This document shows positions 1-64,000 of a stretch of DNA of 64,000 nucleotides, piece after piece (within the stretch, counting starts at the first letter, position 1; each line of letters opens with the position of its first letter). The translations under genes and the position numbers were made by a program. A model generated the notes under the pieces. That model was given only the letters and a program-made list of their open reading frames with translations, searched no databases and had not been told where the DNA came from. This DNA comes from Chloroflexota bacterium (GTDB taxonomy: Bacteria; Chloroflexota; Anaerolineae; Anaerolineales; Villigracilaceae): the NCBI GenBank assembly GCA_021414245.1, contig JAIOOU010000003.1, positions 248,001 through 312,000 of the forward strand, written 5' to 3'.

Positions 1-1048
1 AGGCGCCTTCCTTCTGAAGGAGGTGTACAACTTCGTTGGCCGGGCTTTCGCGTAGATCGTCGACATCCGGCTTGTAGGCCAGCCCAAGGGCTGCGATCTT
101 TTTTCCAGTCAGCGGGCCCAGGGCACGTTTGACCAGGTCCACGACAAAATGCGGCTGGGCATCGTTTACCTGTCGGGAATGGTAGATCAATGGGGTTAAC
201 TCGGGTGCAACTTCCACGAAGAACCATGGATCCACGCTGATGCAATGCCCGCCGACGCCCGGTCCCGGATTGAGGATTTTTACCCGTGGATGGAGGTTTG
301 CCACCGAGATGGCCTCCCAGACATCCACGCCAAATTTGTCCGCAAGACGGGAGAACTCATTGGCGATTGCAATATTCACGTCGCGATAGGTGTTTTCCAT
401 CAACTTGACCATCTCGGCTGTGGTGGCATCGGTCTGGATGATCTGTCCCTTCACAAAGGTGGCGTACAAATCATGACCAGCCTGGGCGGATTCAGGCGTT
501 ATGCCGCCGATCACGCGCGCATTCTCGATCAATTCACGCATAATTTGTCCGGGCAGCACCCTTTCAGGGGAATAAGCCAAATGGAAATCGCGCCCGGCTT
601 CCAATCCGGAACGAGCGAGTATGGGAGCGATCAGGTCCACTGTGGTGCGGGGAGGGGAGGTCGATTCGAGCACGACAAGGTTTCCCTTCTTTAAGAAGGG
701 TACGATCGATTCTGCGGCAGAGATGACTGCGCGCATATCCGCCAGTTTGTAGGTGATGCCGTTGTATTCGCCAACCTTGTTTTCCTGAAAAGGGGTGGGA
801 ACGGCAATAATAAAGGCGTCCGCCTCCTCTGGCTTGGAGGCAGCGTGAAAATTACCGGATTGAATGGCTTTTTTGACCTCGTCCAGCAGGCCGGGTTCAT
901 GAATGTGGATTTCACCCTTGTTCAAGGTATCGATAATATGCCGGCTGATGTCTACGCCGAGCACATTGACCCCGTGCGATGCAAAAGTGGATGCCGTCGG
1001 GAGGCCGATGTAACCAAGGCCGATCACACAAATTTTTTGAAATTTCAC
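1..1048 (-). CDS. wecC: UDP-N-acetyl-D-mannosamine dehydrogenase-like nucleotide-sugar dehydrogenase (3' end cut off)
   Basis: NAD-dependent four-electron oxidation of a UDP-hexosamine or UDP-hexose to the uronate, supplying a sugar for surface polysaccharide. The GTG start is followed at once by a Rossmann motif (VIGLGYIGLP). The catalytic Cys269 lies in GVGGHCISVDPWF, the form typical of WecC-type enzymes, and the C-terminal domain motif KPDVDDLRESPA is reached just before the window edge. About 349 codons are visible of a protein that is usually 400-430 residues. It is divergent from the nfeD gene. The family is certain; the exact substrate (ManNAc, GlcNAc or glucose) is inferred from motif style only. 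Confidence 0.88.
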   Translation of the reverse strand, partial: MKFQKICVIGLGYIGLPTASTFASHGVNVLGVDISRHIIDTLNKGEIHIHEPGLLDEVKKAIQSGNFHAASKPEEADAFIIAVPTPFQENKVGEYNGITYKLADMRAVISAAESIVPFLKKGNLVVLESTSPPRTTVDLIAPILARSGLEAGRDFHLAYSPERVLPGQIMRELIENARVIGGITPESAQAGHDLYATFVKGQIIQTDATTAEMVKLMENTYRDVNIAIANEFSRLADKFGVDVWEAISVANLHPRVKILNPGPGVGGHCISVDPWFFVEVAPELTPLIYHSRQVNDAQPHFVVDLVKRALGPLTGKKIAALGLAYKPDVDDLRESPANEVVHLLQKEGA

Positions 1049-1142
1049 AGAAACTCCATTGGATGAATTTAACGTTCCTATTATACAACCTGCCTGAATG
1101 ATTATTTGCACAACTTTAACCATCTCATCTGCGTATATCTTG

Positions 1143-1170
1143 TTGAATCGTGCTTTTCTTGTTGTATAAT
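1143..1170 (+). promoter_or_regulatory. Promoter of the nfeD-stomatin pair
   Basis: TTGAAT (1143-1148), a 16-base spacer and TATAAT (1165-1170). The expected transcript start falls near 1177, inside the GGAGG at 1176-1180, so the leader would be only about 8 nt before the ATG at 1185. Confidence 0.55.
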
Positions 1171-1184
1171 CGAATGGAGGCAAA

Positions 1185-1778
1185 ATGGATTTCCTTTTGG
1201 AACCAAATATTGCGTATTTGATCCTGTTGGCTGGCATCTTCCTGACTCTCATGGCGATCGTTACCCCGGGGACGGGAATGTTGGAAGTGGGGGCATTTTT
1301 CTGCCTTGTGCTTGCAGGCTACGCGGTCTACAGCCTGTCCTTTAACTGGTGGGCGCTGATCATCCTGCTGCTGAGTGTGATCCCGTTTGTTTATGCCATT
1401 CAAAAACCGAAGCGCGAAAAATATCTTGCGTTATCCATCATTCTTCTTGTGATCGGATCGGTCTTCCTGTTCGCCGTAGACGGGTGGAAACCTGCGGTCA
1501 ACCCGGTAATCGCCCTCGTAGCATCGGGTTTGCTGGCTGTCTTTTTATGGGTGGTGGTCCGAAAAACGGTGCAGGCAGCCGGGATGCGTCCGACCCATAA
1601 TCTGGAGGGCTTGATCGGCGGAGCAGGCGAGGCCCGGACAGATGTCGGTGAAGAAGGAAGCGTTCAGGTGGGCGGGGAGCTATGGTCGGCGCGCAGCGAC
1701 GCACCCATTCCAGCTGGCAGCAAGATACGAGTTGTTCGTCGCGAGGGTTTTATCCTCGTTGTTGAAAAAGATGTTTAA
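1185..1778 (+). CDS. NfeD-like membrane protein
   Basis: Membrane protein of the NfeD/ClpP-like class, in the short form that lacks the N-terminal protease domain. About four hydrophobic segments fill residues 8-130, and the last 55 residues form the soluble beta-rich OB-fold domain typical of NfeD (LEGLIGGAGEARTD to the end). NfeD proteins are normally encoded next to an SPFH/stomatin gene and act with it in membrane quality control or membrane microdomains. Here the stomatin gene follows 37 nt downstream. GGAGG sits 4 nt before the ATG. Family assignment is confident; the physiological role is inferred from the pairing. Confidence 0.85.
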   Translation: MDFLLEPNIAYLILLAGIFLTLMAIVTPGTGMLEVGAFFCLVLAGYAVYSLSFNWWALIILLLSVIPFVYAIQKPKREKYLALSIILLVIGSVFLFAVDGWKPAVNPVIALVASGLLAVFLWVVVRKTVQAAGMRPTHNLEGLIGGAGEARTDVGEEGSVQVGGELWSARSDAPIPAGSKIRVVRREGFILVVEKDV

Positions 1779-1815
1779 GTAGTCACCACTATTAATTTGA
1801 AGGAGAGTTCACACT

Positions 1816-2724
1816 ATGAATGCTGCAACTGGTGGTACCCTGTTCTGCCTGGTTGGCGCCGTCCTGATCGTTGGTCTGATCATTGTTTGGAGCGCCATCA
1901 AGATCGTCCCTGAATATCAACGCCTGGTCGTCTTTCGGCTGGGACGTGTTTTACAACAACCGAAGGGGCCTGGCATCGTTCTGATCTTCCCGGGTATTGA
2001 TACGGTCAAGTGGGTTGACCTGCGCGAGCAGATCCGTGAGGTTCCGCATCAGGTGTCGATCACCAAGGACAACGCGCCCATCTCGATCGACTTCCTCTGG
2101 TACTACAAGATCCTGGACCCGGCCATGTCGGTGCTACAGGTTGGAAATTTTGAACTCTCCGCGGCAGGAATTGCCGCCACCACGCTGCGCGCCGTCATCG
2201 GCGGTATTCCACTGGATGACGTACTTTCGGAACGCGAACATATCAATAACATGCTTCGCACCCGTTTGGATGAGGTCACCGAACGCTGGGGTGTGAAAGT
2301 CACCAACGTTGAAATCCGCGAGATCATTCCTCCGCGTGAAGTACAGGAAGCCATGAACCGTCAGATGACGGCTGAACGTGTCCGCCGTGCACTCGTGACC
2401 GAATCTCTGGGCGACCAGGAAGCGGCCAAGAACAGGGCTGAAGGCACCAAGCAGGCGGCCATCCTGACCGCGGACGGCGAAAAACAATCCAATATTCTGC
2501 GGGCGGAAGGCGAGAAACAGGCCCAGGCTTTGCGGGCGGAAGGTTTCGCCGTGGCGCTGGAGGCCATTTTTAACGCAGCCAAATCCGTGGATCAGAAAAC
2601 CATGACCCTGCAGTATTTTGAAACTCTCAAGTCTATTGGCAGCAGCTCGTCAACGAAATTCATCTTCCCGATGGAATTTACCAGTATGCTGGATAATTTC
2701 CTGGGCAAGGATTCCAAGAAGTAA
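1816..2724 (+). CDS. SPFH/Band 7 (stomatin/slipin) family protein
   Basis: One N-terminal membrane anchor (about residues 8-28) is followed by the SPFH domain (about 30-200; EYQRLVVFRLGRV and VDLREQIREVP are typical slipin stretches). A long helical region rich in Ala, Glu and Lys follows (RAEGEKQAQALRAEG, about 200-250). Length is normal for slipins. SPFH proteins oligomerise into rings at the membrane and control proteases or lipid domains; the upstream NfeD-like gene is the usual partner. It starts at an ATG after GGAG, and a hairpin terminator follows the stop codon. Confidence 0.92.
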   Translation: MNAATGGTLFCLVGAVLIVGLIIVWSAIKIVPEYQRLVVFRLGRVLQQPKGPGIVLIFPGIDTVKWVDLREQIREVPHQVSITKDNAPISIDFLWYYKILDPAMSVLQVGNFELSAAGIAATTLRAVIGGIPLDDVLSEREHINNMLRTRLDEVTERWGVKVTNVEIREIIPPREVQEAMNRQMTAERVRRALVTESLGDQEAAKNRAEGTKQAAILTADGEKQSNILRAEGEKQAQALRAEGFAVALEAIFNAAKSVDQKTMTLQYFETLKSIGSSSSTKFIFPMEFTSMLDNFLGKDSKK

Positions 2725-2746
2725 TTTCCTGGAGAGTCAGGATATC

Positions 2747-2790
2747 AACAGGCGGAGAGTGGAGATCTAATCCCACTCCCCGCCTGTTTT
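2747..2790 (+). terminator. Terminator after the stomatin gene
   Basis: Near-perfect inverted repeat (arms about 2747-2764 and 2769-2788, one or two mismatches) ending in TTTT. It ends the nfeD-stomatin transcript just before the GNAT gene. Confidence 0.7.
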
Positions 2791-2795
2791 GTTGA

Positions 2796-2801
2796 TACAA
2801 T
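2796..2801 (+). promoter_or_regulatory. -10 box of the GNAT gene (leaderless start)
   Basis: TACAAT ends 8 bases before the ATG at 2810, and there is no ribosome binding site between them. The transcript would begin at or next to the start codon. No clear -35 is visible. Confidence 0.45.
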
Positions 2802-2809
2802 CCCCAGTC

Positions 2810-3247
2810 ATGGAAATCACCAAAGCGTCCATTTTGGATCTTAATGCGCTGCGCAAACTCGAACAGGATAGTTTCGAGAAGGATGCCTGGCCTTTGTTTG
2901 ACCTGATCGCAGTTTTGACCTTTTCCCAGGTGGTCCGATATAAAGCAGTGGAGGACGGCCAGATGGTGGGATTTGTGGCTGGAGATCCGCATCCGGGCGA
3001 AGGCTGGGGCTGGATTGCCACCATTGCAGTGGATCAGCGCTATCGGCGGCGCGGAATTGGCCGTGCGCTTCTACATGCTTGTGAAGAAAACCTTGGGGTT
3101 TCGCGTTCCAAACTGACGGTTCGCCTTTCGAACCTGGCTGCAATCACCATGTATGAAAAAGAGGGATATAGAACAACCGATATTTGGAAGGCTTATTACA
3201 ATGACGGCGAGGATGGGATCGTCATGGAAAAGGAACTTGCCCGGTAA
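2810..3247 (+). CDS. GNAT family N-acetyltransferase
   Basis: 145-residue acetyltransferase of the GNAT fold, related to RimI-like ribosomal protein or small-molecule N-acetyltransferases. The acetyl-CoA binding motif A is clear (IATIAVDQRYRRRGIGRALL, with the RxxGIG loop), followed by a motif B-like stretch (ALLHACEENLG...TVRLSN) and the usual YEKEGYR near the C-terminus. I chose the ATG at 2810 because homologues begin at MEITKAS-like sequence and a -10 box sits just upstream. An in-frame TTG at 2789 would place the start inside the terminator hairpin. Substrate unknown. Confidence 0.82.
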   Translation: MEITKASILDLNALRKLEQDSFEKDAWPLFDLIAVLTFSQVVRYKAVEDGQMVGFVAGDPHPGEGWGWIATIAVDQRYRRRGIGRALLHACEENLGVSRSKLTVRLSNLAAITMYEKEGYRTTDIWKAYYNDGEDGIVMEKELAR

Positions 3248-3277
3248 CTGCGGTTTCTCAACTGCAGGTATAAGGTT

Positions 3278-3283
3278 TATAAT
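3278..3283 (+). promoter_or_regulatory. -10 box of rnd (leaderless start)
   Basis: TATAAT with 8 bases to the ATG at 3292 and no Shine-Dalgarno sequence, pointing to a leaderless or nearly leaderless transcript. The -35 is weak. Confidence 0.45.
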
Positions 3284-3291
3284 CAGCCAAT

Positions 3292-4428
3292 ATGTCTGAA
3301 ATTTTACCCCCGCCCGTTTGGGTCAATACAAAGCAATTGTTGCTAAAAATGATAGATGATCTTGCCGCACAAAGCCGTGTGGCGGTGGATACCGAATCGA
3401 ACAGTCTGCATGCCTTTCGGGAGCAGGTGTGTTTGATGCAATTTTCCTCGATCAATGCAGATTATCTGGTCGACCCGTTGGAGTTGAAGGATCTCAGCCC
3501 GCTGGCTCCGATTTTTGCAGATCCCAGGATTGAAAAGGTCTTCCACGCCGCCGAATATGACTTGGTCTGCCTGCGGCGCGACTTCAGTTTCACCTTTGCG
3601 AATCTCTTCGATACAATGCAGGCCGCGCGGGTCCTGGGTTATCCAGCCGTGGGCCTGGATAGACTGCTGGGGGAAAAATTCAAGATCCAAATGGACAAAC
3701 GGCATCAGAAAGCAAACTGGGCGGCCCGGCCGCTCACCAGGGAACAGATCCATTATGCACGCCTGGATACGCATTATCTTTTTAATTTGCGGGATGTCCT
3801 CGAAAAGGAATTACAGGAAAGCGGACGCCTTGAATTTGCCCGGGAGGATTTTGTGCGTGCCTGCCTGGTCGACGAACAAAAACAAAAGGCGGTCAGCGAA
3901 TCCTGGGAGCGTTTTTCCGGGCGCAAGGACCTGTCTTTGCGCGAGTTGACCATTCTTTCCTTTTTATGCAGATGGCGTGACAAGGAGGCCGAGAAATTAA
4001 ATCGACCTCCGTACAAAGTGATCATGGATGATGTTTTTGTTTTATTATCCAAAAATCCACCCGAGAAGAAGGTGGACCTTTCTGCAGTGGGATTAAGCGA
4101 GAAACAGATCGGGTTATGGGGCGACGGGGTTTTGGCTGCGATCCGGCGCGGGATGGAAGCGCCGCTCGTTGAACGGAGGCAGCCCGAAACGAAGGATGAT
4201 GCGTTCCTGCGCAGGCTCGAGAAATTAAAAGTGTGGCGCAAAAAGGTCGGGTTGGAAATGGGGGTTGAGTCAGACATCATCCTGCCAAAACCGTATTTAT
4301 CCAAGCTGGCGGAAAACCCGCCCAGCAGCGCGGATGAGCTGGCACAGGTCATGAAGGACACCCCGACGCGAGTCGTCAAATATGGTGCGCAGATCTTGAA
4401 GACCCTTGGAGTGAAAAATGCGAATTAG
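3292..4428 (+). CDS. rnd: Ribonuclease D
   Basis: 3'-5' exoribonuclease acting in tRNA 3' maturation and RNA decay. It has an N-terminal DEDDy exonuclease domain (about residues 10-190) with D33 and E35 in AVDTES, an Asp in HAAEYDLVCL and the final Tyr/Asp in IHYARLDTHYL. An HRDC nucleic-acid binding domain spans about 205-290, with a further C-terminal helical region. Length (378 aa) matches E. coli RNase D. The stop codon overlaps the next gene, a beta-CASP nuclease, by 11 nt, so the two RNA-processing enzymes are probably translationally coupled. Confidence 0.92.
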   Translation: MSEILPPPVWVNTKQLLLKMIDDLAAQSRVAVDTESNSLHAFREQVCLMQFSSINADYLVDPLELKDLSPLAPIFADPRIEKVFHAAEYDLVCLRRDFSFTFANLFDTMQAARVLGYPAVGLDRLLGEKFKIQMDKRHQKANWAARPLTREQIHYARLDTHYLFNLRDVLEKELQESGRLEFAREDFVRACLVDEQKQKAVSESWERFSGRKDLSLRELTILSFLCRWRDKEAEKLNRPPYKVIMDDVFVLLSKNPPEKKVDLSAVGLSEKQIGLWGDGVLAAIRRGMEAPLVERRQPETKDDAFLRRLEKLKVWRKKVGLEMGVESDIILPKPYLSKLAENPPSSADELAQVMKDTPTRVVKYGAQILKTLGVKNAN

Positions 4429-5812
4429 CTTTCACGGCGCTGCCCACACGGTGACAGGGAGCCAGCATCTCCTGGAAATTAACGGCGCAAAATTGCTTCT
4501 GGATTGCGGACTGTATCAGGGCAGACGTGCGGAAACCTATGAACGAAATTTAAATTTCAAACATGATCCCCGCAAGGTGGATGCGGTGATTCTTTCCCAC
4601 GCGCACATCGATCACTCCGGCAACCTGCCCAATCTTGTCAAACAGGGATTTGCGGGACCGATCTATGCCACCAGGGCATCGGTGGATCTGACGAGTTTGA
4701 TGCTGAGGGATTCGGGCCGCATTCAGGAATCGGACGCAGAGTTTGTGAACAGAAAGCGTTCCGAACGCGGCGAAGAACCCATCGAACCATTGTATACGGA
4801 ACAGGATGCGGAAAAAGCCGCAGGCATGTTCAAAGGGGTTGATTACAACGAGAGATTTCAGCCCGTTCCCGGCGTGATCGTCCATTTTTTTGAGGCGGGT
4901 CATATCCTCGGCTCGGCTGGAGTCATGCTCGAGATCGAGGAAAAAGGAAGAAAGTTCCGCCTGTGTTTCTCCGGCGACATCGGCAGGTATCGGATGCCGC
5001 TCCTGCGTGATCCGGTCCTTCCGGATGCGGCTGACTATATGATCATGGAATCCACCTATGGCGACAAATCCCATGCCGACCCGGAACAGGCTTTTATTGA
5101 ATTTCGCGATGTCGTAAAAAGAACGGTGGAACGCGGCGGGAAGGTGATCGTCCCTGCTTTTGCGGTGGGACGTACACAGGAACTGGTCTACAACCTGAAT
5201 GAAATGATGCAGGATGGGGATGTGCCGCGGGTGCCGGTCTATGTGGACAGCCCACTGGCAGTGAATGCCACCCAGGTTTTTAAAAACCATCTGGAATGTT
5301 TCGATGAAGAGACCCGCAAGTTTGTCCAGGAGGCCCGCCACCCGGCCCTGGATTTCAAGATGCTGACCTATGTTCAGTCCGTGGAGGAATCCAAGGCGTT
5401 GAATGAACGCAAGGAGCCGATGATCATCATCTCCGCTTCAGGGATGGCGGAAACCGGGCGGATCGTCCATCACATCAAGAACAACATTGAGAATCCAAGG
5501 AACACGATTTGCATCGTTTCCTGGCAGGCGCCCAACACTATGGGACGCAGGCTGGCCGACCGCGAACCGCAGGTGAATATTTTTGGCGATGTGTATAAAG
5601 TCAAAAGTGAGATCGCCACGATCGGCGGACTGTCCGGCCATGCCGGGCAGGACCTGCTCGTAAAATATGCGATGGCCGTAAAGGATTCGGTGAAACAAAT
5701 TTTCCTTGTTCACGGCGAGGAAAAACAGGCCATGACCCTGAAGGGTCTTTTGAATGAAAGAAAATTAAACCAGGTGCATTATCCAGATTTGCACGACAGT
5801 GTTGAGTTGTAA
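4418..5812 (+). CDS. Metallo-beta-lactamase / beta-CASP RNA-processing nuclease
   Basis: Bacterial relative of the CPSF73/Ysh1 group. The MBL zinc motif HAHIDH lies at residues 61-66, a second metal-binding part occurs at EAGHILGSAG and CFSGDIGR, and the beta-CASP insertion covers about 200-390. RMMBL-type sequence (SGHAGQDLLVKYA, LVHGEE) is at the C-terminus. Such proteins are endo/exonucleases acting on RNA. The ATG lies inside the end of rnd, supporting coupled expression of two ribonucleases. Length is usual for the family (about 450-470). The true RNA target is not deducible from sequence. Confidence 0.9.
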   Translation: MRISFHGAAHTVTGSQHLLEINGAKLLLDCGLYQGRRAETYERNLNFKHDPRKVDAVILSHAHIDHSGNLPNLVKQGFAGPIYATRASVDLTSLMLRDSGRIQESDAEFVNRKRSERGEEPIEPLYTEQDAEKAAGMFKGVDYNERFQPVPGVIVHFFEAGHILGSAGVMLEIEEKGRKFRLCFSGDIGRYRMPLLRDPVLPDAADYMIMESTYGDKSHADPEQAFIEFRDVVKRTVERGGKVIVPAFAVGRTQELVYNLNEMMQDGDVPRVPVYVDSPLAVNATQVFKNHLECFDEETRKFVQEARHPALDFKMLTYVQSVEESKALNERKEPMIIISASGMAETGRIVHHIKNNIENPRNTICIVSWQAPNTMGRRLADREPQVNIFGDVYKVKSEIATIGGLSGHAGQDLLVKYAMAVKDSVKQIFLVHGEEKQAMTLKGLLNERKLNQVHYPDLHDSVEL

Positions 5813-5838
5813 ACACTGTTGCCGGATAAAACATCGGT

Positions 5839-5844
5839 TATAAT
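5839..5844 (+). promoter_or_regulatory. -10 box before tRNA-Ser
   Basis: TATAAT 19 bases before the mature tRNA 5' end. A candidate -35 (TTGCCG at 5819) has a short 14-base spacer, so only the -10 is offered with any confidence. Confidence 0.4.
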
Positions 5845-5863
5845 TTTGCCCGTTTCCCCAAAT

Positions 5864-5950
5864 GGGGAGGTGCCAGAGTGGTTGAATGGGATAGTCTCGA
5901 AAACTATTGTGGGCTCCGGTCCACCGGGGGTTCGAATCCCCCCCTCCCCG
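5864..5950 (+). tRNA. tRNA-Ser (anticodon CGA)
   Basis: Class II tRNA of 87 nt. The acceptor arm GGGGAGG pairs with CCTCCCC, with discriminator G at 5950. The anticodon stem is ATAGT/ACTAT with loop CTCGAAA, giving anticodon CGA at 5898-5900. It has a long variable arm, as expected for serine, and a T-loop TTCGAAT. The 3' CCA is not encoded. A terminator hairpin follows 6 nt later, so it is probably a single-gene transcript. Confidence 0.95.
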
Positions 5951-5955
5951 CTGAC

Positions 5956-5992
5956 GACCCCAAGGTTTACGGACCCTTGGGGTCCATTTTTT
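5956..5992 (+). terminator. Terminator after tRNA-Ser
   Basis: Stem GACCCCAAGG (5956-5965) with CCTTGGGGTC (5975-5984), a 9-base loop and TTTTTT at 5987-5992. Confidence 0.85.
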
Positions 5993-6010
5993 AATGGTAA
6001 GATTCATTCA

Positions 6011-6862
6011 ATGAAACTTAACCTTGCCCTTGCCCAGATCAACACAAAATTGGGGGACGTGGAGGCGAATCTCGCCAAACATATGGATTACATCAAACAG
6101 GCCAGAGCTGAAAAGACTGACCTGCTTGTTTTTCCCGAGCTCTCGTTGACCGGTTATGTGTTGCAGGACCTGGTGGCCTCGGTCGCCCACCAACCGACGG
6201 AGGATGACCCGGTTTTCAAACACCTGCTCAAAGCGAGTCGCGATCTGGACCTGGTTGCTGGTTTCGTGGACGAAGACTCCCGCCACCGCTTTTACATCGC
6301 TTCCGCCTATCTTTCCGGTGGAAAGGTACTGCATGTGCATCATAAAGTATATCTGCCCACCTACGGCCTTTTTGATGAAGGTCGTTTCTTTGCCTGGGGT
6401 GATTCGATCCGCGCTTTTGATACGCGTTTCGGCCGCGTGGGCATGTTGATCTGCGAGGATTTCTGGCATGCTTCGCCGCCCTACCTGCTCTGGCTTGATG
6501 GAGCGGATATCATGCTCTTCTCCTCAGCCTCTCCCGGCCGTGGACTGAACGATAAGGAAAAGCTCGAGTCCGCCCGCTGGGTGGAGCGTGTCACCAAGGC
6601 CTACGCCAGCATGTTCACCTCCTTTGTGGCACATGCCAATCGTGTGGGTTATGAAGATGGCCTGCATTTTTGGGGCGGAGCGACCCTCTTTGATCCGAAC
6701 GGCGAGGAGATTGCCATCGGCCCCTATAACGAAGAAGCCCTCATTTTTGCCCAAATGGATTTAAATCAGCTGCGCCGTACCCGCGCCCGGCTGCCTCTTT
6801 TGCGCGATGAACGCACCAACCTTGTCCAAAAAGAACTAAACAGGATCCTTTCCCGTGGTTGA
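6011..6862 (+). CDS. Nitrilase-fold glutamine amidase subunit for NAD synthase
   Basis: C-N hydrolase superfamily protein that hydrolyses glutamine to give ammonia for NadE. The Glu-Lys-Cys triad is visible: E43 in FPELSLTGY, Lys in HHKVYLPTYGLFDE and Cys in ICEDFWH; LPTYGLFDEGRFF is typical of the glutaminase domain of glutamine-dependent NadE. In most bacteria this domain is fused to the synthase; here it is a separate 283-residue protein whose end overlaps nadE by 8 nt. The start is ATG 6011, because longer upstream extensions run through the tRNA and its terminator. Confidence 0.85.
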   Translation: MKLNLALAQINTKLGDVEANLAKHMDYIKQARAEKTDLLVFPELSLTGYVLQDLVASVAHQPTEDDPVFKHLLKASRDLDLVAGFVDEDSRHRFYIASAYLSGGKVLHVHHKVYLPTYGLFDEGRFFAWGDSIRAFDTRFGRVGMLICEDFWHASPPYLLWLDGADIMLFSSASPGRGLNDKEKLESARWVERVTKAYASMFTSFVAHANRVGYEDGLHFWGGATLFDPNGEEIAIGPYNEEALIFAQMDLNQLRRTRARLPLLRDERTNLVQKELNRILSRG

Positions 6863-7682
6863 CCTGACCCTTGGCATCAATACCGATCTGGCTCGCGAGA
6901 TACTGACCGGCTTCATCAAATCCGAAGTCACCCGGATCGGTATGACTCATGCCGTGGTTGGCCTTTCGGGTGGACTTGACTCCGCGCTTTCCTGTGCACT
7001 TGCCGTTGAGGCGTTGGGCGCAGGGAATGTCCTGGCTGTACGCATGCCATACAAAGCCTCCAGTCCGGACTCTTTGGAGCATGCGCAAATGTTGATCGAC
7101 CAACTGGGTGTGCCTTGTAAAACAGTTGAGATCACCGACATGGTCGAGCCGCTCTTCAAACTCGATCCCCAGATCACAAAAATGCGGATGGGCAATATCA
7201 TGGCCCGCGAGCGGATGATCATCCTTTTCGATCAAAGCGAAGTCTTCAAGGGACTCGTGATCGGTACGAGCAACAAGACGGAAATCCTGCTTGGATACAG
7301 CACCCATTACGGTGATTCCGCCAGCGCCATGAACCCGATCGGCGACCTGTATAAGACCCAGGTTCGCCAGCTGGCGCGTGCGATGAACATTCCCGCCCCG
7401 ATCATTGACAAACCGCCCTCAGCCGATCTGTGGGAAGGCCAGACGGATGAGAACGAACTGGGTTTCACATATGATGAAGTGGACAAGTTGCTTTATCTGC
7501 TGGTGGACCAGCGTTACTCACCCCAGGAGGCGGTCGAGGCGGGATTCAACGAAAAATTCGTTGGCGCAGTCACCGCGCGCATCCGGCGCAACCAGTTCAA
7601 ACGCATGCAGCCGCCGATTGCCAAGATCAGCAACCGCACAATCGGTTACGACTTTTTATACCTGCGCGATTGGGGCACCTAA
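6855..7682 (+). CDS. nadE: NAD synthase (NAD+ synthetase, NH3-transferring subunit)
   Basis: Last step of NAD biosynthesis: ATP-dependent amidation of deamido-NAD (NaAD). Adenine nucleotide alpha-hydrolase fold with the PP-loop SGGLDS at residues 38-43. Other conserved blocks are GTSNKTEILLGY, YGDSASAMNPIGDLYKTQV and KPPSADLWEGQTDE. GTG start, overlapping the upstream amidase gene by 8 nt, so the two subunits are probably made together and channel ammonia. Length 275 aa is that of ammonia-type NadE. Confident assignment. Confidence 0.95.
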   Translation: MVDLTLGINTDLAREILTGFIKSEVTRIGMTHAVVGLSGGLDSALSCALAVEALGAGNVLAVRMPYKASSPDSLEHAQMLIDQLGVPCKTVEITDMVEPLFKLDPQITKMRMGNIMARERMIILFDQSEVFKGLVIGTSNKTEILLGYSTHYGDSASAMNPIGDLYKTQVRQLARAMNIPAPIIDKPPSADLWEGQTDENELGFTYDEVDKLLYLLVDQRYSPQEAVEAGFNEKFVGAVTARIRRNQFKRMQPPIAKISNRTIGYDFLYLRDWGT

Positions 7683-8929
7683 TGGGATTGCATATTCCAC
7701 CCTCTTTAAGACATAAACGTTTTTTTTACCTTTGGATCGGACAACTCATATCCATTGCCGGAACCCAGATGCAGCTCTGGGCTTTATTTTGGCATGTCAG
7801 TCAATTGAACAGGAACCCGATTGCCCTTGGCGGGATCGGTCTCTCACGCATTATTCCAGTCATTATTTTTTCGCTGATCGGGGGCGCCGTGGCGGACTCC
7901 ATGAATCGCCGCAACGTAATGTTCGTGACCCAGAGCATTGCCGCGCTTCTCGCCCTGACCCTTGGCCTGCTGACCCAGTTCGGGCATATCACCATCTGGC
8001 ATATTTACGTGATCACCGCGCTCCAAGCCGTCGCCACCGCCTTTGACGGACCGTCCCGGCAGTCCCTGATCCCCAACCTTGTGCCGGCCAAGGATCTGCC
8101 GAATGCGTTCAGTATGACCTTCACAGCCTTCCAGGCAGGCTCGGTCATCGGCCCGGCCTTGACGGGCGTGGTCATTGCCTTTGCAGGCCAGTCTGCAGTG
8201 TATTATTTCAATGCATTTTCATTTATTTCCGTATTGCTGGCCCTGGTCATGATCGGGGATGTGCCGCAGACGATTTCAGAGAAGATGGCTGGAATCAACA
8301 TGGAGTCGATCCGCGAAGGGATTCGTTTTATCCTGAGCAAACCTGTGATTCTCTCCAGCATGCTGCTTGATTTTGTGGCCACGTTCTTTGCCTCCGCGAA
8401 TACCCTGCTGCCGATCATCGCCTCCGGGGTACTGCATGTGGGCGTGGTTCAGTATGGCTATCTTTCCGCGGCCCAGGCCGTGGGTGCGGTGCTGGCGGCT
8501 TTGGTGATCTCCCAGGTCAAGGAGCTTCGCAGGCAGGGCAGTTTGTTTTTAGGGTCGGTGATTTTGTTTGGCGTTGCCACAGTGGTCTTCGGCTTGACAA
8601 GATCCCTCCTGATCGCCTGGCTGGCTCTTGCGACCACGGGCGCTGCAGATGGGGTGAGCACGATTATCCGAAACACGATCCGCCAGCTGCAAACCCCGGA
8701 TCACATCCGCGGACGCATGACCAGTGTCAACCAGATATTTTTTCAGGGCGGACCGCAGCTCGGTGAAATGGAAGCCGGTACAGTTGCCCAGTTCTTCGGT
8801 GCACCCCTGGCAGTCATTACCGGCGGTATTGGCTGCATTGTGGGTACTTTGTTAATTCTTCAGAAATGGCCGCAGTTGGCTGCATACAATGGGGATGAGC
8901 CTATGCTTGCCGGAGCCACTGCAGATTAG
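7682..8929 (+). CDS. MFS transporter (MFS_3/EntS-like)
   Basis: Twelve-helix major facilitator of the MFS_3 group, which contains the enterobactin exporter EntS and many drug exporters. Visible are the first helix FFYLWIGQLISIAGTQMQLWAL, the loop 2-3 motif GGAVADSMNRRNVM (a form of GxLaDrxgRr) and SLIPNLVPAKDLPNAF. The ATG at 7682 overlaps the nadE stop codon by one base, so it belongs to the same operon, although no functional link to NAD is obvious. The 3' end overlaps the convergent acyltransferase gene by 4 nt. Substrate unknown. Confidence 0.85.
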   Translation: MGLHIPPSLRHKRFFYLWIGQLISIAGTQMQLWALFWHVSQLNRNPIALGGIGLSRIIPVIIFSLIGGAVADSMNRRNVMFVTQSIAALLALTLGLLTQFGHITIWHIYVITALQAVATAFDGPSRQSLIPNLVPAKDLPNAFSMTFTAFQAGSVIGPALTGVVIAFAGQSAVYYFNAFSFISVLLALVMIGDVPQTISEKMAGINMESIREGIRFILSKPVILSSMLLDFVATFFASANTLLPIIASGVLHVGVVQYGYLSAAQAVGAVLAALVISQVKELRRQGSLFLGSVILFGVATVVFGLTRSLLIAWLALATTGAADGVSTIIRNTIRQLQTPDHIRGRMTSVNQIFFQGGPQLGEMEAGTVAQFFGAPLAVITGGIGCIVGTLLILQKWPQLAAYNGDEPMLAGATAD

Positions 8930-9819
8930 TTCCGCCGCATAACACTTACCCCTTCCCCTTTGGGCGGGTTTTCGATCAAACGTCTCATTTCAGCCAGGAC
9001 AGCCTGGTGAAGGATATTTGTTTCAGTGGTTCCAAGGTCCAGGGCCGAGATCGGCCTTCCAATCTGGATTTGGACATGGATTTCATTCCTGTTGAAGGCT
9101 ACATTGGCAAGCAGTTGAAGGGCGGCGGCTAATTTCTCGCGTTCCTCTTTTGTTTTTTTGATCCCAAGCAGAAAATGTCTCGCTGCTTTTTGGGATACCA
9201 CACCGCGGACCAGAATGGGAAGCACAGCACTTTGCGGGGCCATACGGAGGAAGACCCCCGCGCTCTCCGTCCAGCTGGCAAGCGAGTCAACTGCGCCCTC
9301 ATATACATTTGGATCAGGCTCGATATGACCGGCGGGAAAGGTCAACACAGCGCCGCCCTCACGCAAATGAGTTGTGACCTGCCTGACCAGACTCATGCGT
9401 GAGGCTGCATCCTCCTTCAAGTAAAAAAGCTGTTTGCTCATGTTCGGCAATGCGTTGAGGAAAGGACGATCCAGGGCAATGATCTTTAGATCGGGACGAT
9501 CCAATGTGCAAAAGGCCGAAAGGGTGTCGCTCATGCCCGGGTGATTGGAGAGGGCCAGAAACGCGGAATCAGGGATCAGGTCCAGACCAAAGACGCGCAC
9601 GTCCCGGGCGAAGTGTTTTTGAGTCAGACGCGACGCGGCCGTTAAGCCGTGTCTGCCGATCGCCGAGTCAAATTCGACCATGATCTCCGCAAAAGTGCGG
9701 GCGGGTTTTCGAAAGACGATGCGCAAAAGGCCCGCCAACCAGGGCCGATCCTGCCATCCAAACGAGGAGACCAGATCATCCAGGTTGATTTGAGTCAGTA
9801 CTTCCAGATTGGACGGCAT
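8926..9819 (-). CDS. PlsC-type acyltransferase (lysophospholipid acyltransferase-like)
   Basis: Glycerolipid acyltransferase fold. The catalytic motif HxxxxD is present as NHPGMSD (about residues 94-100), followed by a Pro/Gly block FPAGHIEPD similar to the FPEGTRS motif of PlsC. Size (297 aa) is within the family. It probably transfers acyl groups to lysophosphatidate or another lipid at the membrane; the long N-terminal part before the HxxxxD box resembles putative haemolysin-type acyltransferases. It is followed upstream by clpS only 3 nt away, so both may share a transcript. Confidence 0.75.
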   Translation of the reverse strand: MPSNLEVLTQINLDDLVSSFGWQDRPWLAGLLRIVFRKPARTFAEIMVEFDSAIGRHGLTAASRLTQKHFARDVRVFGLDLIPDSAFLALSNHPGMSDTLSAFCTLDRPDLKIIALDRPFLNALPNMSKQLFYLKEDAASRMSLVRQVTTHLREGGAVLTFPAGHIEPDPNVYEGAVDSLASWTESAGVFLRMAPQSAVLPILVRGVVSQKAARHFLLGIKKTKEEREKLAAALQLLANVAFNRNEIHVQIQIGRPISALDLGTTETNILHQAVLAEMRRLIENPPKGEGVSVMRRN

Positions 9820-9822
9820 GAA

Positions 9823-10128
9823 TTATTCGGATTCCATCGAGAAATGCAGAGGATAATTTTTTAGAGCCGCGGCAAAGTGGGCGGAATTAATTCGTTTGCG
9901 GGCCTCGGACTTTGGCAGGGTTTGAACGTATGCCGTGCCGTGAATGTGAGCGGTCAACATGATCTGGCCCGCATTGATATTCGGCAGCAGGAAAACGGTC
10001 GTCAGAACGTGGATGACAAAATCCATCGGTGTCACATCATCATTGTGGATGAGGACGCGATAAAGCGGTTCCAGTTCTGTTTGAGTTTTTTCGCGGGTTT
10101 CGATCCCGGGAGTGATTTGTGAGTTCAT
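9823..10128 (-). CDS. clpS: ATP-dependent Clp protease adaptor ClpS
   Basis: Adaptor that binds N-degron substrates and delivers them to ClpAP/ClpCP. The core is well conserved: YRVLIHNDDVTPMDFVIHVL (the HND and TPM motifs that shape the N-end residue pocket), IMLTAHIHGTAYV and the C-terminal ALKNYPLHFSMESE. Length 101 aa is typical, with a variable N-terminal tail. It lies between an acyltransferase gene and an aldo-keto reductase gene in a leftward cluster, with no clp ATPase gene close by. Confidence 0.93.
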   Translation of the reverse strand: MNSQITPGIETREKTQTELEPLYRVLIHNDDVTPMDFVIHVLTTVFLLPNINAGQIMLTAHIHGTAYVQTLPKSEARKRINSAHFAAALKNYPLHFSMESE

Positions 10129-10146
10129 GGGCGGCGGATTGTTGCA

Positions 10147-10959
10147 TTATCCATCAAGTTGTTTGATCTCATCCTGGTCAAGCTCAATCCCGGCGGCTTG
10201 AAAATTTTCGGCGATATGAGCGGGATTCGCAGACATGGGAATGGTGATGACGGAAGGTTTGGAGATCACCCATGCCAGCGCAATTTGATGCGGGCTGGCA
10301 TGATGCGCTTTTGCGATCGCTTCTAGGGCCGGGGTGGTCCGCAGGCTGCCCTGCTCGACGGGCGAATAGGCTGTGAAGAGGACATCATTTTCCTGACAAT
10401 ATTCCAGAACCCCGTTGTTAACGTAGGTACGGTCCGATAAACTATAGGGGACCTGATTCGTCAGGATGGGGGTCTCGGAATATTTCCGCGCTTCCTTTAG
10501 CAACTTCAAATTGAAATTGCTGACGCCAAGATGTCTTGTCTTTCCATCCCGGACAAGTTTATTGAGTGCCCGGAAGGTGTCGTCCAGTTTCATCCCCGCT
10601 TGGGGCCAATGGATAAGATAAAGGTCCAGGTACTCCATTTTTAGTCGCCGCAGGCTGTTTTCACATGCACTCAACACCTGATCATAATTCAGGTGGGCCG
10701 GCAGGACCTTGGAGGTGATGAAAACCGAATCGCGCGGGGTCTTTGATTCGGCCAGGGCGCGTCCCAGAAGTTCCTCGCTGTGACCCTCCGCGTACATCTC
10801 GGCGGTGTCAAAGTGGGTGTAGCCAATCTCCAGCGCGGAACGCAGGGCTGCCATCGAAACGGGATCAGCCTTCGGGTTTGGGGAGGATCCGCCGCCGATC
10901 TTCCAGGTGCCGAAGCCGATGCGGGCCAGGGTCACATTGCGGGCGGTAGCAAATTTCAT
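10147..10959 (-). CDS. Aldo/keto reductase
   Basis: NADPH-dependent oxidoreductase with a (beta/alpha)8 barrel. The AKR signature is clear: IGFGTWKIGGG, HFDTAEMYAEGHSEELLG (catalytic Asp and Tyr), ITSKVLPAH (Lys), LIHWP (His), LGVSNF and the C-terminal cofactor segment IPMSANPAHIAENF. Closest in style to 2,5-diketo-D-gluconate reductase-like bacterial AKRs; the substrate cannot be named. It overlaps the upstream RidA gene by 4 nt, so the two are co-translated. Confidence 0.88.
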   Translation of the reverse strand: MKFATARNVTLARIGFGTWKIGGGSSPNPKADPVSMAALRSALEIGYTHFDTAEMYAEGHSEELLGRALAESKTPRDSVFITSKVLPAHLNYDQVLSACENSLRRLKMEYLDLYLIHWPQAGMKLDDTFRALNKLVRDGKTRHLGVSNFNLKLLKEARKYSETPILTNQVPYSLSDRTYVNNGVLEYCQENDVLFTAYSPVEQGSLRTTPALEAIAKAHHASPHQIALAWVISKPSVITIPMSANPAHIAENFQAAGIELDQDEIKQLDG

Positions 10960-11354
10960 TGGGAATCCTGCAGCAGAGCCGTGACTTCGATCTCAACCAG
11001 TAAACCGGGACTGATCAACCCCTTTACCTCGATCATGGATGCGGCCGGCTTGATGTATTTGAAAAATTCGCCGTGGGCCCTGCCGATCTCCTCCCATTTT
11101 GAAATGTCAGTCACAAACATGCGCGTGCGGACCACATCCTGCATGGATGCGCCGGCCTGGATCAACGCCTTTTCAATCCTGGCAAGAACATATTTCGTCT
11201 GCTCGTAGGGATCGTTTAGTCCCACTATTTCGCCCCGCTCATCGACGGCGGTTGTCCCTGCGACTTCGACCACGTTCCCGATCCGCACGGCGCGCGAATA
11301 GCCGACAACGTCCTCCCATTTTGCGCCGCTTGCTATGTTGGTCCTTGAGTTCAT
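10956..11354 (-). CDS. RidA/YjgF family protein
   Basis: Small trimeric enzyme of the RidA superfamily, which hydrolyses reactive enamine/imine intermediates from PLP enzymes. The hallmark positions are present: AGTTAVDERGEIVG, YEQTKYVLARIEKAL, the conserved Arg in VVRTRMFVTD, and the C-terminal LVEIEVTALL. This copy is more like the Rid subfamilies with longer N-termini than classical RidA. A second RidA-type gene occurs at about 51 kb. Translationally coupled to the aldo-keto reductase. Confidence 0.85.
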   Translation of the reverse strand: MNSRTNIASGAKWEDVVGYSRAVRIGNVVEVAGTTAVDERGEIVGLNDPYEQTKYVLARIEKALIQAGASMQDVVRTRMFVTDISKWEEIGRAHGEFFKYIKPAASMIEVKGLISPGLLVEIEVTALLQDSQ

Positions 11355-11499
11355 TTTGTAAATTCCTTTTCCAGATGGAACTGTTTCATATACTTGTAAA
11401 GCCGGCAGGATTTCAATATCGTGTTTGGTTTATACAACAACTTTGAATTTGGTGCAACATACAGAATCCCGGTTTTTCCACGGATGGATCCCTGCAATC

Positions 11500-11531
11500 A
11501 AAAAGACCGTCTCGATCGAGACGGTCTTTTT
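11500..11531 (-). terminator. Symmetric terminator after the oxidoreductase operon
   Basis: A perfect 32-base palindrome: AAAAAGACCGTCTCGA and its exact complement, giving T-runs on both strands. It lies 10 nt beyond the stop codon of the gamma subunit gene and ends the leftward operon. It would also work on rightward transcripts. Confidence 0.9.
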
Positions 11532-11540
11532 GAGGTTTTG

Positions 11541-12101
11541 CTATGCAGGGACTTTGTCCCATTCCTTCTGAGCGTGTTCGAATCCGCGCTTTAGCGCCTC
11601 GTAATTTTTGGGGAGCAGGTGTTTGTGTCTTGCAGGCAAATGGGCTTCCAGAGCCTTCTCCACCTCTTTCAGGGAGACTTCGGTCAGCCCGGAGAGCAGG
11701 GCGCCCACAGACACCATGTTCATCAGCTTCTTGTCGCCGATCTCCTCGGCGATCTCATTGCAGGGAACCATGAGAACGTGTATGTCATTGCGCCGTGCTT
11801 GATGATCGACCATGGACTGATTAACGATCAGAGTCCCGCCGGCCTGCATCAAGGGTTCGTATTTGTCGAAGGAGGGCAGGTTGAGTGCGATCACAAACGG
11901 GGGATTCTTGACGAGAGGGGAGCCGATCTCATGGTCCGCGATGACCACGGTACAGTTGGCCGTGCCGCCGCGCATTTCGGGACCATACGAAGGAATCCAG
12001 GTGACCTGCTTGCCGGAGTCCATCGCGGCATAAGCCACAACCTGGCCTGCAAACAGCACACCCTGACCGCCAAATCCTGAGATGATGATTTCTTTTTGCA
12101 T
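11541..12101 (-). CDS. 2-oxoacid:ferredoxin oxidoreductase, gamma subunit
   Basis: Gamma (catalytic domain III) subunit of a pyruvate/2-oxoacid:ferredoxin oxidoreductase. The typical N-terminus [16 protein letters not shown] and the conserved [12 protein letters not shown] block are present. The ATG at 12101 is chosen because GGAG lies 7-10 nt upstream and the longer reading would add a non-conserved tail. It is the last gene of the ferredoxin-alpha-beta-gamma operon. A 94-nt gap from the beta gene holds a palindromic repeat. The complex oxidises a 2-oxoacid with CoA to an acyl-CoA, CO2 and reduced ferredoxin. Confidence 0.93.
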
Positions 12102-12129
12102 TGGTATCTCCATGTCTTTACGAGATGGC

Positions 12130-12195
12130 ACCCTTCCTTCGAAGCATTCTCCAATGAATGAGGAGGTTGCTTCGCAAAGTGCGCTCGCAACGACA
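12130..12195. repeat. Palindromic dispersed-type repeat inside the oxidoreductase operon
   Basis: The gap between beta and gamma genes holds a hairpin (12138-12177: TTCGAAGCATTCTCC with GGAGGTTGCTTCGCAA, loop AATGAATGA) next to GCGCTCGCAACGAC. On the minus strand it reads GTCGTTGCGAGCGCA, then TTTGCGAAGCAACCTC. This resembles a class of GTCGTTGCGAGC...GAAGCAA repeats known to me from many bacterial genomes. It is the only copy I noticed in this window. It could also act as an RNA-processing or stability hairpin between the two cistrons. Confidence 0.6.
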
Positions 12196-12963
12196 TTATA
12201 TTTTTATCTGCTTGATCGCGTCACTGACCTTGTAATCGCCAAGTGGATAGGCCGGCACCATGTGTTCCTCGATGAATTTCAAGGAGTTGACGGGTGTCAT
12301 GCCCCAATTGGTCGGGCAGGTGGAAAGTAGTTCGACCATCGAGAAGCCAAGTCCGCGGACCTGGCTTTCGAAGGCCATTCGGATGGCCTTTTTTGCGAGG
12401 CGGATATTTTTTGGATCGTGCAGCGAGCGGCGCACACAATAGCCGACGCCTTCCAATGTCGAGAGCATTTCGGAAACCTTGATCGGGTAGCCTTGTGTTT
12501 CCACGTCACGGCCATTTTGCGAGGAGGAGGTCTTCATGCCCGGCAGGGTGGTTGGCGCCATTTGGCCGCCGGTCATGCCGAAGTTGGCATTGTTGATGAA
12601 AATGACGGTCAGGTTTTCGCCGCGAGCCGCAGCATGTACGATTTCACCCATGCCGATCGAAGCCAGGTCGCCATCGCCCTGATAGGTGAAGACCACGCGG
12701 TCCGGCAAAACACGCTTGATGCCTGTTGCCATCGCGGGTGCGCGTCCATGCGGGGCTTCCACAAAATCTACATCAAAATAGTTGTAGGCGAACACTGCAC
12801 ATCCCACGGGCGCAACGCCGATGGTCTTATCCATAATATTCATTTCTTCCAGCACTTCCGCCACCAGACGATGCGCAACGCCATGCGTGCAGCCCGGGCA
12901 ATAATGCGTCGGTGTGTCGGTGAATGCTTCGGGTCTTTCGTAAACGAGGTTTGGAGTTGTCAT
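12196..12963 (-). CDS. 2-oxoacid:ferredoxin oxidoreductase, beta (TPP-binding) subunit
   Basis: Thiamine-diphosphate binding subunit. The cofactor motif is present as [39 protein letters not shown] (GDG...NN), and the N-terminal YCPGCTHG matches beta subunits of 2-oxoglutarate/2-oxoisovalerate:ferredoxin oxidoreductases. The start ATG 12963 is preceded by GAGG and lies 11 nt after the alpha gene. 255 aa is a normal length. The complex is cytoplasmic and oxygen-sensitive, which fits an anaerobic lifestyle. Confidence 0.93.
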
Positions 12964-12974
12964 GATTCCTCTTG

Positions 12975-14090
12975 TTACGCGTGCTGGGTCATGCGTGTCA
13001 GCCACGCATCTCTTGCGTCCGTATCAACAGTTGCCGGCGCCGAGATGATCCGTTTGATTTCGCCCAGAATTTCATCCGGGAAGGGGACCACGCCCCCGGG
13101 TCGTCCATAAAATTCGACGGGTACCCGTCCGCGCACTGCCAGTTGGACATCGTTCAACATCTGGCCTGTGTTCATCTCTGTGACTAAAAACGCTCGTGCC
13201 TGACCGGTAAGCTGGTCCAGTCTTTCTGTAGGGAACGGGCTGACAGTGATCGGCCTTAAGAGCCCCACCTTGATGCCCTGCTCGCGCGCCGCCCGGACTG
13301 CAGAAAGTGCAACACGTCCTGCGGTCCCGAAACCGACGATCACGATCTCGGCGTCCTCGATGAAATATTCCTTGTAGCGGACTTCACTGGCCTGTACTTC
13401 CTTCCAGCGATTGAACAAACGCAAATTGGTCTGTTCTTCGTCCAGCGGATTTAGATAGATGGAGGTAAGCAAACGACGATCCCGTTTTCCCATCGTACCG
13501 TTCGTGGCCCAATCGAAATCCTTGCGCTGCACAGGTTTCATCTCAGGCATTTCGGCGGGTTCCATCATTTGGCCGATGGCGCCATCCAAAATAAGCATGC
13601 AGATCATGCGATATTTTTCCGCGAGATCAAACGAAAGGACGGTGAGGTCAATGGCTTCCTGCACGGATGCGGGAGCCAGTACAATGCGCGGATAATCGCC
13701 ATGTCCACCGCCGTGTACGGCCTGGTTGTAATCGCTTTGGGCAGGGGCGATGTTGCCTAGCCCGGGTCCGCCGCGCATTACGTTGACGAGTACCGCAGGC
13801 ACTTCGGTCCCGGCAATATAGGACAAACCTTCCATCATCAGGCTGACGCCCGGAGACGAGGAGGAGGACATTACGCGCACGCCGGTGCAGGCCGCGCCAT
13901 ACACCATGTTGACCGCGCCTAGTTCCGATTCAGCCTGCACGAAAGCACGGCCAAGTTCAGGCATGCGGCGCGAAAGATACTCAAGCACTTCCGTCTGGGG
14001 GGTAATGGGATATCCGAAGTAGGCTTCCAATCCCGCGCGGACCGCGGCTTCGGCGATGGCTTCGTTCCCTTTCCATAATTCTTTTGTCAT
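12975..14090 (-). CDS. vorB: 2-oxoacid:ferredoxin oxidoreductase, alpha subunit (VorB type)
   Basis: Alpha subunit (domains I and II). [31 protein letters not shown], the [16 protein letters not shown] block and [18 protein letters not shown] are typical of proteins annotated as VorB (2-oxoisovalerate:ferredoxin oxidoreductase) and of close KorA relatives. The order ferredoxin-alpha-beta-gamma is shared by vor and kor operons, so branched-chain 2-oxoacids or 2-oxoglutarate are both possible substrates. ATG 14090 is favoured over the in-frame TTG six bases upstream, with AAGGA in front. Substrate assignment is an inference. Confidence 0.88.
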
Positions 14091-14102
14091 GTTCAATGAT
14101 CC

Positions 14103-14345
14103 TTATGCTGCCACTGGCGCAGATTTGGTCACTTCGCGGAAGACCGTGATGGCGGCATCCGGGCAGACCAGTGCACAAATGGCACACCCCGTGCAGCCGT
14201 CCTTGAACGTGTGCGCGGGGTGGTAGCCCTTCGGAGTAAGATGTGACATGTTCAGTTCCATCACACCCTGGGGACAGGCACTGAGACAAAGTTCGCAACC
14301 TTTACAATAAGTATCGCTGACTTCGATCCAACCTTTAGCTGGCAT
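14103..14345 (-). CDS. 2x[4Fe-4S] ferredoxin (delta) subunit of the 2-oxoacid oxidoreductase
   Basis: 80-residue bacterial-type ferredoxin with two four-cysteine cluster motifs, CKGCELCLSACP (about residues 14-25) and CTGCAICALVCP (about 51-62). It is the first gene of the oxidoreductase operon, 12 nt before the alpha gene. It passes electrons from the TPP centre to an external ferredoxin. The N-terminal WIEVSDTYCKGC is typical for the delta subunit of vor/kor complexes. Confidence 0.92.
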   Translation of the reverse strand: MPAKGWIEVSDTYCKGCELCLSACPQGVMELNMSHLTPKGYHPAHTFKDGCTGCAICALVCPDAAITVFREVTKSAPVAA

Positions 14346-14434
14346 TGCTACTCCTTGATTTATATGAGAAGTCGGACATTATTAGGCGGGATTGCCGCCA
14401 AGCTGATTATGTCGTTTTCCTACAAATGCGAGTA

Positions 14435-14501
14435 GTGCCAAGCGTCATATACAAGCGTGTACAAAGGTCATTCCTTTTTCCTTGTATACCGCTGCTGGCA
14501 C
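14435..14501. other. Long imperfect inverted repeat in the divergent intergenic region
   Basis: The 336-base gap between the ferredoxin gene and the small membrane gene contains nested arms: GTGCCA/TGGCAC (14435-14440, 14496-14501), AGCG/CGCT (14441-14444, 14490-14493) and GTGTACAAAGG/CCTTGTATAC (14457-14467, 14480-14489). It could be an operator for the divergent oxidoreductase operon or a structured RNA. No coding capacity is seen in the rest of the gap. Confidence 0.45.
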
Positions 14502-14580
14502 GTGTCTAGATGGTCCGTTTAAGATGCATTTATGTGTCATTCTGCTTTCAATAAAATGAATTTCGCCGGATTGGAAATAG

Positions 14581-14586
14581 TATAAT
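14581..14586 (+). promoter_or_regulatory. -10 box before the small membrane protein gene
   Basis: A perfect TATAAT with a poor -35 (GAATTT at 14558-14563, 17-base spacer). It predicts a leader of about 90 nt before the gene at 14682. Confidence 0.4.
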
Positions 14587-14681
14587 TAATTCGAAACATG
14601 AGCCATACCGGGGTTGTCAAGCGCGGTAATCTCTTTGAATTGGTCTGACATTATCAATTTACTGACTGGATGGAGGATTTA

Positions 14682-14900
14682 ATGGATGTAATTTTTCTTT
14701 CTGCGTTTGTTTTAGGTGCGTTTGTCGTATATGAGTTGTATTCAGCCGAGGTTCCTTTGAGGTGGTTTGGTTCCATTAAACGGGACAAGCGGCCATTTTT
14801 TTACTGGCTTGTCATTTGCTTCCATATAGCTGTTCTGGGAATTGTCGTATATGCCTGGGTGGACGGGTTAAGGATGCCGTTCTCCGAGTTGTTCAGATAG
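14682..14900 (+). CDS. Small two-helix membrane protein of unknown function
   Basis: 72 residues with two hydrophobic segments (about 3-20 and 42-62) separated by a basic loop (SIKRDKRP). ATG 14682 is chosen because GGAGG lies 5 nt upstream; an ATG 12 nt earlier would lie before that site. I do not recognise a family. It stands alone between a -10 box and a strong terminator, so it is a single-gene transcript. Confidence 0.65.
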   Translation: MDVIFLSAFVLGAFVVYELYSAEVPLRWFGSIKRDKRPFFYWLVICFHIAVLGIVVYAWVDGLRMPFSELFR

Positions 14901-14915
14901 CACGTGCAGAGGGAT

Positions 14916-14955
14916 AAAAAGACAGCGATGGCCTGAGTGCCATCGCTGTCTTTTT
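14916..14955 (+). terminator. Bidirectional terminator
   Basis: 17-bp perfect stem (14916-14932 with 14939-14955), loop CTGAGT, A-run on the left and TTTTT on the right. It separates the small membrane gene from the thiolase gene. Confidence 0.92.
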
Positions 14956-14995
14956 ATGAGTGGTAGAATCGAAATATCAATTTCTGGAGGAATCC

Positions 14996-16207
14996 ATGAC
15001 CGAAGCTGTGATCGTCGATGCCATTCGTACGCCCATCGGGGCCTTGGGGGGTGTTCTTTCATCCGTACGCCCCGATGATATGGCGGCATATGTAATTAAA
15101 TCCATTTTGGAACGAAATCAATTTGACCCTGCCCTGATCGAGGAGGTCTTTCTTGGATGTGCGAACCAGGCGGGCGAAGATAATCGCAATGTGGCGCGTA
15201 TGGCGGCATTGTTGTCCGGCCTTCCTCTTGAGGTGGGCGGGGTGACTGTCAACCGTCTTTGCGCTTCGGGTTTAAATGCGATCAATCAAGCTGCGCGTGC
15301 CATCAAGGCAGGCGAAGGAGATGTTTACATCGCAGGGGGTGTTGAATCCATGAGCCGGGCTCCGTATTCCCTGCCCAAGGCGGAAAGCGGATATTCGTTC
15401 GGAAACCTGACCGCCTATGATACCGCCCTCGGCTGGCGTTACCCGAATCCAAAAATGAAGGAAATGTACGGCACCGATTCAATGGGCGAGACAGCTGAAA
15501 ATATTGCCAGGGAACGTCCGAATATCACCCGGGAAAAACAGGATGCATTCTCGGTTCGTTCCCATCGTCTGGCTGTTGCCGCAACCGATTCCGGACGCTT
15601 TAAACAGGAGATCGTGCCGGTCTCGATCCCGCAAAAAAAAGGGGAACCGAAACTGGTGGATACAGACGAACGTCCGCGCCGGGATACGTCGATGGACTCG
15701 CTCGCCAAGCTCAAACCTGCCTTCGCCAAGGAAGGTGGAACTGTTACGGCTGGAAATTCGTCTGGGTTAAATGACGGTGCTGCGGTGATACTGATCATGA
15801 GCGCGGAGAAGGCCAAAGCGTTGAAACTCAAGCCGCTTGCCCGTATTGTGTCTTCCGCTTCTGCCGGCGTGCCTCCGCGGGTGATGGGCTACGGTCCTGT
15901 GCCTGCAACAAGGAAGGCGTTGCAGAGAGCCGGTTTGAAGATGAAGGATATTGGTCTGATGGAGTTGAACGAAGCCTTCGCAGTTCAATCCCTGGCTGTC
16001 ATGGAAGATCTCGGCATTGACCCGGACCTGGTCAATGTAAACGGCGGTGCCATCGCGATCGGACATCCGCTCGGTTGTTCAGGTGCAAGGTTGGTCACTA
16101 CTTTGCTGCATGAAATGGTAAATCGTGGATCGGTAAAATATGGAGTGGCCACCCTTTGTGTGGGCGTGGGACAGGGAGAAGCTGCGGTGATCGAGTTTAT
16201 TGGTTGA
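14996..16207 (+). CDS. Acetyl-CoA C-acyltransferase (thiolase)
   Basis: Thiolase II/I family enzyme catalysing reversible Claisen condensation or thiolysis of acyl-CoA. The nucleophilic Cys89 is in [18 protein letters not shown]. The other active-site blocks are [28 protein letters not shown] (His) and [13 protein letters not shown] (second Cys). 403 aa is normal. The ATG at 14996 has GGAGG upstream; an earlier in-frame start would extend into the terminator. No hydroxyacyl-CoA dehydrogenase gene is adjacent, so its pathway (fatty acid or aromatic degradation, or acetoacetyl-CoA formation) is open. Confidence 0.92.
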
Positions 16208-16233
16208 TGTTCTTAAAATCTAATGGAGTTCTA

Positions 16234-17289
16234 ATGAAAAAATTATTGTCGGTTGCATTTCTCTTTTCCCTGTTGGCTGCTGCGTGCAACGTGCCGGCAT
16301 CCATTCCAGCAACATCCCCGGCGTTGGAAAATACAACATTGCCTGTTCAGGCGGACCAATTTACTCCGGCCCCGCCTACTGAAGAGACGGTTCAATCCGT
16401 AGTTCAAGCCACTCAGGTACTTCCTTCCCCGGTCGCGCCCGCAGTTGTCTCGGGCCCGGGAAATGTGATCCAATTCCAGAAGAATGGAACGTATGCGGAT
16501 GTCCCCGATGTGATTGCATCAGGCGCAAGCAAGACCTATTCCCTGAATGCCATGAAGGGACAGATCATGTCCGTATCCACATTCCCCGGTGTGCCTGAAG
16601 GGGACTGGGGATATATTTCCATCGTGATCAAAGCCGCGGATGGAAGCATCCTTTGCCCGCAGGCCCCTGATACGGAATGTTTGTTCTGGCGGGGTGCGTT
16701 GCCGTCTTCACAGGATTATTTTGTAACCCTGACCCCCAATGGAAATGTGCCGGACTTTGTCCTGCGGGTTGCGATTAATCCACCCGGCAAGGATGCTCAA
16801 TATTTTCAATACACTGACCCGGGCACCGGTGCCACCTTAACTTATCCGGATATCTTTGCCCCATCCACCTCGGTATATGGAAATTATAAAAGCACCCCGC
16901 AGTTGACCCTGCATCTGATCGATTCAAAGACCTACGAAAAATCAAATCTAAGCGAAGCATATATTTTTCTTAGTGCGTCCTCCAATTCGCAACTGGTATC
17001 CACCTGCACCGACCCAAATCAAAATGGCGGCGGACCGGAGCAGGTGGTCGGGAACCAGGTCGTTAATGGATACACCTTCGTTCACAGCACCTCGGAAGGT
17101 GCGGGGGCGGGCAATTACTATGAGCAAGATGTATACCGCATGGTTCTAAATAATGTTTGCCATGAAGTCATCTTTTTCGTCCACTCCACCAATGCCGGCA
17201 ATTATGAGCCGGGCGCCGTGACCGAGTTTGACCGGAATGCCCTTGCCCAAAAGTTCTTAAACGTTTTTTCCACATTTACCATTAAATAA
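16234..17289 (+). CDS. Predicted lipoprotein, beta-rich extracellular domain
   Basis: Signal peptide with lipobox LLAAAC (Cys about residue 18) and a Pro/Thr/Ala-rich linker to about residue 70. A globular region follows that begins KTYSLNAMKGQIMSV, resembling bacterial pre-peptidase-like domains, then a second domain with many aromatic and Asn residues. No enzyme motif is recognised. The start ATG 16234 follows GGAG and gives a proper signal peptide; longer upstream reading overlaps the thiolase gene. A second lipoprotein gene follows 17 nt downstream, so the two are probably co-expressed surface proteins. Confidence 0.8.
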   Translation: MKKLLSVAFLFSLLAAACNVPASIPATSPALENTTLPVQADQFTPAPPTEETVQSVVQATQVLPSPVAPAVVSGPGNVIQFQKNGTYADVPDVIASGASKTYSLNAMKGQIMSVSTFPGVPEGDWGYISIVIKAADGSILCPQAPDTECLFWRGALPSSQDYFVTLTPNGNVPDFVLRVAINPPGKDAQYFQYTDPGTGATLTYPDIFAPSTSVYGNYKSTPQLTLHLIDSKTYEKSNLSEAYIFLSASSNSQLVSTCTDPNQNGGGPEQVVGNQVVNGYTFVHSTSEGAGAGNYYEQDVYRMVLNNVCHEVIFFVHSTNAGNYEPGAVTEFDRNALAQKFLNVFSTFTIK

Positions 17290-17306
17290 AAATTGGAGTT
17301 GGTTCC

Positions 17307-18236
17307 TTGTTATACAGATCCTTTACCCTTTTATTTGTTGTCCTGGCTCTTGCAAGCCTGGCCTGCGGATTGGCTTCGCCCGCATCCGGCGTGCCGGTAA
17401 CTGTTCCCGTTCAGGAAGCCACTCTTGCGCCGACAGCTTCTATTCCCGAACTGACCGGTCAGCAGTTGAAAAATGCACAATATCAACTAGGTGCCAGGGA
17501 CGATCATCCCGTGATTCAAATGATCGATGGACTCTACCAGCAGGGGACGGATCCGGCTTCCGTTGAGTATGCATCGGTGGCCGCCACCGATTTTATTTCC
17601 TTTGGGGACTTGACCGGGGACGGCGTCAACGAAGGCGCCGCCCTCGTCTTTGAAAATTATGGCGGCACGGGCAGTTTCGGTTTTCTTGCCATCTACGCCA
17701 ACGTAAACGGTCTGCCCGTGTTCCTGACCTCCACCATGATCGATGACCGTCCGATCATTAACAACATGTCGATCAGGGATGGCGAGATCTTCCTGGATGC
17801 CACAGTTCACGGTTTTGACGACCCCGGATGCTGTCCCATGCTGGCGACCACGCGCAGGTATGCGCTGGTTAACAATCAACTGCGCCTGACCAATTACACA
17901 ACTGCCGCCGCGGATGGCGTACAACGGGTCCTTGAGATATCCTCTCCTGCCAATGGAACGGAGGTCAGCGATGCTGTTCAAATGACAGGTTCCATCAGCA
18001 TTGCCCCCTTTGAGAACAATTTATCCTACTTTATTTACGATGAGATGGGCAATCAACTCGCTGCGGGTCCAGTCAATGTGACCGCGCCTGACTTTGGCGC
18101 TCCAGGTACATTTGATCAGTCGATTTCCCTGGCTGACATTCCTGCCAACACAATCGTATATCTCGATATTCAGGACCTCAGTGCCGCAGACGGGACGATC
18201 CTGGCTCTGGATGCTGTAAAATTGACTGTGAAATAG
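17307..18236 (+). CDS. Predicted lipoprotein with a Gmad2-like C-terminal domain
   Basis: TTG start with GGAG 9 nt upstream. Signal peptide and lipobox LASLAC (Cys about residue 21), then a short Pro/Thr linker. The middle part (DFISFGDLTGDGVNEGAALVFENYGG) resembles FG-GAP-like Asp-rich loops. The C-terminal 100 residues (ISSPANGTEVSDAVQMTGSISIAPFENNLSYFI) look like the Gmad2 immunoglobulin-like domain of spore germination and lipoprotein families. Function unknown; probably anchored on the outer face of the cytoplasmic membrane. Forms a pair with the preceding lipoprotein gene. Confidence 0.75.
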   Translation: MLYRSFTLLFVVLALASLACGLASPASGVPVTVPVQEATLAPTASIPELTGQQLKNAQYQLGARDDHPVIQMIDGLYQQGTDPASVEYASVAATDFISFGDLTGDGVNEGAALVFENYGGTGSFGFLAIYANVNGLPVFLTSTMIDDRPIINNMSIRDGEIFLDATVHGFDDPGCCPMLATTRRYALVNNQLRLTNYTTAAADGVQRVLEISSPANGTEVSDAVQMTGSISIAPFENNLSYFIYDEMGNQLAAGPVNVTAPDFGAPGTFDQSISLADIPANTIVYLDIQDLSAADGTILALDAVKLTVK

Positions 18237-18292
18237 ATCGTGTGAGGCTGAACGGCCTGCATGAAAACCAGAATGTTGAGGAGAGAGAGCCG

Positions 18293-18700
18293 ATGCCCCA
18301 TTTAGTGCGTGATTGGATGTCCAGCCCCGTGGTTGTGGTTGACCCGGATTCCAGTGTTTCCTATGCCATGACCCTCATGCGCCGCAGGAACATCCACAGC
18401 GTGGTCGTGGATGTCAGTGAGAAGAATCCATCCTATGGCATTGTCACCACCACGGATATCAGTATCAAGATCGTGGCTGCAGAACGCAATCCGGCCGAAA
18501 CCACAGTCCGCGACATTATGTCCGGTCCGATCATTACGGCCCGCGCAGACTGGACATTGATGGAATGTTCCAAGGTCCTGGAGAAACACAAGATTCATCA
18601 CCTGCCGGTTTCAGATGAGTATGGGACTTTGATCGGTTTGATCTCAGCCACGGATATTTTCATGTCTGTGGAGGAGCAGGGTTGGGACGAAGATAAATGA
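18293..18700 (+). CDS. CBS-domain pair protein
   Basis: 135-residue protein made of two CBS domains in tandem (about 5-60 and 70-128). Each has the typical pattern: VRDWMSSPVVVVDPDSSVSYAMTLMRRRNIHSVVV and VRDIMSGPIITARADWTLMECSKVLEKHKIHHLPV...GLISATDI. Such stand-alone CBS pairs bind adenine nucleotides and act as energy sensors for a partner protein. ATG 18293 is chosen for its GAGGAGAG ribosome binding site. The gene ends in a long terminator shared with convergent sufE. Partner unknown. Confidence 0.9.
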   Translation: MPHLVRDWMSSPVVVVDPDSSVSYAMTLMRRRNIHSVVVDVSEKNPSYGIVTTTDISIKIVAAERNPAETTVRDIMSGPIITARADWTLMECSKVLEKHKIHHLPVSDEYGTLIGLISATDIFMSVEEQGWDEDK

Positions 18701-18749
18701 TGAAATAAAAAGGCCCCCTATAATTTAGGGGGCCTTTTTATTTCATCAT
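18697..18749. terminator. Long bidirectional terminator between the CBS gene and sufE
   Basis: About 24-bp stem (left arm 18697-18720, right arm 18725-18749) around a 4-base loop, with A- and T-runs inside the stem flanking GGCCCCCT. It overlaps the last codons of both convergent genes. Confidence 0.92.
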
Positions 18750-19177
18750 GCTTCCATCAAGTTAACCGTTGTTTGCTTCATATGGGCCAGCACACCCCGG
18801 AAGCCGTTCAGCCGCTGGCCGGAAATGGCTTCCTCCAATTTCATGGGGGTAAAGAAATCTGCCGGGACGGCCAGAATTTCCTCCGGTTTGCAGCCGTTCA
18901 GGCCGGTTGTGAGAATACAAGCCAGCCCTTGTACAGTCGGGGATTGCGGAGGGATATCCAGATAAAAGACCACGCCTCCGTCCGCCTGTTTTTCGCCGAA
19001 TAAAAACACGGGTGTCATGCATTCGGGGATGGGTTCCATTTTTGCGCGCTCCTCCGCAAACCTTTCGGGAAGCGGCGGCAGGGACTCAGCATAGGCGATC
19101 AGGGTTTCGATCTTCTCTTCGCGGCTCATGCCGGCGAAGTCATCTACGATTTCCTGGAGTTTTTGGGGTAAGGGCAT
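18746..19177 (-). CDS. sufE: SufE family sulfur acceptor protein
   Basis: Accepts persulfide sulfur from the cysteine desulfurase SufS during Fe-S cluster assembly. LQEIVDDFAGMSREEKIETLIAYAESLPPLPER matches the SufE start. The acceptor Cys53 lies in PECMTPVFL, at the expected position, and VQGLACILTTGLNGCKPEEILAVP is conserved. 143 aa is standard. No sufS or sufBCD genes are next to it, but a rhodanese gene lies just upstream, so the pair forms a small sulfur-transfer group. Confidence 0.92.
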   Translation of the reverse strand: MPLPQKLQEIVDDFAGMSREEKIETLIAYAESLPPLPERFAEERAKMEPIPECMTPVFLFGEKQADGGVVFYLDIPPQSPTVQGLACILTTGLNGCKPEEILAVPADFFTPMKLEEAISGQRLNGFRGVLAHMKQTTVNLMEA

Positions 19178-19187
19178 GTGATCATCA

Positions 19188-19222
19188 ATTGCCGGGGACG
19201 GGCAACTCCCGTCCCCGGCAAT
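19188..19222 (-). terminator. GC-rich inverted repeat after the rhodanese gene
   Basis: Perfect 15-bp arms ATTGCCGGGGACGGG (19188-19202) and their complement (19208-19222), loop CAACT. It follows the rhodanese stop codon at once. There is no T-run, so it may be a pause, stability or Rho-dependent structure rather than an intrinsic terminator. Confidence 0.55.
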
Positions 19223-19225
19223 ATA

Positions 19226-20065
19226 TTATTTCTCAATTGGCGCATCCACCAGGTTGCCCCATTCAGTCCAGGAACCGTCATAGTTCTTGACTTGTGGGTA
19301 TCCCAGCAGATATTTAAGTACGAACCAGGTCAGGGAGGAACGCTCGCCGATGCGGCAGTACGCGATCACCTCGCTGTCGGGTTTGATGTTCTTTCCCTCG
19401 TAAAGAGCGGTCAGCTCCCCGGTCGTCTTGAACGTTGCATCTGATTCGTTCACAGCCTGGGACCAGGGAATGCTGGCGGCACCGGGGATGTGTCCGCCGC
19501 GAGTCGCACCCTCCTGTGGATAATTCGGCATGTGCAGCATCTCGCCCGTGTATTCCTTCGCAGAGCGGACATCCACCAGGGGTTTTCTGGCATTGCTGTG
19601 TGCGAGGACTTCATCACGGAAGGCGCGAATGGACTTGTCCGCTTCCTTCGCGCGGTAGGTTGTTTTTGCATACGAGGGGGCTTCCTTCACGAGCGGGCGT
19701 TTTTCCTGCTCCCATTTGATGCGTCCGCCGTTCAGGATTTTCACGTTTTTGTGGCCGTAATATTCGAAGATCCACAGGGCGTAGCAGGCGAACCAGTTGG
19801 ATTTGTCGCCATAGAAGATGACCGTTGTGCTGTTGGTGATGCCGAGTTTTGATGCCACATCTTCGAATTGCTCCCTGGTCAGGAAGTCACGGCGCAGCGG
19901 ATGCTGTAATGTGCTGAACCAGTCGACCTGTACGGCACCTGGGATGTGCCCAATGGCGTACAGCAGCGGATCCTCGTCTGATTCAACGATGCGGATCGTG
20001 GGATTGTCGAGGTTGGCGGCCAGCCATTCGGTCTCGACCAGATATTCCGGGTGTGCGTAGGTCAT
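19226..20065 (-). CDS. sseA: Thiosulfate/3-mercaptopyruvate sulfurtransferase (two-domain rhodanese)
   Basis: Two rhodanese domains (about 1-140 inactive, 150-279 active). The catalytic Cys237 is in the loop CRIGERS, the form common in thiosulfate sulfurtransferases. [13 protein letters not shown] and [14 protein letters not shown] are the usual second-domain motifs, and the first domain has [10 protein letters not shown]. Moves sulfane sulfur from thiosulfate or mercaptopyruvate to cyanide or thiol acceptors in the cytoplasm. sufE lies just downstream. A strongly structured, 40-130-nt distant leader precedes the gene. Exact donor is not decidable by eye. Confidence 0.9.
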
Positions 20066-20104
20066 GATAAGGTTTCCTTTTCGAATCCGGTGTTTACAAT
20101 TAAA

Positions 20105-20198
20105 AAGCAGTCAACATAAAACAAAAGGACGGCGAACAATCCTGCGCGATGATTTTGTGCGCGGAGGCCGTTCCACCATCCTGAGTCGTTGACTGCTT
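20105..20198 (-). promoter_or_regulatory. Structured leader or regulatory element upstream of the rhodanese gene
   Basis: Nested dyads in the 277-base gap: outer stem AAGCAGTCAAC/GTTGACTGCTT (20105-20115, 20188-20198, 11 bp perfect), middle GGACGGC/GCCGTTCC (20127-20133, 20167-20174), inner CCTGCGCG/TGCGCGG (20141-20148, 20158-20164). A further conserved-looking stretch lies 5' of it to about 20270. It would form a cloverleaf-like or long hairpin leader of the rhodanese mRNA. It does not match the S-box, TPP, cobalamin or T-box signatures I know. Confidence 0.5.
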
Positions 20199-20304
20199 GT
20201 TCTTGATAAATGCCTCAGGGTGTGGTCACGAACCCCGCCAAAGACAGGAGCAAAAGTTTAATGTCTTCATGAGATGGTTTGCTATTCTACGTGCTTTGAA
20301 AGTT

Positions 20305-20336
20305 TTGTCAAGTTAATAATTACTTTGATGTACAAT
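20305..20336 (+). promoter_or_regulatory. Promoter of the RNase H gene (leaderless start)
   Basis: TACAAT (20331-20336) ends 6 bases before the GTG start at 20343; TTGTCA at 20305-20310 is a possible -35 with a long 20-base spacer. No Shine-Dalgarno sequence. Confidence 0.4.
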
Positions 20337-20342
20337 TGATGT

Positions 20343-20966
20343 GTGACAAAGCAAAAATATTACGTGGTTTGGAAGGGACGCAGGACAGGCATTTTTACTG
20401 CATGGGCGGAGTGTGAAAAACAGGTAAAAGGTTTTGTCGGTGCGCAGTTTAAGGCCTTTGATACAAGCAAGGAGGCCGAGGCTGCCTTCCTTGCCAACTA
20501 CGAGGATTTCAAAGGCAAGGTTTCCTCCGATGGCAGATGGAGGACTGCCGGCACTCCTCCCATTCTTCCGTCCATTTGTGTGGATGCGGCCTGCAGCGGT
20601 TCACCTGGAAAACTCGAATATCGCGGCGTGATCACCGACACCGGCGAGCAGATCTTTCACGCCGGCCCCTACGAACATGGAACCAACAATGTGGGCGAAT
20701 TTCTTGCCATTGTCCACGCTCTGACCTGGCAGTTCAAACACAATTCGCATGCCCCCATTTACTCTGATTCCGAGAATGCCGTTTTATGGGTCAATACGGG
20801 CGTGTGTAAAACCAATCTGAAACATACTCCGAAGAATGCCCTGCTCTTTGCATTGATCCACAGTGCGGAGAACTGGCTTGCCGAGAACGAGCTTCCCGAA
20901 GACAGGATCATGAAATGGGACACCGGGATGTGGGGCGAGAATCCCGCGGATTTTGGGAGGAAGTAG
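20343..20966 (+). CDS. Ribonuclease H with N-terminal viroplasmin (hybrid-binding) domain
   Basis: Degrades RNA in RNA-DNA hybrids. Residues about 4-50 (KYYVVWKGRRTGIFTAWAECEKQVKGF) form the caulimovirus viroplasmin/hybrid-binding domain found in eukaryotic RNase H1 and some bacterial enzymes. The RNase H domain (about 75-207) shows the catalytic D-E-D-D set: Asp in ICVDAAC, Glu in NNVGEFLAI, Asp in IYSDSENA, and Asp in NPADFGRK at the C-terminus. GTG start, probably leaderless. 34 nt before the protease gene. Domain architecture is clear; it is the less common RNase HI form. Confidence 0.88.
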   Translation: MTKQKYYVVWKGRRTGIFTAWAECEKQVKGFVGAQFKAFDTSKEAEAAFLANYEDFKGKVSSDGRWRTAGTPPILPSICVDAACSGSPGKLEYRGVITDTGEQIFHAGPYEHGTNNVGEFLAIVHALTWQFKHNSHAPIYSDSENAVLWVNTGVCKTNLKHTPKNALLFALIHSAENWLAENELPEDRIMKWDTGMWGENPADFGRK

Positions 20967-21000
20967 ATTTGCAAATGCCTTGGACACGGGTTGATATTTT

Positions 21001-22587
21001 ATGAAATTCCTGTCATGGACCTGGTCTTTCGGCCGGCTGCGCGGTGTGGATTTCCGTTTTCATTTTTCCATCCTGTTCAGCATCCCGATCGCTTACAGCC
21101 TCTTTCATCCCGTTGATTTTCGGGAAACCGTGGTGGCCTTTCTGTGGCTGGCGGGTTTTATCCTGTCCATTTTTTTGCATGAACTCGGGCATGCCCTGAC
21201 TGCCCAGCTGGCCGGGGTGGAAGTGAAAAGCATTGTGCTTTGGCTCCTGGGAGGATTCACGAATTTGACCCGCAAGGCGGAGAAGCCATCCCATAACCTG
21301 GCCATTTTTTCCGCCGGCCCCCTGGTCAATATGCTGCTGGCATTTTTGTTTGTGTTCTTTTTTATGATCGTTTCCTTTGGGATTCTCCCGAACGTTCATG
21401 TGGTTGATACTTTTCTTTGGCTGCAAACCATTAACAACCTGGCCTTTTCCCTTGCCCTGGTTAACCTGATTCTGATCGTGTTCAATTTGCTGCCGATCTA
21501 TCCGCTGGATGGAGGCAATATTTTGCACGCTGCCATGGAGATGGCCTTTGACCGGCCCAAAGCTGATCTTATTACCCTGATCATCAGCCTCCCCATTTTA
21601 TTGGGATTGTTTGCGTTTGGCCTGCTGACCCGTGACTATTTGCTTTTGGTCTCCTGTCTTTTCATTGCGCTGGCGACAAGCACTCTGAATCGACCCCTGC
21701 TCCGGCGAATGAATCTGGCCTTGAATTATTTTTTCAAACGTTCCGGGTATTATTATTTGCAGGGCGATTTTGAACGGGCCGCCCAGTATTACACAAAAGA
21801 TATCGAGCGTGAACCGCAAAACCCGAATCCCTATCTGGCGCGCGCCGCCTGCCTGATCAATATCCTGCAAAAGGAAAGAGCCGTCTCGGATATTGACCGC
21901 GCCTTGAAGCTGGCCCCGCAAAACACACTGGCCCTGCAGCTGCGGGGCGAGATGTATACCCTGGAAAAGGATCATGAAGCCGCCCTGGAATTTTTTGCGC
22001 GCGCGCAGGCGGTCAACCCGAATTGGGCGGTTCCGTACTTTGACCGGGGGTCGGTTTTCCTGGACCGAAGGGAGTTTCAAGCCGCCCTGGAGCAGTTTAA
22101 CAAGGCCATTGCGCTCTCCTCACAAACCTGGCTGTACCACCTGGTCCGTTCGATCGCCCACTTTAAACTTGGCGATTTGGAATCCGCGCACAAGGATCAG
22201 GATTCAGCGCTGCGCCTCTCCGAAAAAGAATCCCTGGCCATGACCGATTTGAATATGATCGTTTATGAAGGCTGTCTGGATTGGGCCGAGGATTATTACC
22301 AGCGTGTGCTCACGAAACGTCCGGGGCATGGATTTGCCTTTCAGGGCCGGGCCGATGCCTACCGCGTAAACGCCCAACATGACAAGGCCATCGCGGATTA
22401 CACCCGCGCCATCGAGATTCTGCCGAAGGAACCCGCCCTGTACGCGGGCCGGGGAAAATCCTACCTCGCGATCAATGATCTGGAAAAAGCCATGATGGAT
22501 TTTCATCAATTTGCGGCTGTTGCGGACAAGCTGCATTTGAAACGCCAGGCACAGGAACTATTAAACAAGGTGGCGGCAGCATCATGA
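21001..22587 (+). CDS. M50 site-2-type membrane protease fused to TPR repeats
   Basis: N-terminal half (about 1-225) is a SpoIVFB/FtsH-like M50 intramembrane metalloprotease. The zinc site H60-E61-x2-H64 (FLHELGHAL) sits in a hydrophobic helix, and the third ligand motif is NLLPIYPLDGGNIL. The C-terminal half (about 240-528) is soluble and made of tetratricopeptide repeats (for example DFERAAQYYTKDIEREPQNP, HDKAIADYTRAIEILPKEP). It probably cleaves a membrane-bound regulator; the TPR part would recruit a partner. CBS domains usually occupy this place in relatives, so the TPR fusion is notable. The last bases overlap the region in front of the isochorismatase gene. Confidence 0.88.
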   Translation: MKFLSWTWSFGRLRGVDFRFHFSILFSIPIAYSLFHPVDFRETVVAFLWLAGFILSIFLHELGHALTAQLAGVEVKSIVLWLLGGFTNLTRKAEKPSHNLAIFSAGPLVNMLLAFLFVFFFMIVSFGILPNVHVVDTFLWLQTINNLAFSLALVNLILIVFNLLPIYPLDGGNILHAAMEMAFDRPKADLITLIISLPILLGLFAFGLLTRDYLLLVSCLFIALATSTLNRPLLRRMNLALNYFFKRSGYYYLQGDFERAAQYYTKDIEREPQNPNPYLARAACLINILQKERAVSDIDRALKLAPQNTLALQLRGEMYTLEKDHEAALEFFARAQAVNPNWAVPYFDRGSVFLDRREFQAALEQFNKAIALSSQTWLYHLVRSIAHFKLGDLESAHKDQDSALRLSEKESLAMTDLNMIVYEGCLDWAEDYYQRVLTKRPGHGFAFQGRADAYRVNAQHDKAIADYTRAIEILPKEPALYAGRGKSYLAINDLEKAMMDFHQFAAVADKLHLKRQAQELLNKVAAAS

Positions 22588-22613
22588 CCGTTCCGCCAAC
22601 ACAGGAGACTCCC

Positions 22614-23189
22614 ATGAAAACAGCACTGCTTGTCATCGATATTCAAAAAGATTATTTCCCCGGCGGGAAATTTGAACTGGTCAATCCGCTTGCCGCGGCG
22701 AGGAAAGCGTACATGCTCCTTCAATGTTTCCGTGAACACGGCGGATACCATGTGCATATCCAGCATATTTCCCTGGATCCGAATGCGACCTTTTTCATCA
22801 AAGGGGACCACGGCTCGGATATCCACGATTCGGCCGCACATTTTGAAGGCGAACCCATCGTTTACAAGCATAAGCCGAATTCATTTCTCAACACAAACCT
22901 GCTGGAATTGCTAAAGGGGTGGGACGTGGAGCGCGTAGTCATAACCGGCATGATGAGTCACATGTGCGTGGATGCGACCGCCCGTGCCGCAAGCGACCTT
23001 GGTTTCAAGGTCATTGTGGCCGAGGATGCCTGCGCCACCCGCGACCTGAAATTTGACGGTACCGTCATCCCGGCGGACCATGTCCATAAGGCCTTCATGG
23101 CCGCGCTTAAGTCTTATGGGGATGTGTTGAAAACAGAGGAAGTCATTGCTCTTCTCGCCGGCGAATTGCCTGCTGCGCAAAAATCATAG
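22614..23189 (+). CDS. Isochorismatase-family cysteine hydrolase
   Basis: Nicotinamidase/isochorismatase fold. Catalytic Asp9 (LVIDIQKDYF), Lys85 (VYKHKPNSF) and Cys118 (SHMCVDATARAA), with a cis-peptide-type VITGMMSHMC stretch. Substrate could be nicotinamide, ureidoacrylate or another amide; it is not decidable from sequence. I prefer ATG 22614 because GGAG lies 8 nt upstream and the family starts with MKTALLVIDIQ. An in-frame ATG at 22584 overlaps the protease stop and would add ten residues. Probably one operon with the flanking protease genes. Confidence 0.87.
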   Translation: MKTALLVIDIQKDYFPGGKFELVNPLAAARKAYMLLQCFREHGGYHVHIQHISLDPNATFFIKGDHGSDIHDSAAHFEGEPIVYKHKPNSFLNTNLLELLKGWDVERVVITGMMSHMCVDATARAASDLGFKVIVAEDACATRDLKFDGTVIPADHVHKAFMAALKSYGDVLKTEEVIALLAGELPAAQKS

Positions 23190-23202
23190 ACCGGATAATT
23201 TC

Positions 23203-24327
23203 ATGTCGACTCTCGACCCCGAAAAACAAAAACAGGCAAAACAATATTCCCGTATCCGCCGTTGCTTGTGGCTGGTGGATACTCTCCTTGCCGGACTCTA
23301 TGCCTTGGCGTGGCTTTTCCTCGGCTGGAGTGTTTCAGTCCGCACCTGGCTGCTGACCATCACCGCCAACGAGTGGGCCGTGGTAGCACTTTATCTCGCG
23401 ATCTTTGGCGGATCCTTCGCCATCCTTAATCTGCCCCTTGGCTATTACAGCGGATTTGTCCTGCCGCATCGCTTTGGCCAATCCAACCAGTCGCTGAAAG
23501 ATTGGATCTTTGACCAGCTCAAGGGTCTCGCCATTGGCGCACCGATCGGCCTGCTGCTGCTGGAATTGCTTTATCTTGCGCTGCGTCTGACCGGCGACGC
23601 CTGGTGGTTATGGGCGGCCGGGGGATTGCTGCTCTTCAATGTCCTCGTTACAAATCTTGCTCCGGTCCTCATCATGCCTCTTTTCAATAAGTATGTGCCA
23701 CTTGGCGATGAACACAAGGAGCTTGAGGAACGTTTGTTGGATCTTGCAAAGCGTGCGAATACAAAAGTAAAGGGTGTCTTCAAGTTTGACATGTCCCGGC
23801 GCACGAAATCCGCCAATGCAGCCCTGACCGGGTTGGGCAATACGCGCCGCATTATCCTTGGCGACACGCTGATCAATGAATTTTCACTGGATGAAATTGA
23901 AACAGTGCTGGCGCATGAATTGGGACATCAGGTCCACAAGGATATCCCCTTTTTGATCGCCTTCGGCACGCTCAGCACTACCCTCAGCCTGTTCATTGCC
24001 TCCCTGGTCCTGAGTTCCGCTGTGACCTTTTTCTCCTTTACCTCCGCTGCAGATATCGCCGCCTTTCCCGCCCTCATATTGATCCTCAGCGCCTACGGCC
24101 TTCTGACTTCCCCGATCGAAAATGCCGTCTCGCGCTGGCGTGAAAATATGGCCGACGATTACGCACTATCTTCAACAGGAAAAGGCGGGGCATTTGCTTC
24201 TGCGTTTACCAGATTGGCAAATCAAAACCTTGGCGAGATCGATCCGGAGAAATGGGTGGTCTTCATGTTTTACTCGCATCCCCCGCTCGGGGAAAGAATA
24301 GAAAAGGCAAAAAGACATTCTGCATAA
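23203..24327 (+). CDS. M48 family metalloprotease (CAAX protease Ste24-like)
   Basis: Integral membrane zinc protease. Several hydrophobic helices (about 25-180), the active site HELGH at residues 238-242 (VLAHELGHQVHKD), and the third ligand Glu in SRWRENMADDYAL. Related to Ste24/HtpX group; in bacteria linked to membrane protein quality control. ATG 23203 is favoured over an upstream in-frame start that would overlap the isochorismatase gene. The gene ends at a strong terminator and follows another membrane protease gene (M50), suggesting a proteolysis-related cluster. Confidence 0.9.
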   Translation: MSTLDPEKQKQAKQYSRIRRCLWLVDTLLAGLYALAWLFLGWSVSVRTWLLTITANEWAVVALYLAIFGGSFAILNLPLGYYSGFVLPHRFGQSNQSLKDWIFDQLKGLAIGAPIGLLLLELLYLALRLTGDAWWLWAAGGLLLFNVLVTNLAPVLIMPLFNKYVPLGDEHKELEERLLDLAKRANTKVKGVFKFDMSRRTKSANAALTGLGNTRRIILGDTLINEFSLDEIETVLAHELGHQVHKDIPFLIAFGTLSTTLSLFIASLVLSSAVTFFSFTSAADIAAFPALILILSAYGLLTSPIENAVSRWRENMADDYALSSTGKGGAFASAFTRLANQNLGEIDPEKWVVFMFYSHPPLGERIEKAKRHSA

Positions 24328-24364
24328 AAAGCTCCCCTGAGGTTGAACTTCAGGGGAGCTTTTT
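24326..24364. terminator. Bidirectional terminator between the M48 and DegV genes
   Basis: 15-bp arms AAAAAGCTCCCCTGA (24326-24340) and complement (24350-24364), 9-base loop, A/T-runs on both sides. Serves two convergent genes. Confidence 0.92.
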
Positions 24365-24366
24365 AA

Positions 24367-25230
24367 TTATTTTTCCAGATCGCTCATCAATTCCATTGGC
24401 ACCACGGCCGCACCGACAATGCCAGGACCGGTATGCACCCCCAATACGGGGGAGATGCGCCGGACTTCGAGTTTGGCGATATTTAATTTTTCCTTGAATT
24501 CGGCTGCCAGCAGGTCTGCCTTTTCGGCAAAGCGCCCGTGCAGTACGGTGATCCAGACCGGGGTGTCCTTATATTTTTCCTGCAAACTATCGGCGATCAT
24601 GTCGATGGATTTGCTCAAAGTCCGCCCGTTCCCAACGGTGCTGTACTTTCCGTCCGTATCGACGCGGATGACGGGTTTGAGATTCAACAAGGCGCCGGCC
24701 ATGGCCTTTACACGGCCGATCCGGCCGCCGCGTGCAAGATATTCCAGAGTGTCGAGGGTGTAGATGACTTCGGTCTTCTCGCGAATTTTTTCAAGCCTTT
24801 CCTGGATCTTACTCATGGCCCAACCAGCTTTGCTGGCCAGTGCGGCGGCCAGAACTTGAAAGCGTTCCCCGCCGGAGAGAGTCAAAGTGTCCCAGTGACT
24901 GACCTGTGCTTCCGCCTTGACCTGTTCCCCGCCGTCGCGGGCCGAGTTGATCGTGCCGCTTAACCCGGAGGAAATATGAATGGAAAAAATATTCTTTTCC
25001 ACCTGTGACAGCTTGCGGTACAACTCCGCAAAGATGCCGCTGGAAGGCTGTGCGGTGGTGGGAATCTGGGGGCGCATGGCCTCGAGACGATTATAGAAAT
25101 CATCCGCTGTAATTTCGGTGGCATTCACTTCGCCCTCCGGAAATTGAATGAACAACGGGGCGGCTGTTACGTCCAGCCGTTCCAGTTCTTCGGCGGACAT
25201 ATCCGCCGCGCAATCGGTTACGATCTTCAT
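24367..25230 (-). CDS. DegV family fatty-acid binding protein
   Basis: 287-residue EDD-fold protein. The DegV pattern is complete: KIVTDCAADMS at the start, PLFIQFPEGE, TTAQPSSGIFAELY (fatty-acid carboxylate binding Thr/Ser), IHISSGLSGTINSARDGG, VIYTLDTLEYLARGGRIGRVKAMAGALLNLKPVI and the final VLGVHTGPGIVGAA. DegV proteins bind a fatty acid and in some bacteria feed it to the FakA kinase; no fakA gene is next to it. It stands between a terminator and the SDR gene, and reads leftward with it. Confidence 0.92.
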   Translation of the reverse strand: MKIVTDCAADMSAEELERLDVTAAPLFIQFPEGEVNATEITADDFYNRLEAMRPQIPTTAQPSSGIFAELYRKLSQVEKNIFSIHISSGLSGTINSARDGGEQVKAEAQVSHWDTLTLSGGERFQVLAAALASKAGWAMSKIQERLEKIREKTEVIYTLDTLEYLARGGRIGRVKAMAGALLNLKPVIRVDTDGKYSTVGNGRTLSKSIDMIADSLQEKYKDTPVWITVLHGRFAEKADLLAAEFKEKLNIAKLEVRRISPVLGVHTGPGIVGAAVVPMELMSDLEK

Positions 25231-25283
25231 GTTTATCTCCTTTTGTAATTACTGTTTGAATGCCGGCAGATGCCGGCGTGAAT

Positions 25284-26258
25284 TTATCTTTTCCTGTCCA
25301 AAAACCACTTTACCGCATCCGAGATGCTTTCATATAATGCCCGCGGGTTATAGCCCAATTCTTTGGTGGCCTTTGCGTGGCTGATGTTTGAATTGCTTTG
25401 CAGCACTTCGAGTGAATAAGGGGTGAAGCGCGGTGTTTCATTAGCAAGCCGGTAATATGTCGGTGTGAACAAGGATGCGAATTTTGCAAAATCAAATGGG
25501 ACCTTCATTTGGAAAAAACCTCTCCCGGTGATTTCGCGCACGGTCTCGAGCAGGTAGCGCACCGAGATCTTCTGGCCGGAGAGAATGTAACTTTCGCCCT
25601 GTCTTCCCTTTTGTGCAGCCAGGATCAGACCATCGGCTACATCACGTACATCCACGAAATCGTAGGCGCCGTCCACGTAAAGTGTCGGCTTTGCCGCCGC
25701 CGCACCCTGGATGACTGCTCCCATCATCGAGCCGCGGTAATCAAAAGGGCCGATCACGCCGGTGGGGCATGTCACCACAGCTTCCAGTCCGGAATGAGCC
25801 GCATTCAAAACCTCGAGAGTTGCCTCCGCCTTGGAACGGTCATAAGCCCCGTAGGGATTGTTCATGTCATAGGGAACGCTTTCGTCAATCACACCCTTCT
25901 CCACGCGCCGGATCGCGTGAATGGAGGAGGTGTAAATCAATTTTCCGACCCCGCTTTCCTTTGCCGCCTGAAGAATATTCCGGGTGCCCTCGACATTGAC
26001 TTTTCTCACAGCGGGATTCGGACCTGGCATGATCGAGATCAACCCTGCCAGATGAAATACGCCCTTCACACCCCGCATGGATTCGAACAGGGAGCCGAGC
26101 TGCAGGATATCGCCCTCCACCGCTTCAAGATTTAATCCCGTTAATGATTCGCGGCTTTCGCCGGGCAGGATCAATGCCCGGACTTTTTCGCCGCGTTCCA
26201 AAAGTTTTCGCACCAGGACATTTCCCACATGTCCCGTTGCTCCGGTTACCAGCCACAT
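25284..26258 (-). CDS. NAD(P)-dependent epimerase/dehydratase (dihydroflavonol-4-reductase-like SDR)
   Basis: Extended short-chain dehydrogenase. The N-terminal cofactor motif TGATGHVGNVL is of the GxxGxxG type. The catalytic YxxxK is present as YDRSK, with upstream TSSIHAI, and FHLAG is conserved. It resembles the NAD-dependent epimerase group around HpnA and dihydroflavonol reductases. ATG 26258 is chosen; the tetR stop codon lies 10 nt upstream, so the SDR is likely co-transcribed with, and controlled by, the TetR protein. Substrate unknown. Confidence 0.85.
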   Translation of the reverse strand: MWLVTGATGHVGNVLVRKLLERGEKVRALILPGESRESLTGLNLEAVEGDILQLGSLFESMRGVKGVFHLAGLISIMPGPNPAVRKVNVEGTRNILQAAKESGVGKLIYTSSIHAIRRVEKGVIDESVPYDMNNPYGAYDRSKAEATLEVLNAAHSGLEAVVTCPTGVIGPFDYRGSMMGAVIQGAAAAKPTLYVDGAYDFVDVRDVADGLILAAQKGRQGESYILSGQKISVRYLLETVREITGRGFFQMKVPFDFAKFASLFTPTYYRLANETPRFTPYSLEVLQSNSNISHAKATKELGYNPRALYESISDAVKWFLDRKR

Positions 26259-26269
26259 ATTAAGACGCC

Positions 26270-26854
26270 TCACTTTTTTAATAGATTATCAATCAGCATG
26301 GCGGTGCTTTCGCGTGCCACCTTTTCCCATTTCGCGCCTTTCGGGTCCATCAAACTTTGCAGCAGCAGCCCCATTGCCGTGGAGACGATCATGCGCGAGG
26401 TTAATTCGGGGTCCACTTCAACGAAGGAACCTTCGTCCACACCCTTTTTGATGAGCGCGGTGAAATGTTTATGATAGCGGTGGTATGGTTTTATGCTGGC
26501 CTGCCAGATCTTTTCATCGCGGCTGGCCTGCAGCCAGAATTCGAGGAACATGGGCAGGCCTTCGCCTGCCGTTTCAAAGATGTAGGGAAAGGCTTCGGTG
26601 ATTCGCATAAATGTTTCCGGGGCGGTCAACTCCTTCGATGCTTCAATGGCATTGTCGATGGTTTGCAGCCAGCCGTCGAGCAGCGCAAGAAATAAATCCT
26701 GCTTGGTCTTGAAGTGGTGATAAAACGCACCCTTGCTGATGCCCGCGTCCCTGCACAAATCGTCCACACTGGCGGCGTTGTAACCGTGGGTCGAAAATAA
26801 TTTGATCGCCGATGAAAGTATCTTTGAACGGGTTTCTTCGCTGCGTTGCTGCAT
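26270..26854 (-). CDS. TetR/AcrR family transcriptional repressor
   Basis: N-terminal TetR helix-turn-helix: TRSKILSSAIKLFSTHGYNAASVDDLCRDAGISKGAFYHHFKTKQDLFLALL (about residues 8-58), followed by a ligand-binding all-helical domain with a TetR_C-type stretch EFWLQASRDEKIW. It is the first gene of a leftward unit with an SDR gene. A clear 18-base palindrome sits 16 nt upstream of the start, consistent with autorepression and control of the SDR. Ligand unknown; related operators are often found for regulators of lipid or acyl-CoA metabolism. Confidence 0.92.
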   Translation of the reverse strand: MQQRSEETRSKILSSAIKLFSTHGYNAASVDDLCRDAGISKGAFYHHFKTKQDLFLALLDGWLQTIDNAIEASKELTAPETFMRITEAFPYIFETAGEGLPMFLEFWLQASRDEKIWQASIKPYHRYHKHFTALIKKGVDEGSFVEVDPELTSRMIVSTAMGLLLQSLMDPKGAKWEKVARESTAMLIDNLLKK

Positions 26855-26870
26855 TCTGCCTCTTGAATAA

Positions 26871-26888
26871 AAACCGACTGGTCGGTTT
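26871..26888. promoter_or_regulatory. Palindromic operator of the TetR repressor
   Basis: AAACCGACTGGTCGGTTT: 8-bp arms around TG, 16 bases upstream of the tetR start codon. The ACCGACTGGTCGGT core is a familiar TetR-family operator form. Confidence 0.85.
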
Positions 26889-26948
26889 GTTTTTACCCTC
26901 TAAAGATTGCACTGTCAAGAGGATGGATGTCACTGGATGTTTAAATCG

Positions 26949-26977
26949 AAAGCGGGACGGCAAAGCCGTCCCGCTTT
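26949..26977 (-). terminator. Terminator-like hairpin after arsM
   Basis: Perfect 13-bp arms AAAGCGGGACGGC and complement with loop AAA, 18 bases beyond the arsM stop codon. Short T-run only. Confidence 0.7.
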
Positions 26978-26994
26978 GTGGATCGGCGGACTGA

Positions 26995-27801
26995 TCAGCC
27001 CGGTTTGTAGGCTGTGATCTTGGCGCTATATACAGCCTTGTAAACGTCCTCGCGGGAGAATGAACTCAGATCAATTTCATCGTCCAGACCGGCAAGGGCT
27101 GTGTCCACGGTTTCCTTGTCAAAGAAAACCGGTTTGATCGAAATATTTTCAAAGCCGGTGGATTTCATCATGGCGACGTACTCTTTTGCGTCCACTGCCC
27201 CGGCCACGCAACCCGCCCATGCGCTCAAGCTTTTTCGGACTGTTTCAGGAAGTTCCCCGTCCGTGACAATATCGGAGACTGCGAGCTTGCCGCCTGGGGC
27301 GAGCACGCGGAAGGCTTCGTTGAATACCTTTTCCTTGTCGGGGGAGAGGTTGATGACACAGTTTGAGATAATAACATCCACCGTGTTGCCGTCGACAGGC
27401 AGGCTTTCAAGATAACCGTGCCTGAATTCCACATTGTTCAAATTTACCTTTTTCGCATTGGCCCGGGCCCGTTCGATCATTTCGGGAGTCATGTCCACAC
27501 CGATGACATGTCCGGTTTCGCCGACTTTTTGTGCGGCGAGAATACAGTCCAGTCCGGCACCTGAACCGAGGTCAAGCACGGTTTGACCCGGCTTTAGCGA
27601 AGCCAGTGTAATTGGGTCGCCGCAGCCATAACTGGTGCCGGCCACATCGGAAGGAACAGTGGTGAGCAGATCGACAGGGTAGAGACTGCTTTCGGGCGAG
27701 CAGCAGGCATCCGATCCGCAGCAGGAAGCGCTGTTCTTGATCCGTTCTGCATAATGATCGCGAACAGCCTCATGGATGGGAGTGGGGGATTGAGTGGTCA
27801 T
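26995..27801 (-). CDS. arsM: Arsenite S-adenosylmethionine methyltransferase
   Basis: Methylates As(III) to methylarsenicals. SAM-binding motif LDLGSGAGLDCILAA, then GVDMTPEMIERARANA. The arsenic-binding cysteines typical of ArsM are present: C60 in SYGCGDP, a Cys in ISNCVINLSPDK, and a Cys in AWAGCVAG. Extra CC pairs lie near the N-terminus (C27-C28, C33-C34 in ASCCGSDACCSPE), also frequent in ArsM. It has its own ArsR-type dyad 16 nt upstream. Adjacent arsR and Cys-rich peptide genes make the arsenic context firm. Confidence 0.95.
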   Translation of the reverse strand: MTTQSPTPIHEAVRDHYAERIKNSASCCGSDACCSPESSLYPVDLLTTVPSDVAGTSYGCGDPITLASLKPGQTVLDLGSGAGLDCILAAQKVGETGHVIGVDMTPEMIERARANAKKVNLNNVEFRHGYLESLPVDGNTVDVIISNCVINLSPDKEKVFNEAFRVLAPGGKLAVSDIVTDGELPETVRKSLSAWAGCVAGAVDAKEYVAMMKSTGFENISIKPVFFDKETVDTALAGLDDEIDLSSFSREDVYKAVYSAKITAYKPG

Positions 27802-27816
27802 TTGAGACTCCTTGAA

Positions 27817-27832
27817 ATAGATGATTGTCTAT
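27817..27832. promoter_or_regulatory. ArsR-type operator before arsM
   Basis: ATAGATGATTGTCTAT, 5-bp arms ATAGA/TCTAT around 6 bases. It differs at one base from the copy at 28001-28016 and overlaps a plausible -10 (TAGACA on the minus strand). Confidence 0.75.
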
Positions 27833-27841
27833 GTGTTTGAG

Positions 27842-27891
27842 TAAAAAAATTTCAAAAGATTCCTCTCTGCCCGCAGATTGGCGAACAGAGA
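27842..27891 (-). terminator. Terminator after the Cys-rich peptide gene
   Basis: Arms TCTCTGCCCGC (27865-27875) and GCGAACAGAGA (27881-27891), with two G-T pairs. On the minus strand it is followed by TCTTTTGAAATTTTTTT. Confidence 0.6.
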
Positions 27892-27902
27892 TACGTACAA
27901 GC

Positions 27903-27983
27903 CTAGCAGCAACCGGGACCGCAGTTGCCGCCGCAGCATTCATCTTCGCAACATTCATTGCTGACGACTGGTAATTCGTTCAT
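27903..27983 (-). CDS. 26-residue cysteine-rich peptide of the arsenic locus
   Basis: A very small gene with a convincing ribosome binding site (AAAGGAG, 7 nt before the ATG). The product has seven cysteines in 26 residues: CC pairs at 11-12, 16-17 and 25-26 plus C21, spaced by acidic and glycine residues (ECCEDECC, GGNCGPGCC). It is located between arsR and arsM and preceded by a copy of the same operator. By composition it could bind As(III) or another soft metal like a metallothionein; this is inference. The ArsM N-terminus carries similar CC pairs. No family name known to me. Confidence 0.75.
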   Translation of the reverse strand: MNELPVVSNECCEDECCGGNCGPGCC

Positions 27984-28000
27984 GGAGGTGCTCCTTTCAT

Positions 28001-28016
28001 ATAGATGTTTGTCTAT
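28001..28016. promoter_or_regulatory. ArsR-type operator before the Cys-rich peptide gene
   Basis: ATAGATGTTTGTCTAT, one mismatch from the arsM operator, 17 bases upstream of the peptide start codon. Confidence 0.75.
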
Positions 28017-28026
28017 GAAATTTGCC

Positions 28027-28065
28027 AAAAAAACGGGAGACTGCCCCGGCCGGAGACAGATCCCG
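28027..28065 (-). terminator. Terminator after arsR
   Basis: Imperfect hairpin 28034-28065 (CGGGA/TCCCG ends, CTG/CAG and CCGG/CCGG inner pairs) starting 1 base beyond the arsR stop codon, followed on the minus strand by seven T. Confidence 0.75.
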
Positions 28066-28066
28066 A

Positions 28067-28378
28067 TCAGGCCTTGATGGTTTTCAAGAGATTTTCGGTT
28101 GCCACGGATTCCGGCGCGAATTTGACCATGAGCTGGCCGCAACAGTAGGCAACCCGTTCCTGGTTGAGAGTGTAGAAAGTCTGCTTGCCTTCCTCGCGCA
28201 CTGTGACCAGGTCCGCCTCGCGCAGAATCGCAAGATGATGGGAGACAGTCGGTTGGGATACATCCAGCTTCTCCACGATCTCATTGACCGAAAGCGAGCA
28301 GCAACAACAGAGATTCATGATCTTCTGGCGTGTCTCATCGGAAATGGCTTTGGCAAAAAGGACGGGGTTAAATTTCAT
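28067..28378 (-). CDS. arsR: ArsR/SmtB family metalloregulator
   Basis: Winged-helix repressor that leaves DNA when it binds As(III). The HTH is EIVEKLDVSQPTVSHHLAILREADLV (about 33-60), followed by the wing VREEGKQTFYTLN. Four consecutive cysteines, C24-C27 (NLCCCCSLS), sit at the start of the alpha3 region where ArsR sensors carry ELCVCDL-type ligands, and another CC occurs near AYCCGQL. This is an unusually Cys-rich sensor. It has a near-consensus promoter with an operator-like sequence between -35 and -10. First unit of the arsenic locus. Confidence 0.93.
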   Translation of the reverse strand: MKFNPVLFAKAISDETRQKIMNLCCCCSLSVNEIVEKLDVSQPTVSHHLAILREADLVTVREEGKQTFYTLNQERVAYCCGQLMVKFAPESVATENLLKTIKA

Positions 28379-28399
28379 ATCGACGGCTTTCTATGTGAC

Positions 28400-28427
28400 A
28401 TTATATCGAAATTTATCTATTTGTCAA
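28400..28427 (-). promoter_or_regulatory. Promoter and operator of arsR
   Basis: Minus strand TTGACA (28422-28427), 16-base spacer, TATAAT (28400-28405). ATAGATAAATTTCGAT lies between and into the -10 (28405-28420) and matches the left half of the two downstream operators. The expected ArsR autorepression site. Confidence 0.75.
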
Positions 28428-28461
28428 GAGGGGCAGGTGTTTTCATTGACGTGAGTTTGAA

Positions 28462-30246
28462 TCATTGATTGGGGATGGTGACCGTCTCGTCAACGGTGAC
28501 CTGGCTGGTCCCGTCTGCATTAAATACCATGACCTGATGTTTTGCCTGGGTTTCATTGATGGCTTCCCAGGTCTCCCGGCGGGTTAATCTAGGGGTATTG
28601 TTGGTGATGGTATATGTATCGACTCCCCATTTGACCGCATTGTCACGCCATTTGGAACGGATCTCGAGGTTCCCCGTAAATTCGGGGGAGGTGATGTTTT
28701 CATAGGCTTTGTTGTAGACGAACTTCAGCGAGGCCGGATCAAAGAGATAATAAACATAAGGGATATTGGGGCCGGCGGGAATATTCCGGACAATGCGGAA
28801 ATCATCGTAACCGTCGTAGTTCATGTCACCGACGATCAGGCTGTTCGGATCATTCAAGGGTGTGGAGGTATCCACAGGCACCGATGGAATATCCTGCACC
28901 AGGCCGCCCTGTCCGACATCTTCAGGCCGCTGTTTGATGCCGATGCTGGCGATCTTCGTGTTTCCGGCGGCATCCTTCTGTCCACAAATATTGAAATGAG
29001 TCGGATTGGCATTTGTATTGGAAAATTTGATGCTGCGGGTCAGGTCCACGCAGTTGCCTGATCCAGTCGTTGCAGCCGGCAGACTGCCTGCAGAATTCAA
29101 TGGCACCACCAGAACTTTCCCAACAGACAGGCTGTTCGCGTTGACCATCTGCAGAACGGTTGGGTCTGCGTTGTATTTGAGGGCGATAGAAGCCCAGGTA
29201 TCACCCGATTGGACGGTATGAGTGCCAATGCAAGGCGGGCCATAGATATTCCCTGCGCTGCCGATATTGGGAATGCTGATGGTGGTGTTGGGGGCGATCT
29301 GGCCGGGATTGGCCAGCTGCGGATTTGCGGCGCGCAGGCTGGCATACGTCACACCGTAACAACGCGCGATCTGGATCAGCCACTCACCGGGAGCCACTTG
29401 ATGTTTGATGGTTGAACCGGCTGTCAGATTGGCGGCCGATGGATTGGATTGGGCAGCGGTTCCTTTCGTGACCGTGGCACTGGCCGGCTGCGAAGGAGAT
29501 GCGCCTCCACCCGAAGCAGTGGCGCTGGTCTCAACCGAACCGGAGTCCATGTTCGCCTGAGTGATCGTATAGGAAGCCGAGCAGCTCACCGTCGCGTTCG
29601 AAGCGAGGCTGAGGGTGGCCTCACCGCAATTGACCGGGGCACTTAACCCGGCGTCTGTCACTGTAAATTGGGCGGGTCCCAACGTGGAGGTTCCTTCATT
29701 GGTAATGACATAGGTGTAGGTAATGACCTGGCCGGCATGGTCGTAAATGATCGGACTGGCGGCTTTGGCAAGTTTAAGGGTGGCGGGTTTGACGATTGGA
29801 ACCGTGGTGGTGGCCTGATTGGAACTGATCCCATTCACGGTGGCTGTGACGATGTTCGTCACGGAACCGCGATCCAGATCGGCTTGCGTGATCGTATAAC
29901 TGGATGTGCAAACGAGTGTTTCGTTCACGTCCAGGGCTGTGTCAAAATTCCCCACAGTGCTGATCTCGGGACAGGTTCCGCCTGTCACACTGACAGGCCC
30001 GGGTGTGGACGTGGAACCGGTGTTGTGGATGTTGTACTTGTATTGGACGACCTGCCCGACCGTGTTGAATGGAATGGTGGTGTCCACTTGGACAGTCAAT
30101 TCGATGACCACCAGTTGGGAGAGGGAGGCCGTGGGTTGTGCGATCAATAAAGGCGCGGGGGTGGGATCGGCATTCCCAAAGGAACAGGATGCCAGCAACA
30201 GGGCAGCCATTGTTGCCAGGGCGAGCGGACGGTGTAGTTTTATCAT
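28462..30246 (-). CDS. Lipoprotein with DUF11-type repeats and two LysM domains
   Basis: Signal peptide with lipobox LLASC (Cys about residue 21). Two repeated beta-sandwich domains of the DUF11/CARDB-like kind follow (about 45-150 and 155-262; each has QVVQYKYNIHNTGS or QVITYTYVITNEGT and ends in SYTITQADLDRGSV or SYTITQANMDSGSV). Then come two LysM peptidoglycan-binding domains (about 288-335, YxxxxGEWLIQIARCYGV type; about 345-392, HTVQSGDTWASIALKYNADP). The last 200 residues are of unknown fold. Probably a cell-wall associated surface lipoprotein. Confidence 0.87.
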   Translation of the reverse strand: MIKLHRPLALATMAALLLASCSFGNADPTPAPLLIAQPTASLSQLVVIELTVQVDTTIPFNTVGQVVQYKYNIHNTGSTSTPGPVSVTGGTCPEISTVGNFDTALDVNETLVCTSSYTITQADLDRGSVTNIVTATVNGISSNQATTTVPIVKPATLKLAKAASPIIYDHAGQVITYTYVITNEGTSTLGPAQFTVTDAGLSAPVNCGEATLSLASNATVSCSASYTITQANMDSGSVETSATASGGGASPSQPASATVTKGTAAQSNPSAANLTAGSTIKHQVAPGEWLIQIARCYGVTYASLRAANPQLANPGQIAPNTTISIPNIGSAGNIYGPPCIGTHTVQSGDTWASIALKYNADPTVLQMVNANSLSVGKVLVVPLNSAGSLPAATTGSGNCVDLTRSIKFSNTNANPTHFNICGQKDAAGNTKIASIGIKQRPEDVGQGGLVQDIPSVPVDTSTPLNDPNSLIVGDMNYDGYDDFRIVRNIPAGPNIPYVYYLFDPASLKFVYNKAYENITSPEFTGNLEIRSKWRDNAVKWGVDTYTITNNTPRLTRRETWEAINETQAKHQVMVFNADGTSQVTVDETVTIPNQ

Positions 30247-30383
30247 TTCGTACCTCTCTCGTTCGGCTCAGCTTGAAGGGGAAAATGAAATTGTTCAGGT
30301 CTGAATAGTATAGCATTAAGGGCGTTCGACATTAAATCGAACGCGTTTATTCCGCTTTGAAACCAGACATACCTGTCCTCGTA

Positions 30384-30983
30384 CTATCTGGCCAAAAGAA
30401 TTCTTCCCAGCCAAATCGCCCAAATGGGATACAGAACATAGGTTCCCAGAAATCCCAAATATCCAGTGCCCAGATACCATGGCAGGGAGTCCATGGTGTC
30501 AACACGAGCCAGTATCCCCGGAATGCCAAGCATTCCCATTATCATGAATCCGCCTGCAACCAACCCGAAAAAGACCAGGTTATGTGGCAGAGAGTCTGTA
30601 TGCAGCAGGGAGTAACAAAATGCCGCCAGCCACAGGCCGATGAGGGCGTTTCCAATTCCCGTGTACCACCCGGCCAGAACAAAGCCTGTAAATTCAAAAA
30701 TGATCAGGACCGATCCGATCATGGCAAAGATCGCGCCGGCGACTGTAAGTGCCAGCGCGATTTGACTCATCCAGGGCGATTTGGCATGATAACCGGCATA
30801 CAGCATCCAGGCCAGTGCCACGCTCAGGATTCCAACCAGGCCGTTGAGAACATCATTGACCGTGCCAAAGCGCCCATTTACGGTGTACATCAGGATGAGG
30901 AATACCACGGCCAGGATGATTGTGGCTCCCGTTACGATTGCGATCCAGCCTGCCGTGCTTGTTGAGAAATTATTTGTTGTCAT
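30384..30983 (-). CDS. Polytopic membrane protein of unknown function
   Basis: 199 residues with about six hydrophobic helices (starting near residues 12, 45, 75, 105, 135 and 175) and short polar loops. No conserved charged or metal-binding motif stands out. It resembles small uncharacterised membrane proteins of Anaerolineae in composition only. Monocistronic appearance: 137 nt from the LysM lipoprotein and 233 nt from glmS. Confidence 0.65.
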   Translation of the reverse strand: MTTNNFSTSTAGWIAIVTGATIILAVVFLILMYTVNGRFGTVNDVLNGLVGILSVALAWMLYAGYHAKSPWMSQIALALTVAGAIFAMIGSVLIIFEFTGFVLAGWYTGIGNALIGLWLAAFCYSLLHTDSLPHNLVFFGLVAGGFMIMGMLGIPGILARVDTMDSLPWYLGTGYLGFLGTYVLYPIWAIWLGRILLAR

Positions 30984-31172
30984 GTAACTCCTAAAGTTTG
31001 CGAATGCATGAGGTTTGTACTTGCATGGATTGTAGCATCGTCTGTGCGGCTTAAAAACCCTCCCTGGGCGCGTGATAGCCTTTCAGGCTGACATGCGTGT
31101 GTTTCTTATAAGCTATTGATCAGGTCTTATGCTTTTATACTGTTGTTTCCTGGATAAAATCCTCGGAAAATA

Positions 31173-31211
31173 AAAAGGTTTTGGAAGTCTATGAGACTTC
31201 CAAAACCTTTT
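31173..31211 (-). terminator. Terminator after glmS
   Basis: 18-bp perfect stem (31173-31190 with 31194-31211), loop ATG, starting 6 bases past the glmS stop codon, with TTTTTATTTT on the minus strand. Confidence 0.92.
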
Positions 31212-31216
31212 GGCTT

Positions 31217-33004
31217 TTAATCCACCGTCAGCGTCTTGGATAGATTCCTTGGAAAGTCAGGATCGAACCCGCGCATCACGCTCATGTGATACGAGAGCAA
31301 TTGCAGCGGCAGGACGCCCAACAGGGCGCTGATCTGCGGGTCGGACCTGGGGATGACGACCAGATCATCGCCGTTGGAACGCAAGCGGGCGTCCTCTTCT
31401 GCGATGGTGATCGTCCGTGCGCCGCGCACTTTCACTTCATTAATGCCGCTGATGATAAGCGGCACATCGTTCGGTCCCGCGACAAACACAATCGGGAAGC
31501 CCTTGCTGACCGCGGAGAGCGGTCCATGCTTGAATTCGGTCGAGAGCATGCCTTCGCAATGGGCATACGTAATTTCTTTTAATTTCAACGCGCCTTCCAA
31601 GGCAATGGGGTAGGTCGCGCCGTAGCCAAGACAGTACATATCGTTCCACTTGTTGATGTCTTTCGCGATCGCTTCGATCTGCGGTCCGACCATCTCGATC
31701 GTCTGCTCCATCAATTCAGGGATACGCAAAAGTTCGCTCGTATCTTTGCCAGCCAGCCGGTAGGCCAGATACAGGAAGGTCACGACCTGGTTGGTAAATG
31801 TCTTCGTGGCGGGCACGCTGATCTCGTATCCGCAGCACAGGGGCAGACAGAACGAAGTGGCCTTCGTCAACGTGGACCCGACCACATTGGCCAGTCCAAA
31901 ACAGGACATGCTGCGCTTCTCGGCGGCTTCCAGGGCATTCAACACATCCTTGGTCTCGCCAGATTGACTGACGAAAATCCCAACATCGTCATGACCCACC
32001 GCCGGTGCATACTGCGCGATAAATTGCGGGGCGAGGACCGGGATCGCGGCGCGTCCCGCCAACTGTGCAAAGAAGACCGAACCCACCGAGGCGGCGTGAT
32101 AGCTCGTGCCGCAGCCGATCAAATACAAATGGTCTGCGCTCTTCATCTTTTCGATCACATGCTCGACCTCGGGACTGCCATCCAGTAAATGGAGCAGTTC
32201 GCGCGCGACCTGCGGCTGTTCGTGGATCTCCTTGAGCATGAAATGCGCGAAGCCGCCCTTTTGGACCGCGTCCATGGTCTCGGTGACCAGTTCGGGCTGG
32301 CGCTCGATCAATTTGCCGTCCTTGACCGAGCGGATCTCCACCCGGTCCGCCCACAAGGTGACGATCTCTCCGTCCTGCGGGCGGATCACATTCCGGGTTA
32401 AGGGAAGGATGGAAGGCAGGTCGGACGAAAGACAGGTAAAGCCTTCGCCGAGTCCCACTACCATGCCCGAGCCTTTTTTGAAGGCATACAGTTTGTCGTC
32501 GTTGGCGCGTCCGATCACGAAGGCGTAATCGCCCTGCAGGTCGCCGTACGCCAGGCGGATCGCATCGATGAACTCATATCCGCGGTTGATATATCTTTCG
32601 ACCGCATGCACACAGGTCTCGCCGTCGTTTTGTGAGCGCACGGTCATGCCTTCGGCCATGAATTCCTGGCGCAGTTCGACATTGTTCACCACGTTGCCGT
32701 TGTGCGCGCCGACCAGGTCGCCGTCCGAATCCAGGTGCGGCTGCGAATTGATCTGCGAGGGTTCGCCGAAGGTGGCCCAGCGCAGCTGCGTGATGCCGCG
32801 CTGTCCGCGCATTTCGGCGATGTTGTATTTCGCCGCTACAGAATCGACCTTGCCCACATCCTTGCGCAGGTCGATCTTCCCATTATTCAACGTGGCCGCA
32901 CCGACAGAGTCGTAGCCGCGGTAGGTGAGTCGCTCCGCCGCCGAGATTAGTATGGGGCCAAGCGCTTCTTCCTTGTTTGTTACGTATCCGAAAATTCCAC
33001 ACAT
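31217..33004 (-). CDS. glmS: Glutamine--fructose-6-phosphate aminotransferase (isomerizing)
   Basis: Makes glucosamine-6-phosphate from fructose-6-phosphate and glutamine, the first step to UDP-GlcNAc. The N-terminal nucleophile Cys2 is present (MCGIFGYV), with LTYRGYDSVG. Two SIS domains (about 280-410, 450-590) carry CGTSYHAA, SQSGETKDVLNALEAAE, GALKLKEITYAHCEG and the C-terminal SKTLTVD. The glutaminase pocket differs from the usual HTRWATHG...NAHPH: here QLRWATFG...NSQPH, while Arg, Trp, AHNG and an NDGE Asp remain. Length (595) is normal. It has its own promoter and terminator; no glmS ribozyme is apparent upstream. Confidence 0.92.
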   Translation of the reverse strand: MCGIFGYVTNKEEALGPILISAAERLTYRGYDSVGAATLNNGKIDLRKDVGKVDSVAAKYNIAEMRGQRGITQLRWATFGEPSQINSQPHLDSDGDLVGAHNGNVVNNVELRQEFMAEGMTVRSQNDGETCVHAVERYINRGYEFIDAIRLAYGDLQGDYAFVIGRANDDKLYAFKKGSGMVVGLGEGFTCLSSDLPSILPLTRNVIRPQDGEIVTLWADRVEIRSVKDGKLIERQPELVTETMDAVQKGGFAHFMLKEIHEQPQVARELLHLLDGSPEVEHVIEKMKSADHLYLIGCGTSYHAASVGSVFFAQLAGRAAIPVLAPQFIAQYAPAVGHDDVGIFVSQSGETKDVLNALEAAEKRSMSCFGLANVVGSTLTKATSFCLPLCCGYEISVPATKTFTNQVVTFLYLAYRLAGKDTSELLRIPELMEQTIEMVGPQIEAIAKDINKWNDMYCLGYGATYPIALEGALKLKEITYAHCEGMLSTEFKHGPLSAVSKGFPIVFVAGPNDVPLIISGINEVKVRGARTITIAEEDARLRSNGDDLVVIPRSDPQISALLGVLPLQLLSYHMSVMRGFDPDFPRNLSKTLTVD

Positions 33005-33038
33005 GGATATTATTCTCCTGGTTTGAAATAATGAGGGG

Positions 33039-33067
33039 ATTATAGCGATACCGGACGGAAGGGTAAA
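33039..33067 (-). promoter_or_regulatory. Promoter of glmS
   Basis: Minus strand TTTACC (33062-33067), 17-base spacer, TATAAT (33039-33044). Leader of about 28 nt containing AGGAG before the ATG. Confidence 0.65.
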
Positions 33068-33116
33068 CTAATATTCCGCATCAATTTGATTGTAAATTGT
33101 CACAGATCGAGAGGCT

Positions 33117-33539
33117 TCACTCCAGCTTTAAATTCCCGTTTTCATCGAATGGGATGAACGGATTGTAGGCGACCTCCCAAAGATGATCATCGGGATCGGC
33201 AAAATACGAACTGTATCCACCCCAAAACACCTTCTGGGGCTCCTTGGCGATTTTTACGCCCTTTGATCTCAGGTCGCTGATGATCTCATCCACTTCGGAT
33301 TCGCTGCCGGCATTGTACGCAATTGTAAATCCCGCAAAGCCGCTTCCCTGCGGAGATACCATCGCATCCTGAGCCAATTCATTGCGGGGATAAATGGCCA
33401 GCACAACTCCTCCTGCCTGAAAGAAGGCAATGCCCTCCTGAGGTCTGGAAGTTTTCCAACCCAATATTTCCGTATAGAATTTTTGGGAGATCTCAAAATT
33501 GGAGACCCCCAGCGTGATGATGTGAAGATGTTGATTCAT
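33117..33539 (-). CDS. VOC (glyoxalase/bleomycin resistance) family protein
   Basis: 140-residue vicinal-oxygen-chelate fold protein with two beta-alpha-beta-beta-beta modules. HIITLGVSNFEISQKFYTEILGWK at the N-terminus carries the first metal-ligand His, and YFADPDDHLWEVAYNPF at the C-terminus has the typical DPDGxxxE-like pattern. Enzymatic reaction unknown; some relatives are dioxygenases or thiol transferases. The start ATG 33539 is favoured (AAGGA upstream and a conserved start); earlier in-frame starts lack conservation. Follows the DUF1786 gene by 16 nt, so they may be co-transcribed. Confidence 0.82.
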   Translation of the reverse strand: MNQHLHIITLGVSNFEISQKFYTEILGWKTSRPQEGIAFFQAGGVVLAIYPRNELAQDAMVSPQGSGFAGFTIAYNAGSESEVDEIISDLRSKGVKIAKEPQKVFWGGYSSYFADPDDHLWEVAYNPFIPFDENGNLKLE

Positions 33540-33555
33540 GGATCTGATTTTCCTT

Positions 33556-34704
33556 TCAGGATGACCTGTCCCATGGGGCGACCCCACGCCCGCGCCCGTT
33601 TCGGAGCGACCCGGTCACTGCCTCTGCCACTTCCGGCAGGATCTCCGCCGTGGCCGCCAGCAGCCCAAAGCAGCCTGCAATCATCATGTCACCGAAGGGA
33701 ACGGCAAAATATGGCTTCAATGTTGGCCGGTTCATAAACATGGAGCGCCGCGGTCCGGTCACCACCACATCGAACTCATCCCTTCCAAATTCAAATGGCT
33801 CTTTCCCATACACCAGGGCGCCGTGGCCCATGTCATCGAAAATATCCTGATGCTTCAGCGACCCATCGGCCAGGGCGCGTATATATTTTTCCAATTTCGG
33901 AAGATCGATCTCGCCCGTGTGATGTTCGAAGACTCCCTCGATGCCTTCCCCCAGGCGAAAGGCCAGTGTATGGAAATTTCCTACATTGACAATGATCTTG
34001 TGTTTGTGGCTCATGACAGCCGGATCAAAATCCGCGCCCAGCACTGCAGCTGGAGCAGTGTCCATCACCACCAACGGGCAGGGCAGCAGGCTGGCCGAGT
34101 TCGCCACGGCTCCCAGGCGGGTCATGATCTTCGGGATGTCGTTTGAAAGATAAGCAAAGGCGGAAAGTGAATTTTCAGCCTTGATCCTTTCATCGAGATA
34201 ATCAAAGCGGAATTGTCTGTCTGAAACCCCGGCGGGCGCATTGCCATGGTCAAAGACCGCCACGGCCACCGCGGCGAGATCCTGCATGGAAACGCCGTAA
34301 TCCGAGAAGGTCCGGGAGATTAATTCAAAGTCGAAATCCTTGAGTTCAATATGCAGGGCGGAGGATGAGAGTCTGCGGGCTTCATCTTCCGAGACAAGCT
34401 TGATCCCCAGTTTCTCCACCCTGTCCAGCTCATCATTGAGCGTTGTCGCAGCGGAAGGCGTCATGTAAACCGGAATCTTCGCGCGGGCGATCTCTTCAAT
34501 GGCCCAGGCTGAAGGGCCGCCTCCCATCTGATGGCCTGTCAACAGGATTGGGGTCCGCGCAGGAAGCGCCTGCTTGAGGCGGCGATGCACCATCATTGTA
34601 GGTGAAGGCAGGACGAGTTTGAATCCGTTCTCAATGTCGAGATCCGAATCGTATAGAAAGATGTCCTGCGTGCCGGTGCCGATGTCAACCGTTAAGATTT
34701 TCAT
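33556..34704 (-). CDS. DUF1786 family protein
   Basis: 382 residues matching the DUF1786 family (COG4012), sometimes labelled a putative pyruvate formate-lyase activating enzyme, although no radical-SAM CxxxCxxC motif is visible. The N-terminal KILTVDIGTGTQDIFLYD resembles the phosphate-1 loop of actin-like/ASKHA ATPases, and IIVNVGNFHTLAF later resembles a second nucleotide loop. So an ATP-binding role is plausible, but function is unknown. ATG 34704 is chosen because the conserved part starts at once. Upstream and downstream genes point the same way, without a shared theme. Confidence 0.8.
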   Translation of the reverse strand: MKILTVDIGTGTQDIFLYDSDLDIENGFKLVLPSPTMMVHRRLKQALPARTPILLTGHQMGGGPSAWAIEEIARAKIPVYMTPSAATTLNDELDRVEKLGIKLVSEDEARRLSSSALHIELKDFDFELISRTFSDYGVSMQDLAAVAVAVFDHGNAPAGVSDRQFRFDYLDERIKAENSLSAFAYLSNDIPKIMTRLGAVANSASLLPCPLVVMDTAPAAVLGADFDPAVMSHKHKIIVNVGNFHTLAFRLGEGIEGVFEHHTGEIDLPKLEKYIRALADGSLKHQDIFDDMGHGALVYGKEPFEFGRDEFDVVVTGPRRSMFMNRPTLKPYFAVPFGDMMIAGCFGLLAATAEILPEVAEAVTGSLRNGRGRGVAPWDRSS

Positions 34705-34746
34705 GATTAATGTTGCCGGGCAATTCCGCCCCGCCATTGCGTGATA

Positions 34747-35619
34747 TTAGATTTCAATTCCCAGCCATCTGCGGATGAAGTAGCCAATGACAAACGAGAA
34801 GGCGGCCACGCTCAGGCTTAAGCCGGCCATTTCCAGGAAACGTTCCTTGAACGATTCACCCTTGGCGATGGAAATGTAATAATTGAAAACCGCGATGATG
34901 ATCACGGCTGTGGTCAGGGCAATTGCAAGATCGAGATAATAATTTTCAAAAAGCAGGTAGGGCAGGATCAACAGGGTGACAGTGACAATGTAGGCGATGC
35001 CGGTGTAGACCGCGGCGCGGACCGGATGTTTGCTGGTCTTTTCCGAACGGGTCGATAAATATTCACTGGCAGCCATGGAGAGTGACGCGGCGATGCCGGT
35101 GATCAATCCCGAGAGGGCGATCAACTTTACGTTTTGCAGGGCGAGAGTTAACCCGGCCAGGGCGCCGGTCAATTCCACGAGGGCGTCGTTCAAGCCAAGC
35201 ACGACCGAACCCGCATATTGAAGTCTTTCCTCGTCGAGCATTTCAATTAACTGATGCTCATGCCTGTCCTCTTCATCATGATATTGAGCCGCCTCCGGGA
35301 TCTCCTTGGCGACCGATTCGTAATTCACCTGTGCGGCTTCCTCGCCGAGTTCCATCAGTTTGACGCCGAAGGTGAAGCCGAAGGTCAGGCTGACCAGATA
35401 ATAAAACCAGACAAAAAGCCAGCGCGGCTGGACCTCCTCACCTGTGTATTCCTTCCAGCCGTTGTAATGTCGGAGCTCATCCTCGGCGATCTGGTCGAGG
35501 ATCCTTGCGTTTTCGGGTGATTTAATGCGTTGCGCGAGGCGCTTGTAAATATGGTATTCGGTGATCTCCGTCTGTTGGAACAAAAGGACTTTGTTTCGGG
35601 TATCGTCACTAAGCTGCAT
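34747..35619 (-). CDS. Ferritin-like (rubrerythrin) domain fused to VIT1/CCC1 membrane domain
   Basis: Residues 1-140 form a four-helix ferritin-like di-iron domain, with Glu and ExxH patterns QTEITEYHIYKRLA, AEDELRHYNGWKEY, and EEDRHEHQLIEMLDEERLQYAG. Residues 145-290 are a VIT1-type iron/manganese transporter (GLNDALVELTGALAGLTLAL, ASLSMAASEYLSTRSE, five helices). The layout is that of membrane-bound ferritin A (MbfA) and its relatives, which export iron or sequester it. Here a hydrophobic stretch (FVWFYYLVSLTFGFTFG) also interrupts the ferritin part. Iron homeostasis role inferred. Confidence 0.88.
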   Translation of the reverse strand: MQLSDDTRNKVLLFQQTEITEYHIYKRLAQRIKSPENARILDQIAEDELRHYNGWKEYTGEEVQPRWLFVWFYYLVSLTFGFTFGVKLMELGEEAAQVNYESVAKEIPEAAQYHDEEDRHEHQLIEMLDEERLQYAGSVVLGLNDALVELTGALAGLTLALQNVKLIALSGLITGIAASLSMAASEYLSTRSEKTSKHPVRAAVYTGIAYIVTVTLLILPYLLFENYYLDLAIALTTAVIIIAVFNYYISIAKGESFKERFLEMAGLSLSVAAFSFVIGYFIRRWLGIEI

Positions 35620-35811
35620 AATTGCGGACTCCTGAGTTTGATATTTGTATTGTAAGCCATTTTATTGGGCAAAAGACGCGATTTTAACCTTCTCAAACGG
35701 CCTTATTTTGGAGAGATTGTCAATCCTGTAAAAAGTAACAAATTTTTTGAGTAGTTGTATTTTGTTCCATTAAGTTGTACCATCAAGCTAACAAATTTTC
35801 AGGAGGAAATC

Positions 35812-36567
35812 ATGCAGCGCAAAAATCAATACCCGCTTACAACTCTCATCCTGGTATTAGTTCTGGTCTCTCTGGCCTGCGGCGCACAGCCCACGCCAGA
35901 GCCCACGGCCACTGCCACCGTCGTACCATCGAAGACCCCCAGACCGAGCGCAACCCCCAGACCGACTATCACCCCCAATCTTGCAGCCACCCAGCGGATG
36001 ACTGACCTGAATGCGGAAGCCCAGAGCTACTTTGACAAGGGATATCTGATGACCGCCAAGGGCAGATTTACCGAACTTGATGATTTCAATGAGGAATGGG
36101 CGCAGCTTGGCTGGTATAACTGGTGGATCCTGGATAATAAAGCCGACGATTTTTACATGAGCGCACATTTCAAATGGAGCAGCGCCTATAAGAACTCCGA
36201 TATTTCCGGTTGTGGATTTATCTTCGGCATCCAGGATAATAACGACCACTACGCAGTCTTTTTGGATCGCTCCAGGATCCTGTTCATCGATGCGGATATG
36301 AGCAGTGGCGGCGGACGTCCGCTCGGGACCACTCGTGGAACGAACCTGGTAACCTTCGACGATAACACCGAGGCCGATTTTGCAGTGATCGTTAAAGGAA
36401 CCTATTCATACGTCCTGGTAAACAATGAAGTCGTTGGCGAATACACCCTTGCGCAAAGCAGACCCTTGTATGGAAACCTGGGTTTGACGCTGTTGTCCGG
36501 TACAAACAAGGATTATGGCACGCGTTGCGAGATGACCGAGCTTCACCTTTGGGTCCCCTTGAAGTAA
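35812..36567 (+). CDS. Predicted lipoprotein with Pro/Thr linker and beta-sandwich domain
   Basis: AGGAGG precedes ATG 35812; the signal peptide has lipobox LVSLAC (Cys about residue 23). A linker of TP and PR repeats (TPRPSATPRPTITP) spans to about 60. The C-terminal domain (about 75-250; FNEEWAQLGWYNWWILDNKADDF, GCGFIFGIQDNNDHYAVFLDRSRI, LVNNEVVGEYTL) has the laminin-G/DUF1080-like concanavalin fold pattern, likely binding carbohydrate or another ligand at the cell surface. Flanked by opposite-strand genes. Function unknown. Confidence 0.78.
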   Translation: MQRKNQYPLTTLILVLVLVSLACGAQPTPEPTATATVVPSKTPRPSATPRPTITPNLAATQRMTDLNAEAQSYFDKGYLMTAKGRFTELDDFNEEWAQLGWYNWWILDNKADDFYMSAHFKWSSAYKNSDISGCGFIFGIQDNNDHYAVFLDRSRILFIDADMSSGGGRPLGTTRGTNLVTFDDNTEADFAVIVKGTYSYVLVNNEVVGEYTLAQSRPLYGNLGLTLLSGTNKDYGTRCEMTELHLWVPLK

Positions 36568-36590
36568 TTCCTGTCAATACATTCCAGGAT

Positions 36591-36624
36591 AAAAAAAGAC
36601 GCGCCATGCGGCGCGTCTTTTTTT
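36591..36624. terminator. Bidirectional terminator
   Basis: Stem AAAAAAAGACGCGCC with GGCGCGTCTTTTTTT around loop ATGC; used by the lipoprotein gene and the convergent methyltransferase gene. Confidence 0.92.
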
Positions 36625-37429
36625 ATCCTTCCTTTTGCAAAACGAAGTACCAGTATCTTCTGTTATCGAGGTGCGGGGTGGCATTTGGGGAGTCCGGGCT
36701 TAAGCCTGCGAAGTGATAGAACTGTTTGCGCAGGATGGCCGGGACAAATTTGTCCACCAGCTGCATGCGCCGTTCCCGATCCAGCTCCATGGCTTTCAAG
36801 ACGTTGTCAGTGATGTCTTCCTCCTTGATCAATTTCAAGCCCATGCTTTTCAACTGTGCGTGCCAGAGGTCGACTTTTTCCGTGTAGCGCAGGTCCGTGT
36901 AAAGGAAATATCCGTTGGGTTTGAGCACACGTTTGACGTGTTCGAAGAATTTGGTAATGTTGGGATAGTAGAGTGAGGCTTCCACATTCACAACCACATC
37001 GAAGGAGTTATCCGGAAAGGTGAGTGCTTCGGCGTTGCCGTGGCGGAATTTGAGGCCATCGACCTTGTAATGACTTTGGCAGAACTCGATGGCTCGCGCT
37101 GAAAAATCCACGCCGGTGTAGGATTTTGGCTTGAAATAATTCATGATGAAATGCGCGCCGCCGCCGCGTCCTGAGGAGACTTCCAGAGCATCGCATCCGC
37201 TCCAGTCCACGGATTTGGCCACATGATGATAAAGCTGAAGGGAATATCTGTGCTTTTCGTTTTCAGGGTCGAGTTTGAGCGGTTCGGCGCCTTCATGGTG
37301 GGCAGTATAGCCGAAATTCATGAAGAGCACTTCCTTCTTCAGATTCAGTGCAGAGATGAATTCATATTGCAGGCGGGTCAGCCAGCTTTTTACATTTGGG
37401 AAGCGGTGGAATAAAAGCTTGTTAAGCAT
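36623..37429 (-). CDS. SAM-dependent class I methyltransferase
   Basis: 268 residues. Rossmann SAM-binding site about residues 75-165: ALEVSSGRGGGAHFIMNYF (motif I), YTGVDFSARAIEFCQ (motif II), GNAEALTFPDNSFDVVVNVEASLYYPN (post-II), with VLKPNGYFLYTDLR following. It resembles methyltransferases of polyketide and lipid tailoring (phthiotriol-type), but no such cluster is nearby. ATG 37429 has GGAGAG upstream; earlier in-frame starts are unsupported. Substrate unknown. Confidence 0.82.
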   Translation of the reverse strand: MLNKLLFHRFPNVKSWLTRLQYEFISALNLKKEVLFMNFGYTAHHEGAEPLKLDPENEKHRYSLQLYHHVAKSVDWSGCDALEVSSGRGGGAHFIMNYFKPKSYTGVDFSARAIEFCQSHYKVDGLKFRHGNAEALTFPDNSFDVVVNVEASLYYPNITKFFEHVKRVLKPNGYFLYTDLRYTEKVDLWHAQLKSMGLKLIKEEDITDNVLKAMELDRERRMQLVDKFVPAILRKQFYHFAGLSPDSPNATPHLDNRRYWYFVLQKEG

Positions 37430-37526
37430 ATCTCTCCTCTGAACTTTGGCTTTCGGTTGGTTGCTGATTATAACCCTGTGCCCCCTCGGTAGATGCAAAA
37501 ATAAGATGAGATTATTTTCACGAATC

Positions 37527-37565
37527 AAAAAAGGGCCGCAAAGTTCAATTTTGCGACCCTTTTTA
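37527..37565 (-). terminator. Terminator after gcvPB
   Basis: Arms AAAAAAGGGCCGCAAA and TTTGCGACCCTTTTT with loop GTTCAA, 15 nt past the gcvPB stop codon; reads as a strong intrinsic terminator on the minus strand. Confidence 0.85.
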
Positions 37566-37579
37566 TTGAAATTTTCCTT

Positions 37580-39067
37580 TTACCTCATGGACTCGTAGTT
37601 CTCCGGCAGCCAGCAGCACAGGACCAGTTCACGTGCGGCCTTAACCTCATCCATGCGGCCAAATTTAGTGGTATGGGGCGCATCATGAAGCAGCTCCGGC
37701 TGGGACCTGGCCTCTTCTGCGATCTTGATTAGTGCGTCTGCGAAACGATCGAGGGTGTCCTTATTCTCGGTCTCGGTCGGCTCGATCATCAGGGCTTCGT
37801 GCACGATCAGGGGGAAATAGTTTGTGGGTGGATGGAAATTGTAATCCATCAGACGCTTGGCAATATCGAGGGCGCGCACATCACTGCCTTCAAAGGCTCC
37901 CTCAGCCACAAATTCATGCATGCAGATGCGATCATACGGGATCTTGTACGTACCACGCAGGCGGGCTTGCAGATAATTCGCATTGAGCACTGCATACTGC
38001 GAGATATCCTTGAGGCCGTTGGGGCCGTGCATGGAGATGTACGTGTAGGCGCGGACCAGTCCGCCGCCGAAATGACCGTGGAAGGCTTTCATTCGTCCAA
38101 TGCTTTGCTTGGGGGTAATGAAACCATAAAGAGGTTCCATTTCATCATCGCCTTCCTCGACGATCCCGACCAGGGGCGAGGGCAGGAAGTCCACCAGGCG
38201 TTTGCTTACACCAACCGGGCCGGAACCTGGTCCGCCGCCGCCATGCGGGACGGAAAAGGTCTTGTGCAGGTTGATGTGCATTACATCAAAGCCAACATCG
38301 CCGGGGCGGACAATACCGAGCAGCGCGTTCAAGTTTGCGCCGTCGCCATACATCAGTCCGCCGCATTTGTGGACCAGTTCCACGACCTTCTCGATGTGTT
38401 CGTCGAACATGCCGAGGGTGTTCGGGTTGGTAAGCATCATGCCCACGACCGTATCGTCACAGGCGGCTTCCAAGGCTTTCAGGTCGACATTTCCGCGTTC
38501 ATCCGAGGGGATGGTGACCACACTCATGCCCAGCATGCCGGCCGAGGCGGGGTTAGTTCCGTGCGCTGCATCCGGGATGAGCATCTTGGTGCGTTTGGTG
38601 TCGTTGCGTGATTTGTGATAGGCGGCCATCATGAGCACGCCTGTGAATTCACCGTGAGCGCCCGCGGCCGGCTGCAGGGTGATGCCTGCGAAGCCGCTGA
38701 TCTCCTTCAGCCATTCCTGCAATTCGTACATCAAAACAAGATTGCCCTGCACGGTCTCGATCGGTTGTAATGGATGAGTGTAAAGGAAACCGGGCAGGCG
38801 GCAGGTGTCCTCGTTGATCTTGGGGTTGTACTTCATGGTGCAGGAACCCAAAGGGTAAAAGCCGTCGTCGACGCTGTAGTTGAATTTGCTCAGGCGCGTA
38901 TAGTGCCGAACCACGTCCACTTCGGCGAGCTCAGGCAGGGGCAGCTCGGAGCGCAGTAAATTTTTGGGAGGCAGGGCAGTTGCCGGCACGTCCGAGGCGG
39001 GCATGGTCACGCCGAGCCGGCCCGGGGAGGAAAGTTCAAAGATGGTGGGTTCAACAATTGTGGCCAT
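37580..39067 (-). CDS. gcvPB: Glycine dehydrogenase (decarboxylating) subunit 2
   Basis: PLP-bearing half of the P-protein of the glycine cleavage system. The cofactor Lys269 is in INLHKTFSVPHGGGGPGSGPVG. Typical beta-subunit sequence occurs throughout (PLGSCTMKYNPKIN, TNPNTLGMFDEHIEKV, HGTNPASAGMLGM). 495 aa. With GcvPA it decarboxylates glycine and passes the aminomethyl group to lipoyl-GcvH. The start codon overlaps the stop of gcvPA, so the subunits are translated in equal amounts. Under glycine riboswitch control. Confidence 0.97.
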   Translation of the reverse strand: MATIVEPTIFELSSPGRLGVTMPASDVPATALPPKNLLRSELPLPELAEVDVVRHYTRLSKFNYSVDDGFYPLGSCTMKYNPKINEDTCRLPGFLYTHPLQPIETVQGNLVLMYELQEWLKEISGFAGITLQPAAGAHGEFTGVLMMAAYHKSRNDTKRTKMLIPDAAHGTNPASAGMLGMSVVTIPSDERGNVDLKALEAACDDTVVGMMLTNPNTLGMFDEHIEKVVELVHKCGGLMYGDGANLNALLGIVRPGDVGFDVMHINLHKTFSVPHGGGGPGSGPVGVSKRLVDFLPSPLVGIVEEGDDEMEPLYGFITPKQSIGRMKAFHGHFGGGLVRAYTYISMHGPNGLKDISQYAVLNANYLQARLRGTYKIPYDRICMHEFVAEGAFEGSDVRALDIAKRLMDYNFHPPTNYFPLIVHEALMIEPTETENKDTLDRFADALIKIAEEARSQPELLHDAPHTTKFGRMDEVKAARELVLCCWLPENYESMR

Positions 39068-40416
39068 TATTCCATCTCCTTTAATACTTCCACAAGCGTG
39101 TCGATTTCCTGTTTGCTGTTCATCTCCGTGACCGCAACCAGAAGGTGATTTTCCAGGGACGGGTAATCCGTGCCGAGATCGTATCCACCAAAGATGCCGT
39201 GATCAAGGAGGTAGGCGTTCACCTCGCTGGCAGGCTTGGGACAGCACAACACAAATTCGTGGAAGAACGGCTCGCTGAAACACAACCCGAACCCGTCGAT
39301 TTTGCTGAGTTCGGCGGCCGCGTAATGCGCCTTCTGATAACAAAGATTGGCGACCTGCTGCAGGCCGGTTTTCCCGAGCGATGACATGTAGACTGCGGAT
39401 GCAAGCGCCAGCAGACCCTGGTTGGTGCAGATGTTGGAGGTGGCGCGCTCGCGTTTGATGTGCTGTTCGCGCGCGGTGAGGGTCAGGACGTAGGAACGCT
39501 GTCCGCGGTTGTCCACGGTCTCGCCAATCAAACGTCCGGCCATTTTGTGGACGTAGGATTTCTTGGTGGTGAAGAAACCCAGGTACGGTCCGCCATACCA
39601 AAGCGGAATGCCAAAGGGCTGGGCTTCGCCGACGACAATGTCTGCGCCCATTTCGGCGGGGGTCTTGAGCATGAGCAGAGCAGTTGGGTTTGCAACAACG
39701 CAGACCAATGAACCCTTTGCATGCGCATCCTCTATCAGTTTGGTGTAATCGTGGATGCGGCCGAAGAAATCCGGATATTGCACGACGACCAGCATGGTGT
39801 TTTCGTCGATAAGCGACATCAGGGCTCCGGGTCCGACTTCCAGATCGGCTGTTGCATCATCCCCGGCTTCTTCCAGTCCCATGCCTTGTGAGTAGGTACG
39901 GATCACCTCGCGGTATTGCGGGTGGACTGTGGGGGACATGACGATCTTCTTGCGTCTGCCGCGGAACTGTGCAAAGGCAAGATTGACCGCTTCGGCCGTG
40001 GCAGTCGCCCCGTCGTAGTGTGAGGCGTTGGACACTTCCATGCCGGTCAGGTTGGTCATCAGGGATTGATATTCAAAAATGGCCTGCAGGGTGCCCTGGG
40101 AAATTTCAGGTTGATAGGGTGTGTAGGCTGTATAGAATTCACCGCGGCGGAGCATGTGGTCCACCACGGAGGGAACGTAGTGGTTGTACGCACCCGCTCC
40201 GAGAAACGAGATCATGTGTTCGCGCACGTTCTCATTAGTGTTGGCCATTTCACTTAAAAGGGAGGCGGCCTCCATTTCGGTGAGTGCCGGGGGCAGGTCT
40301 AATTTTGGGAAGCGATGTTTTTTAGGGACGGCATCGAACAGGTCATCGAGTGACTTGACACCGACTGTTTTGAGCATCGCATCCCGTTCGTTGGGGGAAA
40401 TCGGGATATAGGTCAT
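39067..40416 (-). CDS. gcvPA: Glycine dehydrogenase (decarboxylating) subunit 1
   Basis: Alpha subunit of the split P-protein. YIPISPNERDAMLKTVGVKSLDDLFDAVP at the start, FLGAGAYNHYVPSVVDHMLRRGEFYTAYTPYQPEISQGTLQAIFEYQ and NVSNASHYDGATA-like sequence (EVSNASHYDGATATAEA) are diagnostic. It lacks the PLP lysine, as expected, and pairs with GcvPB. 449 aa. Lies 16 nt after gcvH and overlaps gcvPB by one base. No gcvT gene (T-protein) is present in the cluster. Confidence 0.97.
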   Translation of the reverse strand: MTYIPISPNERDAMLKTVGVKSLDDLFDAVPKKHRFPKLDLPPALTEMEAASLLSEMANTNENVREHMISFLGAGAYNHYVPSVVDHMLRRGEFYTAYTPYQPEISQGTLQAIFEYQSLMTNLTGMEVSNASHYDGATATAEAVNLAFAQFRGRRKKIVMSPTVHPQYREVIRTYSQGMGLEEAGDDATADLEVGPGALMSLIDENTMLVVVQYPDFFGRIHDYTKLIEDAHAKGSLVCVVANPTALLMLKTPAEMGADIVVGEAQPFGIPLWYGGPYLGFFTTKKSYVHKMAGRLIGETVDNRGQRSYVLTLTAREQHIKRERATSNICTNQGLLALASAVYMSSLGKTGLQQVANLCYQKAHYAAAELSKIDGFGLCFSEPFFHEFVLCCPKPASEVNAYLLDHGIFGGYDLGTDYPSLENHLLVAVTEMNSKQEIDTLVEVLKEME

Positions 40417-40432
40417 GTTGCCTCTAATTCAA

Positions 40433-40810
40433 TTAATGTGCCCTTCCGGCGCAATCCTTCTCATATGCGGCAGAGTCCATCACGTCACCGGTTGTGCCGC
40501 CGGCGATTTTGATCATCCAGCCTTCACCGAATGGATCGGAATTCAAGGTCTCAGGTTTATCGGACAGGCCCTTGTTCACGGCACTGACCTTTCCGGCGGC
40601 GGGTGCGTAAATTTCAGCGGATGCTTTCACTGATTCCACCGAGGCAATGGCCTTGCCCACTGTTACCTGCTCGCCCTCCTCCACGAGGAGTTCGACAAAG
40701 ACGATGTCCGAAAGCTGGCTTTGGGCGAAGTCCGTGATGCCCACGGCACCACTGGCCGGATCGAACCATTCATCGGATTTTGTGTACTTGAGGCTGGAAG
40801 GTATTTTCAT
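40433..40810 (-). CDS. gcvH: Glycine cleavage system H protein
   Basis: Lipoyl carrier protein. The lipoylated Lys62 is in VESVKASAEIYAP. LKYTKSDEWFD, VGITDFAQSQLSDIVFVELLVEEGEQV and the C-terminal PFGEGWMIKI are standard. 125 aa. ATG 40810 has AGGAGAA upstream; the in-frame upstream extension would run into the riboswitch leader. First gene of the gcvH-gcvPA-gcvPB operon. Confidence 0.96.
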   Translation of the reverse strand: MKIPSSLKYTKSDEWFDPASGAVGITDFAQSQLSDIVFVELLVEEGEQVTVGKAIASVESVKASAEIYAPAAGKVSAVNKGLSDKPETLNSDPFGEGWMIKIAGGTTGDVMDSAAYEKDCAGRAH

Positions 40811-40850
40811 GATTTTATTCTCCTGTAGCGAAATGAGATATGGGCGAATC

Positions 40851-40887
40851 AAAAGAGGACGCACGCATATAGAATTGTGCGTCCTCT
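40851..40887 (-). terminator. Riboswitch-controlled terminator
   Basis: Arms AGAGGACGCAC and GTGCGTCCTCT followed by TTTT on the minus strand. Its 5' arm overlaps the 3' strand of aptamer 2 P1 (CAGAG at 40884-40888 pairing with CTCTG at 40991-40995), so folding of the aptamer would prevent termination. Confidence 0.85.
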
Positions 40888-41105
40888 GTAATGGAACCTG
40901 AGAGATTATGTAATTTTCCGGTTTGACTCGTCCTGTTTAACCGTCAAATTACGCTTACACCGTCGGTGTCCCGCATGGACCGGGACTTTCCAGAGTTAAG
41001 GCGGTTACAGGGTCCTTTTGCCTGAGAGTTTCATCTGGTTTCGCCTGTTGCCAGATTTGCACCTTCGGCGCCCGTATTTGACACACGGGTCTCTTCCCTG
41101 TAATC
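40888..41105 (-). promoter_or_regulatory. Tandem glycine riboswitch
   Basis: Two consecutive glycine aptamers in the leader of the gcv operon. Aptamer 1 (about 41000-41105) holds GCCGAAGGTGCAAA and GAAACTCTCAGGCAAAAGGA. Aptamer 2 (about 40888-40998) holds CACCGACGGTGTAAGC and AATCTCTCAGGTTCC. With the terminator just downstream this fits an ON switch that allows glycine cleavage when glycine is high. Confidence 0.95.
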
Positions 41106-41122
41106 CGTTAAATTGTAGTTCC

Positions 41123-41151
41123 ATTTTATGGGTGAGGAGAGCGAGAGTCAA
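41123..41151 (-). promoter_or_regulatory. Promoter of the gcv operon
   Basis: Minus strand TTGACT (41146-41151), 17-base spacer, TAAAAT (41123-41128), about 10 nt before the riboswitch. Confidence 0.6.
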
Positions 41152-41207
41152 GGGTCAAACCTCCCGACTTAAAGTAACAACCGCCTGACTGGCGGCCATT
41201 ACTTCTA

Positions 41208-41723
41208 TTATTTCTTTCCTGCGACCTTGCGGGTGTGTTTTTCCCTGGCGGGTTCCTCAAGGATGTCCGGTTCAGGGCGAACGGGTTCTGCCGGCATCGC
41301 GGGAGATTCAAGCCTGGGCGCAGTCGGTTGCGGGGCCGCGGGTGGAGTGACATATGATCCGTTGATCCCGGCAAAATATTCCTTGACGGTCAGGTCATTA
41401 TAGAAGATCAGGCTCAAGATTCCTGCAACAACTGAAAAAACGTTTCCCATCAGGAAGGTCAGGATCTCAAAAATTGCAATGGATGGGGAGGGTTGGACGG
41501 GTTGAGGCTGCGCACTTAACAACTTTGCTGCATAGATAATCTCAAAAACGCCCAGAATGGTGGGCAGGATGGTGATCGGCAGACAGACGACGCCGACGAT
41601 CGTGCCGAGGGCCGTGGCTGAGGCGACAAATCCCCAAAAGAGATTGATAATGCCGCTCGTGAGGGTCATGACAGCAATGGCGGTCAACAGGCCCGGTTTC
41701 AGATTTGGATGAGTTGTGTTCAT
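41208..41723 (-). CDS. Membrane protein of unknown function with a Pro/Glu-rich tail
   Basis: 171 residues. Three hydrophobic stretches (about 12-33, 38-68 and 80-108, NVFSVVAGILSLIFY), then a cytosolic tail rich in Pro, Ala and Glu that ends in basic KHTRKVAGKK. Family unknown to me; hydrophobic pattern similar to small DUF4190-type proteins. Alone between the gcv leader and the paralogous membrane-protein pair. Confidence 0.65.
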   Translation of the reverse strand: MNTTHPNLKPGLLTAIAVMTLTSGIINLFWGFVASATALGTIVGVVCLPITILPTILGVFEIIYAAKLLSAQPQPVQPSPSIAIFEILTFLMGNVFSVVAGILSLIFYNDLTVKEYFAGINGSYVTPPAAPQPTAPRLESPAMPAEPVRPEPDILEEPAREKHTRKVAGKK

Positions 41724-41783
41724 TCGTTGCTCCTTGATATCGTATGCAGGATATAACGAATGAGGTCATATTTGGTTGCAGGA

Positions 41784-42689
41784 CTATGGTTGTTGGAAAG
41801 TCAGCAGCAACCCGCCGGGGTATTTTTGCCCATTTGGGTCTGCGCAGGCAGGAGCGGAAATATTCGGGACGAAAGCGCCACCTTCCACGACACGAATGTT
41901 ATAAATGACATCCGGCTGCATGACGAAGTCCGCGTATCCATCCCCAAGCTCGGGCTTGAATCCGGTGAAGAAGCGGTCTTCTCCCTGACTCCAGGTGACA
42001 GTGATCTCAATCCCAGCGACCTGTCTTCGACGGCCATCCATGAACATGAATTGGAGCAGGCCGCGTTGCAGCCCAGGGTCGCAGACCGGGTCCTGACCGA
42101 CAAGAGTAAAAGGGGCCCCAGGTCCCGGATTGGGTGTAAAGGTGGGACGGGGAGTGTTTGCAGTCGCAAATACCGGCGCGAGCGGGGTTTGTTCAAAGAC
42201 AGGGGTTGGGAAGGGCGATGCTTCTTCGATAATCTGAGCGATGAGTGTTTCCGTCACGGCAAACTCTGCAAAGGTGGATGCGGAGATCGGAGTTTCGAAA
42301 ATATTTACATCGGTAAACAAAGTCGGGCTGGGAGGCGCGCTGGCAAAGCCCTGTTGCAAGTCCGCGGCCAGCCGTGCAAGGGGTTCGATATGCTGCAGGG
42401 AATCCCCGGCTGCAAGCATGCGCTGCGCCTGCGCGCTCAACTCTCCGATCGGATCGACATCTCCCAGCAGCCGGAGTCTCGCACGGGCACGGGCAAGGTC
42501 CTGGGAGGATGCGTAGGATGCCGCGATGACAATTCGATATTGATCCTTAAAATCACTGCGAAGAATGGCAGGGCTTGCGTCCACATAGGTGACAGGGGAG
42601 ATTTTCCACGAGTATCCCAGTCCCAGACCCAGGCCTGCAAGAATCGCCAGGCTCATATGGAAGGTTGTGTTGCGGAAAAATGATTTCAT
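41784..42689 (-). CDS. Membrane-anchored extracellular protein, second of a paralogous pair
   Basis: 301 residues: N-terminal anchor (about 12-32) followed by YSWKISPVTYVDASPAILRSDFKDQY, a helical domain with RLRLLGDVDP, a Pro/Thr linker (FPTPVFEQTPLAPV, TPRPTFTPNPGPG) and a C-terminal beta-rich domain (about 195-301). The first 90 residues match the preceding gene product. The ATG at 42689 overlaps that gene's stop codon (ATGA), showing a bicistronic unit; a longer upstream reading frame lies out of register with the paralog and is rejected. Function unknown. Confidence 0.75.
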   Translation of the reverse strand: MKSFFRNTTFHMSLAILAGLGLGLGYSWKISPVTYVDASPAILRSDFKDQYRIVIAASYASSQDLARARARLRLLGDVDPIGELSAQAQRMLAAGDSLQHIEPLARLAADLQQGFASAPPSPTLFTDVNIFETPISASTFAEFAVTETLIAQIIEEASPFPTPVFEQTPLAPVFATANTPRPTFTPNPGPGAPFTLVGQDPVCDPGLQRGLLQFMFMDGRRRQVAGIEITVTWSQGEDRFFTGFKPELGDGYADFVMQPDVIYNIRVVEGGAFVPNISAPACADPNGQKYPGGLLLTFQQP

Positions 42690-43045
42690 GGAACGCTGCC
42701 CCCCTGAGGTTGGTAGGTCTGCATGGCGGTCAGCAGCCCTTGAAGTGCGGACATCTCGTTTGGGGTAAAGCCATTGTTGGCGGCAAAGTTCAGAGTGACA
42801 GTTACGATCTGGGCGGGAGAGTCGCTTCCCAAAATGGCCAGCCGACGCGCCGCCAGCTCTGGATCCTGTTCTTTTTGATGGGCCTCTGCGACCATGAGAA
42901 CATAATCGGCACGATAATCCTCCCTCAGAATGTTGGGGGTTACATCGGTATATTCGATCGGGTCGATCATCCAGCCGTAGATTACGCCCAGCGCAATTCC
43001 CACCCCTGCGGCAATCATGATCCTGATCCAATTTGAAGAAGTCAT
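42686..43045 (-). CDS. Membrane-anchored protein, first of a paralogous pair
   Basis: 119 residues. Anchor helix IRIMIAAGVGIALGVIYGW, then the motif DPIEYTDVTPNILREDYRADYVLMVAEA and AARRLAILGSDSPAQIV. The same order, with the same spacing, occurs in the downstream gene (SPVTYVDASPAILRSDFKDQYRIVIAASY; RLRLLGDVDPIGEL). So this is a short paralog lacking the C-terminal domain. The start codon lies 6 bases after a -10 box. Function unknown; conserved spacing suggests the two proteins interact or share a partner. Confidence 0.72.
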   Translation of the reverse strand: MTSSNWIRIMIAAGVGIALGVIYGWMIDPIEYTDVTPNILREDYRADYVLMVAEAHQKEQDPELAARRLAILGSDSPAQIVTVTLNFAANNGFTPNEMSALQGLLTAMQTYQPQGGSVP

Positions 43046-43051
43046 GTATGG

Positions 43052-43081
43052 ATTATAAACAATAAGTGGGAATACTCCCAC
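43052..43081 (-). promoter_or_regulatory. -10 box and palindrome of the paralogous pair
   Basis: Minus strand TATAAT (43052-43057), 6 bases from the ATG at 43045. A perfect hairpin palindrome GTGGGAATACTCCCAC (43066-43081) occupies the spacer and -35 region, so it looks like an operator. No ribosome binding site. Confidence 0.5.
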
Positions 43082-43100
43082 AGGGCATTCATAAAAATAT

Positions 43101-43238
43101 CCGGGCAGGCTGCCGGCGGCACCCGGAGACACTTCCTTACCGTTGCTATCTTTCGATCCTGGCGGGGTTCGAAAGGCTTCGCCGCGCCGGGCCTGCCCGG
43201 ACGGGGGCAAGGATACCCGATGTGGGATGGGGAGTCAA
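43101..43238. other. Inverted repeats and possible second promoter in the intergenic region
   Basis: CCGGGCAGGC (43101-43110) and its exact complement GCCTGCCCGG (43191-43200) flank a GC-rich block with GAAAGGCTTCG-type short dyads. A promoter-like TTGACT-17-TATCCT reads leftward (43233-43238 and 43210-43215). No gene is seen in 43046-43268. Confidence 0.4.
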
Positions 43239-43268
43239 CTTGATTTGTTTCGCTGGAATATTATGGAA

Positions 43269-44645
43269 CTATTGCTGTGACTCCACGATGGCGAGAAAAA
43301 CATCCACAAGTTTGGGTTCGAATAGTTCGCCGGATTTTTCCCGTAAATAGGCGATCACCTCCGGTTTTGGAAGCGGCTTTCTGTATGGGCGGTCACTGCA
43401 CAGGGCATCCCACACATCCACGATGGCAAACAACCTTGCGACCAGGGGGATTTCCTCTCCCTTTAATCCGCGCGGGTATCCGCTTCCGTCCCAGCGTTCA
43501 TGATGACAGTAGGGAATATCCAGGGCCGGGAGCAGGTACGAAATTGGGGAGAGCATTTCATAGGCATAGATTGGATGCAAACGCATTTTTTCCCACTCGG
43601 CTTCGCTAAGCGGCCCCGGTTTTTGCAGGATGTCATCGGGAATGGCCATTTTCCCCATATCGTGCAGCAATGCGCCGCGACGGATATGAGTGAGTTCCTC
43701 CTCGGAGAATCCCAGTGTCCTGGCCACTTTGAGGGTGAGTTCAGTGACCCGTTGAGTATGACCTTCCGTTTCGCGGTCGCGCAAGTCGAGGGCGCGAACC
43801 CAGCCTTCGATGGTCCTTTGATAGGCTTCCTGCAGGTTTTCATGTGCATCCTGCAGGGCCTTCTCGGCTTTCTTCCGTTCCGTGATATCGCGGGAGGTGG
43901 TTTGGATCTCGAGAATGGAATCCGTTTTTCGGTCCAGGATGGCGCGGGCGGATGATTCCAACCAGACATAATGACCTTGTTTATGAAGCGCGCGATAGGT
44001 GATCGTATAAGTCGTATCGTATCGGTTTCCCTTGAAAAGATTCGAGACGAAGGTGCGTTCATCCTCGTGAATCACATCGAAACTGATCGTTCCGGTAAGT
44101 TCTTCAGGTTTATAGCCCAGGATGGTTTCACAAGCGGGGGATACGTATAAAATGCGCCCGTCAATCGCGAGTCGCGAGATCATGTCGCTGGCGTTCTCCG
44201 CCAGCAGACGGAATTGAGCCTCCCGCTCGGCCAGCTCGTTTTCCATGCGCACGCGTTCCGCGCGCGCATCCCACTGTTCGATCGCCCGGGCTGCAAGATG
44301 CGGCATGTCCAGCATGGCCTCCGGGGATTTCACCACATAATCCAGGGCGCCGGATTTCAGGGCTTCGACGGCGATGCGTTCATTCCCGTAACTGGTCATG
44401 AGGATGATCGGCGTGGCGAGGGGGTCGTGATGATTTGGTAGCAATTCCATGCTTTCGCCATCCGGCAAACGCCAGTCCGCGATGATCAGACTGGGTTCCT
44501 CGGCCTGGATCCGCGCACGCGCCTCCGCCAGTGAGCGTACCCGCACGATTCGAACGCGGCTGTCCTGGTCTTCAAAGGCGCGTTGAATTAACTCCGCATG
44601 CGGATCTTCATCTTCAATTAAAAGAATATTGACCTTGTCACTCAT
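43269..44645 (-). CDS. Receiver-PAS-HD-GYP signalling protein (cyclic-di-GMP phosphodiesterase-like)
   Basis: 458 residues. Response-regulator receiver at about 1-130 (LLIEDEDPH, phosphoacceptor Asp in LIIADWRLPDGE, Lys in YVVKS); PAS domain about 145-270 (LLAENASDMISRLAIDGRILYVSPACETILGYKPEEL, with PAC RDITERKKAEKAL); HD-GYP domain about 285-458 (LLHDMGKMAIPDDILQKPGPL, CHHERWDGSGYPRGLKGEEIPLVARLFAIVDVWDAL). The HD and GYP residues are all present, so c-di-GMP hydrolysis is expected. A second receiver-only gene lies immediately upstream. Confidence 0.93.
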   Translation of the reverse strand: MSDKVNILLIEDEDPHAELIQRAFEDQDSRVRIVRVRSLAEARARIQAEEPSLIIADWRLPDGESMELLPNHHDPLATPIILMTSYGNERIAVEALKSGALDYVVKSPEAMLDMPHLAARAIEQWDARAERVRMENELAEREAQFRLLAENASDMISRLAIDGRILYVSPACETILGYKPEELTGTISFDVIHEDERTFVSNLFKGNRYDTTYTITYRALHKQGHYVWLESSARAILDRKTDSILEIQTTSRDITERKKAEKALQDAHENLQEAYQRTIEGWVRALDLRDRETEGHTQRVTELTLKVARTLGFSEEELTHIRRGALLHDMGKMAIPDDILQKPGPLSEAEWEKMRLHPIYAYEMLSPISYLLPALDIPYCHHERWDGSGYPRGLKGEEIPLVARLFAIVDVWDALCSDRPYRKPLPKPEVIAYLREKSGELFEPKLVDVFLAIVESQQ

Positions 44646-44678
44646 ATGTAAAAATTAATTTTGTGCCGCAGGTGGCGA

Positions 44679-45122
44679 TTAAATACGTGGATGTTTGTTC
44701 CAGCCCAGCCAGTAAAATCCAAGGTCGTTCATCAGCTTGCTGAATTCTTCAAACCCCACCGGTTTAACGAGATAACTGTTAACATGGTGATTATAGGCAC
44801 GCGCCACATCCTTTTCCGCCTCGGAGGTGGTCAGGATGATGACCGGGATGTTTTTTAATTGATCCTCCTCCTTGATTTGCCGGAGGACTTCAAGCCCGTC
44901 GACGCGGGGAAGCCGCAGATCAAGCAGGATCAGATGCGGCCGTGGGCTGGACTCGGGACTGGCGTACGAATCGCGTCGGAACAGGTAGTCAAGGGCGATT
45001 TGTCCGTCTGCAAAATGCTGGATCTTATTGGCGATCCGATGATCTTCGAGGGTTCTGATCACCAGTTCGGCATGATCGGCGTTATCTTCCACAAGCATCA
45101 CAAAGACAGGTTCACCCATCAT
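44679..45122 (-). CDS. Single-domain response regulator (Rcp1/CheY-like)
   Basis: 147 residues comprising one receiver domain of the Rcp1 subtype that partners phytochrome-like kinases. Acidic pocket VEDNADHAEL, phosphoacceptor Asp in LILLDLRLPRVDGLEVLRQIK, Thr in VIILTTSE and Lys in SYLVKPVGFEEF. No output domain, so it acts as a phosphate relay or by binding a partner. Two adjacent ATG codons follow GGAG; either may be used. It lies 33 nt upstream of the HD-GYP gene and may deliver or drain phosphate for it. Confidence 0.92.
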   Translation of the reverse strand: MMGEPVFVMLVEDNADHAELVIRTLEDHRIANKIQHFADGQIALDYLFRRDSYASPESSPRPHLILLDLRLPRVDGLEVLRQIKEEDQLKNIPVIILTTSEAEKDVARAYNHHVNSYLVKPVGFEEFSKLMNDLGFYWLGWNKHPRI

Positions 45123-45234
45123 TATCTTCTCCTTGTTCCTGACTCATATTGACAATTGTAAACGATTTGCCAGTTTCCCTGTGAGTCCAAAAAATAAGAG
45201 CGGGGTCCCCGATCTCGGCGCATGGAAGACATGA

Positions 45235-45240
45235 TATAAT
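45235..45240 (+). promoter_or_regulatory. -10 box before the STAS gene
   Basis: TATAAT 46 bases before the start codon; the -35 is weak. The leader carries GGAGG before the ATG. Confidence 0.35.
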
Positions 45241-45286
45241 TTTGCCGGTCAATGCAAGGAACTTATCTTATCGATGGAGGCGTACC

Positions 45287-45622
45287 ATGGAAATCACAAC
45301 CCAGGAATTCAAACACTGTGACTTGATCAAGGTTAAGGGCCGGGTGGATAGCGCCACGGCTCCTGATTTTGCAAAGGCGCTTGAAAAGGCGAATGATGAA
45401 GGCCATTTCAAGATCGCCGTTGACATGAGCGAACTTGAATATATGTCGAGTGCCGGTTTTCGTGCCCTGCTTGCCACCCAAAGAAATTGCAAACGCTACA
45501 ACCGCGGCGAGCTGGTGTTGGTGGGCGTCCCCGAGCGGATCCGCGAGGCCCTCGAACTTGCAGGCTTTACCGAACTCTTTAAGACTTTCGATGACAGTAT
45601 TGCGGCAGTTGGCAGCTTTTAA
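45287..45622 (+). CDS. STAS-domain anti-sigma factor antagonist (RsbV/SpoIIAA-like)
   Basis: 111 residues, a single STAS domain. The serine that a partner kinase phosphorylates is Ser55 in EYMSSAGFRALL, the usual site. KVKGRVDSATAPDFAKAL and the C-terminal helix are typical. In partner-switching systems the unphosphorylated form binds the anti-sigma/anti-partner kinase and frees its target. The kinase and phosphatase genes follow downstream. ATG 45287 is preceded by GGAGG; an upstream in-frame start lacks conservation. Confidence 0.93.
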   Translation: MEITTQEFKHCDLIKVKGRVDSATAPDFAKALEKANDEGHFKIAVDMSELEYMSSAGFRALLATQRNCKRYNRGELVLVGVPERIREALELAGFTELFKTFDDSIAAVGSF

Positions 45623-45663
45623 TTTGTCCCTGGCGGGATCCTACGGATAAACCAGGAAGAATG

Positions 45664-45699
45664 GCCGCCCCGTTTCCGGTGGAGATAGAGGCGGCTTTT
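45664..45699 (+). terminator. Terminator-like hairpin between the STAS and kinase genes
   Basis: GCCGCC (45664-45669) with GGCGGC (45690-45695) around a 20-base loop, followed by TTTT. It may partly end transcription, so that the STAS protein is made in excess over its kinase. Confidence 0.5.
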
Positions 45700-45716
45700 A
45701 ATTTCCATTTTTAACT

Positions 45717-46127
45717 ATGACTAACAAAACCTTCCCCGCAAAATTTGAATTCCTGGATGAGATCCGTGAGCTTGTGGCACAGGTGGCAGCCGAGGGCGGC
45801 TTTACCGACAAGGTCATCTATTCCCTGCAGCTTGCGGCCGATGAGGCTGCATCCAACATTATTGAGCATGCCTACGAGGGAGTCCCGGATGCCACGCTTG
45901 ACATTAACTGCGACATGCAGGGCGATACCATCGTCATTACGATGAGGGACAGAGGAAAGCCCTTCGACCCGTCGAAGGTGAAACAGCCGAACTTGAAAGC
46001 GGACCTTTCCGACCGCCAGATCGGGGGATTGGGCGTCTATTTGATGCGGAAGCTCATGGATGAAGTTTCCTATCAATCCAGTTCCTCCACAGGCAATTTA
46101 TTGAAAATGACCAAGCGCAGGGGATAA
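45717..46127 (+). CDS. Anti-sigma factor-type serine kinase (RsbW/HATPase_c_2)
   Basis: 136 residues. GHKL ATPase of the RsbW type with the N box in LQLAADEAASNIIEHAYEG, the G1 box in MRDRGKPFDPSKV and the G2 region GGLGVYLMRKLMDEV. It would phosphorylate the upstream STAS protein and sequester a partner (sigma factor or other effector) depending on phosphorylation state. The phosphatase gene begins 5 nt after the stop codon. No sigma factor gene is nearby, so the target is not visible here. Confidence 0.92.
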   Translation: MTNKTFPAKFEFLDEIRELVAQVAAEGGFTDKVIYSLQLAADEAASNIIEHAYEGVPDATLDINCDMQGDTIVITMRDRGKPFDPSKVKQPNLKADLSDRQIGGLGVYLMRKLMDEVSYQSSSSTGNLLKMTKRRG

Positions 46128-46132
46128 ACCGC

Positions 46133-49100
46133 ATGAGCCCCGCAAAACAAGTGGAGCGCCCCGGATCGATATGGGACTGGCGTCAACTTGCCAGCCTGGG
46201 GGAACAGCTCCGCAACGAAGACTCTCTCAGCGCACAACGCGACCGTATTGTGTCGATGACCAACCATCTCATCGATGGCTCGGTCGATGTTTGGCTGAAT
46301 GAAAAGGTCTTTCGTTTGCCTGATTGGGACAGCCAGCCTGTCTTCCCTCCCCAGCCGCCCAAAGGCGGGATGCGACTCGCCATCAAGGCCGGCAAGGTCA
46401 CCACACAAAAGACAAAACGAAAAACAAAAACCGCTTCACGCCTGACCTTTGTCTCGGTGCCGCTTGCAGACCAGGGCATCACCCTCGGGGCGCTTCAGGT
46501 CACCCGTCCGAAGGGGCCGGTCTTTTCCTCTGCGGAGTTGAATCTGCTTCAGGGTCTGGCCCAAATCGTGGGGATGAGTCTGTTTGCCTCACATCGCGCG
46601 GAAGTCGAACAATTTCGCCTGCGGCAGTTAAATCTCGTTCGCGAGGTCAGTACTCAGATCGCAAATGTCCTCAATGTAAATGAACTGTCCGCCCGGGTTA
46701 CTGAACTGATCCAAAAGACATTTAATTATTATTATGTGGCCATCTTTACCCTGGAGCCGAATTCCAACGCGCTGCGTTTCCGGTCGAGTGCCGTGGCTCC
46801 CCGCAAGGGCAGGAAGAAGGCCTCGATCGCACTAGAAGTGGAGATCGGTCAGGGCCTGATCGGCGAGGCCGCCTTGCGAGGGGAGCAGATCGTCTGTGAT
46901 GATGTGCGCGCTGACAGCCGCTATCGCTTCATCGACAGCCTGCCTGAAACGGTGTCCGAGGTGGTCATTCCATTAAAACTGGAAGACCGTGTGCTGGGCG
47001 TGTTGGATGTGCAAAGCAACCAGGCGCATGCCTTTCATCCCAATGACCTGCTGATCCTGCATGCACTCGCGGACAACATCGCCCGGGCCGTGGAGGGCGC
47101 GCGTTTGTATGGCAGCCTGCGCCGCCGCGCGGACCAGCTCACCCTGGTTTCGGAAGTCAGCAAAAGCGTTACCTCCACCCTCGAACTGTCAGAGATCATG
47201 CGCGATGCGGCCAACCTGATCCATGAAAAATTTGGGTACCCGCACGTTTCCCTGTTTACGGTCCATCCCAACCGGCGTCTGATCAATTACGAAGCGGGCA
47301 GCGGCAAGCGCAGCAGGAAGCTGCAGGGTTTTGCGATTCCCCTGGACGATATGGATGGCATCATGCCCTGGGTGGCCCGTCACGGCCAGACCGTGCTGGC
47401 CAATGATGTAACCAGGGAAAAGCGTTATGTGCCTTCGCCTTTGCCGCCCAAGAACACCCAGTCTGAATTATGTGTGCCCCTTCTATTCAATGAGGATGTG
47501 GTTGGGCTGCTGGATATCCAGTCCGATAAATTAAACGCCTTCACCGAGGATGACAAGGTCATGTTCGAGGCCGTGGCCGATACGATGGCCGCCGCCATCC
47601 GCAACGCGGACCTGTACCGCTCCGAGCAATGGCGGCGCCAGGTCTCGGATAGTTTGCGCGAAGTCGCGGGCCTGGTCTCCGACAATGTGGGCGTGGACGA
47701 GGTGTTGGAAACAATCCTGTCGGAACTGGACCGCAACCTGCCGATTGATATTTCGGCCATCTGGCTCCTGGAAGACGATGAGCTTTGTCTCTCCGCTGTG
47801 CATGGCACGGATGCCAGCCAGCTCGAAAGCGTATGCATCTCGTATCCCGATGCGATCTACGCCATGGCGGAGGCCTTGATGTCGGATGTGCCGATCATCC
47901 GCAGGCCGGATGAACCGCTCTGGCCCGCCGGCCTGGCCGCCGATTATGAAAATAATTACTCCTCCATTGCCGCGCCTTTGCGGGTGGGTGACCGTTCCCT
48001 GGGGGTCCTGACCCTGTCACATCACACTGCGGGTCGATACGGTCACGAAGCGCAGGCCGTAACCACAACCTTTGCCAGTTACGCATCCGTTGCGATCGAG
48101 AATGCGCGTTTGTATGACTCGGCTCAGGAACAGGCCTATGCTTCTGCAGCCTTATTGCAGGTGGCTCAGGCTGTGGTCAGTTTAAATGACCTGGATGAGA
48201 TCCTCGGTTCGATCACCCGCATATTGCCCATCCTTGTGGGTGTGCACCGTGTGGCCCTGTATCGTTGGGACTCGGAGAAAGAGTCTTTTCTGGCATCGCA
48301 TGAATACGGGTATTCGGATGAGGAAGAGACCAGCATGACGGAGAAGGAATTCAAGCTGGGTTCCTTCCCCTTGCTGGATTATGCCCGCGAACAAAATCGC
48401 ATGATCACGCAGACCATCCTGCCAGGGGCCGAACCCACTTCCTGGCTCGAGATCAGCCCCGAGATTACGAGCGAAGCGGATCTGTTGACCGCGGGCCGGC
48501 TGTTGATGGCTGTGCCCCTGTCGATCAAGAATGACATGTTTGGGGTCATGGTCATCGAAGAGGCTGAAAACGGACGCCGTTTCCGCACACGCCGCATCGA
48601 GATCATCAACGGCATCGCCCAGCAGGCCGCGCTTGCCATCCAAAACGATCTGTTACAGCAGGAGATGGTGGTGCGTGAGCGCCTCGAGACTGAGGTGCAG
48701 CTGGCGCGACAGATTCAACAAACTTTTATTCCGCACACCCTGCCGACCCACGCCGCCTGGCAAATGGCGGCGCGCTGGCGGACTGCACGTCAGGTGGGCG
48801 GTGACTTTTATGATGTGATCGTTTTGCCGAGCGGCAAACTCGGACTTTTCATCGCGGACGTGGCCGACAAGGGCATGCCTGCCGCCCTGTTCATGGCGCT
48901 CACACGGACCCTGATCCGGGCCGCTGTGATCGAGATGGATTCCCCCGCCGAGGTCTTGCGGCGGGTCAACGACCAGCTTTTGCCTGACACGCAATCGGGC
49001 ATGTTCGTGACGGCGGTCTATGGCGTGCTCGACCCCGAGACCGGCGACTTTACTTATGTCAACGCGGGACACAACCCGCCATTCTGGGTCAGGGTCAACG

Positions 49101-49405
49101 GGGAGATCGAGAAGCTCACGCGTACGGCGGTGGCCTTGGGTGTCCTGGAACAGCCCAGCATGAAGGAACGCACGGTTTCAATGGCGGAAGGGGATATGCT
49201 GCTGCTGTACACCGACGGCTTGACGGAAGCTTTCAACGAAGCCGGTGAATTATTCGGCGATTCGCGTCTGATGGACGCGCTTAAATCCATCGAAGCCAAT
49301 ACCGCTGACGAAGCCCTCGTGCTGGTCGAGCATCGCTTGAACGAATTTATTGAATCCGTGCCTCTGGGAGATGACCTGACCATGCTGGCGATCAGACGGG
49401 TGTAA
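46133..49405 (+). CDS. Multi-GAF sensor with C-terminal SpoIIE (PP2C) phosphatase
   Basis: Large cytosolic sensor phosphatase (1090 aa). After an N-terminal region of about 150 residues come four GAF domains (about 165-330, 345-500, 515-670, 675-840), followed by a PP2C/SpoIIE phosphatase domain (about 850-1090; [63 protein letters not shown]). Metal-binding aspartates of the phosphatase are present. It would dephosphorylate the STAS protein when the GAF domains sense a ligand or redox state. Four GAF modules make it an unusually complex RsbU. Confidence 0.93.
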   Translation: [1090 protein letters not shown]

Positions 49406-49512
49406 ACAGAATTCATTAAATGCCAAAGTGCATTGCTAGTGTTTCAATTGTGAATACCGCGAAAGTTGTCTTTGTAGGTTTTTAATGAAAAAAGAACATT
49501 AGGAGGATGTGT

Positions 49513-50037
49513 GTGATTGATAGAGTTGTTGTTGTTTGTCCACACTGCAATACTAAAGTACTTCCGAAGTTGAATGGAACTTGCCCAAGTTGTCTCTTAT
49601 TCATAAATAAAGAGTTAAAAAATGTTGATGAAAATGAAAAATCAACTTATGTCAGAAATATTCCTGAGCATTCGGATGTAAACAAACAATCTCCAAACAT
49701 AGAGGTAGGCCAAGAGATTAATCTTGAGTCAAATTCAAAGGAGTTAGTAAAATTTACCCCGAATGGTATTCCAATTCTCACAGATCCGGTTGAACAAGCA
49801 AAAAGGGCTTTGGCGGCTAAAAAGGGCTTGAGAAATATGTTGATTGGGCTTCTGATGTTGGTGCCAGGAGGTATTTTTACCGCTATAGGATACCTAATCG
49901 CACCTGTTGGGGGGAGCTATGTAGTTTGTTACGGAGCGATAATCTTTGGAAGTATAAAATTCATACAGGGACTTGTAGAGTGGCTATCAAATAGAGAAGA
50001 ATCTGCAAATGTGAGTGACAAATTATTTCCTGAATGA
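49513..50037 (+). CDS. AT-rich zinc-ribbon membrane protein (possibly acquired)
   Basis: 174 residues. N-terminal zinc-ribbon motif CPHCNTKVLPKLNGTCPSC, then a polar low-complexity region (about 30-95, rich in Asn, Glu, Ser) and two membrane segments near the C-terminus (about 112-135 and 138-160). AGGAGG lies 6 nt before the GTG at 49513; the ATG six nt upstream would touch the ribosome binding site. Base composition is much more AT-rich than the neighbours, and codon use favours A/T-ending codons, suggesting foreign origin. No family recognised. Confidence 0.7.
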   Translation: MIDRVVVVCPHCNTKVLPKLNGTCPSCLLFINKELKNVDENEKSTYVRNIPEHSDVNKQSPNIEVGQEINLESNSKELVKFTPNGIPILTDPVEQAKRALAAKKGLRNMLIGLLMLVPGGIFTAIGYLIAPVGGSYVVCYGAIIFGSIKFIQGLVEWLSNREESANVSDKLFPE

Positions 50038-50159
50038 AACTCAGAGTCTTTTGGGAAATGGTTAATTGAATGGAAAATTTACAACCTTTTTACATCCACG
50101 CCATACCCTCGTAACCCTCCAGCCCTAAAATCAGCCTTGTAACCTAAAGGAGGCTTACC

Positions 50160-50699
50160 GTGAAAAGCATATTCAAGAAAACTTTAATGGCAGTTTTGTC
50201 CGCCGCCCTCGTCTTTGCGGCGTTCCCGATCAGCAGCGCCTTTGCCCAGGGAGTGACCCCGCCCAAGGGCGAAGTCTCCAATGAAAAGCTGGAGCAGGCC
50301 TGGGCGCACCAGTTGCAGGCCTATGAAATGCTCGGCAAGGGCTTTGAGGATACAGACGGCCAGATTGCAAAAATCCAGGCGCGACTGGATAAGGCCGCTG
50401 CGAACGGCAAGGACGTCGCCGCCCTGCAGGCTGCCCTGGATGCGTTTGCAGCCGCCCTCAAGAATGCCAGGCCGACCTACAATAGCATCAACGGGATCGT
50501 GAATTCTCACCAGGGCTTTGATGCAAGCGGCAAGGTGACCGATTCCGAAAAGGCAAAGTCCACTGTGCAGGAGATGCGTGCGAAGATGCAGCAGCTCAAA
50601 TCCGAAATGAACGCGACCGGCAAGGCATTGCGAGAGGCGCTCAAGGCCTTCCGTGAGGCCAACAAACCGGCAGGTGCGTCAACAGAACGGGATTCGTAA
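50160..50699 (+). CDS. Secreted helical protein of unknown function
   Basis: 179 residues with a GTG start after a perfect AAAGGAGG site. Cleavable signal peptide (AVLSAALVFAAFPISSAFA, cleavage after AFA). The mature part is nearly all helical, with heptad-like charged segments (GQIAKIQARLDKAA, STVQEMRAKMQQLKSEM), similar in shape to periplasmic CpxP/Spy-type helical proteins, but without their motifs. Extracytoplasmic chaperone or structural role possible. Own terminator follows. Confidence 0.72.
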   Translation: MKSIFKKTLMAVLSAALVFAAFPISSAFAQGVTPPKGEVSNEKLEQAWAHQLQAYEMLGKGFEDTDGQIAKIQARLDKAAANGKDVAALQAALDAFAAALKNARPTYNSINGIVNSHQGFDASGKVTDSEKAKSTVQEMRAKMQQLKSEMNATGKALREALKAFREANKPAGASTERDS

Positions 50700-50718
50700 T
50701 TCAGCTCGATCATTCAAG

Positions 50719-50757
50719 AGCAACGGCATGGGTCTCCTGTGCCGTTGCTTCTTTTAT
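50719..50757 (+). terminator. Terminator after the secreted helical protein gene
   Basis: Stem AGCAACGGCA (50719-50728) with TGCCGTTGCT (50740-50749), 11-base loop, then TCTTTTATATT. Confidence 0.85.
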
Positions 50758-50761
50758 ATTA

Positions 50762-50940
50762 GACCTCTTGCATAAGTTACAAGGCTTTTACGTGTAAAAC
50801 CTTTTTGAACCACTGAGACACGGAAACACCGAGAAAAAATAATCAAAAACTCCGTGGCTCGGTGTCTCCGTGGTTAGGATTTTTGACTTTTGCAAGAGGT
50901 GTGTCTCCGTGGTTAGGATTTTTGACTTTTGCAAGAGGTC
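50762..50940. mobile_element. MITE-like non-coding element
   Basis: About 180 bases with terminal inverted repeats: GACCTCTTGCATAAGT (50762) at the left and, inverted, ACTTTTGCAAGAGGTC (50925-50940) at the right, one mismatch in 16. Inside are arms CACTGAGACACGGAAACACCGAG and CTCGGTGTCTCCGTGGTT, of the CACTGAGACAC...GTGTCTCCGTGG type seen as dispersed repeats in many genomes. No ORF. The rest of the gap to the ridA gene holds nothing else. Confidence 0.7.
50862..50939. repeat. Exact tandem duplication of 39 bases
   Basis: The unit beginning GTGTCTCCGTGGTTAGGATT and ending TTTTGCAAGAGGT occurs at 50862-50900 and again at 50901-50939 without any change. It is the right end of the MITE-like element, duplicated once. 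Confidence 0.92.
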
Positions 50941-51047
50941 AATTTATACACTGTGCAGCGACATGCACTTTTACCCTAAAGTCATTTCTGTATTAAAATG
51001 AAATCATCGGTTATTGTTCGCAGACTCCATTCGTCAAAGAGGTGCTC

Positions 51048-51431
51048 ATGAAAAAGAAAATCATTCATACGGAAAAGGCTCCGAAAGCCATCGGTCCGTA
51101 CTCGCAGGCCATCCGGACCGAGTCCATGGTGTACACTGCGGGCCAAATCGGTCTTGACCCGGTCTCCGGGGAATTGGTCTCCGCCAGTGTTGAGGAACAA
51201 ACCCGTCAGGCGCTGACCAATATCCGCAATGTGCTCGAAACTGCGGGATCGTCCATTGACAATGTGGTCAAAACCACGGTCTTTCTCAAGGACATGAATG
51301 ACTTTTCAAAAATGAACGCCATCTATGCTGAATTCTTCGGTGAAAATCCCCCCGCACGCAGTACCATTGCGGTGGCGGGTTTGCCCAAGGGTGGATTGGT
51401 GGAGATCGAAGCCGTGGCTTTGCTCTCATAA
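51048..51431 (+). CDS. ridA: RidA family reactive intermediate deaminase
   Basis: 127 residues, classical RidA. KAPKAIGPYSQAI at the N-terminus, AGQIGLDPVSGEL, QALTNIRNVLETAG, VVKTTVFLKDMNDF and ARSTIAVAGLPKGGLVEIEAVAL; the catalytic Arg and the conserved Glu of the active site (LVEIEA) are present. Hydrolyses 2-aminoacrylate and other enamines to oxoacids and ammonia. Start ATG 51048; a GTG six nt earlier is also possible. Separate from the RidA paralog at 11 kb. Followed by a two-component system 2 nt downstream. Confidence 0.95.
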   Translation: MKKKIIHTEKAPKAIGPYSQAIRTESMVYTAGQIGLDPVSGELVSASVEEQTRQALTNIRNVLETAGSSIDNVVKTTVFLKDMNDFSKMNAIYAEFFGENPPARSTIAVAGLPKGGLVEIEAVALLS

Positions 51432-51433
51432 GC

Positions 51434-52114
51434 ATGATCCCGGAACTGATCCTGATTGTTGACGACGAACCTTCCATCGTCAAGCTCGCGCGCCTGTATT
51501 TCGAGCGGGACGGTTTTCGAGTATTGGAAGTCACCGATGGGGAGGCTGCCCTCGAAGCAGTTTCAAAACAACACCCGGCCCTGATCGTGCTGGACGTGAT
51601 GCTTCCCAAACTGGACGGCTTCGAGGTCTGCCGGAAACTGCGGGCAGGCGGGGATGAGACTCCCATCATCATGTTGACGGCCCGGGACGAAGACATTGAC
51701 AAGATCCTCGGCCTCGAATTGGGTGCAGATGATTACCTGACCAAGCCTTTTAATCCGCGTGAATTGACTGCGCGTGTCAAAGCAGTTCTGCGCAGAACGG
51801 AGACTCGCAAGCAGGGGGGTGACAAGCCGATCCACCACGGAGACCTGATCATTGACCCCACCACGCGGGAAGCCCGCATCGCCTCGCGGACCCTCGACCT
51901 GCGTACACAGGAATTTGATCTGTTGCTCACCCTGGCAGAACAGCCCGGCCGCGTATTCACAAGGGAGCAATTGCTTCAGCAGGCCTGGGGTTTTGATTAT
52001 TACGGTCAGACCCGCACGGTGGATGTACATATCGCGCATCTGCGCAAAAAGCTGGATGGTGGAAAAGTGGGCATTGAAACTGTCACGGGTGTGGGATACA
52101 AGCTGGTCGTGTGA
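51434..52114 (+). CDS. OmpR/PhoB family response regulator
   Basis: 226 residues. Receiver domain about 1-120 with acidic pair LIVDDEPSIV, phosphoacceptor Asp54 (LIVLDVMLPKLDGFEVCRKLR) and Lys in YLTKPFNPREL. Winged-helix DNA-binding domain about 135-226 (DLRTQEFDLLLTLAEQPGRVFTREQLLQQAWGFDYYGQTRTVDVHIAHLRKKL). The gene for its histidine kinase overlaps the stop codon. Target genes unknown, but the polysaccharide locus follows directly. Confidence 0.97.
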   Translation: MIPELILIVDDEPSIVKLARLYFERDGFRVLEVTDGEAALEAVSKQHPALIVLDVMLPKLDGFEVCRKLRAGGDETPIIMLTARDEDIDKILGLELGADDYLTKPFNPRELTARVKAVLRRTETRKQGGDKPIHHGDLIIDPTTREARIASRTLDLRTQEFDLLLTLAEQPGRVFTREQLLQQAWGFDYYGQTRTVDVHIAHLRKKLDGGKVGIETVTGVGYKLVV

Positions 52115-53517
52115 TGTTTTCATCCATCCGCTCGCGTTTGTGGTTAAGTTATGCCTTCCTGGTCGGCACGGCCCTCGGGGTGGTGGCGCTTGTTTTACTG
52201 GTGTACCTGATCCGAAACCCGCTTTTATACCGGCAATCCCTTGAACAATTAAAGGTTGTTCAAACTGTTCTTGTAAAAAACGGTGGAGACTCTCTTGAAT
52301 CCGCCGCGGAACGCGTGTCCGGGAATTTTGGTGTTCGCATTGTTTTATTTTCCGGGCAGAAACAGGTTTTATTTGACACATCCGCCCGGGAGGCCTTGGC
52401 ACTTCCATTTCCAAGGAACCGGATTCTATTGCGAAATACACCCATTGTGCGGGATGCCAATAATTCAGCCTGGATCTATTCGATCAAAAAACTGCCTGAC
52501 GGCACCTTTCTGATGGTGGCCACGCCGCGCCCCGCCTTTTCATTGACCAGCCTGTTCGCCGATGAATTTTTGCCTCTCATACTGGAAAGCGGCTTGATCG
52601 CCTTATTTCTTTCCCTGATCGTGGCTTTCTTTTTTGCGCGCTGGATCGCGGACCCCTTGCAGAGTGTGATCGTGGCTGCGCGTTCGCCCTGGCCTGCAGT
52701 CCCGTCGGCGCAGCCGAAGCCTGTCGAAGTACGCGGCCCGCTCGAGGTCCAGGAATTGACCCGTGCCTTTAATTCCATGATGGTACGCATGCACGCGAGT
52801 CAACAATCCCAGCGTGACTTTGTGGCGAATGTGTCGCATGAATTGAAGACGCCCCTGACCTCGATCCAGGGTTTTGCCCAGGCCATTTTGGACGGAACAG
52901 CGGAGTCCAATGAAGCCCGTCAACAGGCGGCCCAGGTGATTTATGATGAATCCGGGCGCATGCATCGCATGGTGCTGGACCTGCTTGATCTGGCCCGGCT
53001 GGACGGGGGCACCGCTGATATCACGATGGGACCGGTGGATATGCGTGCCATGTTGAATGCGGTGGCGGAAAAATTCACACCCCAGCTGCAAAGGAAGGGT
53101 GTGGACATCACTGTTGCGGTTGATGAGCCCCTGCCGCCCATTCGGGCCGATGGGGACCGTGTGGCCCGGGTCCTTGTCATTCTTGTGGACAATTCCTTAA
53201 AGTTTACACCTCGCGGAGGATTGATCTCGCTCAAGGCTTCGATCATTAATGAAGAGCTGGTTGTTTCAGTGCTGGATACCGGTTCGGGTATTCCCGAGGA
53301 GGCACAAGCGCATATTTTTGATCGTTTTTATCAGGCCGACCCGGCGAGAAAGGGCGGGGAAAAACACGGTGCAGGATTGGGGCTTGCCATTGCGAAGGAG
53401 ATCGTGCTGGCGCATGGTGGTAGAATTACCCTCCGCAGTAAGTTGGGGAAGGGAACATCCTTTGAGGTATCCCTGCCTTTGCCGGGAAGTTCGAAAAATA
53501 TACCCGTTCGCCGTTAA
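52114..53517 (+). CDS. Sensor histidine kinase
   Basis: 467 residues. Two membrane helices (about 8-30 and 155-178) enclose an extracytoplasmic sensor region. A HAMP-like linker, then HisKA with His242 in FVANVSHELKTPLTSIQGFAQ, and HATPase with N box LVDNSLKFTPRG, DTGSGIPEE and GAGLGLAIAKEIV. Pairs with the regulator gene it overlaps. The linker after the second helix contains a proline-rich insert (AVPSAQPKPVEVRGP) whose DNA looks like a dispersed repeat. ATG 52114 preferred; GTG 52111 is an alternative. Confidence 0.93.
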   Translation: MFSSIRSRLWLSYAFLVGTALGVVALVLLVYLIRNPLLYRQSLEQLKVVQTVLVKNGGDSLESAAERVSGNFGVRIVLFSGQKQVLFDTSAREALALPFPRNRILLRNTPIVRDANNSAWIYSIKKLPDGTFLMVATPRPAFSLTSLFADEFLPLILESGLIALFLSLIVAFFFARWIADPLQSVIVAARSPWPAVPSAQPKPVEVRGPLEVQELTRAFNSMMVRMHASQQSQRDFVANVSHELKTPLTSIQGFAQAILDGTAESNEARQQAAQVIYDESGRMHRMVLDLLDLARLDGGTADITMGPVDMRAMLNAVAEKFTPQLQRKGVDITVAVDEPLPPIRADGDRVARVLVILVDNSLKFTPRGGLISLKASIINEELVVSVLDTGSGIPEEAQAHIFDRFYQADPARKGGEKHGAGLGLAIAKEIVLAHGGRITLRSKLGKGTSFEVSLPLPGSSKNIPVRR

Positions 53518-53570
53518 TACACCCCGCCGCCTTGTTTTTTGGCGGCGATACGTTGCCTACTAAATCACAA

Positions 53571-54587
53571 ATGACCATGACCCCATTTGTTTCGATCATC
53601 GTCCCTTGCTACAATGAAGAGGCCACCATCCGCCATCTGCTTGAGTCCGTCCTCGCGCAGACCTATCCACGTGCACAAATGGAACTGGTCATCGCGGACG
53701 GCATGTCCTCAGATGGAACGCGGACCCTGATTGAGGCCTTTCAAAAGGAACACAGCGATCTAACGATCCGGGTGGTGGAGAATTCGACACGGACCATTCC
53801 ATCGGGACTGAATCAGGCCATCCGTGAGTCGCGAGGCGAACTGATCGTCCGCCTGGATGCGCACTCCATGCCCATTCCTGAGTACGTGGAGCGTTGTGTG
53901 ACAGCCCATGAAATGGGCAAAGGCGACAATGTGGGCGGGGTGTGGGACATCCGCGCTGGCGCCGATACCTGGATCGCGCAATCAATTTCTTTTGCAGCGG
54001 CCCATCCTCTTGGAGTGGGCGATGCCCTTTACCGCCTTCATCCCGGGGAAGGCTCGGTGGATACCGTCCCGTTTGGTTCGTTCCGCCGCACCTTGATCGA
54101 CAGGATCGGTGCCTTCGATGAGACACTGCTGGCGAATGAAGATTATGAATTCAATACGCGGGTGCGGAATTCCGGGGGAACGGTTTTCCTGGATCCGACC
54201 ATCCGCTCCGTTTATTTCTCGCGGAGTACACTCGGCATGCTGGCAAGTCAATACTGGCGGTATGGTTTCTGGAAATTCAGGATGTTAAGAAGATACCCCC
54301 GTACTCTGCGTTGGCGTCAGGCGTTGCCGCCTGCATTTGTTTTGAACCTGATGCTGCTGAGTGTGTTATCCTTGTTTGCTGTATGGGCCCGCTATTTTTT
54401 TGCCATCCAGGTATTTTCGTATTTTTTTGTGCTGGGGCTGGCCGGGTTGAAGCTGGCTTTTGAAAAAGGAAGGATTTCCCTCCTGATCGGTTTGCCGCTT
54501 GCGATCATGACCATGCATTTCTCATGGGGCGGCGGATTCCTGTGGAGCGGTATTTCGAGTTTGTTTCCTGCAAATAAAAATGGCTGA
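53571..54587 (+). CDS. Family 2 glycosyltransferase, ExoA-like
   Basis: 338 residues. GT-A fold N-terminal part: SIIVPCYNEEATIRHLLESVLAQTYP, ELVIADGMSSDGTRTLIE, and LIVRLDAHSMPIPEY; three C-terminal membrane helices (about 250-335). Resembles succinoglycan glycosyltransferase ExoA and other polyprenyl-linked saccharide transferases. First gene of the polysaccharide locus, overlapping the next gene by 8 nt. ATG 53571 or 53577 are both possible; an earlier in-frame TTG lies in a GC-rich hairpin. Acceptor and sugar unknown. Confidence 0.85.
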   Translation: MTMTPFVSIIVPCYNEEATIRHLLESVLAQTYPRAQMELVIADGMSSDGTRTLIEAFQKEHSDLTIRVVENSTRTIPSGLNQAIRESRGELIVRLDAHSMPIPEYVERCVTAHEMGKGDNVGGVWDIRAGADTWIAQSISFAAAHPLGVGDALYRLHPGEGSVDTVPFGSFRRTLIDRIGAFDETLLANEDYEFNTRVRNSGGTVFLDPTIRSVYFSRSTLGMLASQYWRYGFWKFRMLRRYPRTLRWRQALPPAFVLNLMLLSVLSLFAVWARYFFAIQVFSYFFVLGLAGLKLAFEKGRISLLIGLPLAIMTMHFSWGGGFLWSGISSLFPANKNG

Positions 54588-56034
54588 TATTCAAAGACCT
54601 TCTTTTCGATTAAGACCCAGTGAGCAGCGTACGATCCTGGTGATCGGCGATCTGGTCGCATCCGCAGGCGCGATGTTTCTCGCGTTATATATCTGGTATG
54701 AGATCAATCTCTATAAATTGATCCAGAGCGGCCTTTCCCCGGCCCGCGCTGCGCGTGCTCTTGAAGTAAACAACAACAATTATCCGGTCTGGTTTTACCT
54801 TTTGCCCCTGGTTTGGTTGTTATTAATGGTGGATTCCTATGAGGTCCATACGGCAGGAAGCTGGAGGAAAACCCTACGGGCAATTGCGGTGGCTCCGATC
54901 GTCGGATTGCTGGGATATTCACTCCTGTTCACGATCAATCAGGACCCGACCAACTCCTTGCCCCGTATTGGGGTGGGCGCCTTTCTGGTGCTCGCATCCC
55001 TTTTGACCCTGACCTGGCGCGCGATCTATATCAGGCTTTACACCTCTTCAGGCTTGCTGCGCCGGGTCTTGATCGTTGGGGCTGGCAAGGCCGGTTACTC
55101 CCTGGCGGATATTTATCGAAAATTCATCCCGCCGCCTTTTCTGCTGGTCGGGTTCATCGACGACGACCCCAAAAAGCAGGGAAAGACCCATCAGGGATTT
55201 CCGATTTTGGGGCCCAGTAAGAAACTGCTTGCGATCATTGAAGATCATCAGGTCTCGGATATTATCGTTGCCATCAACGGCGAGATCAAAGGCGAGACTT
55301 TTCAAACGATCCTGGATGCCCAGGAACGTGGAATAGAGGTCACGCGGATGCAGATCATGTATGAGGAACTGACCCAGCGCGTCCCGGTCGAACATCTTGA
55401 ATCAGACTGGGTCATCCGTTCCTTTGTCGACCAGGTGCGGGTCAGCGGGGTGTACGAACTGTTCAAACGATTGATGGACATCGTTGGCGGACTGGTGGGC
55501 GTGCTGATCTTTGCGATCACTTTTCCGATCACTGCCATTGCCATTGTCCTGGAAAGCGGATTTCCCATTTTTTATTCTCAGGAAAGGCTGGGCAAGGGCG
55601 GACGCCTGTTCAGGATCTATAAGTATCGTTCCATGCTTCAACATGCGGAGGCGGATGGCGAGGCAAAACTTGCAGTTGAAAACGACCCGCGGGTTACACG
55701 GGTGGGAAATTTTCTGCGGCGCAGCCGTCTCGACGAGGTGCCGCAATTTTTCAGCGTGCTGTTAGGTGAAATGAGCCTGGTGGGACCCCGCGCCGAAAGA
55801 CCCGAACTCGTTGCCCAGTTCCAGAAGCAAATCCCCTTTTACCGGGCGCGCCTGCTGGTCAAACCCGGTCTGACAGGTTGGGCGCAGATCAATTATGGCT
55901 ATGTTTCCAATGTCAAGGAAACCGTTGTTAAACTCGAGTACGACCTGTATTACATTAAACATCGCACCTTGGGCATGGACATCAACATTGTGTTGCGCAC
56001 CATCGGCACCGTGTTACGCAGGACGGGCAGATAA
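54580..56034 (+). CDS. Polyprenyl-phosphate glycosyl-1-phosphate transferase (WcaJ/UndP-sugar transferase type)
   Basis: 484 residues. N-terminal membrane region with about five helices, a Rossmann-type CoA-binding-like middle domain ([33 protein letters not shown]) and the C-terminal sugar-transferase domain (about 295-484; [67 protein letters not shown]). Initiates polysaccharide repeat synthesis by adding a sugar phosphate to undecaprenyl phosphate. Start overlaps the GT2 gene. Confidence 0.92.
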
Positions 56035-56958
56035 ATGAAATATCTTGTGACCGGCGGCGCCGGATTTATCGGGTCGCATATTGCAGGCACGCTGCTCAAG
56101 CAGGGTGTACATGTGCGAATCCTGGATAATTTTTCCTCGGGCAGGTATGCGAACCTCAAGGGCTTCGAAGTTGAAATCGTTGAAGGTGACCTGCGTGATG
56201 CTTCTCGCGTCCGTGAGGCCGTGCAGGGTGTGGATGTGATCTTCCATGAAGCGGCTTTTGTATCCGTCCCCGAATCCATGGAAAAGCCCCAGGAATGTTT
56301 TGACGTTAATGTGACCGGAACCTCGGTTATGTTTGACGAAGCCCGCAAGGCGGGTGTGAAACGGGTTGTGATTGCCTCAAGCGCGGCGGTGTATGGCAAT
56401 TCAACGGCCATGCCGTTGGTCGAGGACACTCCGTTGAAGCAGCTTTCGCCCTATGCAACTTCCAAACGCATCGATGAAATGTACGCCGAACTGTTCACCA
56501 GTCAATTTGGGCTGGAAGTCGCCGCCCTGCGTTACTTCAATGTCTACGGTCCCCGCCAGCGGCCGGATTCCATGTACGCTGCAGCTGTCCCGATTTTTAT
56601 CCGGCGTATGCTCGATAATAAACCCATCACCATCTATGGAGACGGTGGACAAAGCCGGGACCTGGTCAATGTTCGCGATGTGGTCCAGGCCAACCTGCTG
56701 GCTGCGCAGCATCCGGCCGCCCCGGGCCAGATCTTCAATGTTTGCACGGGCGTTGAGACCCGCCTGCTGGATCTGCTCGATATTCTTTACGAATTCTTTC
56801 CCAATGCGCCCAGGCATGTCCATGCTGAGCCGCGTGCAGGTGACATTTACCGCTCCATCGGAACCCCCCGCAAAGCCATGGATATTCTCGGGTTCAAGCC
56901 ACAGGTATCCCTGGTGGATGGTATTCGGGAAGCGGTGGAAGCTATGCGTAGTGCGTAA
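56035..56958 (+). CDS. NAD-dependent sugar-nucleotide epimerase (UDP-glucose 4-epimerase-like)
   Basis: 307 residues. Cofactor motif GGAGFIGSHIAG at the N-terminus, FHEAAFVSVPESMEKP, catalytic Ser/Tyr/Lys as IASSAAVYGNS and YATSK (SPYATSKRIDEMYAEL), then YFNVYGPRQRPDSMYAAA. Epimerises a UDP-sugar (glucose/galactose or N-acetyl forms) for the polysaccharide. Starts right after the stop of the preceding transferase gene. Substrate preference cannot be read by eye. Confidence 0.92.
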   Translation: MKYLVTGGAGFIGSHIAGTLLKQGVHVRILDNFSSGRYANLKGFEVEIVEGDLRDASRVREAVQGVDVIFHEAAFVSVPESMEKPQECFDVNVTGTSVMFDEARKAGVKRVVIASSAAVYGNSTAMPLVEDTPLKQLSPYATSKRIDEMYAELFTSQFGLEVAALRYFNVYGPRQRPDSMYAAAVPIFIRRMLDNKPITIYGDGGQSRDLVNVRDVVQANLLAAQHPAAPGQIFNVCTGVETRLLDLLDILYEFFPNAPRHVHAEPRAGDIYRSIGTPRKAMDILGFKPQVSLVDGIREAVEAMRSA

Positions 56959-57009
56959 TATTCCTTCACCTGTTTTCCGTCTTTATTTTTCTGGTTCCTA
57001 CCTTTCCTC

Positions 57010-58902
57010 ATGACCTCCCGCCCTCAACTCCGCAACCGCTTTGTACTCATTGGTGACTTTGCCCTGATCGTGATCTCGGTCCTGGGTAGTTTTGCCCTGC
57101 GGTTGAACGTAAGCGAACTGCCCTTCTATTTCCCGGCGGCGGTGGTCATGTGCGCCGTGGCACTGTTGATCAAGATCCCTGTTTACTTTAATTTTGGCCT
57201 GTATCGCCGGCTGTGGATATATGCCAGCACAAATGAACTGCGCCTGATCACGGCTGCAGTGACCACCGCTTCGGTATTGACCTCCGGCTTGATGCTCCTG
57301 CTCGTCAATTTCAAATTAATCCAGCCCGGCATGCCCCGCTCCGCCCTTGGCATTGACTGGCTGCTCTCGCTGGTCCTTATCGGCGGTTCGCGCTTTGCCC
57401 TGCGCATTCTGGCGGAGCAATCCGCCGCGCCGCGCGAAGGCAAGGCCAGGCGTGTACTGATCATCGGTGCTGGGGACGCGGGCGCCCTGGTCGTGCGCGA
57501 GCTGCAGAAATCCTCCCAGTTAAATCTCATCCCGATCGGTTTCCTCGATGATGACCCGGCCAAACAGAACCACCAGATCTATGGGGTGTCTGTTATTGGC
57601 AAAGTCAACAAGCTCTCCAGCATTCTGGACGCTCAAAAAGTGGATGAAGTTATTTTTGCCATTCCTTCGGCGCCCGGGAATATCATCCGCCTTGTCAACG
57701 ATGCCTGCCGAGAGAAGGGCATTGCTTCGCGCACCATGCCCGGGATTTATGAACTGATTGGCGGCAGGGTCAGCGTTAACCGCCTGCGTGAGGTGGATAT
57801 CACCGATCTGCTGCGCCGCGAACCAGTGCGGGTCAACGATGAGAAGGTTGGCCGCGCCCTTGAAGGCAGGCGCGTGCTGGTGACCGGGGCGGGCGGATCG
57901 ATCGGACGCGAACTCTGCCGCCAGATCGCCCGTCGTGAACCCGCCGAGCTCGTTCTTTTGGGACATGGTGAGAATTCCATTTTCGAGATCCTCCTGGAAT
58001 TGCAGAGCAATTATCCTTCTCTGAAATTGATCCCCATTATTGCAGATATCCGCAATGCGCAAAGAATTGATTCGGTCTTCAAGGACCGGCAGCCCGAGAT
58101 CGTTTTTCATGCGGCTGCGCACAAGCATGTTCCGCTGATGGAAGCCAATCCTGTGGAGGCCATCAGCAATAATGTCATCGGCACACGGAACATGGTGCAG
58201 GCGGCTCTTGACCACAACGTCGAGCGTTTTGTGTTGATCTCCACCGACAAGGCGGTCCGGCCGACCAGCATTTACGGCGCCACCAAGCGTCTGGCCGAGA
58301 TGATCGTTCTGGACGCCGCCTATAAGCACAAACGCGCCTTTACCGTCGTGCGTTTTGGAAATGTGCTGGGTTCGCGCGGCAGCATCATTCCGATTTTCAA
58401 GAACCAGATCGCGGCGGGCGGGCCTGTGACCATCACACATCCGGATATGCTGCGCTTTTTTATGACCATTCCCGAAGCCGTTTATCTGGTGCTGCAAGCT
58501 TCATCCATGCAAAATGGCGGCGAGCTTTTTGTATTGAACATGGGCCAGCCTGTCCGCATTCTCGACCTGGCCGAAGACCTGATCAAACTCTCAGGCCTAG
58601 AACCGGGCAGGGATATCGAGATCAGCTACACCGGCATCCGTCCAGGCGAAAAATTGGTGGAGGAACTTTGGGATGAGGGCACGCCCCTCACGCAGACTCT
58701 CCACCCCGACATTTTCCGCCTCGATCAGGACGCCTCTCTCCTGATCCCGAACCTGTCTCAAGCCATCGAACAGTTGTCCGCCCTCAGCCTCACCCCGGAC
58801 CGCGATGCGATCAACAAGCTGATCGACAGCCTGATCCCCGGTTCATCCATCAGTGAAGCGCAACCCTCTTCGGATTTGCAGCTTTCGACATTGGATCTGT
58901 AG
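57010..58902 (+). CDS. Membrane-bound CapD/WbpM-type nucleotide-sugar 4,6-dehydratase
   Basis: 630 residues. Four membrane helices in the first 140 residues, then two Rossmann domains: an N-terminal CoA-binding-like one (RVLIIGAGDAGALVVREL) and the catalytic SDR domain (GRRVLVTGAGGSIGRELCRQIA, HAAAHKHVPLMEANPVEAISNNVIGT, STDKAVRPTSIYGATKRLAEM, GSRGSIIPIFKNQI). Full-length WbpM/FlaA1 class: converts UDP-GlcNAc to a 4-keto-6-deoxy sugar, feeding bacillosamine- or fucosamine-like residues. In this class the catalytic Tyr is often Met; here SIYGATK keeps Tyr. Member of the polysaccharide operon. Confidence 0.92.
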   Translation: MTSRPQLRNRFVLIGDFALIVISVLGSFALRLNVSELPFYFPAAVVMCAVALLIKIPVYFNFGLYRRLWIYASTNELRLITAAVTTASVLTSGLMLLLVNFKLIQPGMPRSALGIDWLLSLVLIGGSRFALRILAEQSAAPREGKARRVLIIGAGDAGALVVRELQKSSQLNLIPIGFLDDDPAKQNHQIYGVSVIGKVNKLSSILDAQKVDEVIFAIPSAPGNIIRLVNDACREKGIASRTMPGIYELIGGRVSVNRLREVDITDLLRREPVRVNDEKVGRALEGRRVLVTGAGGSIGRELCRQIARREPAELVLLGHGENSIFEILLELQSNYPSLKLIPIIADIRNAQRIDSVFKDRQPEIVFHAAAHKHVPLMEANPVEAISNNVIGTRNMVQAALDHNVERFVLISTDKAVRPTSIYGATKRLAEMIVLDAAYKHKRAFTVVRFGNVLGSRGSIIPIFKNQIAAGGPVTITHPDMLRFFMTIPEAVYLVLQASSMQNGGELFVLNMGQPVRILDLAEDLIKLSGLEPGRDIEISYTGIRPGEKLVEELWDEGTPLTQTLHPDIFRLDQDASLLIPNLSQAIEQLSALSLTPDRDAINKLIDSLIPGSSISEAQPSSDLQLSTLDL

Positions 58903-58905
58903 CCG

Positions 58906-59901
58906 ATGCCTGAAGTGAATCTTTCGGATTGGAATCGCTTTTTGGAATCCCATCCCAGTGCGCACTTACTGCAAAGAGGGGAATGGGGTGAATTAAAAAG
59001 GGATTTTGGATGGAAACCTGTGCGCATCGTTCATGACCGGGAGACCGGCGCCCAGATCCTCTTCCGCCGCCTGCCTCTGGGGTTGACTCTCGGCTACATG
59101 CCCAAACCCGTCTTCAGCGATCGTTTTTCGATGGTTGATCCGCAATTCTGGCGTGAGGTTGATTCGGTGTGCAAAAGGGAACGCGCTGTCTTCCTAAAGA
59201 TCGAGCCCGATGTTTGGGATCATGAATTTTCCGAGATGCCAAATACGCTTTTTCGCGCTTCGCCGCATAACATTCAGCCCCCACGAACCATCATACTTGA
59301 CATAAAAGGGGATGAAGAGTCCATCCTTGCGCGCATGAAACCGAAATGCCGTTACAACATCCGCCTGGCCGAGAAAAAAGGCGTGACGGTCCGAGCGTGG
59401 GATGATATCACCGCCTTTCATGAAATGATGACCGTCACTGGCGGGCGCGATCACTTTGGCGTGCATTCAATGGAATATTATCAGCGCGCCCATCAGTTAT
59501 TTCATCCAACCGGGACCTGTGAACTGTTGGTTGCCGAGCATGAAGGTGTGCCCCTTGCATCTTTGATGGTCTTTGCCGACGCCACTCGCGCCTGGTATGT
59601 TTATGGGGCCTCCAATGACCGGGAGCGCAACCGCATGCCGACCTATCTTCTGCAATGGGAAGCCATCCGTTGGGCAAAGGCGCGCGGTTGTCAGGAATAC
59701 GACCTGTGGGGAGTCCCGGACGAAAACGAACAAGGGCTTGAAGCTGGTTTTGAGACCCGTCATGATGGATTGTGGGGAGTCTACCGCTTTAAACGCGGCT
59801 TTGGCGGTACGCTGAAACGCGCCGCCCAGGCTTTGGATCGGATCTATATGCCGTTGTTTTACAAACTTTATTTGTGGCGTTTCGCGGGACGGGAGGGTTG
59901 A
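58906..59901 (+). CDS. FemAB-like aminoacyl/peptidyl transferase 1
   Basis: 331 residues. FemX/FemAB family, GNAT-like double fold that transfers aminoacyl groups from tRNA to peptidoglycan precursor or acts on other lipid-linked substrates. AHLLQRGEWGELKRDFGW, ARMKPKCRYNIRLAEKKGV, MPTYLLQWEAIRWAKARGCQEYDLWG and GVYRFKRGFGG are family blocks. Lies 3 nt after the dehydratase gene and just before a paralog. In these gene neighbourhoods some FemAB proteins modify exopolysaccharide (PEP-CTERM/XrtA-type FemAB) rather than wall peptides; which applies here is not resolved. Confidence 0.88.
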   Translation: MPEVNLSDWNRFLESHPSAHLLQRGEWGELKRDFGWKPVRIVHDRETGAQILFRRLPLGLTLGYMPKPVFSDRFSMVDPQFWREVDSVCKRERAVFLKIEPDVWDHEFSEMPNTLFRASPHNIQPPRTIILDIKGDEESILARMKPKCRYNIRLAEKKGVTVRAWDDITAFHEMMTVTGGRDHFGVHSMEYYQRAHQLFHPTGTCELLVAEHEGVPLASLMVFADATRAWYVYGASNDRERNRMPTYLLQWEAIRWAKARGCQEYDLWGVPDENEQGLEAGFETRHDGLWGVYRFKRGFGGTLKRAAQALDRIYMPLFYKLYLWRFAGREG

Positions 59902-61025
59902 TGATGCAGGCGTTTACCGGAATATCCAAAGAATGGAATGCGATCGTATCTCAATTGCCTGATTCCCATTTCCTGCAGACCTGGGAGTGGGCGCAGGTCA
60001 AAGCCAAATATGGCTGGATTCCCCAGCCCTTCATCTGGCGTGCAGATCACGGCGGGGTGGCAGCCGCGGTCATGATCCTGAAAAAGCAGATCCTCAGCCG
60101 TGGATTTGTCATGTACCTGTCCATTCTATATGCGCCGAAAGGACCGCTCATGGATTGGAATAACATCCCTTTGCGGACGCGTGTGCTGAATGACCTGCAA
60201 ACCTTTGCGAAAAAACAAAGCGCGATCTTCCTGAAGATCGATCCGGATGTGGTTCTTGGACGGGGAGTCCCAGCGGGCGAGGGAGATGTCATCGATTCCG
60301 CCGGGCAGGTTGTCAGGTCCGAATTGACCCGCCGGGGCTGGAACTATTCGTCGGACCAGATCCAATTCCAAAATACCGTCCTCGTTGACTTATCCGCCTC
60401 TGAAGATGAAATGCTCGCGCGAATGAAGCCGAAAACTCGTTATAACGTCCGGCTGGCTGAGAAAAAGGGCGTGGTCGTGCGCGCCGGGTCCCTCGACGAT
60501 CTGCCCATGCTTTACAAAATGTATGCGGAGACCTCCGTGCGCGACGGTTTCGTGATCCGCGACCAGGATTATTATTTGACCGTCTGGCAGACCTTCATGC
60601 AAACCCAGCAGCCTTCGGCAGTACCGCTGATTGCTGAAGTGGAAGGAGAGCCGGTTGCCGCCATCTTCCTGTTTAAGTTTGCGGGGCGGGCCTGGTATGT
60701 ATACGGCATGTCGCGTGCCCTTCATCGCGAAAAAATGCCGACCTATCTTTTGCAATGGGAAGCCATGAGGCGGGCCCAAGCGGATGGATGCGCCGTCTAC
60801 GATCTGTGGGGGGCACCTGAGGTCTTTGACGAAAGCGACTCCATGTGGGGCGTGTATCGCTTCAAGGAAGGCTTGGGCGGGGAGGTGGTCCGTACTTTGG
60901 GCGCCTATGATTTCGCTCCGAACAAACTTTGGTACAAATTGTACGCCGAGGTCATGCCGCGTGTGCTGGATGTGATGCGTTCGAGGGGAAAAGAGAAAAC
61001 CAGGCAGTCTGTTGGAGGTGCATAG
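59901..61025 (+). CDS. FemAB-like aminoacyl/peptidyl transferase 2
   Basis: 374 residues, paralog of the upstream protein: HFLQTWEWAQVKAKYGW, ARMKPKTRYNVRLAEKKGVVV, MPTYLLQWEAMRRAQADGCAVYDLWGAPE and GVYRFKEGLGGEV repeat the same blocks. It is slightly longer, with an insert after YAPKGPLMDW (about 70-140). Start ATG 59901 overlaps the upstream stop by a base and has GGGAGG in front (the next ATG is 3 nt later). The pair probably adds two successive residues. Followed by the PLP enzyme gene with a 1-base overlap. Confidence 0.88.
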   Translation: MMQAFTGISKEWNAIVSQLPDSHFLQTWEWAQVKAKYGWIPQPFIWRADHGGVAAAVMILKKQILSRGFVMYLSILYAPKGPLMDWNNIPLRTRVLNDLQTFAKKQSAIFLKIDPDVVLGRGVPAGEGDVIDSAGQVVRSELTRRGWNYSSDQIQFQNTVLVDLSASEDEMLARMKPKTRYNVRLAEKKGVVVRAGSLDDLPMLYKMYAETSVRDGFVIRDQDYYLTVWQTFMQTQQPSAVPLIAEVEGEPVAAIFLFKFAGRAWYVYGMSRALHREKMPTYLLQWEAMRRAQADGCAVYDLWGAPEVFDESDSMWGVYRFKEGLGGEVVRTLGAYDFAPNKLWYKLYAEVMPRVLDVMRSRGKEKTRQSVGGA

Positions 61026-61993
61026 TGTCCGTGCCCAGAATGAACTTTGCCCATTTGCCCACGCCAATCGAGGAATTGCCAAATCTTTCCAGGGTGCTCA
61101 ATGGACCGCGCATTCTCGTGAAGCGCGATGACCAAACAGGATTGGCTTTCGGCGGGAACAAGACCCGCAAGCTCGAATTCCTTGTCGCAGAAGCGCATGA
61201 ACAGGGCGCAAAGATGCTGATCTCGGCCGGCGCGATCCAGTCCAATCACTGCCGTCAGACTGTGGCCGCGGCCGCGAGATTTGGTTTTGACTGCACGCTG
61301 GTATTGACCGGTGAGGGTCCGAAACAACCCTCTGCAAATTTCCTGCTCGACCAGCTCTTCGGCGCGGAAATTATCACCGTGCCCGATCGCAAGGACCGCG
61401 ACCGCGTCTTGCAGGAAACCTTTGACAGGGCGGTTGCCGCCGGAAGGAAACCTTACCTGGTACCGTATGGCGGCTCGAGCCCAACCGGTGCGATGGGATA
61501 CACATTCGCGATGGAGGAATTCATGCAGCAAAATGTGAATGCGGACTGGATCGTCTTCGGCACCTCTTCGGGGGGCACGCATGCGGGCCTGGTTTTGGGC
61601 CAGCGGAGATTTGGATTCAAAGGAAAAATATTGGGGATCAGCATTGATGAGCCGGAAGCGCAGCTTAAATCCCATGTCTCGGAGCTTGCTTCGCAGGCCA
61701 GTGAAAGACTTGGAAAAAGAATCCAATTTACGGGGGATGACGTTCTCGCAAATGAAAATTATTGTCAGGCGGGCTATGGGGTCTTTGGGGCAGGGGAGCG
61801 GGAAGCGATTAAGTTGTTCGCCGGCCAGGAAGGCTTGCTGCTTGACCCGGTCTACACGGGCCGGGCCGCCGCCGGGATGATCGATCTCATCCGCAAGGGA
61901 TATTTCAAAAAGGATGAGACTGTTTTATTCTGGCACACGGGCGGTCAGCCCGCATTGTTTGCGGACAAATACTCACAGGATCTGCTTGAATAA
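61025..61993 (+). CDS. PLP-dependent D-cysteine desulfhydrase / ACC deaminase family enzyme
   Basis: 322 residues of the tryptophan synthase beta-like PLP fold. Schiff-base Lys46 in FGGNKTRKLEFLVAEA, then SAGAIQSNHCRQTVAAAARFG and FGTSSGGTHAGLVLG (phosphate-binding loop). Typical of D-cysteine desulfhydrase or 1-aminocyclopropane-1-carboxylate deaminase; D-cysteine is more likely in an anaerobe, but this is not provable by eye. GTG 61025 is preferred (GGAGG 6 nt upstream and overlap with the upstream stop). Ends the operon at a terminator. Confidence 0.88.
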   Translation: MSVPRMNFAHLPTPIEELPNLSRVLNGPRILVKRDDQTGLAFGGNKTRKLEFLVAEAHEQGAKMLISAGAIQSNHCRQTVAAAARFGFDCTLVLTGEGPKQPSANFLLDQLFGAEIITVPDRKDRDRVLQETFDRAVAAGRKPYLVPYGGSSPTGAMGYTFAMEEFMQQNVNADWIVFGTSSGGTHAGLVLGQRRFGFKGKILGISIDEPEAQLKSHVSELASQASERLGKRIQFTGDDVLANENYCQAGYGVFGAGEREAIKLFAGQEGLLLDPVYTGRAAAGMIDLIRKGYFKKDETVLFWHTGGQPALFADKYSQDLLE

Positions 61994-62027
61994 AAAAAAA
62001 CGGAGCTGACCAGCTCCGTTTTTTTTT
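61993..62027. terminator. Bidirectional terminator
   Basis: Stem AAAACGGAGCT/AGCTCCGTTTT around GACC, with long A- and T-runs; 15+ bp in all. Shared by the PLP enzyme gene and the convergent small membrane gene. Confidence 0.93.
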
Positions 62028-62043
62028 ATTGCTTTACGGGAAA

Positions 62044-62295
62044 CTAACTTTTCTTCGCCCACGCCCTTCGGCCCAAAGTAAGAAAGGCGATGCCCACCCA
62101 GGCAATATTCAGCCCTGCGGAGGGATAGGCTCGCAGGTAGAACGTGTTGATGATCAGGAACGTCCCGGCGATGATGTTCAGACCCTGATACCACCATGAG
62201 TCGCCCTCCACCTTTTTGGCGGATATCAATCCGTATGCGATCAGATAAAGAATGGTGCCAGCCCAGCCCAGAATGTCGATCAGGGTTCGTTCCAT
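62044..62295 (-). CDS. Small membrane protein, CBU_0592-like
   Basis: 83 residues with three hydrophobic segments (about 5-22, 35-55, 60-75). LGWAGTILYLIAYGLIS, WYQGLNIIAGTFLIINTFYLRAYPSAGLNIAW follows the pattern of the CBU_0592 family of membrane proteins (LGWxGAxLYLxAY...YPSAxLNxxW). Function unknown. It is 2 nt from the MOSC gene, so both, and the acyl-CoA synthetase gene upstream, form a leftward operon. Confidence 0.78.
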   Translation of the reverse strand: MERTLIDILGWAGTILYLIAYGLISAKKVEGDSWWYQGLNIIAGTFLIINTFYLRAYPSAGLNIAWVGIAFLTLGRRAWAKKS

Positions 62296-62297
62296 GT

Positions 62298-63095
62298 CTA
62301 TTCCAGGATTTCGACACTCATGCCGGTCTTGATCCAGCCTTCGTTCAACGGGATGACGTTCATGCCGAACATCGCTCCGCCTTCCCGTTTGCGGTATCCA
62401 CCGAGCGTCTTGAGCGGTTCCCTGCTCGTTTCGAGGGTTTCCTTGTCGATCGTGGTCACTTCACAGCGCGGACAAGGCTTGACCAGCGCCATTTCGACAT
62501 CGCCGATTTTGATGCGCTTCCATGCATCCTCTGCGAAGGGTTCACAGTCCTTGACGACAAGGTTCGGGCGGAAGCGATTCATCGGCAGGGCCGAATCCAG
62601 CCTTGAGTTTAAGTCTTGAAGCGATGCCTCGGAGATGATCAGGATCGGGTAGCCGTCCGCAAACCCGGTGTGGTCCTCTGCGCTGACGGCGAACTCCGGA
62701 TTCAATTTGCGTTTGAATCCATCGGCGATATGCACGAGCCGCACGGAAACACCCAGCCAGTCGGAAAGCCACTGCGCGCTCTCGTCCCCCTGGTCGATGG
62801 CGCTCACGCCTTTGCTTTTCCAGATATTGACGGACATGGGGATGCCTGTTTTTTGAACCGCAAACTGGATCGAATCGAAATCGGGCGCGGAGAGCGTGAC
62901 CGAATCATTTTTCAAGGCAGGCGTGATCAGGGCGAGTTTTGCATGTTCGCGCTGGGTGAGAAATTCACCCTCGGGTGTGACCACCATCATGCGGCGGTCA
63001 TTTGCAAGCCCCATGCGTTCCACCTGCGATTCGGCTGTGTCGAATCCGCGGCAGGCTTTGATGGGGTAATAGGTCAGGTTGGATAAAATGGTCAT
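62298..63095 (-). CDS. MOSC domain protein
   Basis: 265 residues. N-terminal MOSC beta-barrel (about 5-120; YYPIKACRGFDTAESQVERMGLANDRRMMVV, FLTQREHAKLALI) and C-terminal MOSC domain (about 125-265; MNRFRPNLVVKDCEPFAEDAWKRIKIG, LVKPCPRCEVTTIDKET). The cysteine in PCPRC is the conserved MOSC cysteine that binds sulfur or molybdenum cofactor. Such proteins deliver sulfur or reduce N-hydroxylated compounds (YcbX/mARC-like); the arrangement matches YcbX. Start overlaps the upstream gene by 4 nt. Confidence 0.9.
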   Translation of the reverse strand: MTILSNLTYYPIKACRGFDTAESQVERMGLANDRRMMVVTPEGEFLTQREHAKLALITPALKNDSVTLSAPDFDSIQFAVQKTGIPMSVNIWKSKGVSAIDQGDESAQWLSDWLGVSVRLVHIADGFKRKLNPEFAVSAEDHTGFADGYPILIISEASLQDLNSRLDSALPMNRFRPNLVVKDCEPFAEDAWKRIKIGDVEMALVKPCPRCEVTTIDKETLETSREPLKTLGGYRKREGGAMFGMNVIPLNEGWIKTGMSVEILE

Positions 63096-64000
63096 GCCGA
63101 GAATTTTACCCGAACATCCAGCGCCACCGCGCCCCTGCCCAATACTCGCAGTGGATTGATCTCGATCTCCAGCACTTCCGGATGTTCATGCACGAGGGCG
63201 GATAATTTGACCAGGGCATCGATGACAGATTCCTCGTCAACGGGCGGGATGCTGCGAAAGCCCTTTAACTTTCTCCCCGCCCAGGTTTTGCGGATCATTT
63301 CCCGCGCCCCTGCCTGATTCAGCGGTGCCAATGCAAAGGCCACATCCTTGAGTCCCTCCACTTCGATGCCGCCTGAGCCGAACATCATCAGCGGTCCAAA
63401 CAACGGGTCCCGTACCGCGCCGATGATAACCTCCTGGCCTTCGGGTATCTGGCGTTGAATATGCACGCCTTCGATCTTTGCGTCCGGTCTGGCGCTGCCT
63501 GCCCGCTCCATCAACAGCGTGTAGCCATTTTGGGCTTCCTGAATGGACTTGATATTCAACAACACGCCGCCCATATCCGACTTATGTAAAATATCCGGAG
63601 ATACGATCTTCATCACAATGGGAAAGCCAAGATCGGATGCAAATGTATTTACTTCATTTGCATTGCGGGCAAGTTTGATGGGGGCGGTTTGGATGCCATA
63701 AGCCCGGATCCATTCGTCTGCAGACAAATTTTGCTTGAGGGAATCGGGACCAGGAGTTTTTGATTCCTTGTGATCGTCTGTCTCTGAAGCGAGGAATTCC
63801 CTTCTTTTGGCAAGAGCCCCCAGTGCGGATGCGGCTCTTTCTGGAAACGGATAGGTTGGGATGTTCGCGCGCTGAAAGATTTTTCCGGCTTCTTCAACAA
63901 GTGCCGAACCCATCAGTGCGATCAGAACAGGTTTGTCGAATTTTCGGATCACATCAATAATTTTTTCCGCGACTTCTTCCGTTTTGAACATCGGCGGCGG
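63092..64000 (-). CDS. ADP-forming acyl-CoA synthetase, C-terminal part (5' end outside window)
   Basis: 302 codons are visible up to the stop; the reading frame stays open to the window edge. It contains the end of the ligase/CoA-binding domain (VLIALMGSALVEEAGKIFQRANIPTYPFPERAASALGALAK) and an ATP-grasp domain (about the last 220 residues; PIVMKIVSPDILHKSDMGGVLLN, HIQRQIPEGQEVIIGAVRDPLFGPLMMFGSGGIEVE, EIEINPLRV). Fused acetate-CoA ligase (ADP-forming) or Pat-like protein; conserves energy by forming ATP from acyl-CoA. This fits the acyl-CoA made by the ferredoxin oxidoreductase at 12-14 kb. Confidence 0.88.
   Translation of the reverse strand, partial: PPPMFKTEEVAEKIIDVIRKFDKPVLIALMGSALVEEAGKIFQRANIPTYPFPERAASALGALAKRREFLASETDDHKESKTPGPDSLKQNLSADEWIRAYGIQTAPIKLARNANEVNTFASDLGFPIVMKIVSPDILHKSDMGGVLLNIKSIQEAQNGYTLLMERAGSARPDAKIEGVHIQRQIPEGQEVIIGAVRDPLFGPLMMFGSGGIEVEGLKDVAFALAPLNQAGAREMIRKTWAGRKLKGFRSIPPVDEESVIDALVKLSALVHEHPEVLEIEINPLRVLGRGAVALDVRVKFSA

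Follow-up and report, generated by a model that had tools for sequence, protein, structure and literature searches.

The recognised functions of ars operons are the sensing, reduction, export and methylation of arsenic; its storage is not among them. Bacterial metallothioneins (SmtA, BmtA and MymT) are small, Cys-rich proteins, and SmtA stands under a repressor of the ArsR/SmtB family. ArsD, a folded ars-operon protein of about 110-120 aa with vicinal Cys pairs, binds As(III) and serves ArsA. Standard gene finders may skip ORFs as short as those considered here. The accessible part of a 2025 paper (PMC12093948) describes the ars operon as one in which no specific intracellular sequestration gene has been found so far, and the accessible part of PMC11650866 names ars genes of Anaerolineae, with no peptide of the kind reported here among them. 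In a search of the openly accessible literature, the titles and abstract starts among the matches listed contained no Cys-rich micropeptide of an ars regulon.

The peptide that we describe is likewise small and Cys-rich, but it has about half the length of the metallothioneins (23-30 aa among its homologues), is matched by none of their models and is tied to arsR and arsM, not to Zn or Cu genes. Specifically, no metallothionein model of Pfam or NCBIfam matched any of 31 members at E<=0.1, and a comparison of this 31-member main family with PDB sequences gave nothing at E<=1. Matches to Conotoxin_I2 (three of the 31 members, best E 0.052, below cut-off) and TIGR04200 (one member, E 0.039) were set aside as chance likeness of composition. 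With ArsD the peptide shares its origin in an ars gene and its Cys pairs, but it is only 26 aa long, and the ArsD model was absent among the Pfam and NCBIfam matches of the peptide family. The C-terminal Cys tail of some ArsM proteins resembles it in being short, in often ending in CC and in standing alongside the same enzyme; the peptide, by contrast, is encoded by a gene of its own that has both an operator and a ribosome-binding site and that occurs even where there is no close arsM. Finally, ArsR-regulated ars operons with arsM have arsR, arsM and a promoter-overlapping operator in common with our locus, which differs from them in its separate single-gene units, its repeated operators and its micropeptide gene.

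A conserved micropeptide gene in the ars locus

Within the whole 64,000-nt stretch of DNA analysed (henceforth the window), three genes lie in a row on the minus strand, as the preliminary description of this DNA had them: arsR (28067..28378), encoding a 103-aa ArsR/SmtB repressor with CCCC at residues 24-27 and CC at residues 78-79; the Cys-rich micropeptide gene (27903..27983), encoding 26 aa of which seven are Cys (MNELPVVSNECCEDECCGGNCGPGCC); and arsM (26995..27801), encoding a 268-aa arsenite methyltransferase with N-terminal CC pairs and without a C-terminal Cys tail. The repressor scored 82.8 bits against a cut-off of 55 with NF033788 and 54 against 22 with PF01022, and the methyltransferase scored 315 against 263 with the arsenite methyltransferase model NF008823. 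All signals of the locus are on the same (minus) strand. A perfect sigma-70-type promoter of arsR (TTGACA-16-TATAAT; 28400..28427; 12 of 12 matches) holds within its spacer a predicted ArsR-type operator, ATAGATAAATTTCGAT (28405..28420), and further predicted operators precede the peptide gene (ATAGACAAACATCTAT, 28001..28016) and arsM (ATAGACAATCATCTAT, 27817..27832). The dyad reported earlier before each of the three genes was recovered as ATAGA-N6-TCTAT, with one mismatch at arsR and perfect at the other two. The ribosome-binding site of the peptide gene (AAAGGAG, 27991..27997) lies seven bases before the ATG and matches the anti-Shine-Dalgarno sequence over six bases, which is ordinary and no better than that of arsM (AAGGAG, 27808..27813) and gives no sign of high output in this genome. 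Terminators had been proposed 3' of arsR and of the peptide gene. Hairpins are present at both places, one (28027..28048) with five pairs at 28048-28034 followed by T7 and the other (27864..27891) with 11 pairs and a less ideal T-run, but a terminator scan of the locus stretch found five sites against 1.8 (sd 1.5) in shuffles, so that we consider them plausible, not proven.

The 26-residue ORF is a real, conserved gene: its coding sequence is conserved, it has its own operator and it is linked to ars genes. Relatives of arsM (E<=1e-60) were found in 98 of the 152 genomes of the family (Villigracilaceae), and 90 of the 98 loci were fetched and scanned for short Cys-rich ORFs. A homologue of the peptide with its own ribosome-binding site was present in 33 of these 90 loci (a match in L013 is another ORF and was left out of the counts). 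Four more genomes bring the total to 37 of 152: in G109 the gene lies behind arsR, 1.8 kb from arsM and beyond the stretch first fetched; in G010 it lies behind arsM, at a locus outside the 90; and in G093 and G098 it lies behind arsR, with no arsM at E<=1e-60. Conservation beside arsM in relatives, which the preliminary description had proposed as a check, was found. A profile search independent of arsM gave 32 matches at E<1e-3, none of them more than about 2.5 kb away from arsR or arsM, with weak matches (E 0.07-0.33) in G085, G072 and G144 and a second one in G092 left uncounted. Since a search with so short a profile is lossy and misses G101 and G046-G048, which hold the peptide, counts from profile searches are lower bounds. 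With this in mind, 400 genomes of the order contained at least 27 clear members, all in the same family, and 400 genomes of the phylum at least six, all in the same genus; a 28th match in the order (G313, E 0.0035) lies within a 317-aa frame and looks like chance. A strict DNA pattern searched over 84,980 species matched 76 stretches, 23 of them encoding the peptide in frame, and the titles of all 23 read Anaerolineales, Anaerolineae, Anaerolineaceae, Chloroflexi or Candidatus Villigracilaceae (a family of Anaerolineales in Chloroflexota). A search of a plasmid collection gave no match.

The consensus of the homologues is M-N-E-L-x-V-x-N followed by a Cys/Gly/Glu-rich core with a terminal Cys-Cys, a few members having other heads. 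Nei-Gojobori pN/pS was about 0.34 over 32 distinct peptide sequences (with pS saturated at 0.74) and 0.29 among 15 MNELP-type sequences, these values being lowered somewhat on the pN side by the choice of sequences partly through their conserved residues. Pairing with the anti-Shine-Dalgarno sequence extends over 10-11 bases in 16 of the 33 peptide genes, compared with a maximum of seven for arsM and five for arsR. The number and spacing of Cys residues differ among homologues, as expected of a loose chelator but likewise of weak constraint.

Gene order around the peptide is variable (the flavodoxin, arsP and methyltransferase labels that follow were assigned by eye from sequence, without a model search). 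The order is arsR, peptide, a flavodoxin-like ORF, then at some distance arsM and an arsP-like gene in L130; arsR, peptide, arsP-like gene, arsM in L131 together with L035; and arsR, arsM, a methyltransferase-like ORF, peptide in L132. Two loci (L134, L135) have arsM followed by the peptide, two (L128, L129) have arsR and the peptide alone, and in all four of these a convergent gene comes next. The peptide lies downstream of arsM in seven of the 33 loci. The three single-gene units described previously are the layout of the window and of many relatives but not of all, given that elsewhere the peptide gene stands downstream of arsM without an operator, or before an arsP-like gene.

The gene is also patchy in its presence, with no peptide in 57 of the 90 fetched family loci (including G109, whose copy sits just outside the stretch). 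When presence (32 proteins) and absence (57, G109 as absent) are mapped on a tree of 89 ArsM proteins, about 19 changes are required compared with a shuffled mean of 26, and at least seven of the changes are forced by well supported branches (bootstrap not settled). This patchiness and the number of changes show that gain or loss of the gene has been frequent and that it is dispensable. We do not claim cassette swapping: the ArsR and peptide sequences of L058 are identical to those of L011 and their ArsM proteins are 79% identical, with one 2.1 kb DNA match at 81%. Partial correlations for co-evolution of the peptide with ArsR and with ArsM were 0.32 and 0.36, respectively (29 loci).

ArsR-type operators across the family

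In the window, ATAGA-N6-TCTAT with at most one mismatch occurs at four sites against 0.51 expected, a number reached by none of 100 shuffles; the fourth of them, at 28379, is weaker. Genome-wide (3.87 Mb in 17 contigs, 98% complete) there are two copies of the perfect dyad, one before the peptide gene and one before arsM. Dyads with at most one mismatch were not enriched genome-wide (35 vs. 52 for a reversed-pattern control), and because there is no such excess no additional members of the ArsR regulon can be named. Across the family, an operator (at most one mismatch, within 75 bp upstream) was found at 75 of 83 arsR genes, 26 of 33 peptide genes and 60 of 90 arsM genes (L082 being truncated), the respective shuffle means being 1.1, 0.07 and 0.5. 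An operator of its own precedes each of the 26 peptide genes that lie upstream of arsM (in one case, L042, the contig stops ahead of any arsR), and none of the seven downstream of arsM has one. Of the 75 arsR upstream regions that were aligned, 74 have TTGACA at an identical distance from the operator; at the peptide gene and at arsM, the operator follows a T-run and precedes the ribosome-binding site, and its right arm runs into TATAT-like sequence that may be the -10 element of these genes. The peptide gene has an ArsR-type operator near its start, and its position as the third gene with such an operator of its own, already claimed in the earlier reading of this DNA, is strongly supported.

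In 83 of 83 family ArsR proteins there are two or more Cys among residues 16-40 as well as a CC within residues 71-90. We take the Cys segment at residues 16-40, near the DNA-binding helix, to be the segment that forms the As(III) site in the classical repressor, and this motif would make As(III) the ion sensed. Family ArsM proteins (n = 89) carry GCGxP-type (86), NCVIN-type (88) and xCVAG-type (78) motifs, the conserved catalytic Cys motifs of the enzyme. The usual ArsM cysteines are described in the accessible part of PMC8649762.

Micro-ORFs beside ars genes in other Chloroflexota

A strict filter for Cys-rich micro-ORFs (a length of 14-33 aa, five or more Cys making up no less than 22% of the residues, and a ribosome-binding site) returned the peptide alone from the 64 kb window and matches in 33 of 90 loci of the window's family. 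We also applied it to 80 arsM loci of other Chloroflexota, hand-picked from about 160 matching genomes, the later 40 partly since earlier matches pointed to their families. The first 40 loci gave one match (L252) and all 80 gave six (L252, L274, L280, L290, L296 and L308), each ORF lying beside arsM or arsR. Two of the six loci belong to one family (f54), in which an arsM search of 28 genomes yielded 17 loci, seven of them with a Pro-Cys-Cys peptide (e.g., MNEPCCPAPCCPAPDCCPPDEAPCC), which makes this a second conserved peptide family. Pooled, the two sets (with four loci in common) have 11 of 93 loci with a match, and the f54 follow-up has raised this proportion. These micro-ORFs beside arsM or arsR in other families are 16-31 aa long and dissimilar, the families being, as judged by eye, mutually unrelated, and the six of the 11 that were scanned had no Pfam or NCBIfam match at E<=0.1. 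In L280 the start of the micro-ORF overlaps the arsM stop. A dyad ATNGA-N6-TCNAT lies just upstream of three of the 11 ORFs (L274, L308 and L418), the pattern having been loosened after two of the three were seen.

Outside Chloroflexota, the strict filter gave no match in 93 arsM loci, made up of the best 30 in each of three phyla (those to which a Geobacteraceae MAG, a Paenibacillus and a Sideroxydans MAG belong) and three single loci. Their flanks were 1.5 kb vs. 2-3 kb for most Chloroflexota loci, so that remoter micropeptides would be missed. Ten dinucleotide shuffles of every set gave no match, and one match came from 411 kb of control DNA that was selected without regard to ars genes and is mostly of other phyla. 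Control DNA of the window's own lineage away from ars genes amounted to the window and about 23 kb. Among matches of a looser filter, L376, L392, L395 and L359 proved to be the in-frame C-terminus of ArsM, and L262, L282, L372, L389 and L402 were attributed to chance, none of them passing the strict filter.

Buffering, methylation and other possible roles

Our main reading, to which we assign a probability of roughly 60%, is that the peptide gene belongs to the ArsR regulon and encodes an As(III)-induced thiol buffer, which perhaps hands As(III) to ArsM. As(III), or a similar thiol-seeking metalloid, would bind the Cys motif of ArsR; the repressor would then leave the three near-identical operators, and arsR, the peptide gene and arsM would be released. 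We infer that ArsR binds these operators and that the peptide is translated, probably as a chain without fixed structure that has Cys clusters in its interior and ends in Cys-Cys. Each As(III) would be bound by three of its thiolates, so that one peptide would take up about two ions, buffering free arsenite and so shielding the thiols of the cell during methylation by ArsM, to which it might also pass As(III) in trans. The conserved coding sequence, the operators, the long Shine-Dalgarno pairing of many peptide genes, the Cys motif of ArsR and the recurrence of dissimilar Cys-rich micro-ORFs beside ars genes elsewhere in Chloroflexota speak for this reading; the patchy presence of the gene, its ordinary ribosome-binding site in the window and the variable number and spacing of Cys count against it. 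More tentatively, and at slightly less than even odds, the micropeptides of Chloroflexota ars regulons may form a class (16-31 aa, in several dissimilar families) that would act both as arsenic-induced As(III) sponges and as detachable, trans-acting tails of ArsM.

The link to ArsM can also be drawn more tightly, by supposing that the peptide is a trans-acting ArsM tail that captures As(III) or keeps the enzyme's Cys reduced, i.e., an accessory of ArsM and not a general buffer. In favour of this, two or more Cys among the 30 C-terminal residues were found in none of 89 family ArsM proteins (many of which end at ..SAKITAYKP, where the tail starts in other ArsM, e.g., ..EAVKPGGCCSDSGCC), compared with 22 of 30 in the phylum of the Sideroxydans MAG and 18 of 80 in other Chloroflexota, of which 21 and 12, respectively, have CC within the final 15 residues; furthermore, in f54, where seven of 17 loci have a micropeptide, the ArsM of a locus without one (L409) ends in ESCC. 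However, the likeness is one of composition, homology being not proven; Bacillota-type and Desulfobacterota-type ArsM are mostly tailless (tails in 3/30 and 2/32) in sets that have no peptide; L252 carries tail and micropeptide together; and most family arsM loci have neither. In addition, the two genomes with arsR and the peptide (G093 and G098) have no arsM in a search limited to close relatives, which makes it seem that the peptide is no obligate ArsM subunit and also weakens the earlier reading of it as an As(III) donor to ArsM. Because of these two genomes, of L252 and of the many ArsM with neither tail nor peptide, we place buffering first and a role as ArsM tail second, and regard the latter taken by itself as rather unlikely.

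Still less probable is that the peptide uses its thiols to chelate a different metal (Zn, Cd, Cu or Hg) and that ArsR senses that one: several metals are sensed across ArsR/SmtB repressors and Cys-rich peptides bind soft metals generally, but the operator couples the peptide to arsM, and in L130 and L131 the peptide also lies near the gene of an ArsP-like permease (named by eye). The order of genes in the window genome, where the peptide precedes arsM with a hairpin between them and the Cys codons are terminal in the ORF, would suit a Cys-rich leader controlling a terminator ahead of arsM, i.e., attenuation by Cys supply. A leader lies upstream of the gene that it controls, however, and since a convergent gene follows the peptide in L128, L129, L134 and L135 we conclude that the peptide is not one; with the loci in which it lies downstream of arsM, and with 60 of 90 arsM genes having their own operator, this very improbable explanation is largely refuted by position. 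Finally, the conserved head and variable Cys-rich core recall the precursor of a ribosomally made, modified peptide (RiPP-like), with MNELPVV as the leader and the Cys core as the modified part, but the entire gene has about 25 codons and no maturase was seen by eye among the ORFs of nine loci (first 70 residues each), and we give this explanation hardly any credence.

Under our main reading of an As(III)-induced buffer, this conserved thiol micropeptide with its ArsR-type operator would close the sequestration gap of ars operons. Under the more tentative reading of a wider class, the micropeptides of Chloroflexota would be the first arsenite-sequestering products encoded by ars operons themselves, overlooked on account of their short ORFs. 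Function is directly testable, since the peptides are short enough for synthesis. The finding would also allow one to test whether As(III) reaches ArsM on a carrier or directly from solution, and it suggests that ORFs of fewer than about 30 codons conceal parts of well-studied resistance systems.

Cysteines of ArsR and a second dyad upstream of arsR

Among the Villigracilaceae loci with arsM, an N-terminal CCCC in ArsR (as opposed to CCCx) was found in 14 of the 30 that carry the Cys-rich peptide gene and in 9 of the 53 that lack it, meaning that CCCC was commoner with the peptide (Fisher p = 0.005, with the relatedness of the loci ignored). In the window, the dyad scan returned a weaker second dyad, ATAGAAAGCCGTCGAT, at 28379-28394, between the arsR promoter and the arsR ATG. 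It is partially conserved among relatives in aligned arsR upstream regions and is perhaps a second ArsR site.

Divergent peptides and genes adjoining arsM

The peptide head differs in two loci, L132 (genome G092) and L077 (genome G089), where the peptide begins MKIFYNDPGCC. The gene order in L132 is arsM, a second methyltransferase-like ORF (named by eye) and the peptide gene. Behind arsM in the window lie genes for a TetR-type regulator (26270-26854, minus strand) and an NAD-dependent epimerase (25284-26273, minus strand), both outside the ars gene set.

ArsM termini and unusual reading frames

In the best 30 arsM loci from the phylum of a Sideroxydans MAG (L373-L402), 22 of 30 ArsM proteins have at least two Cys within their last 30 residues (e.g., L376, C-terminus KPGGCCSDSGCC); the portions of the open literature on ars genes that were searched yielded no mention of such a C-terminal Cys tail. 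ArsM relatives in seven genomes (G882, G941, G927, G836, G816, G949 and G952) contain a single in-frame TGA, and others sit inside open frames of ~1000 aa. Such relatives, for which the NCBIfam model ArsM_AhpD_UU offers a comparison, are possibly selenoprotein or fused forms of ArsM.
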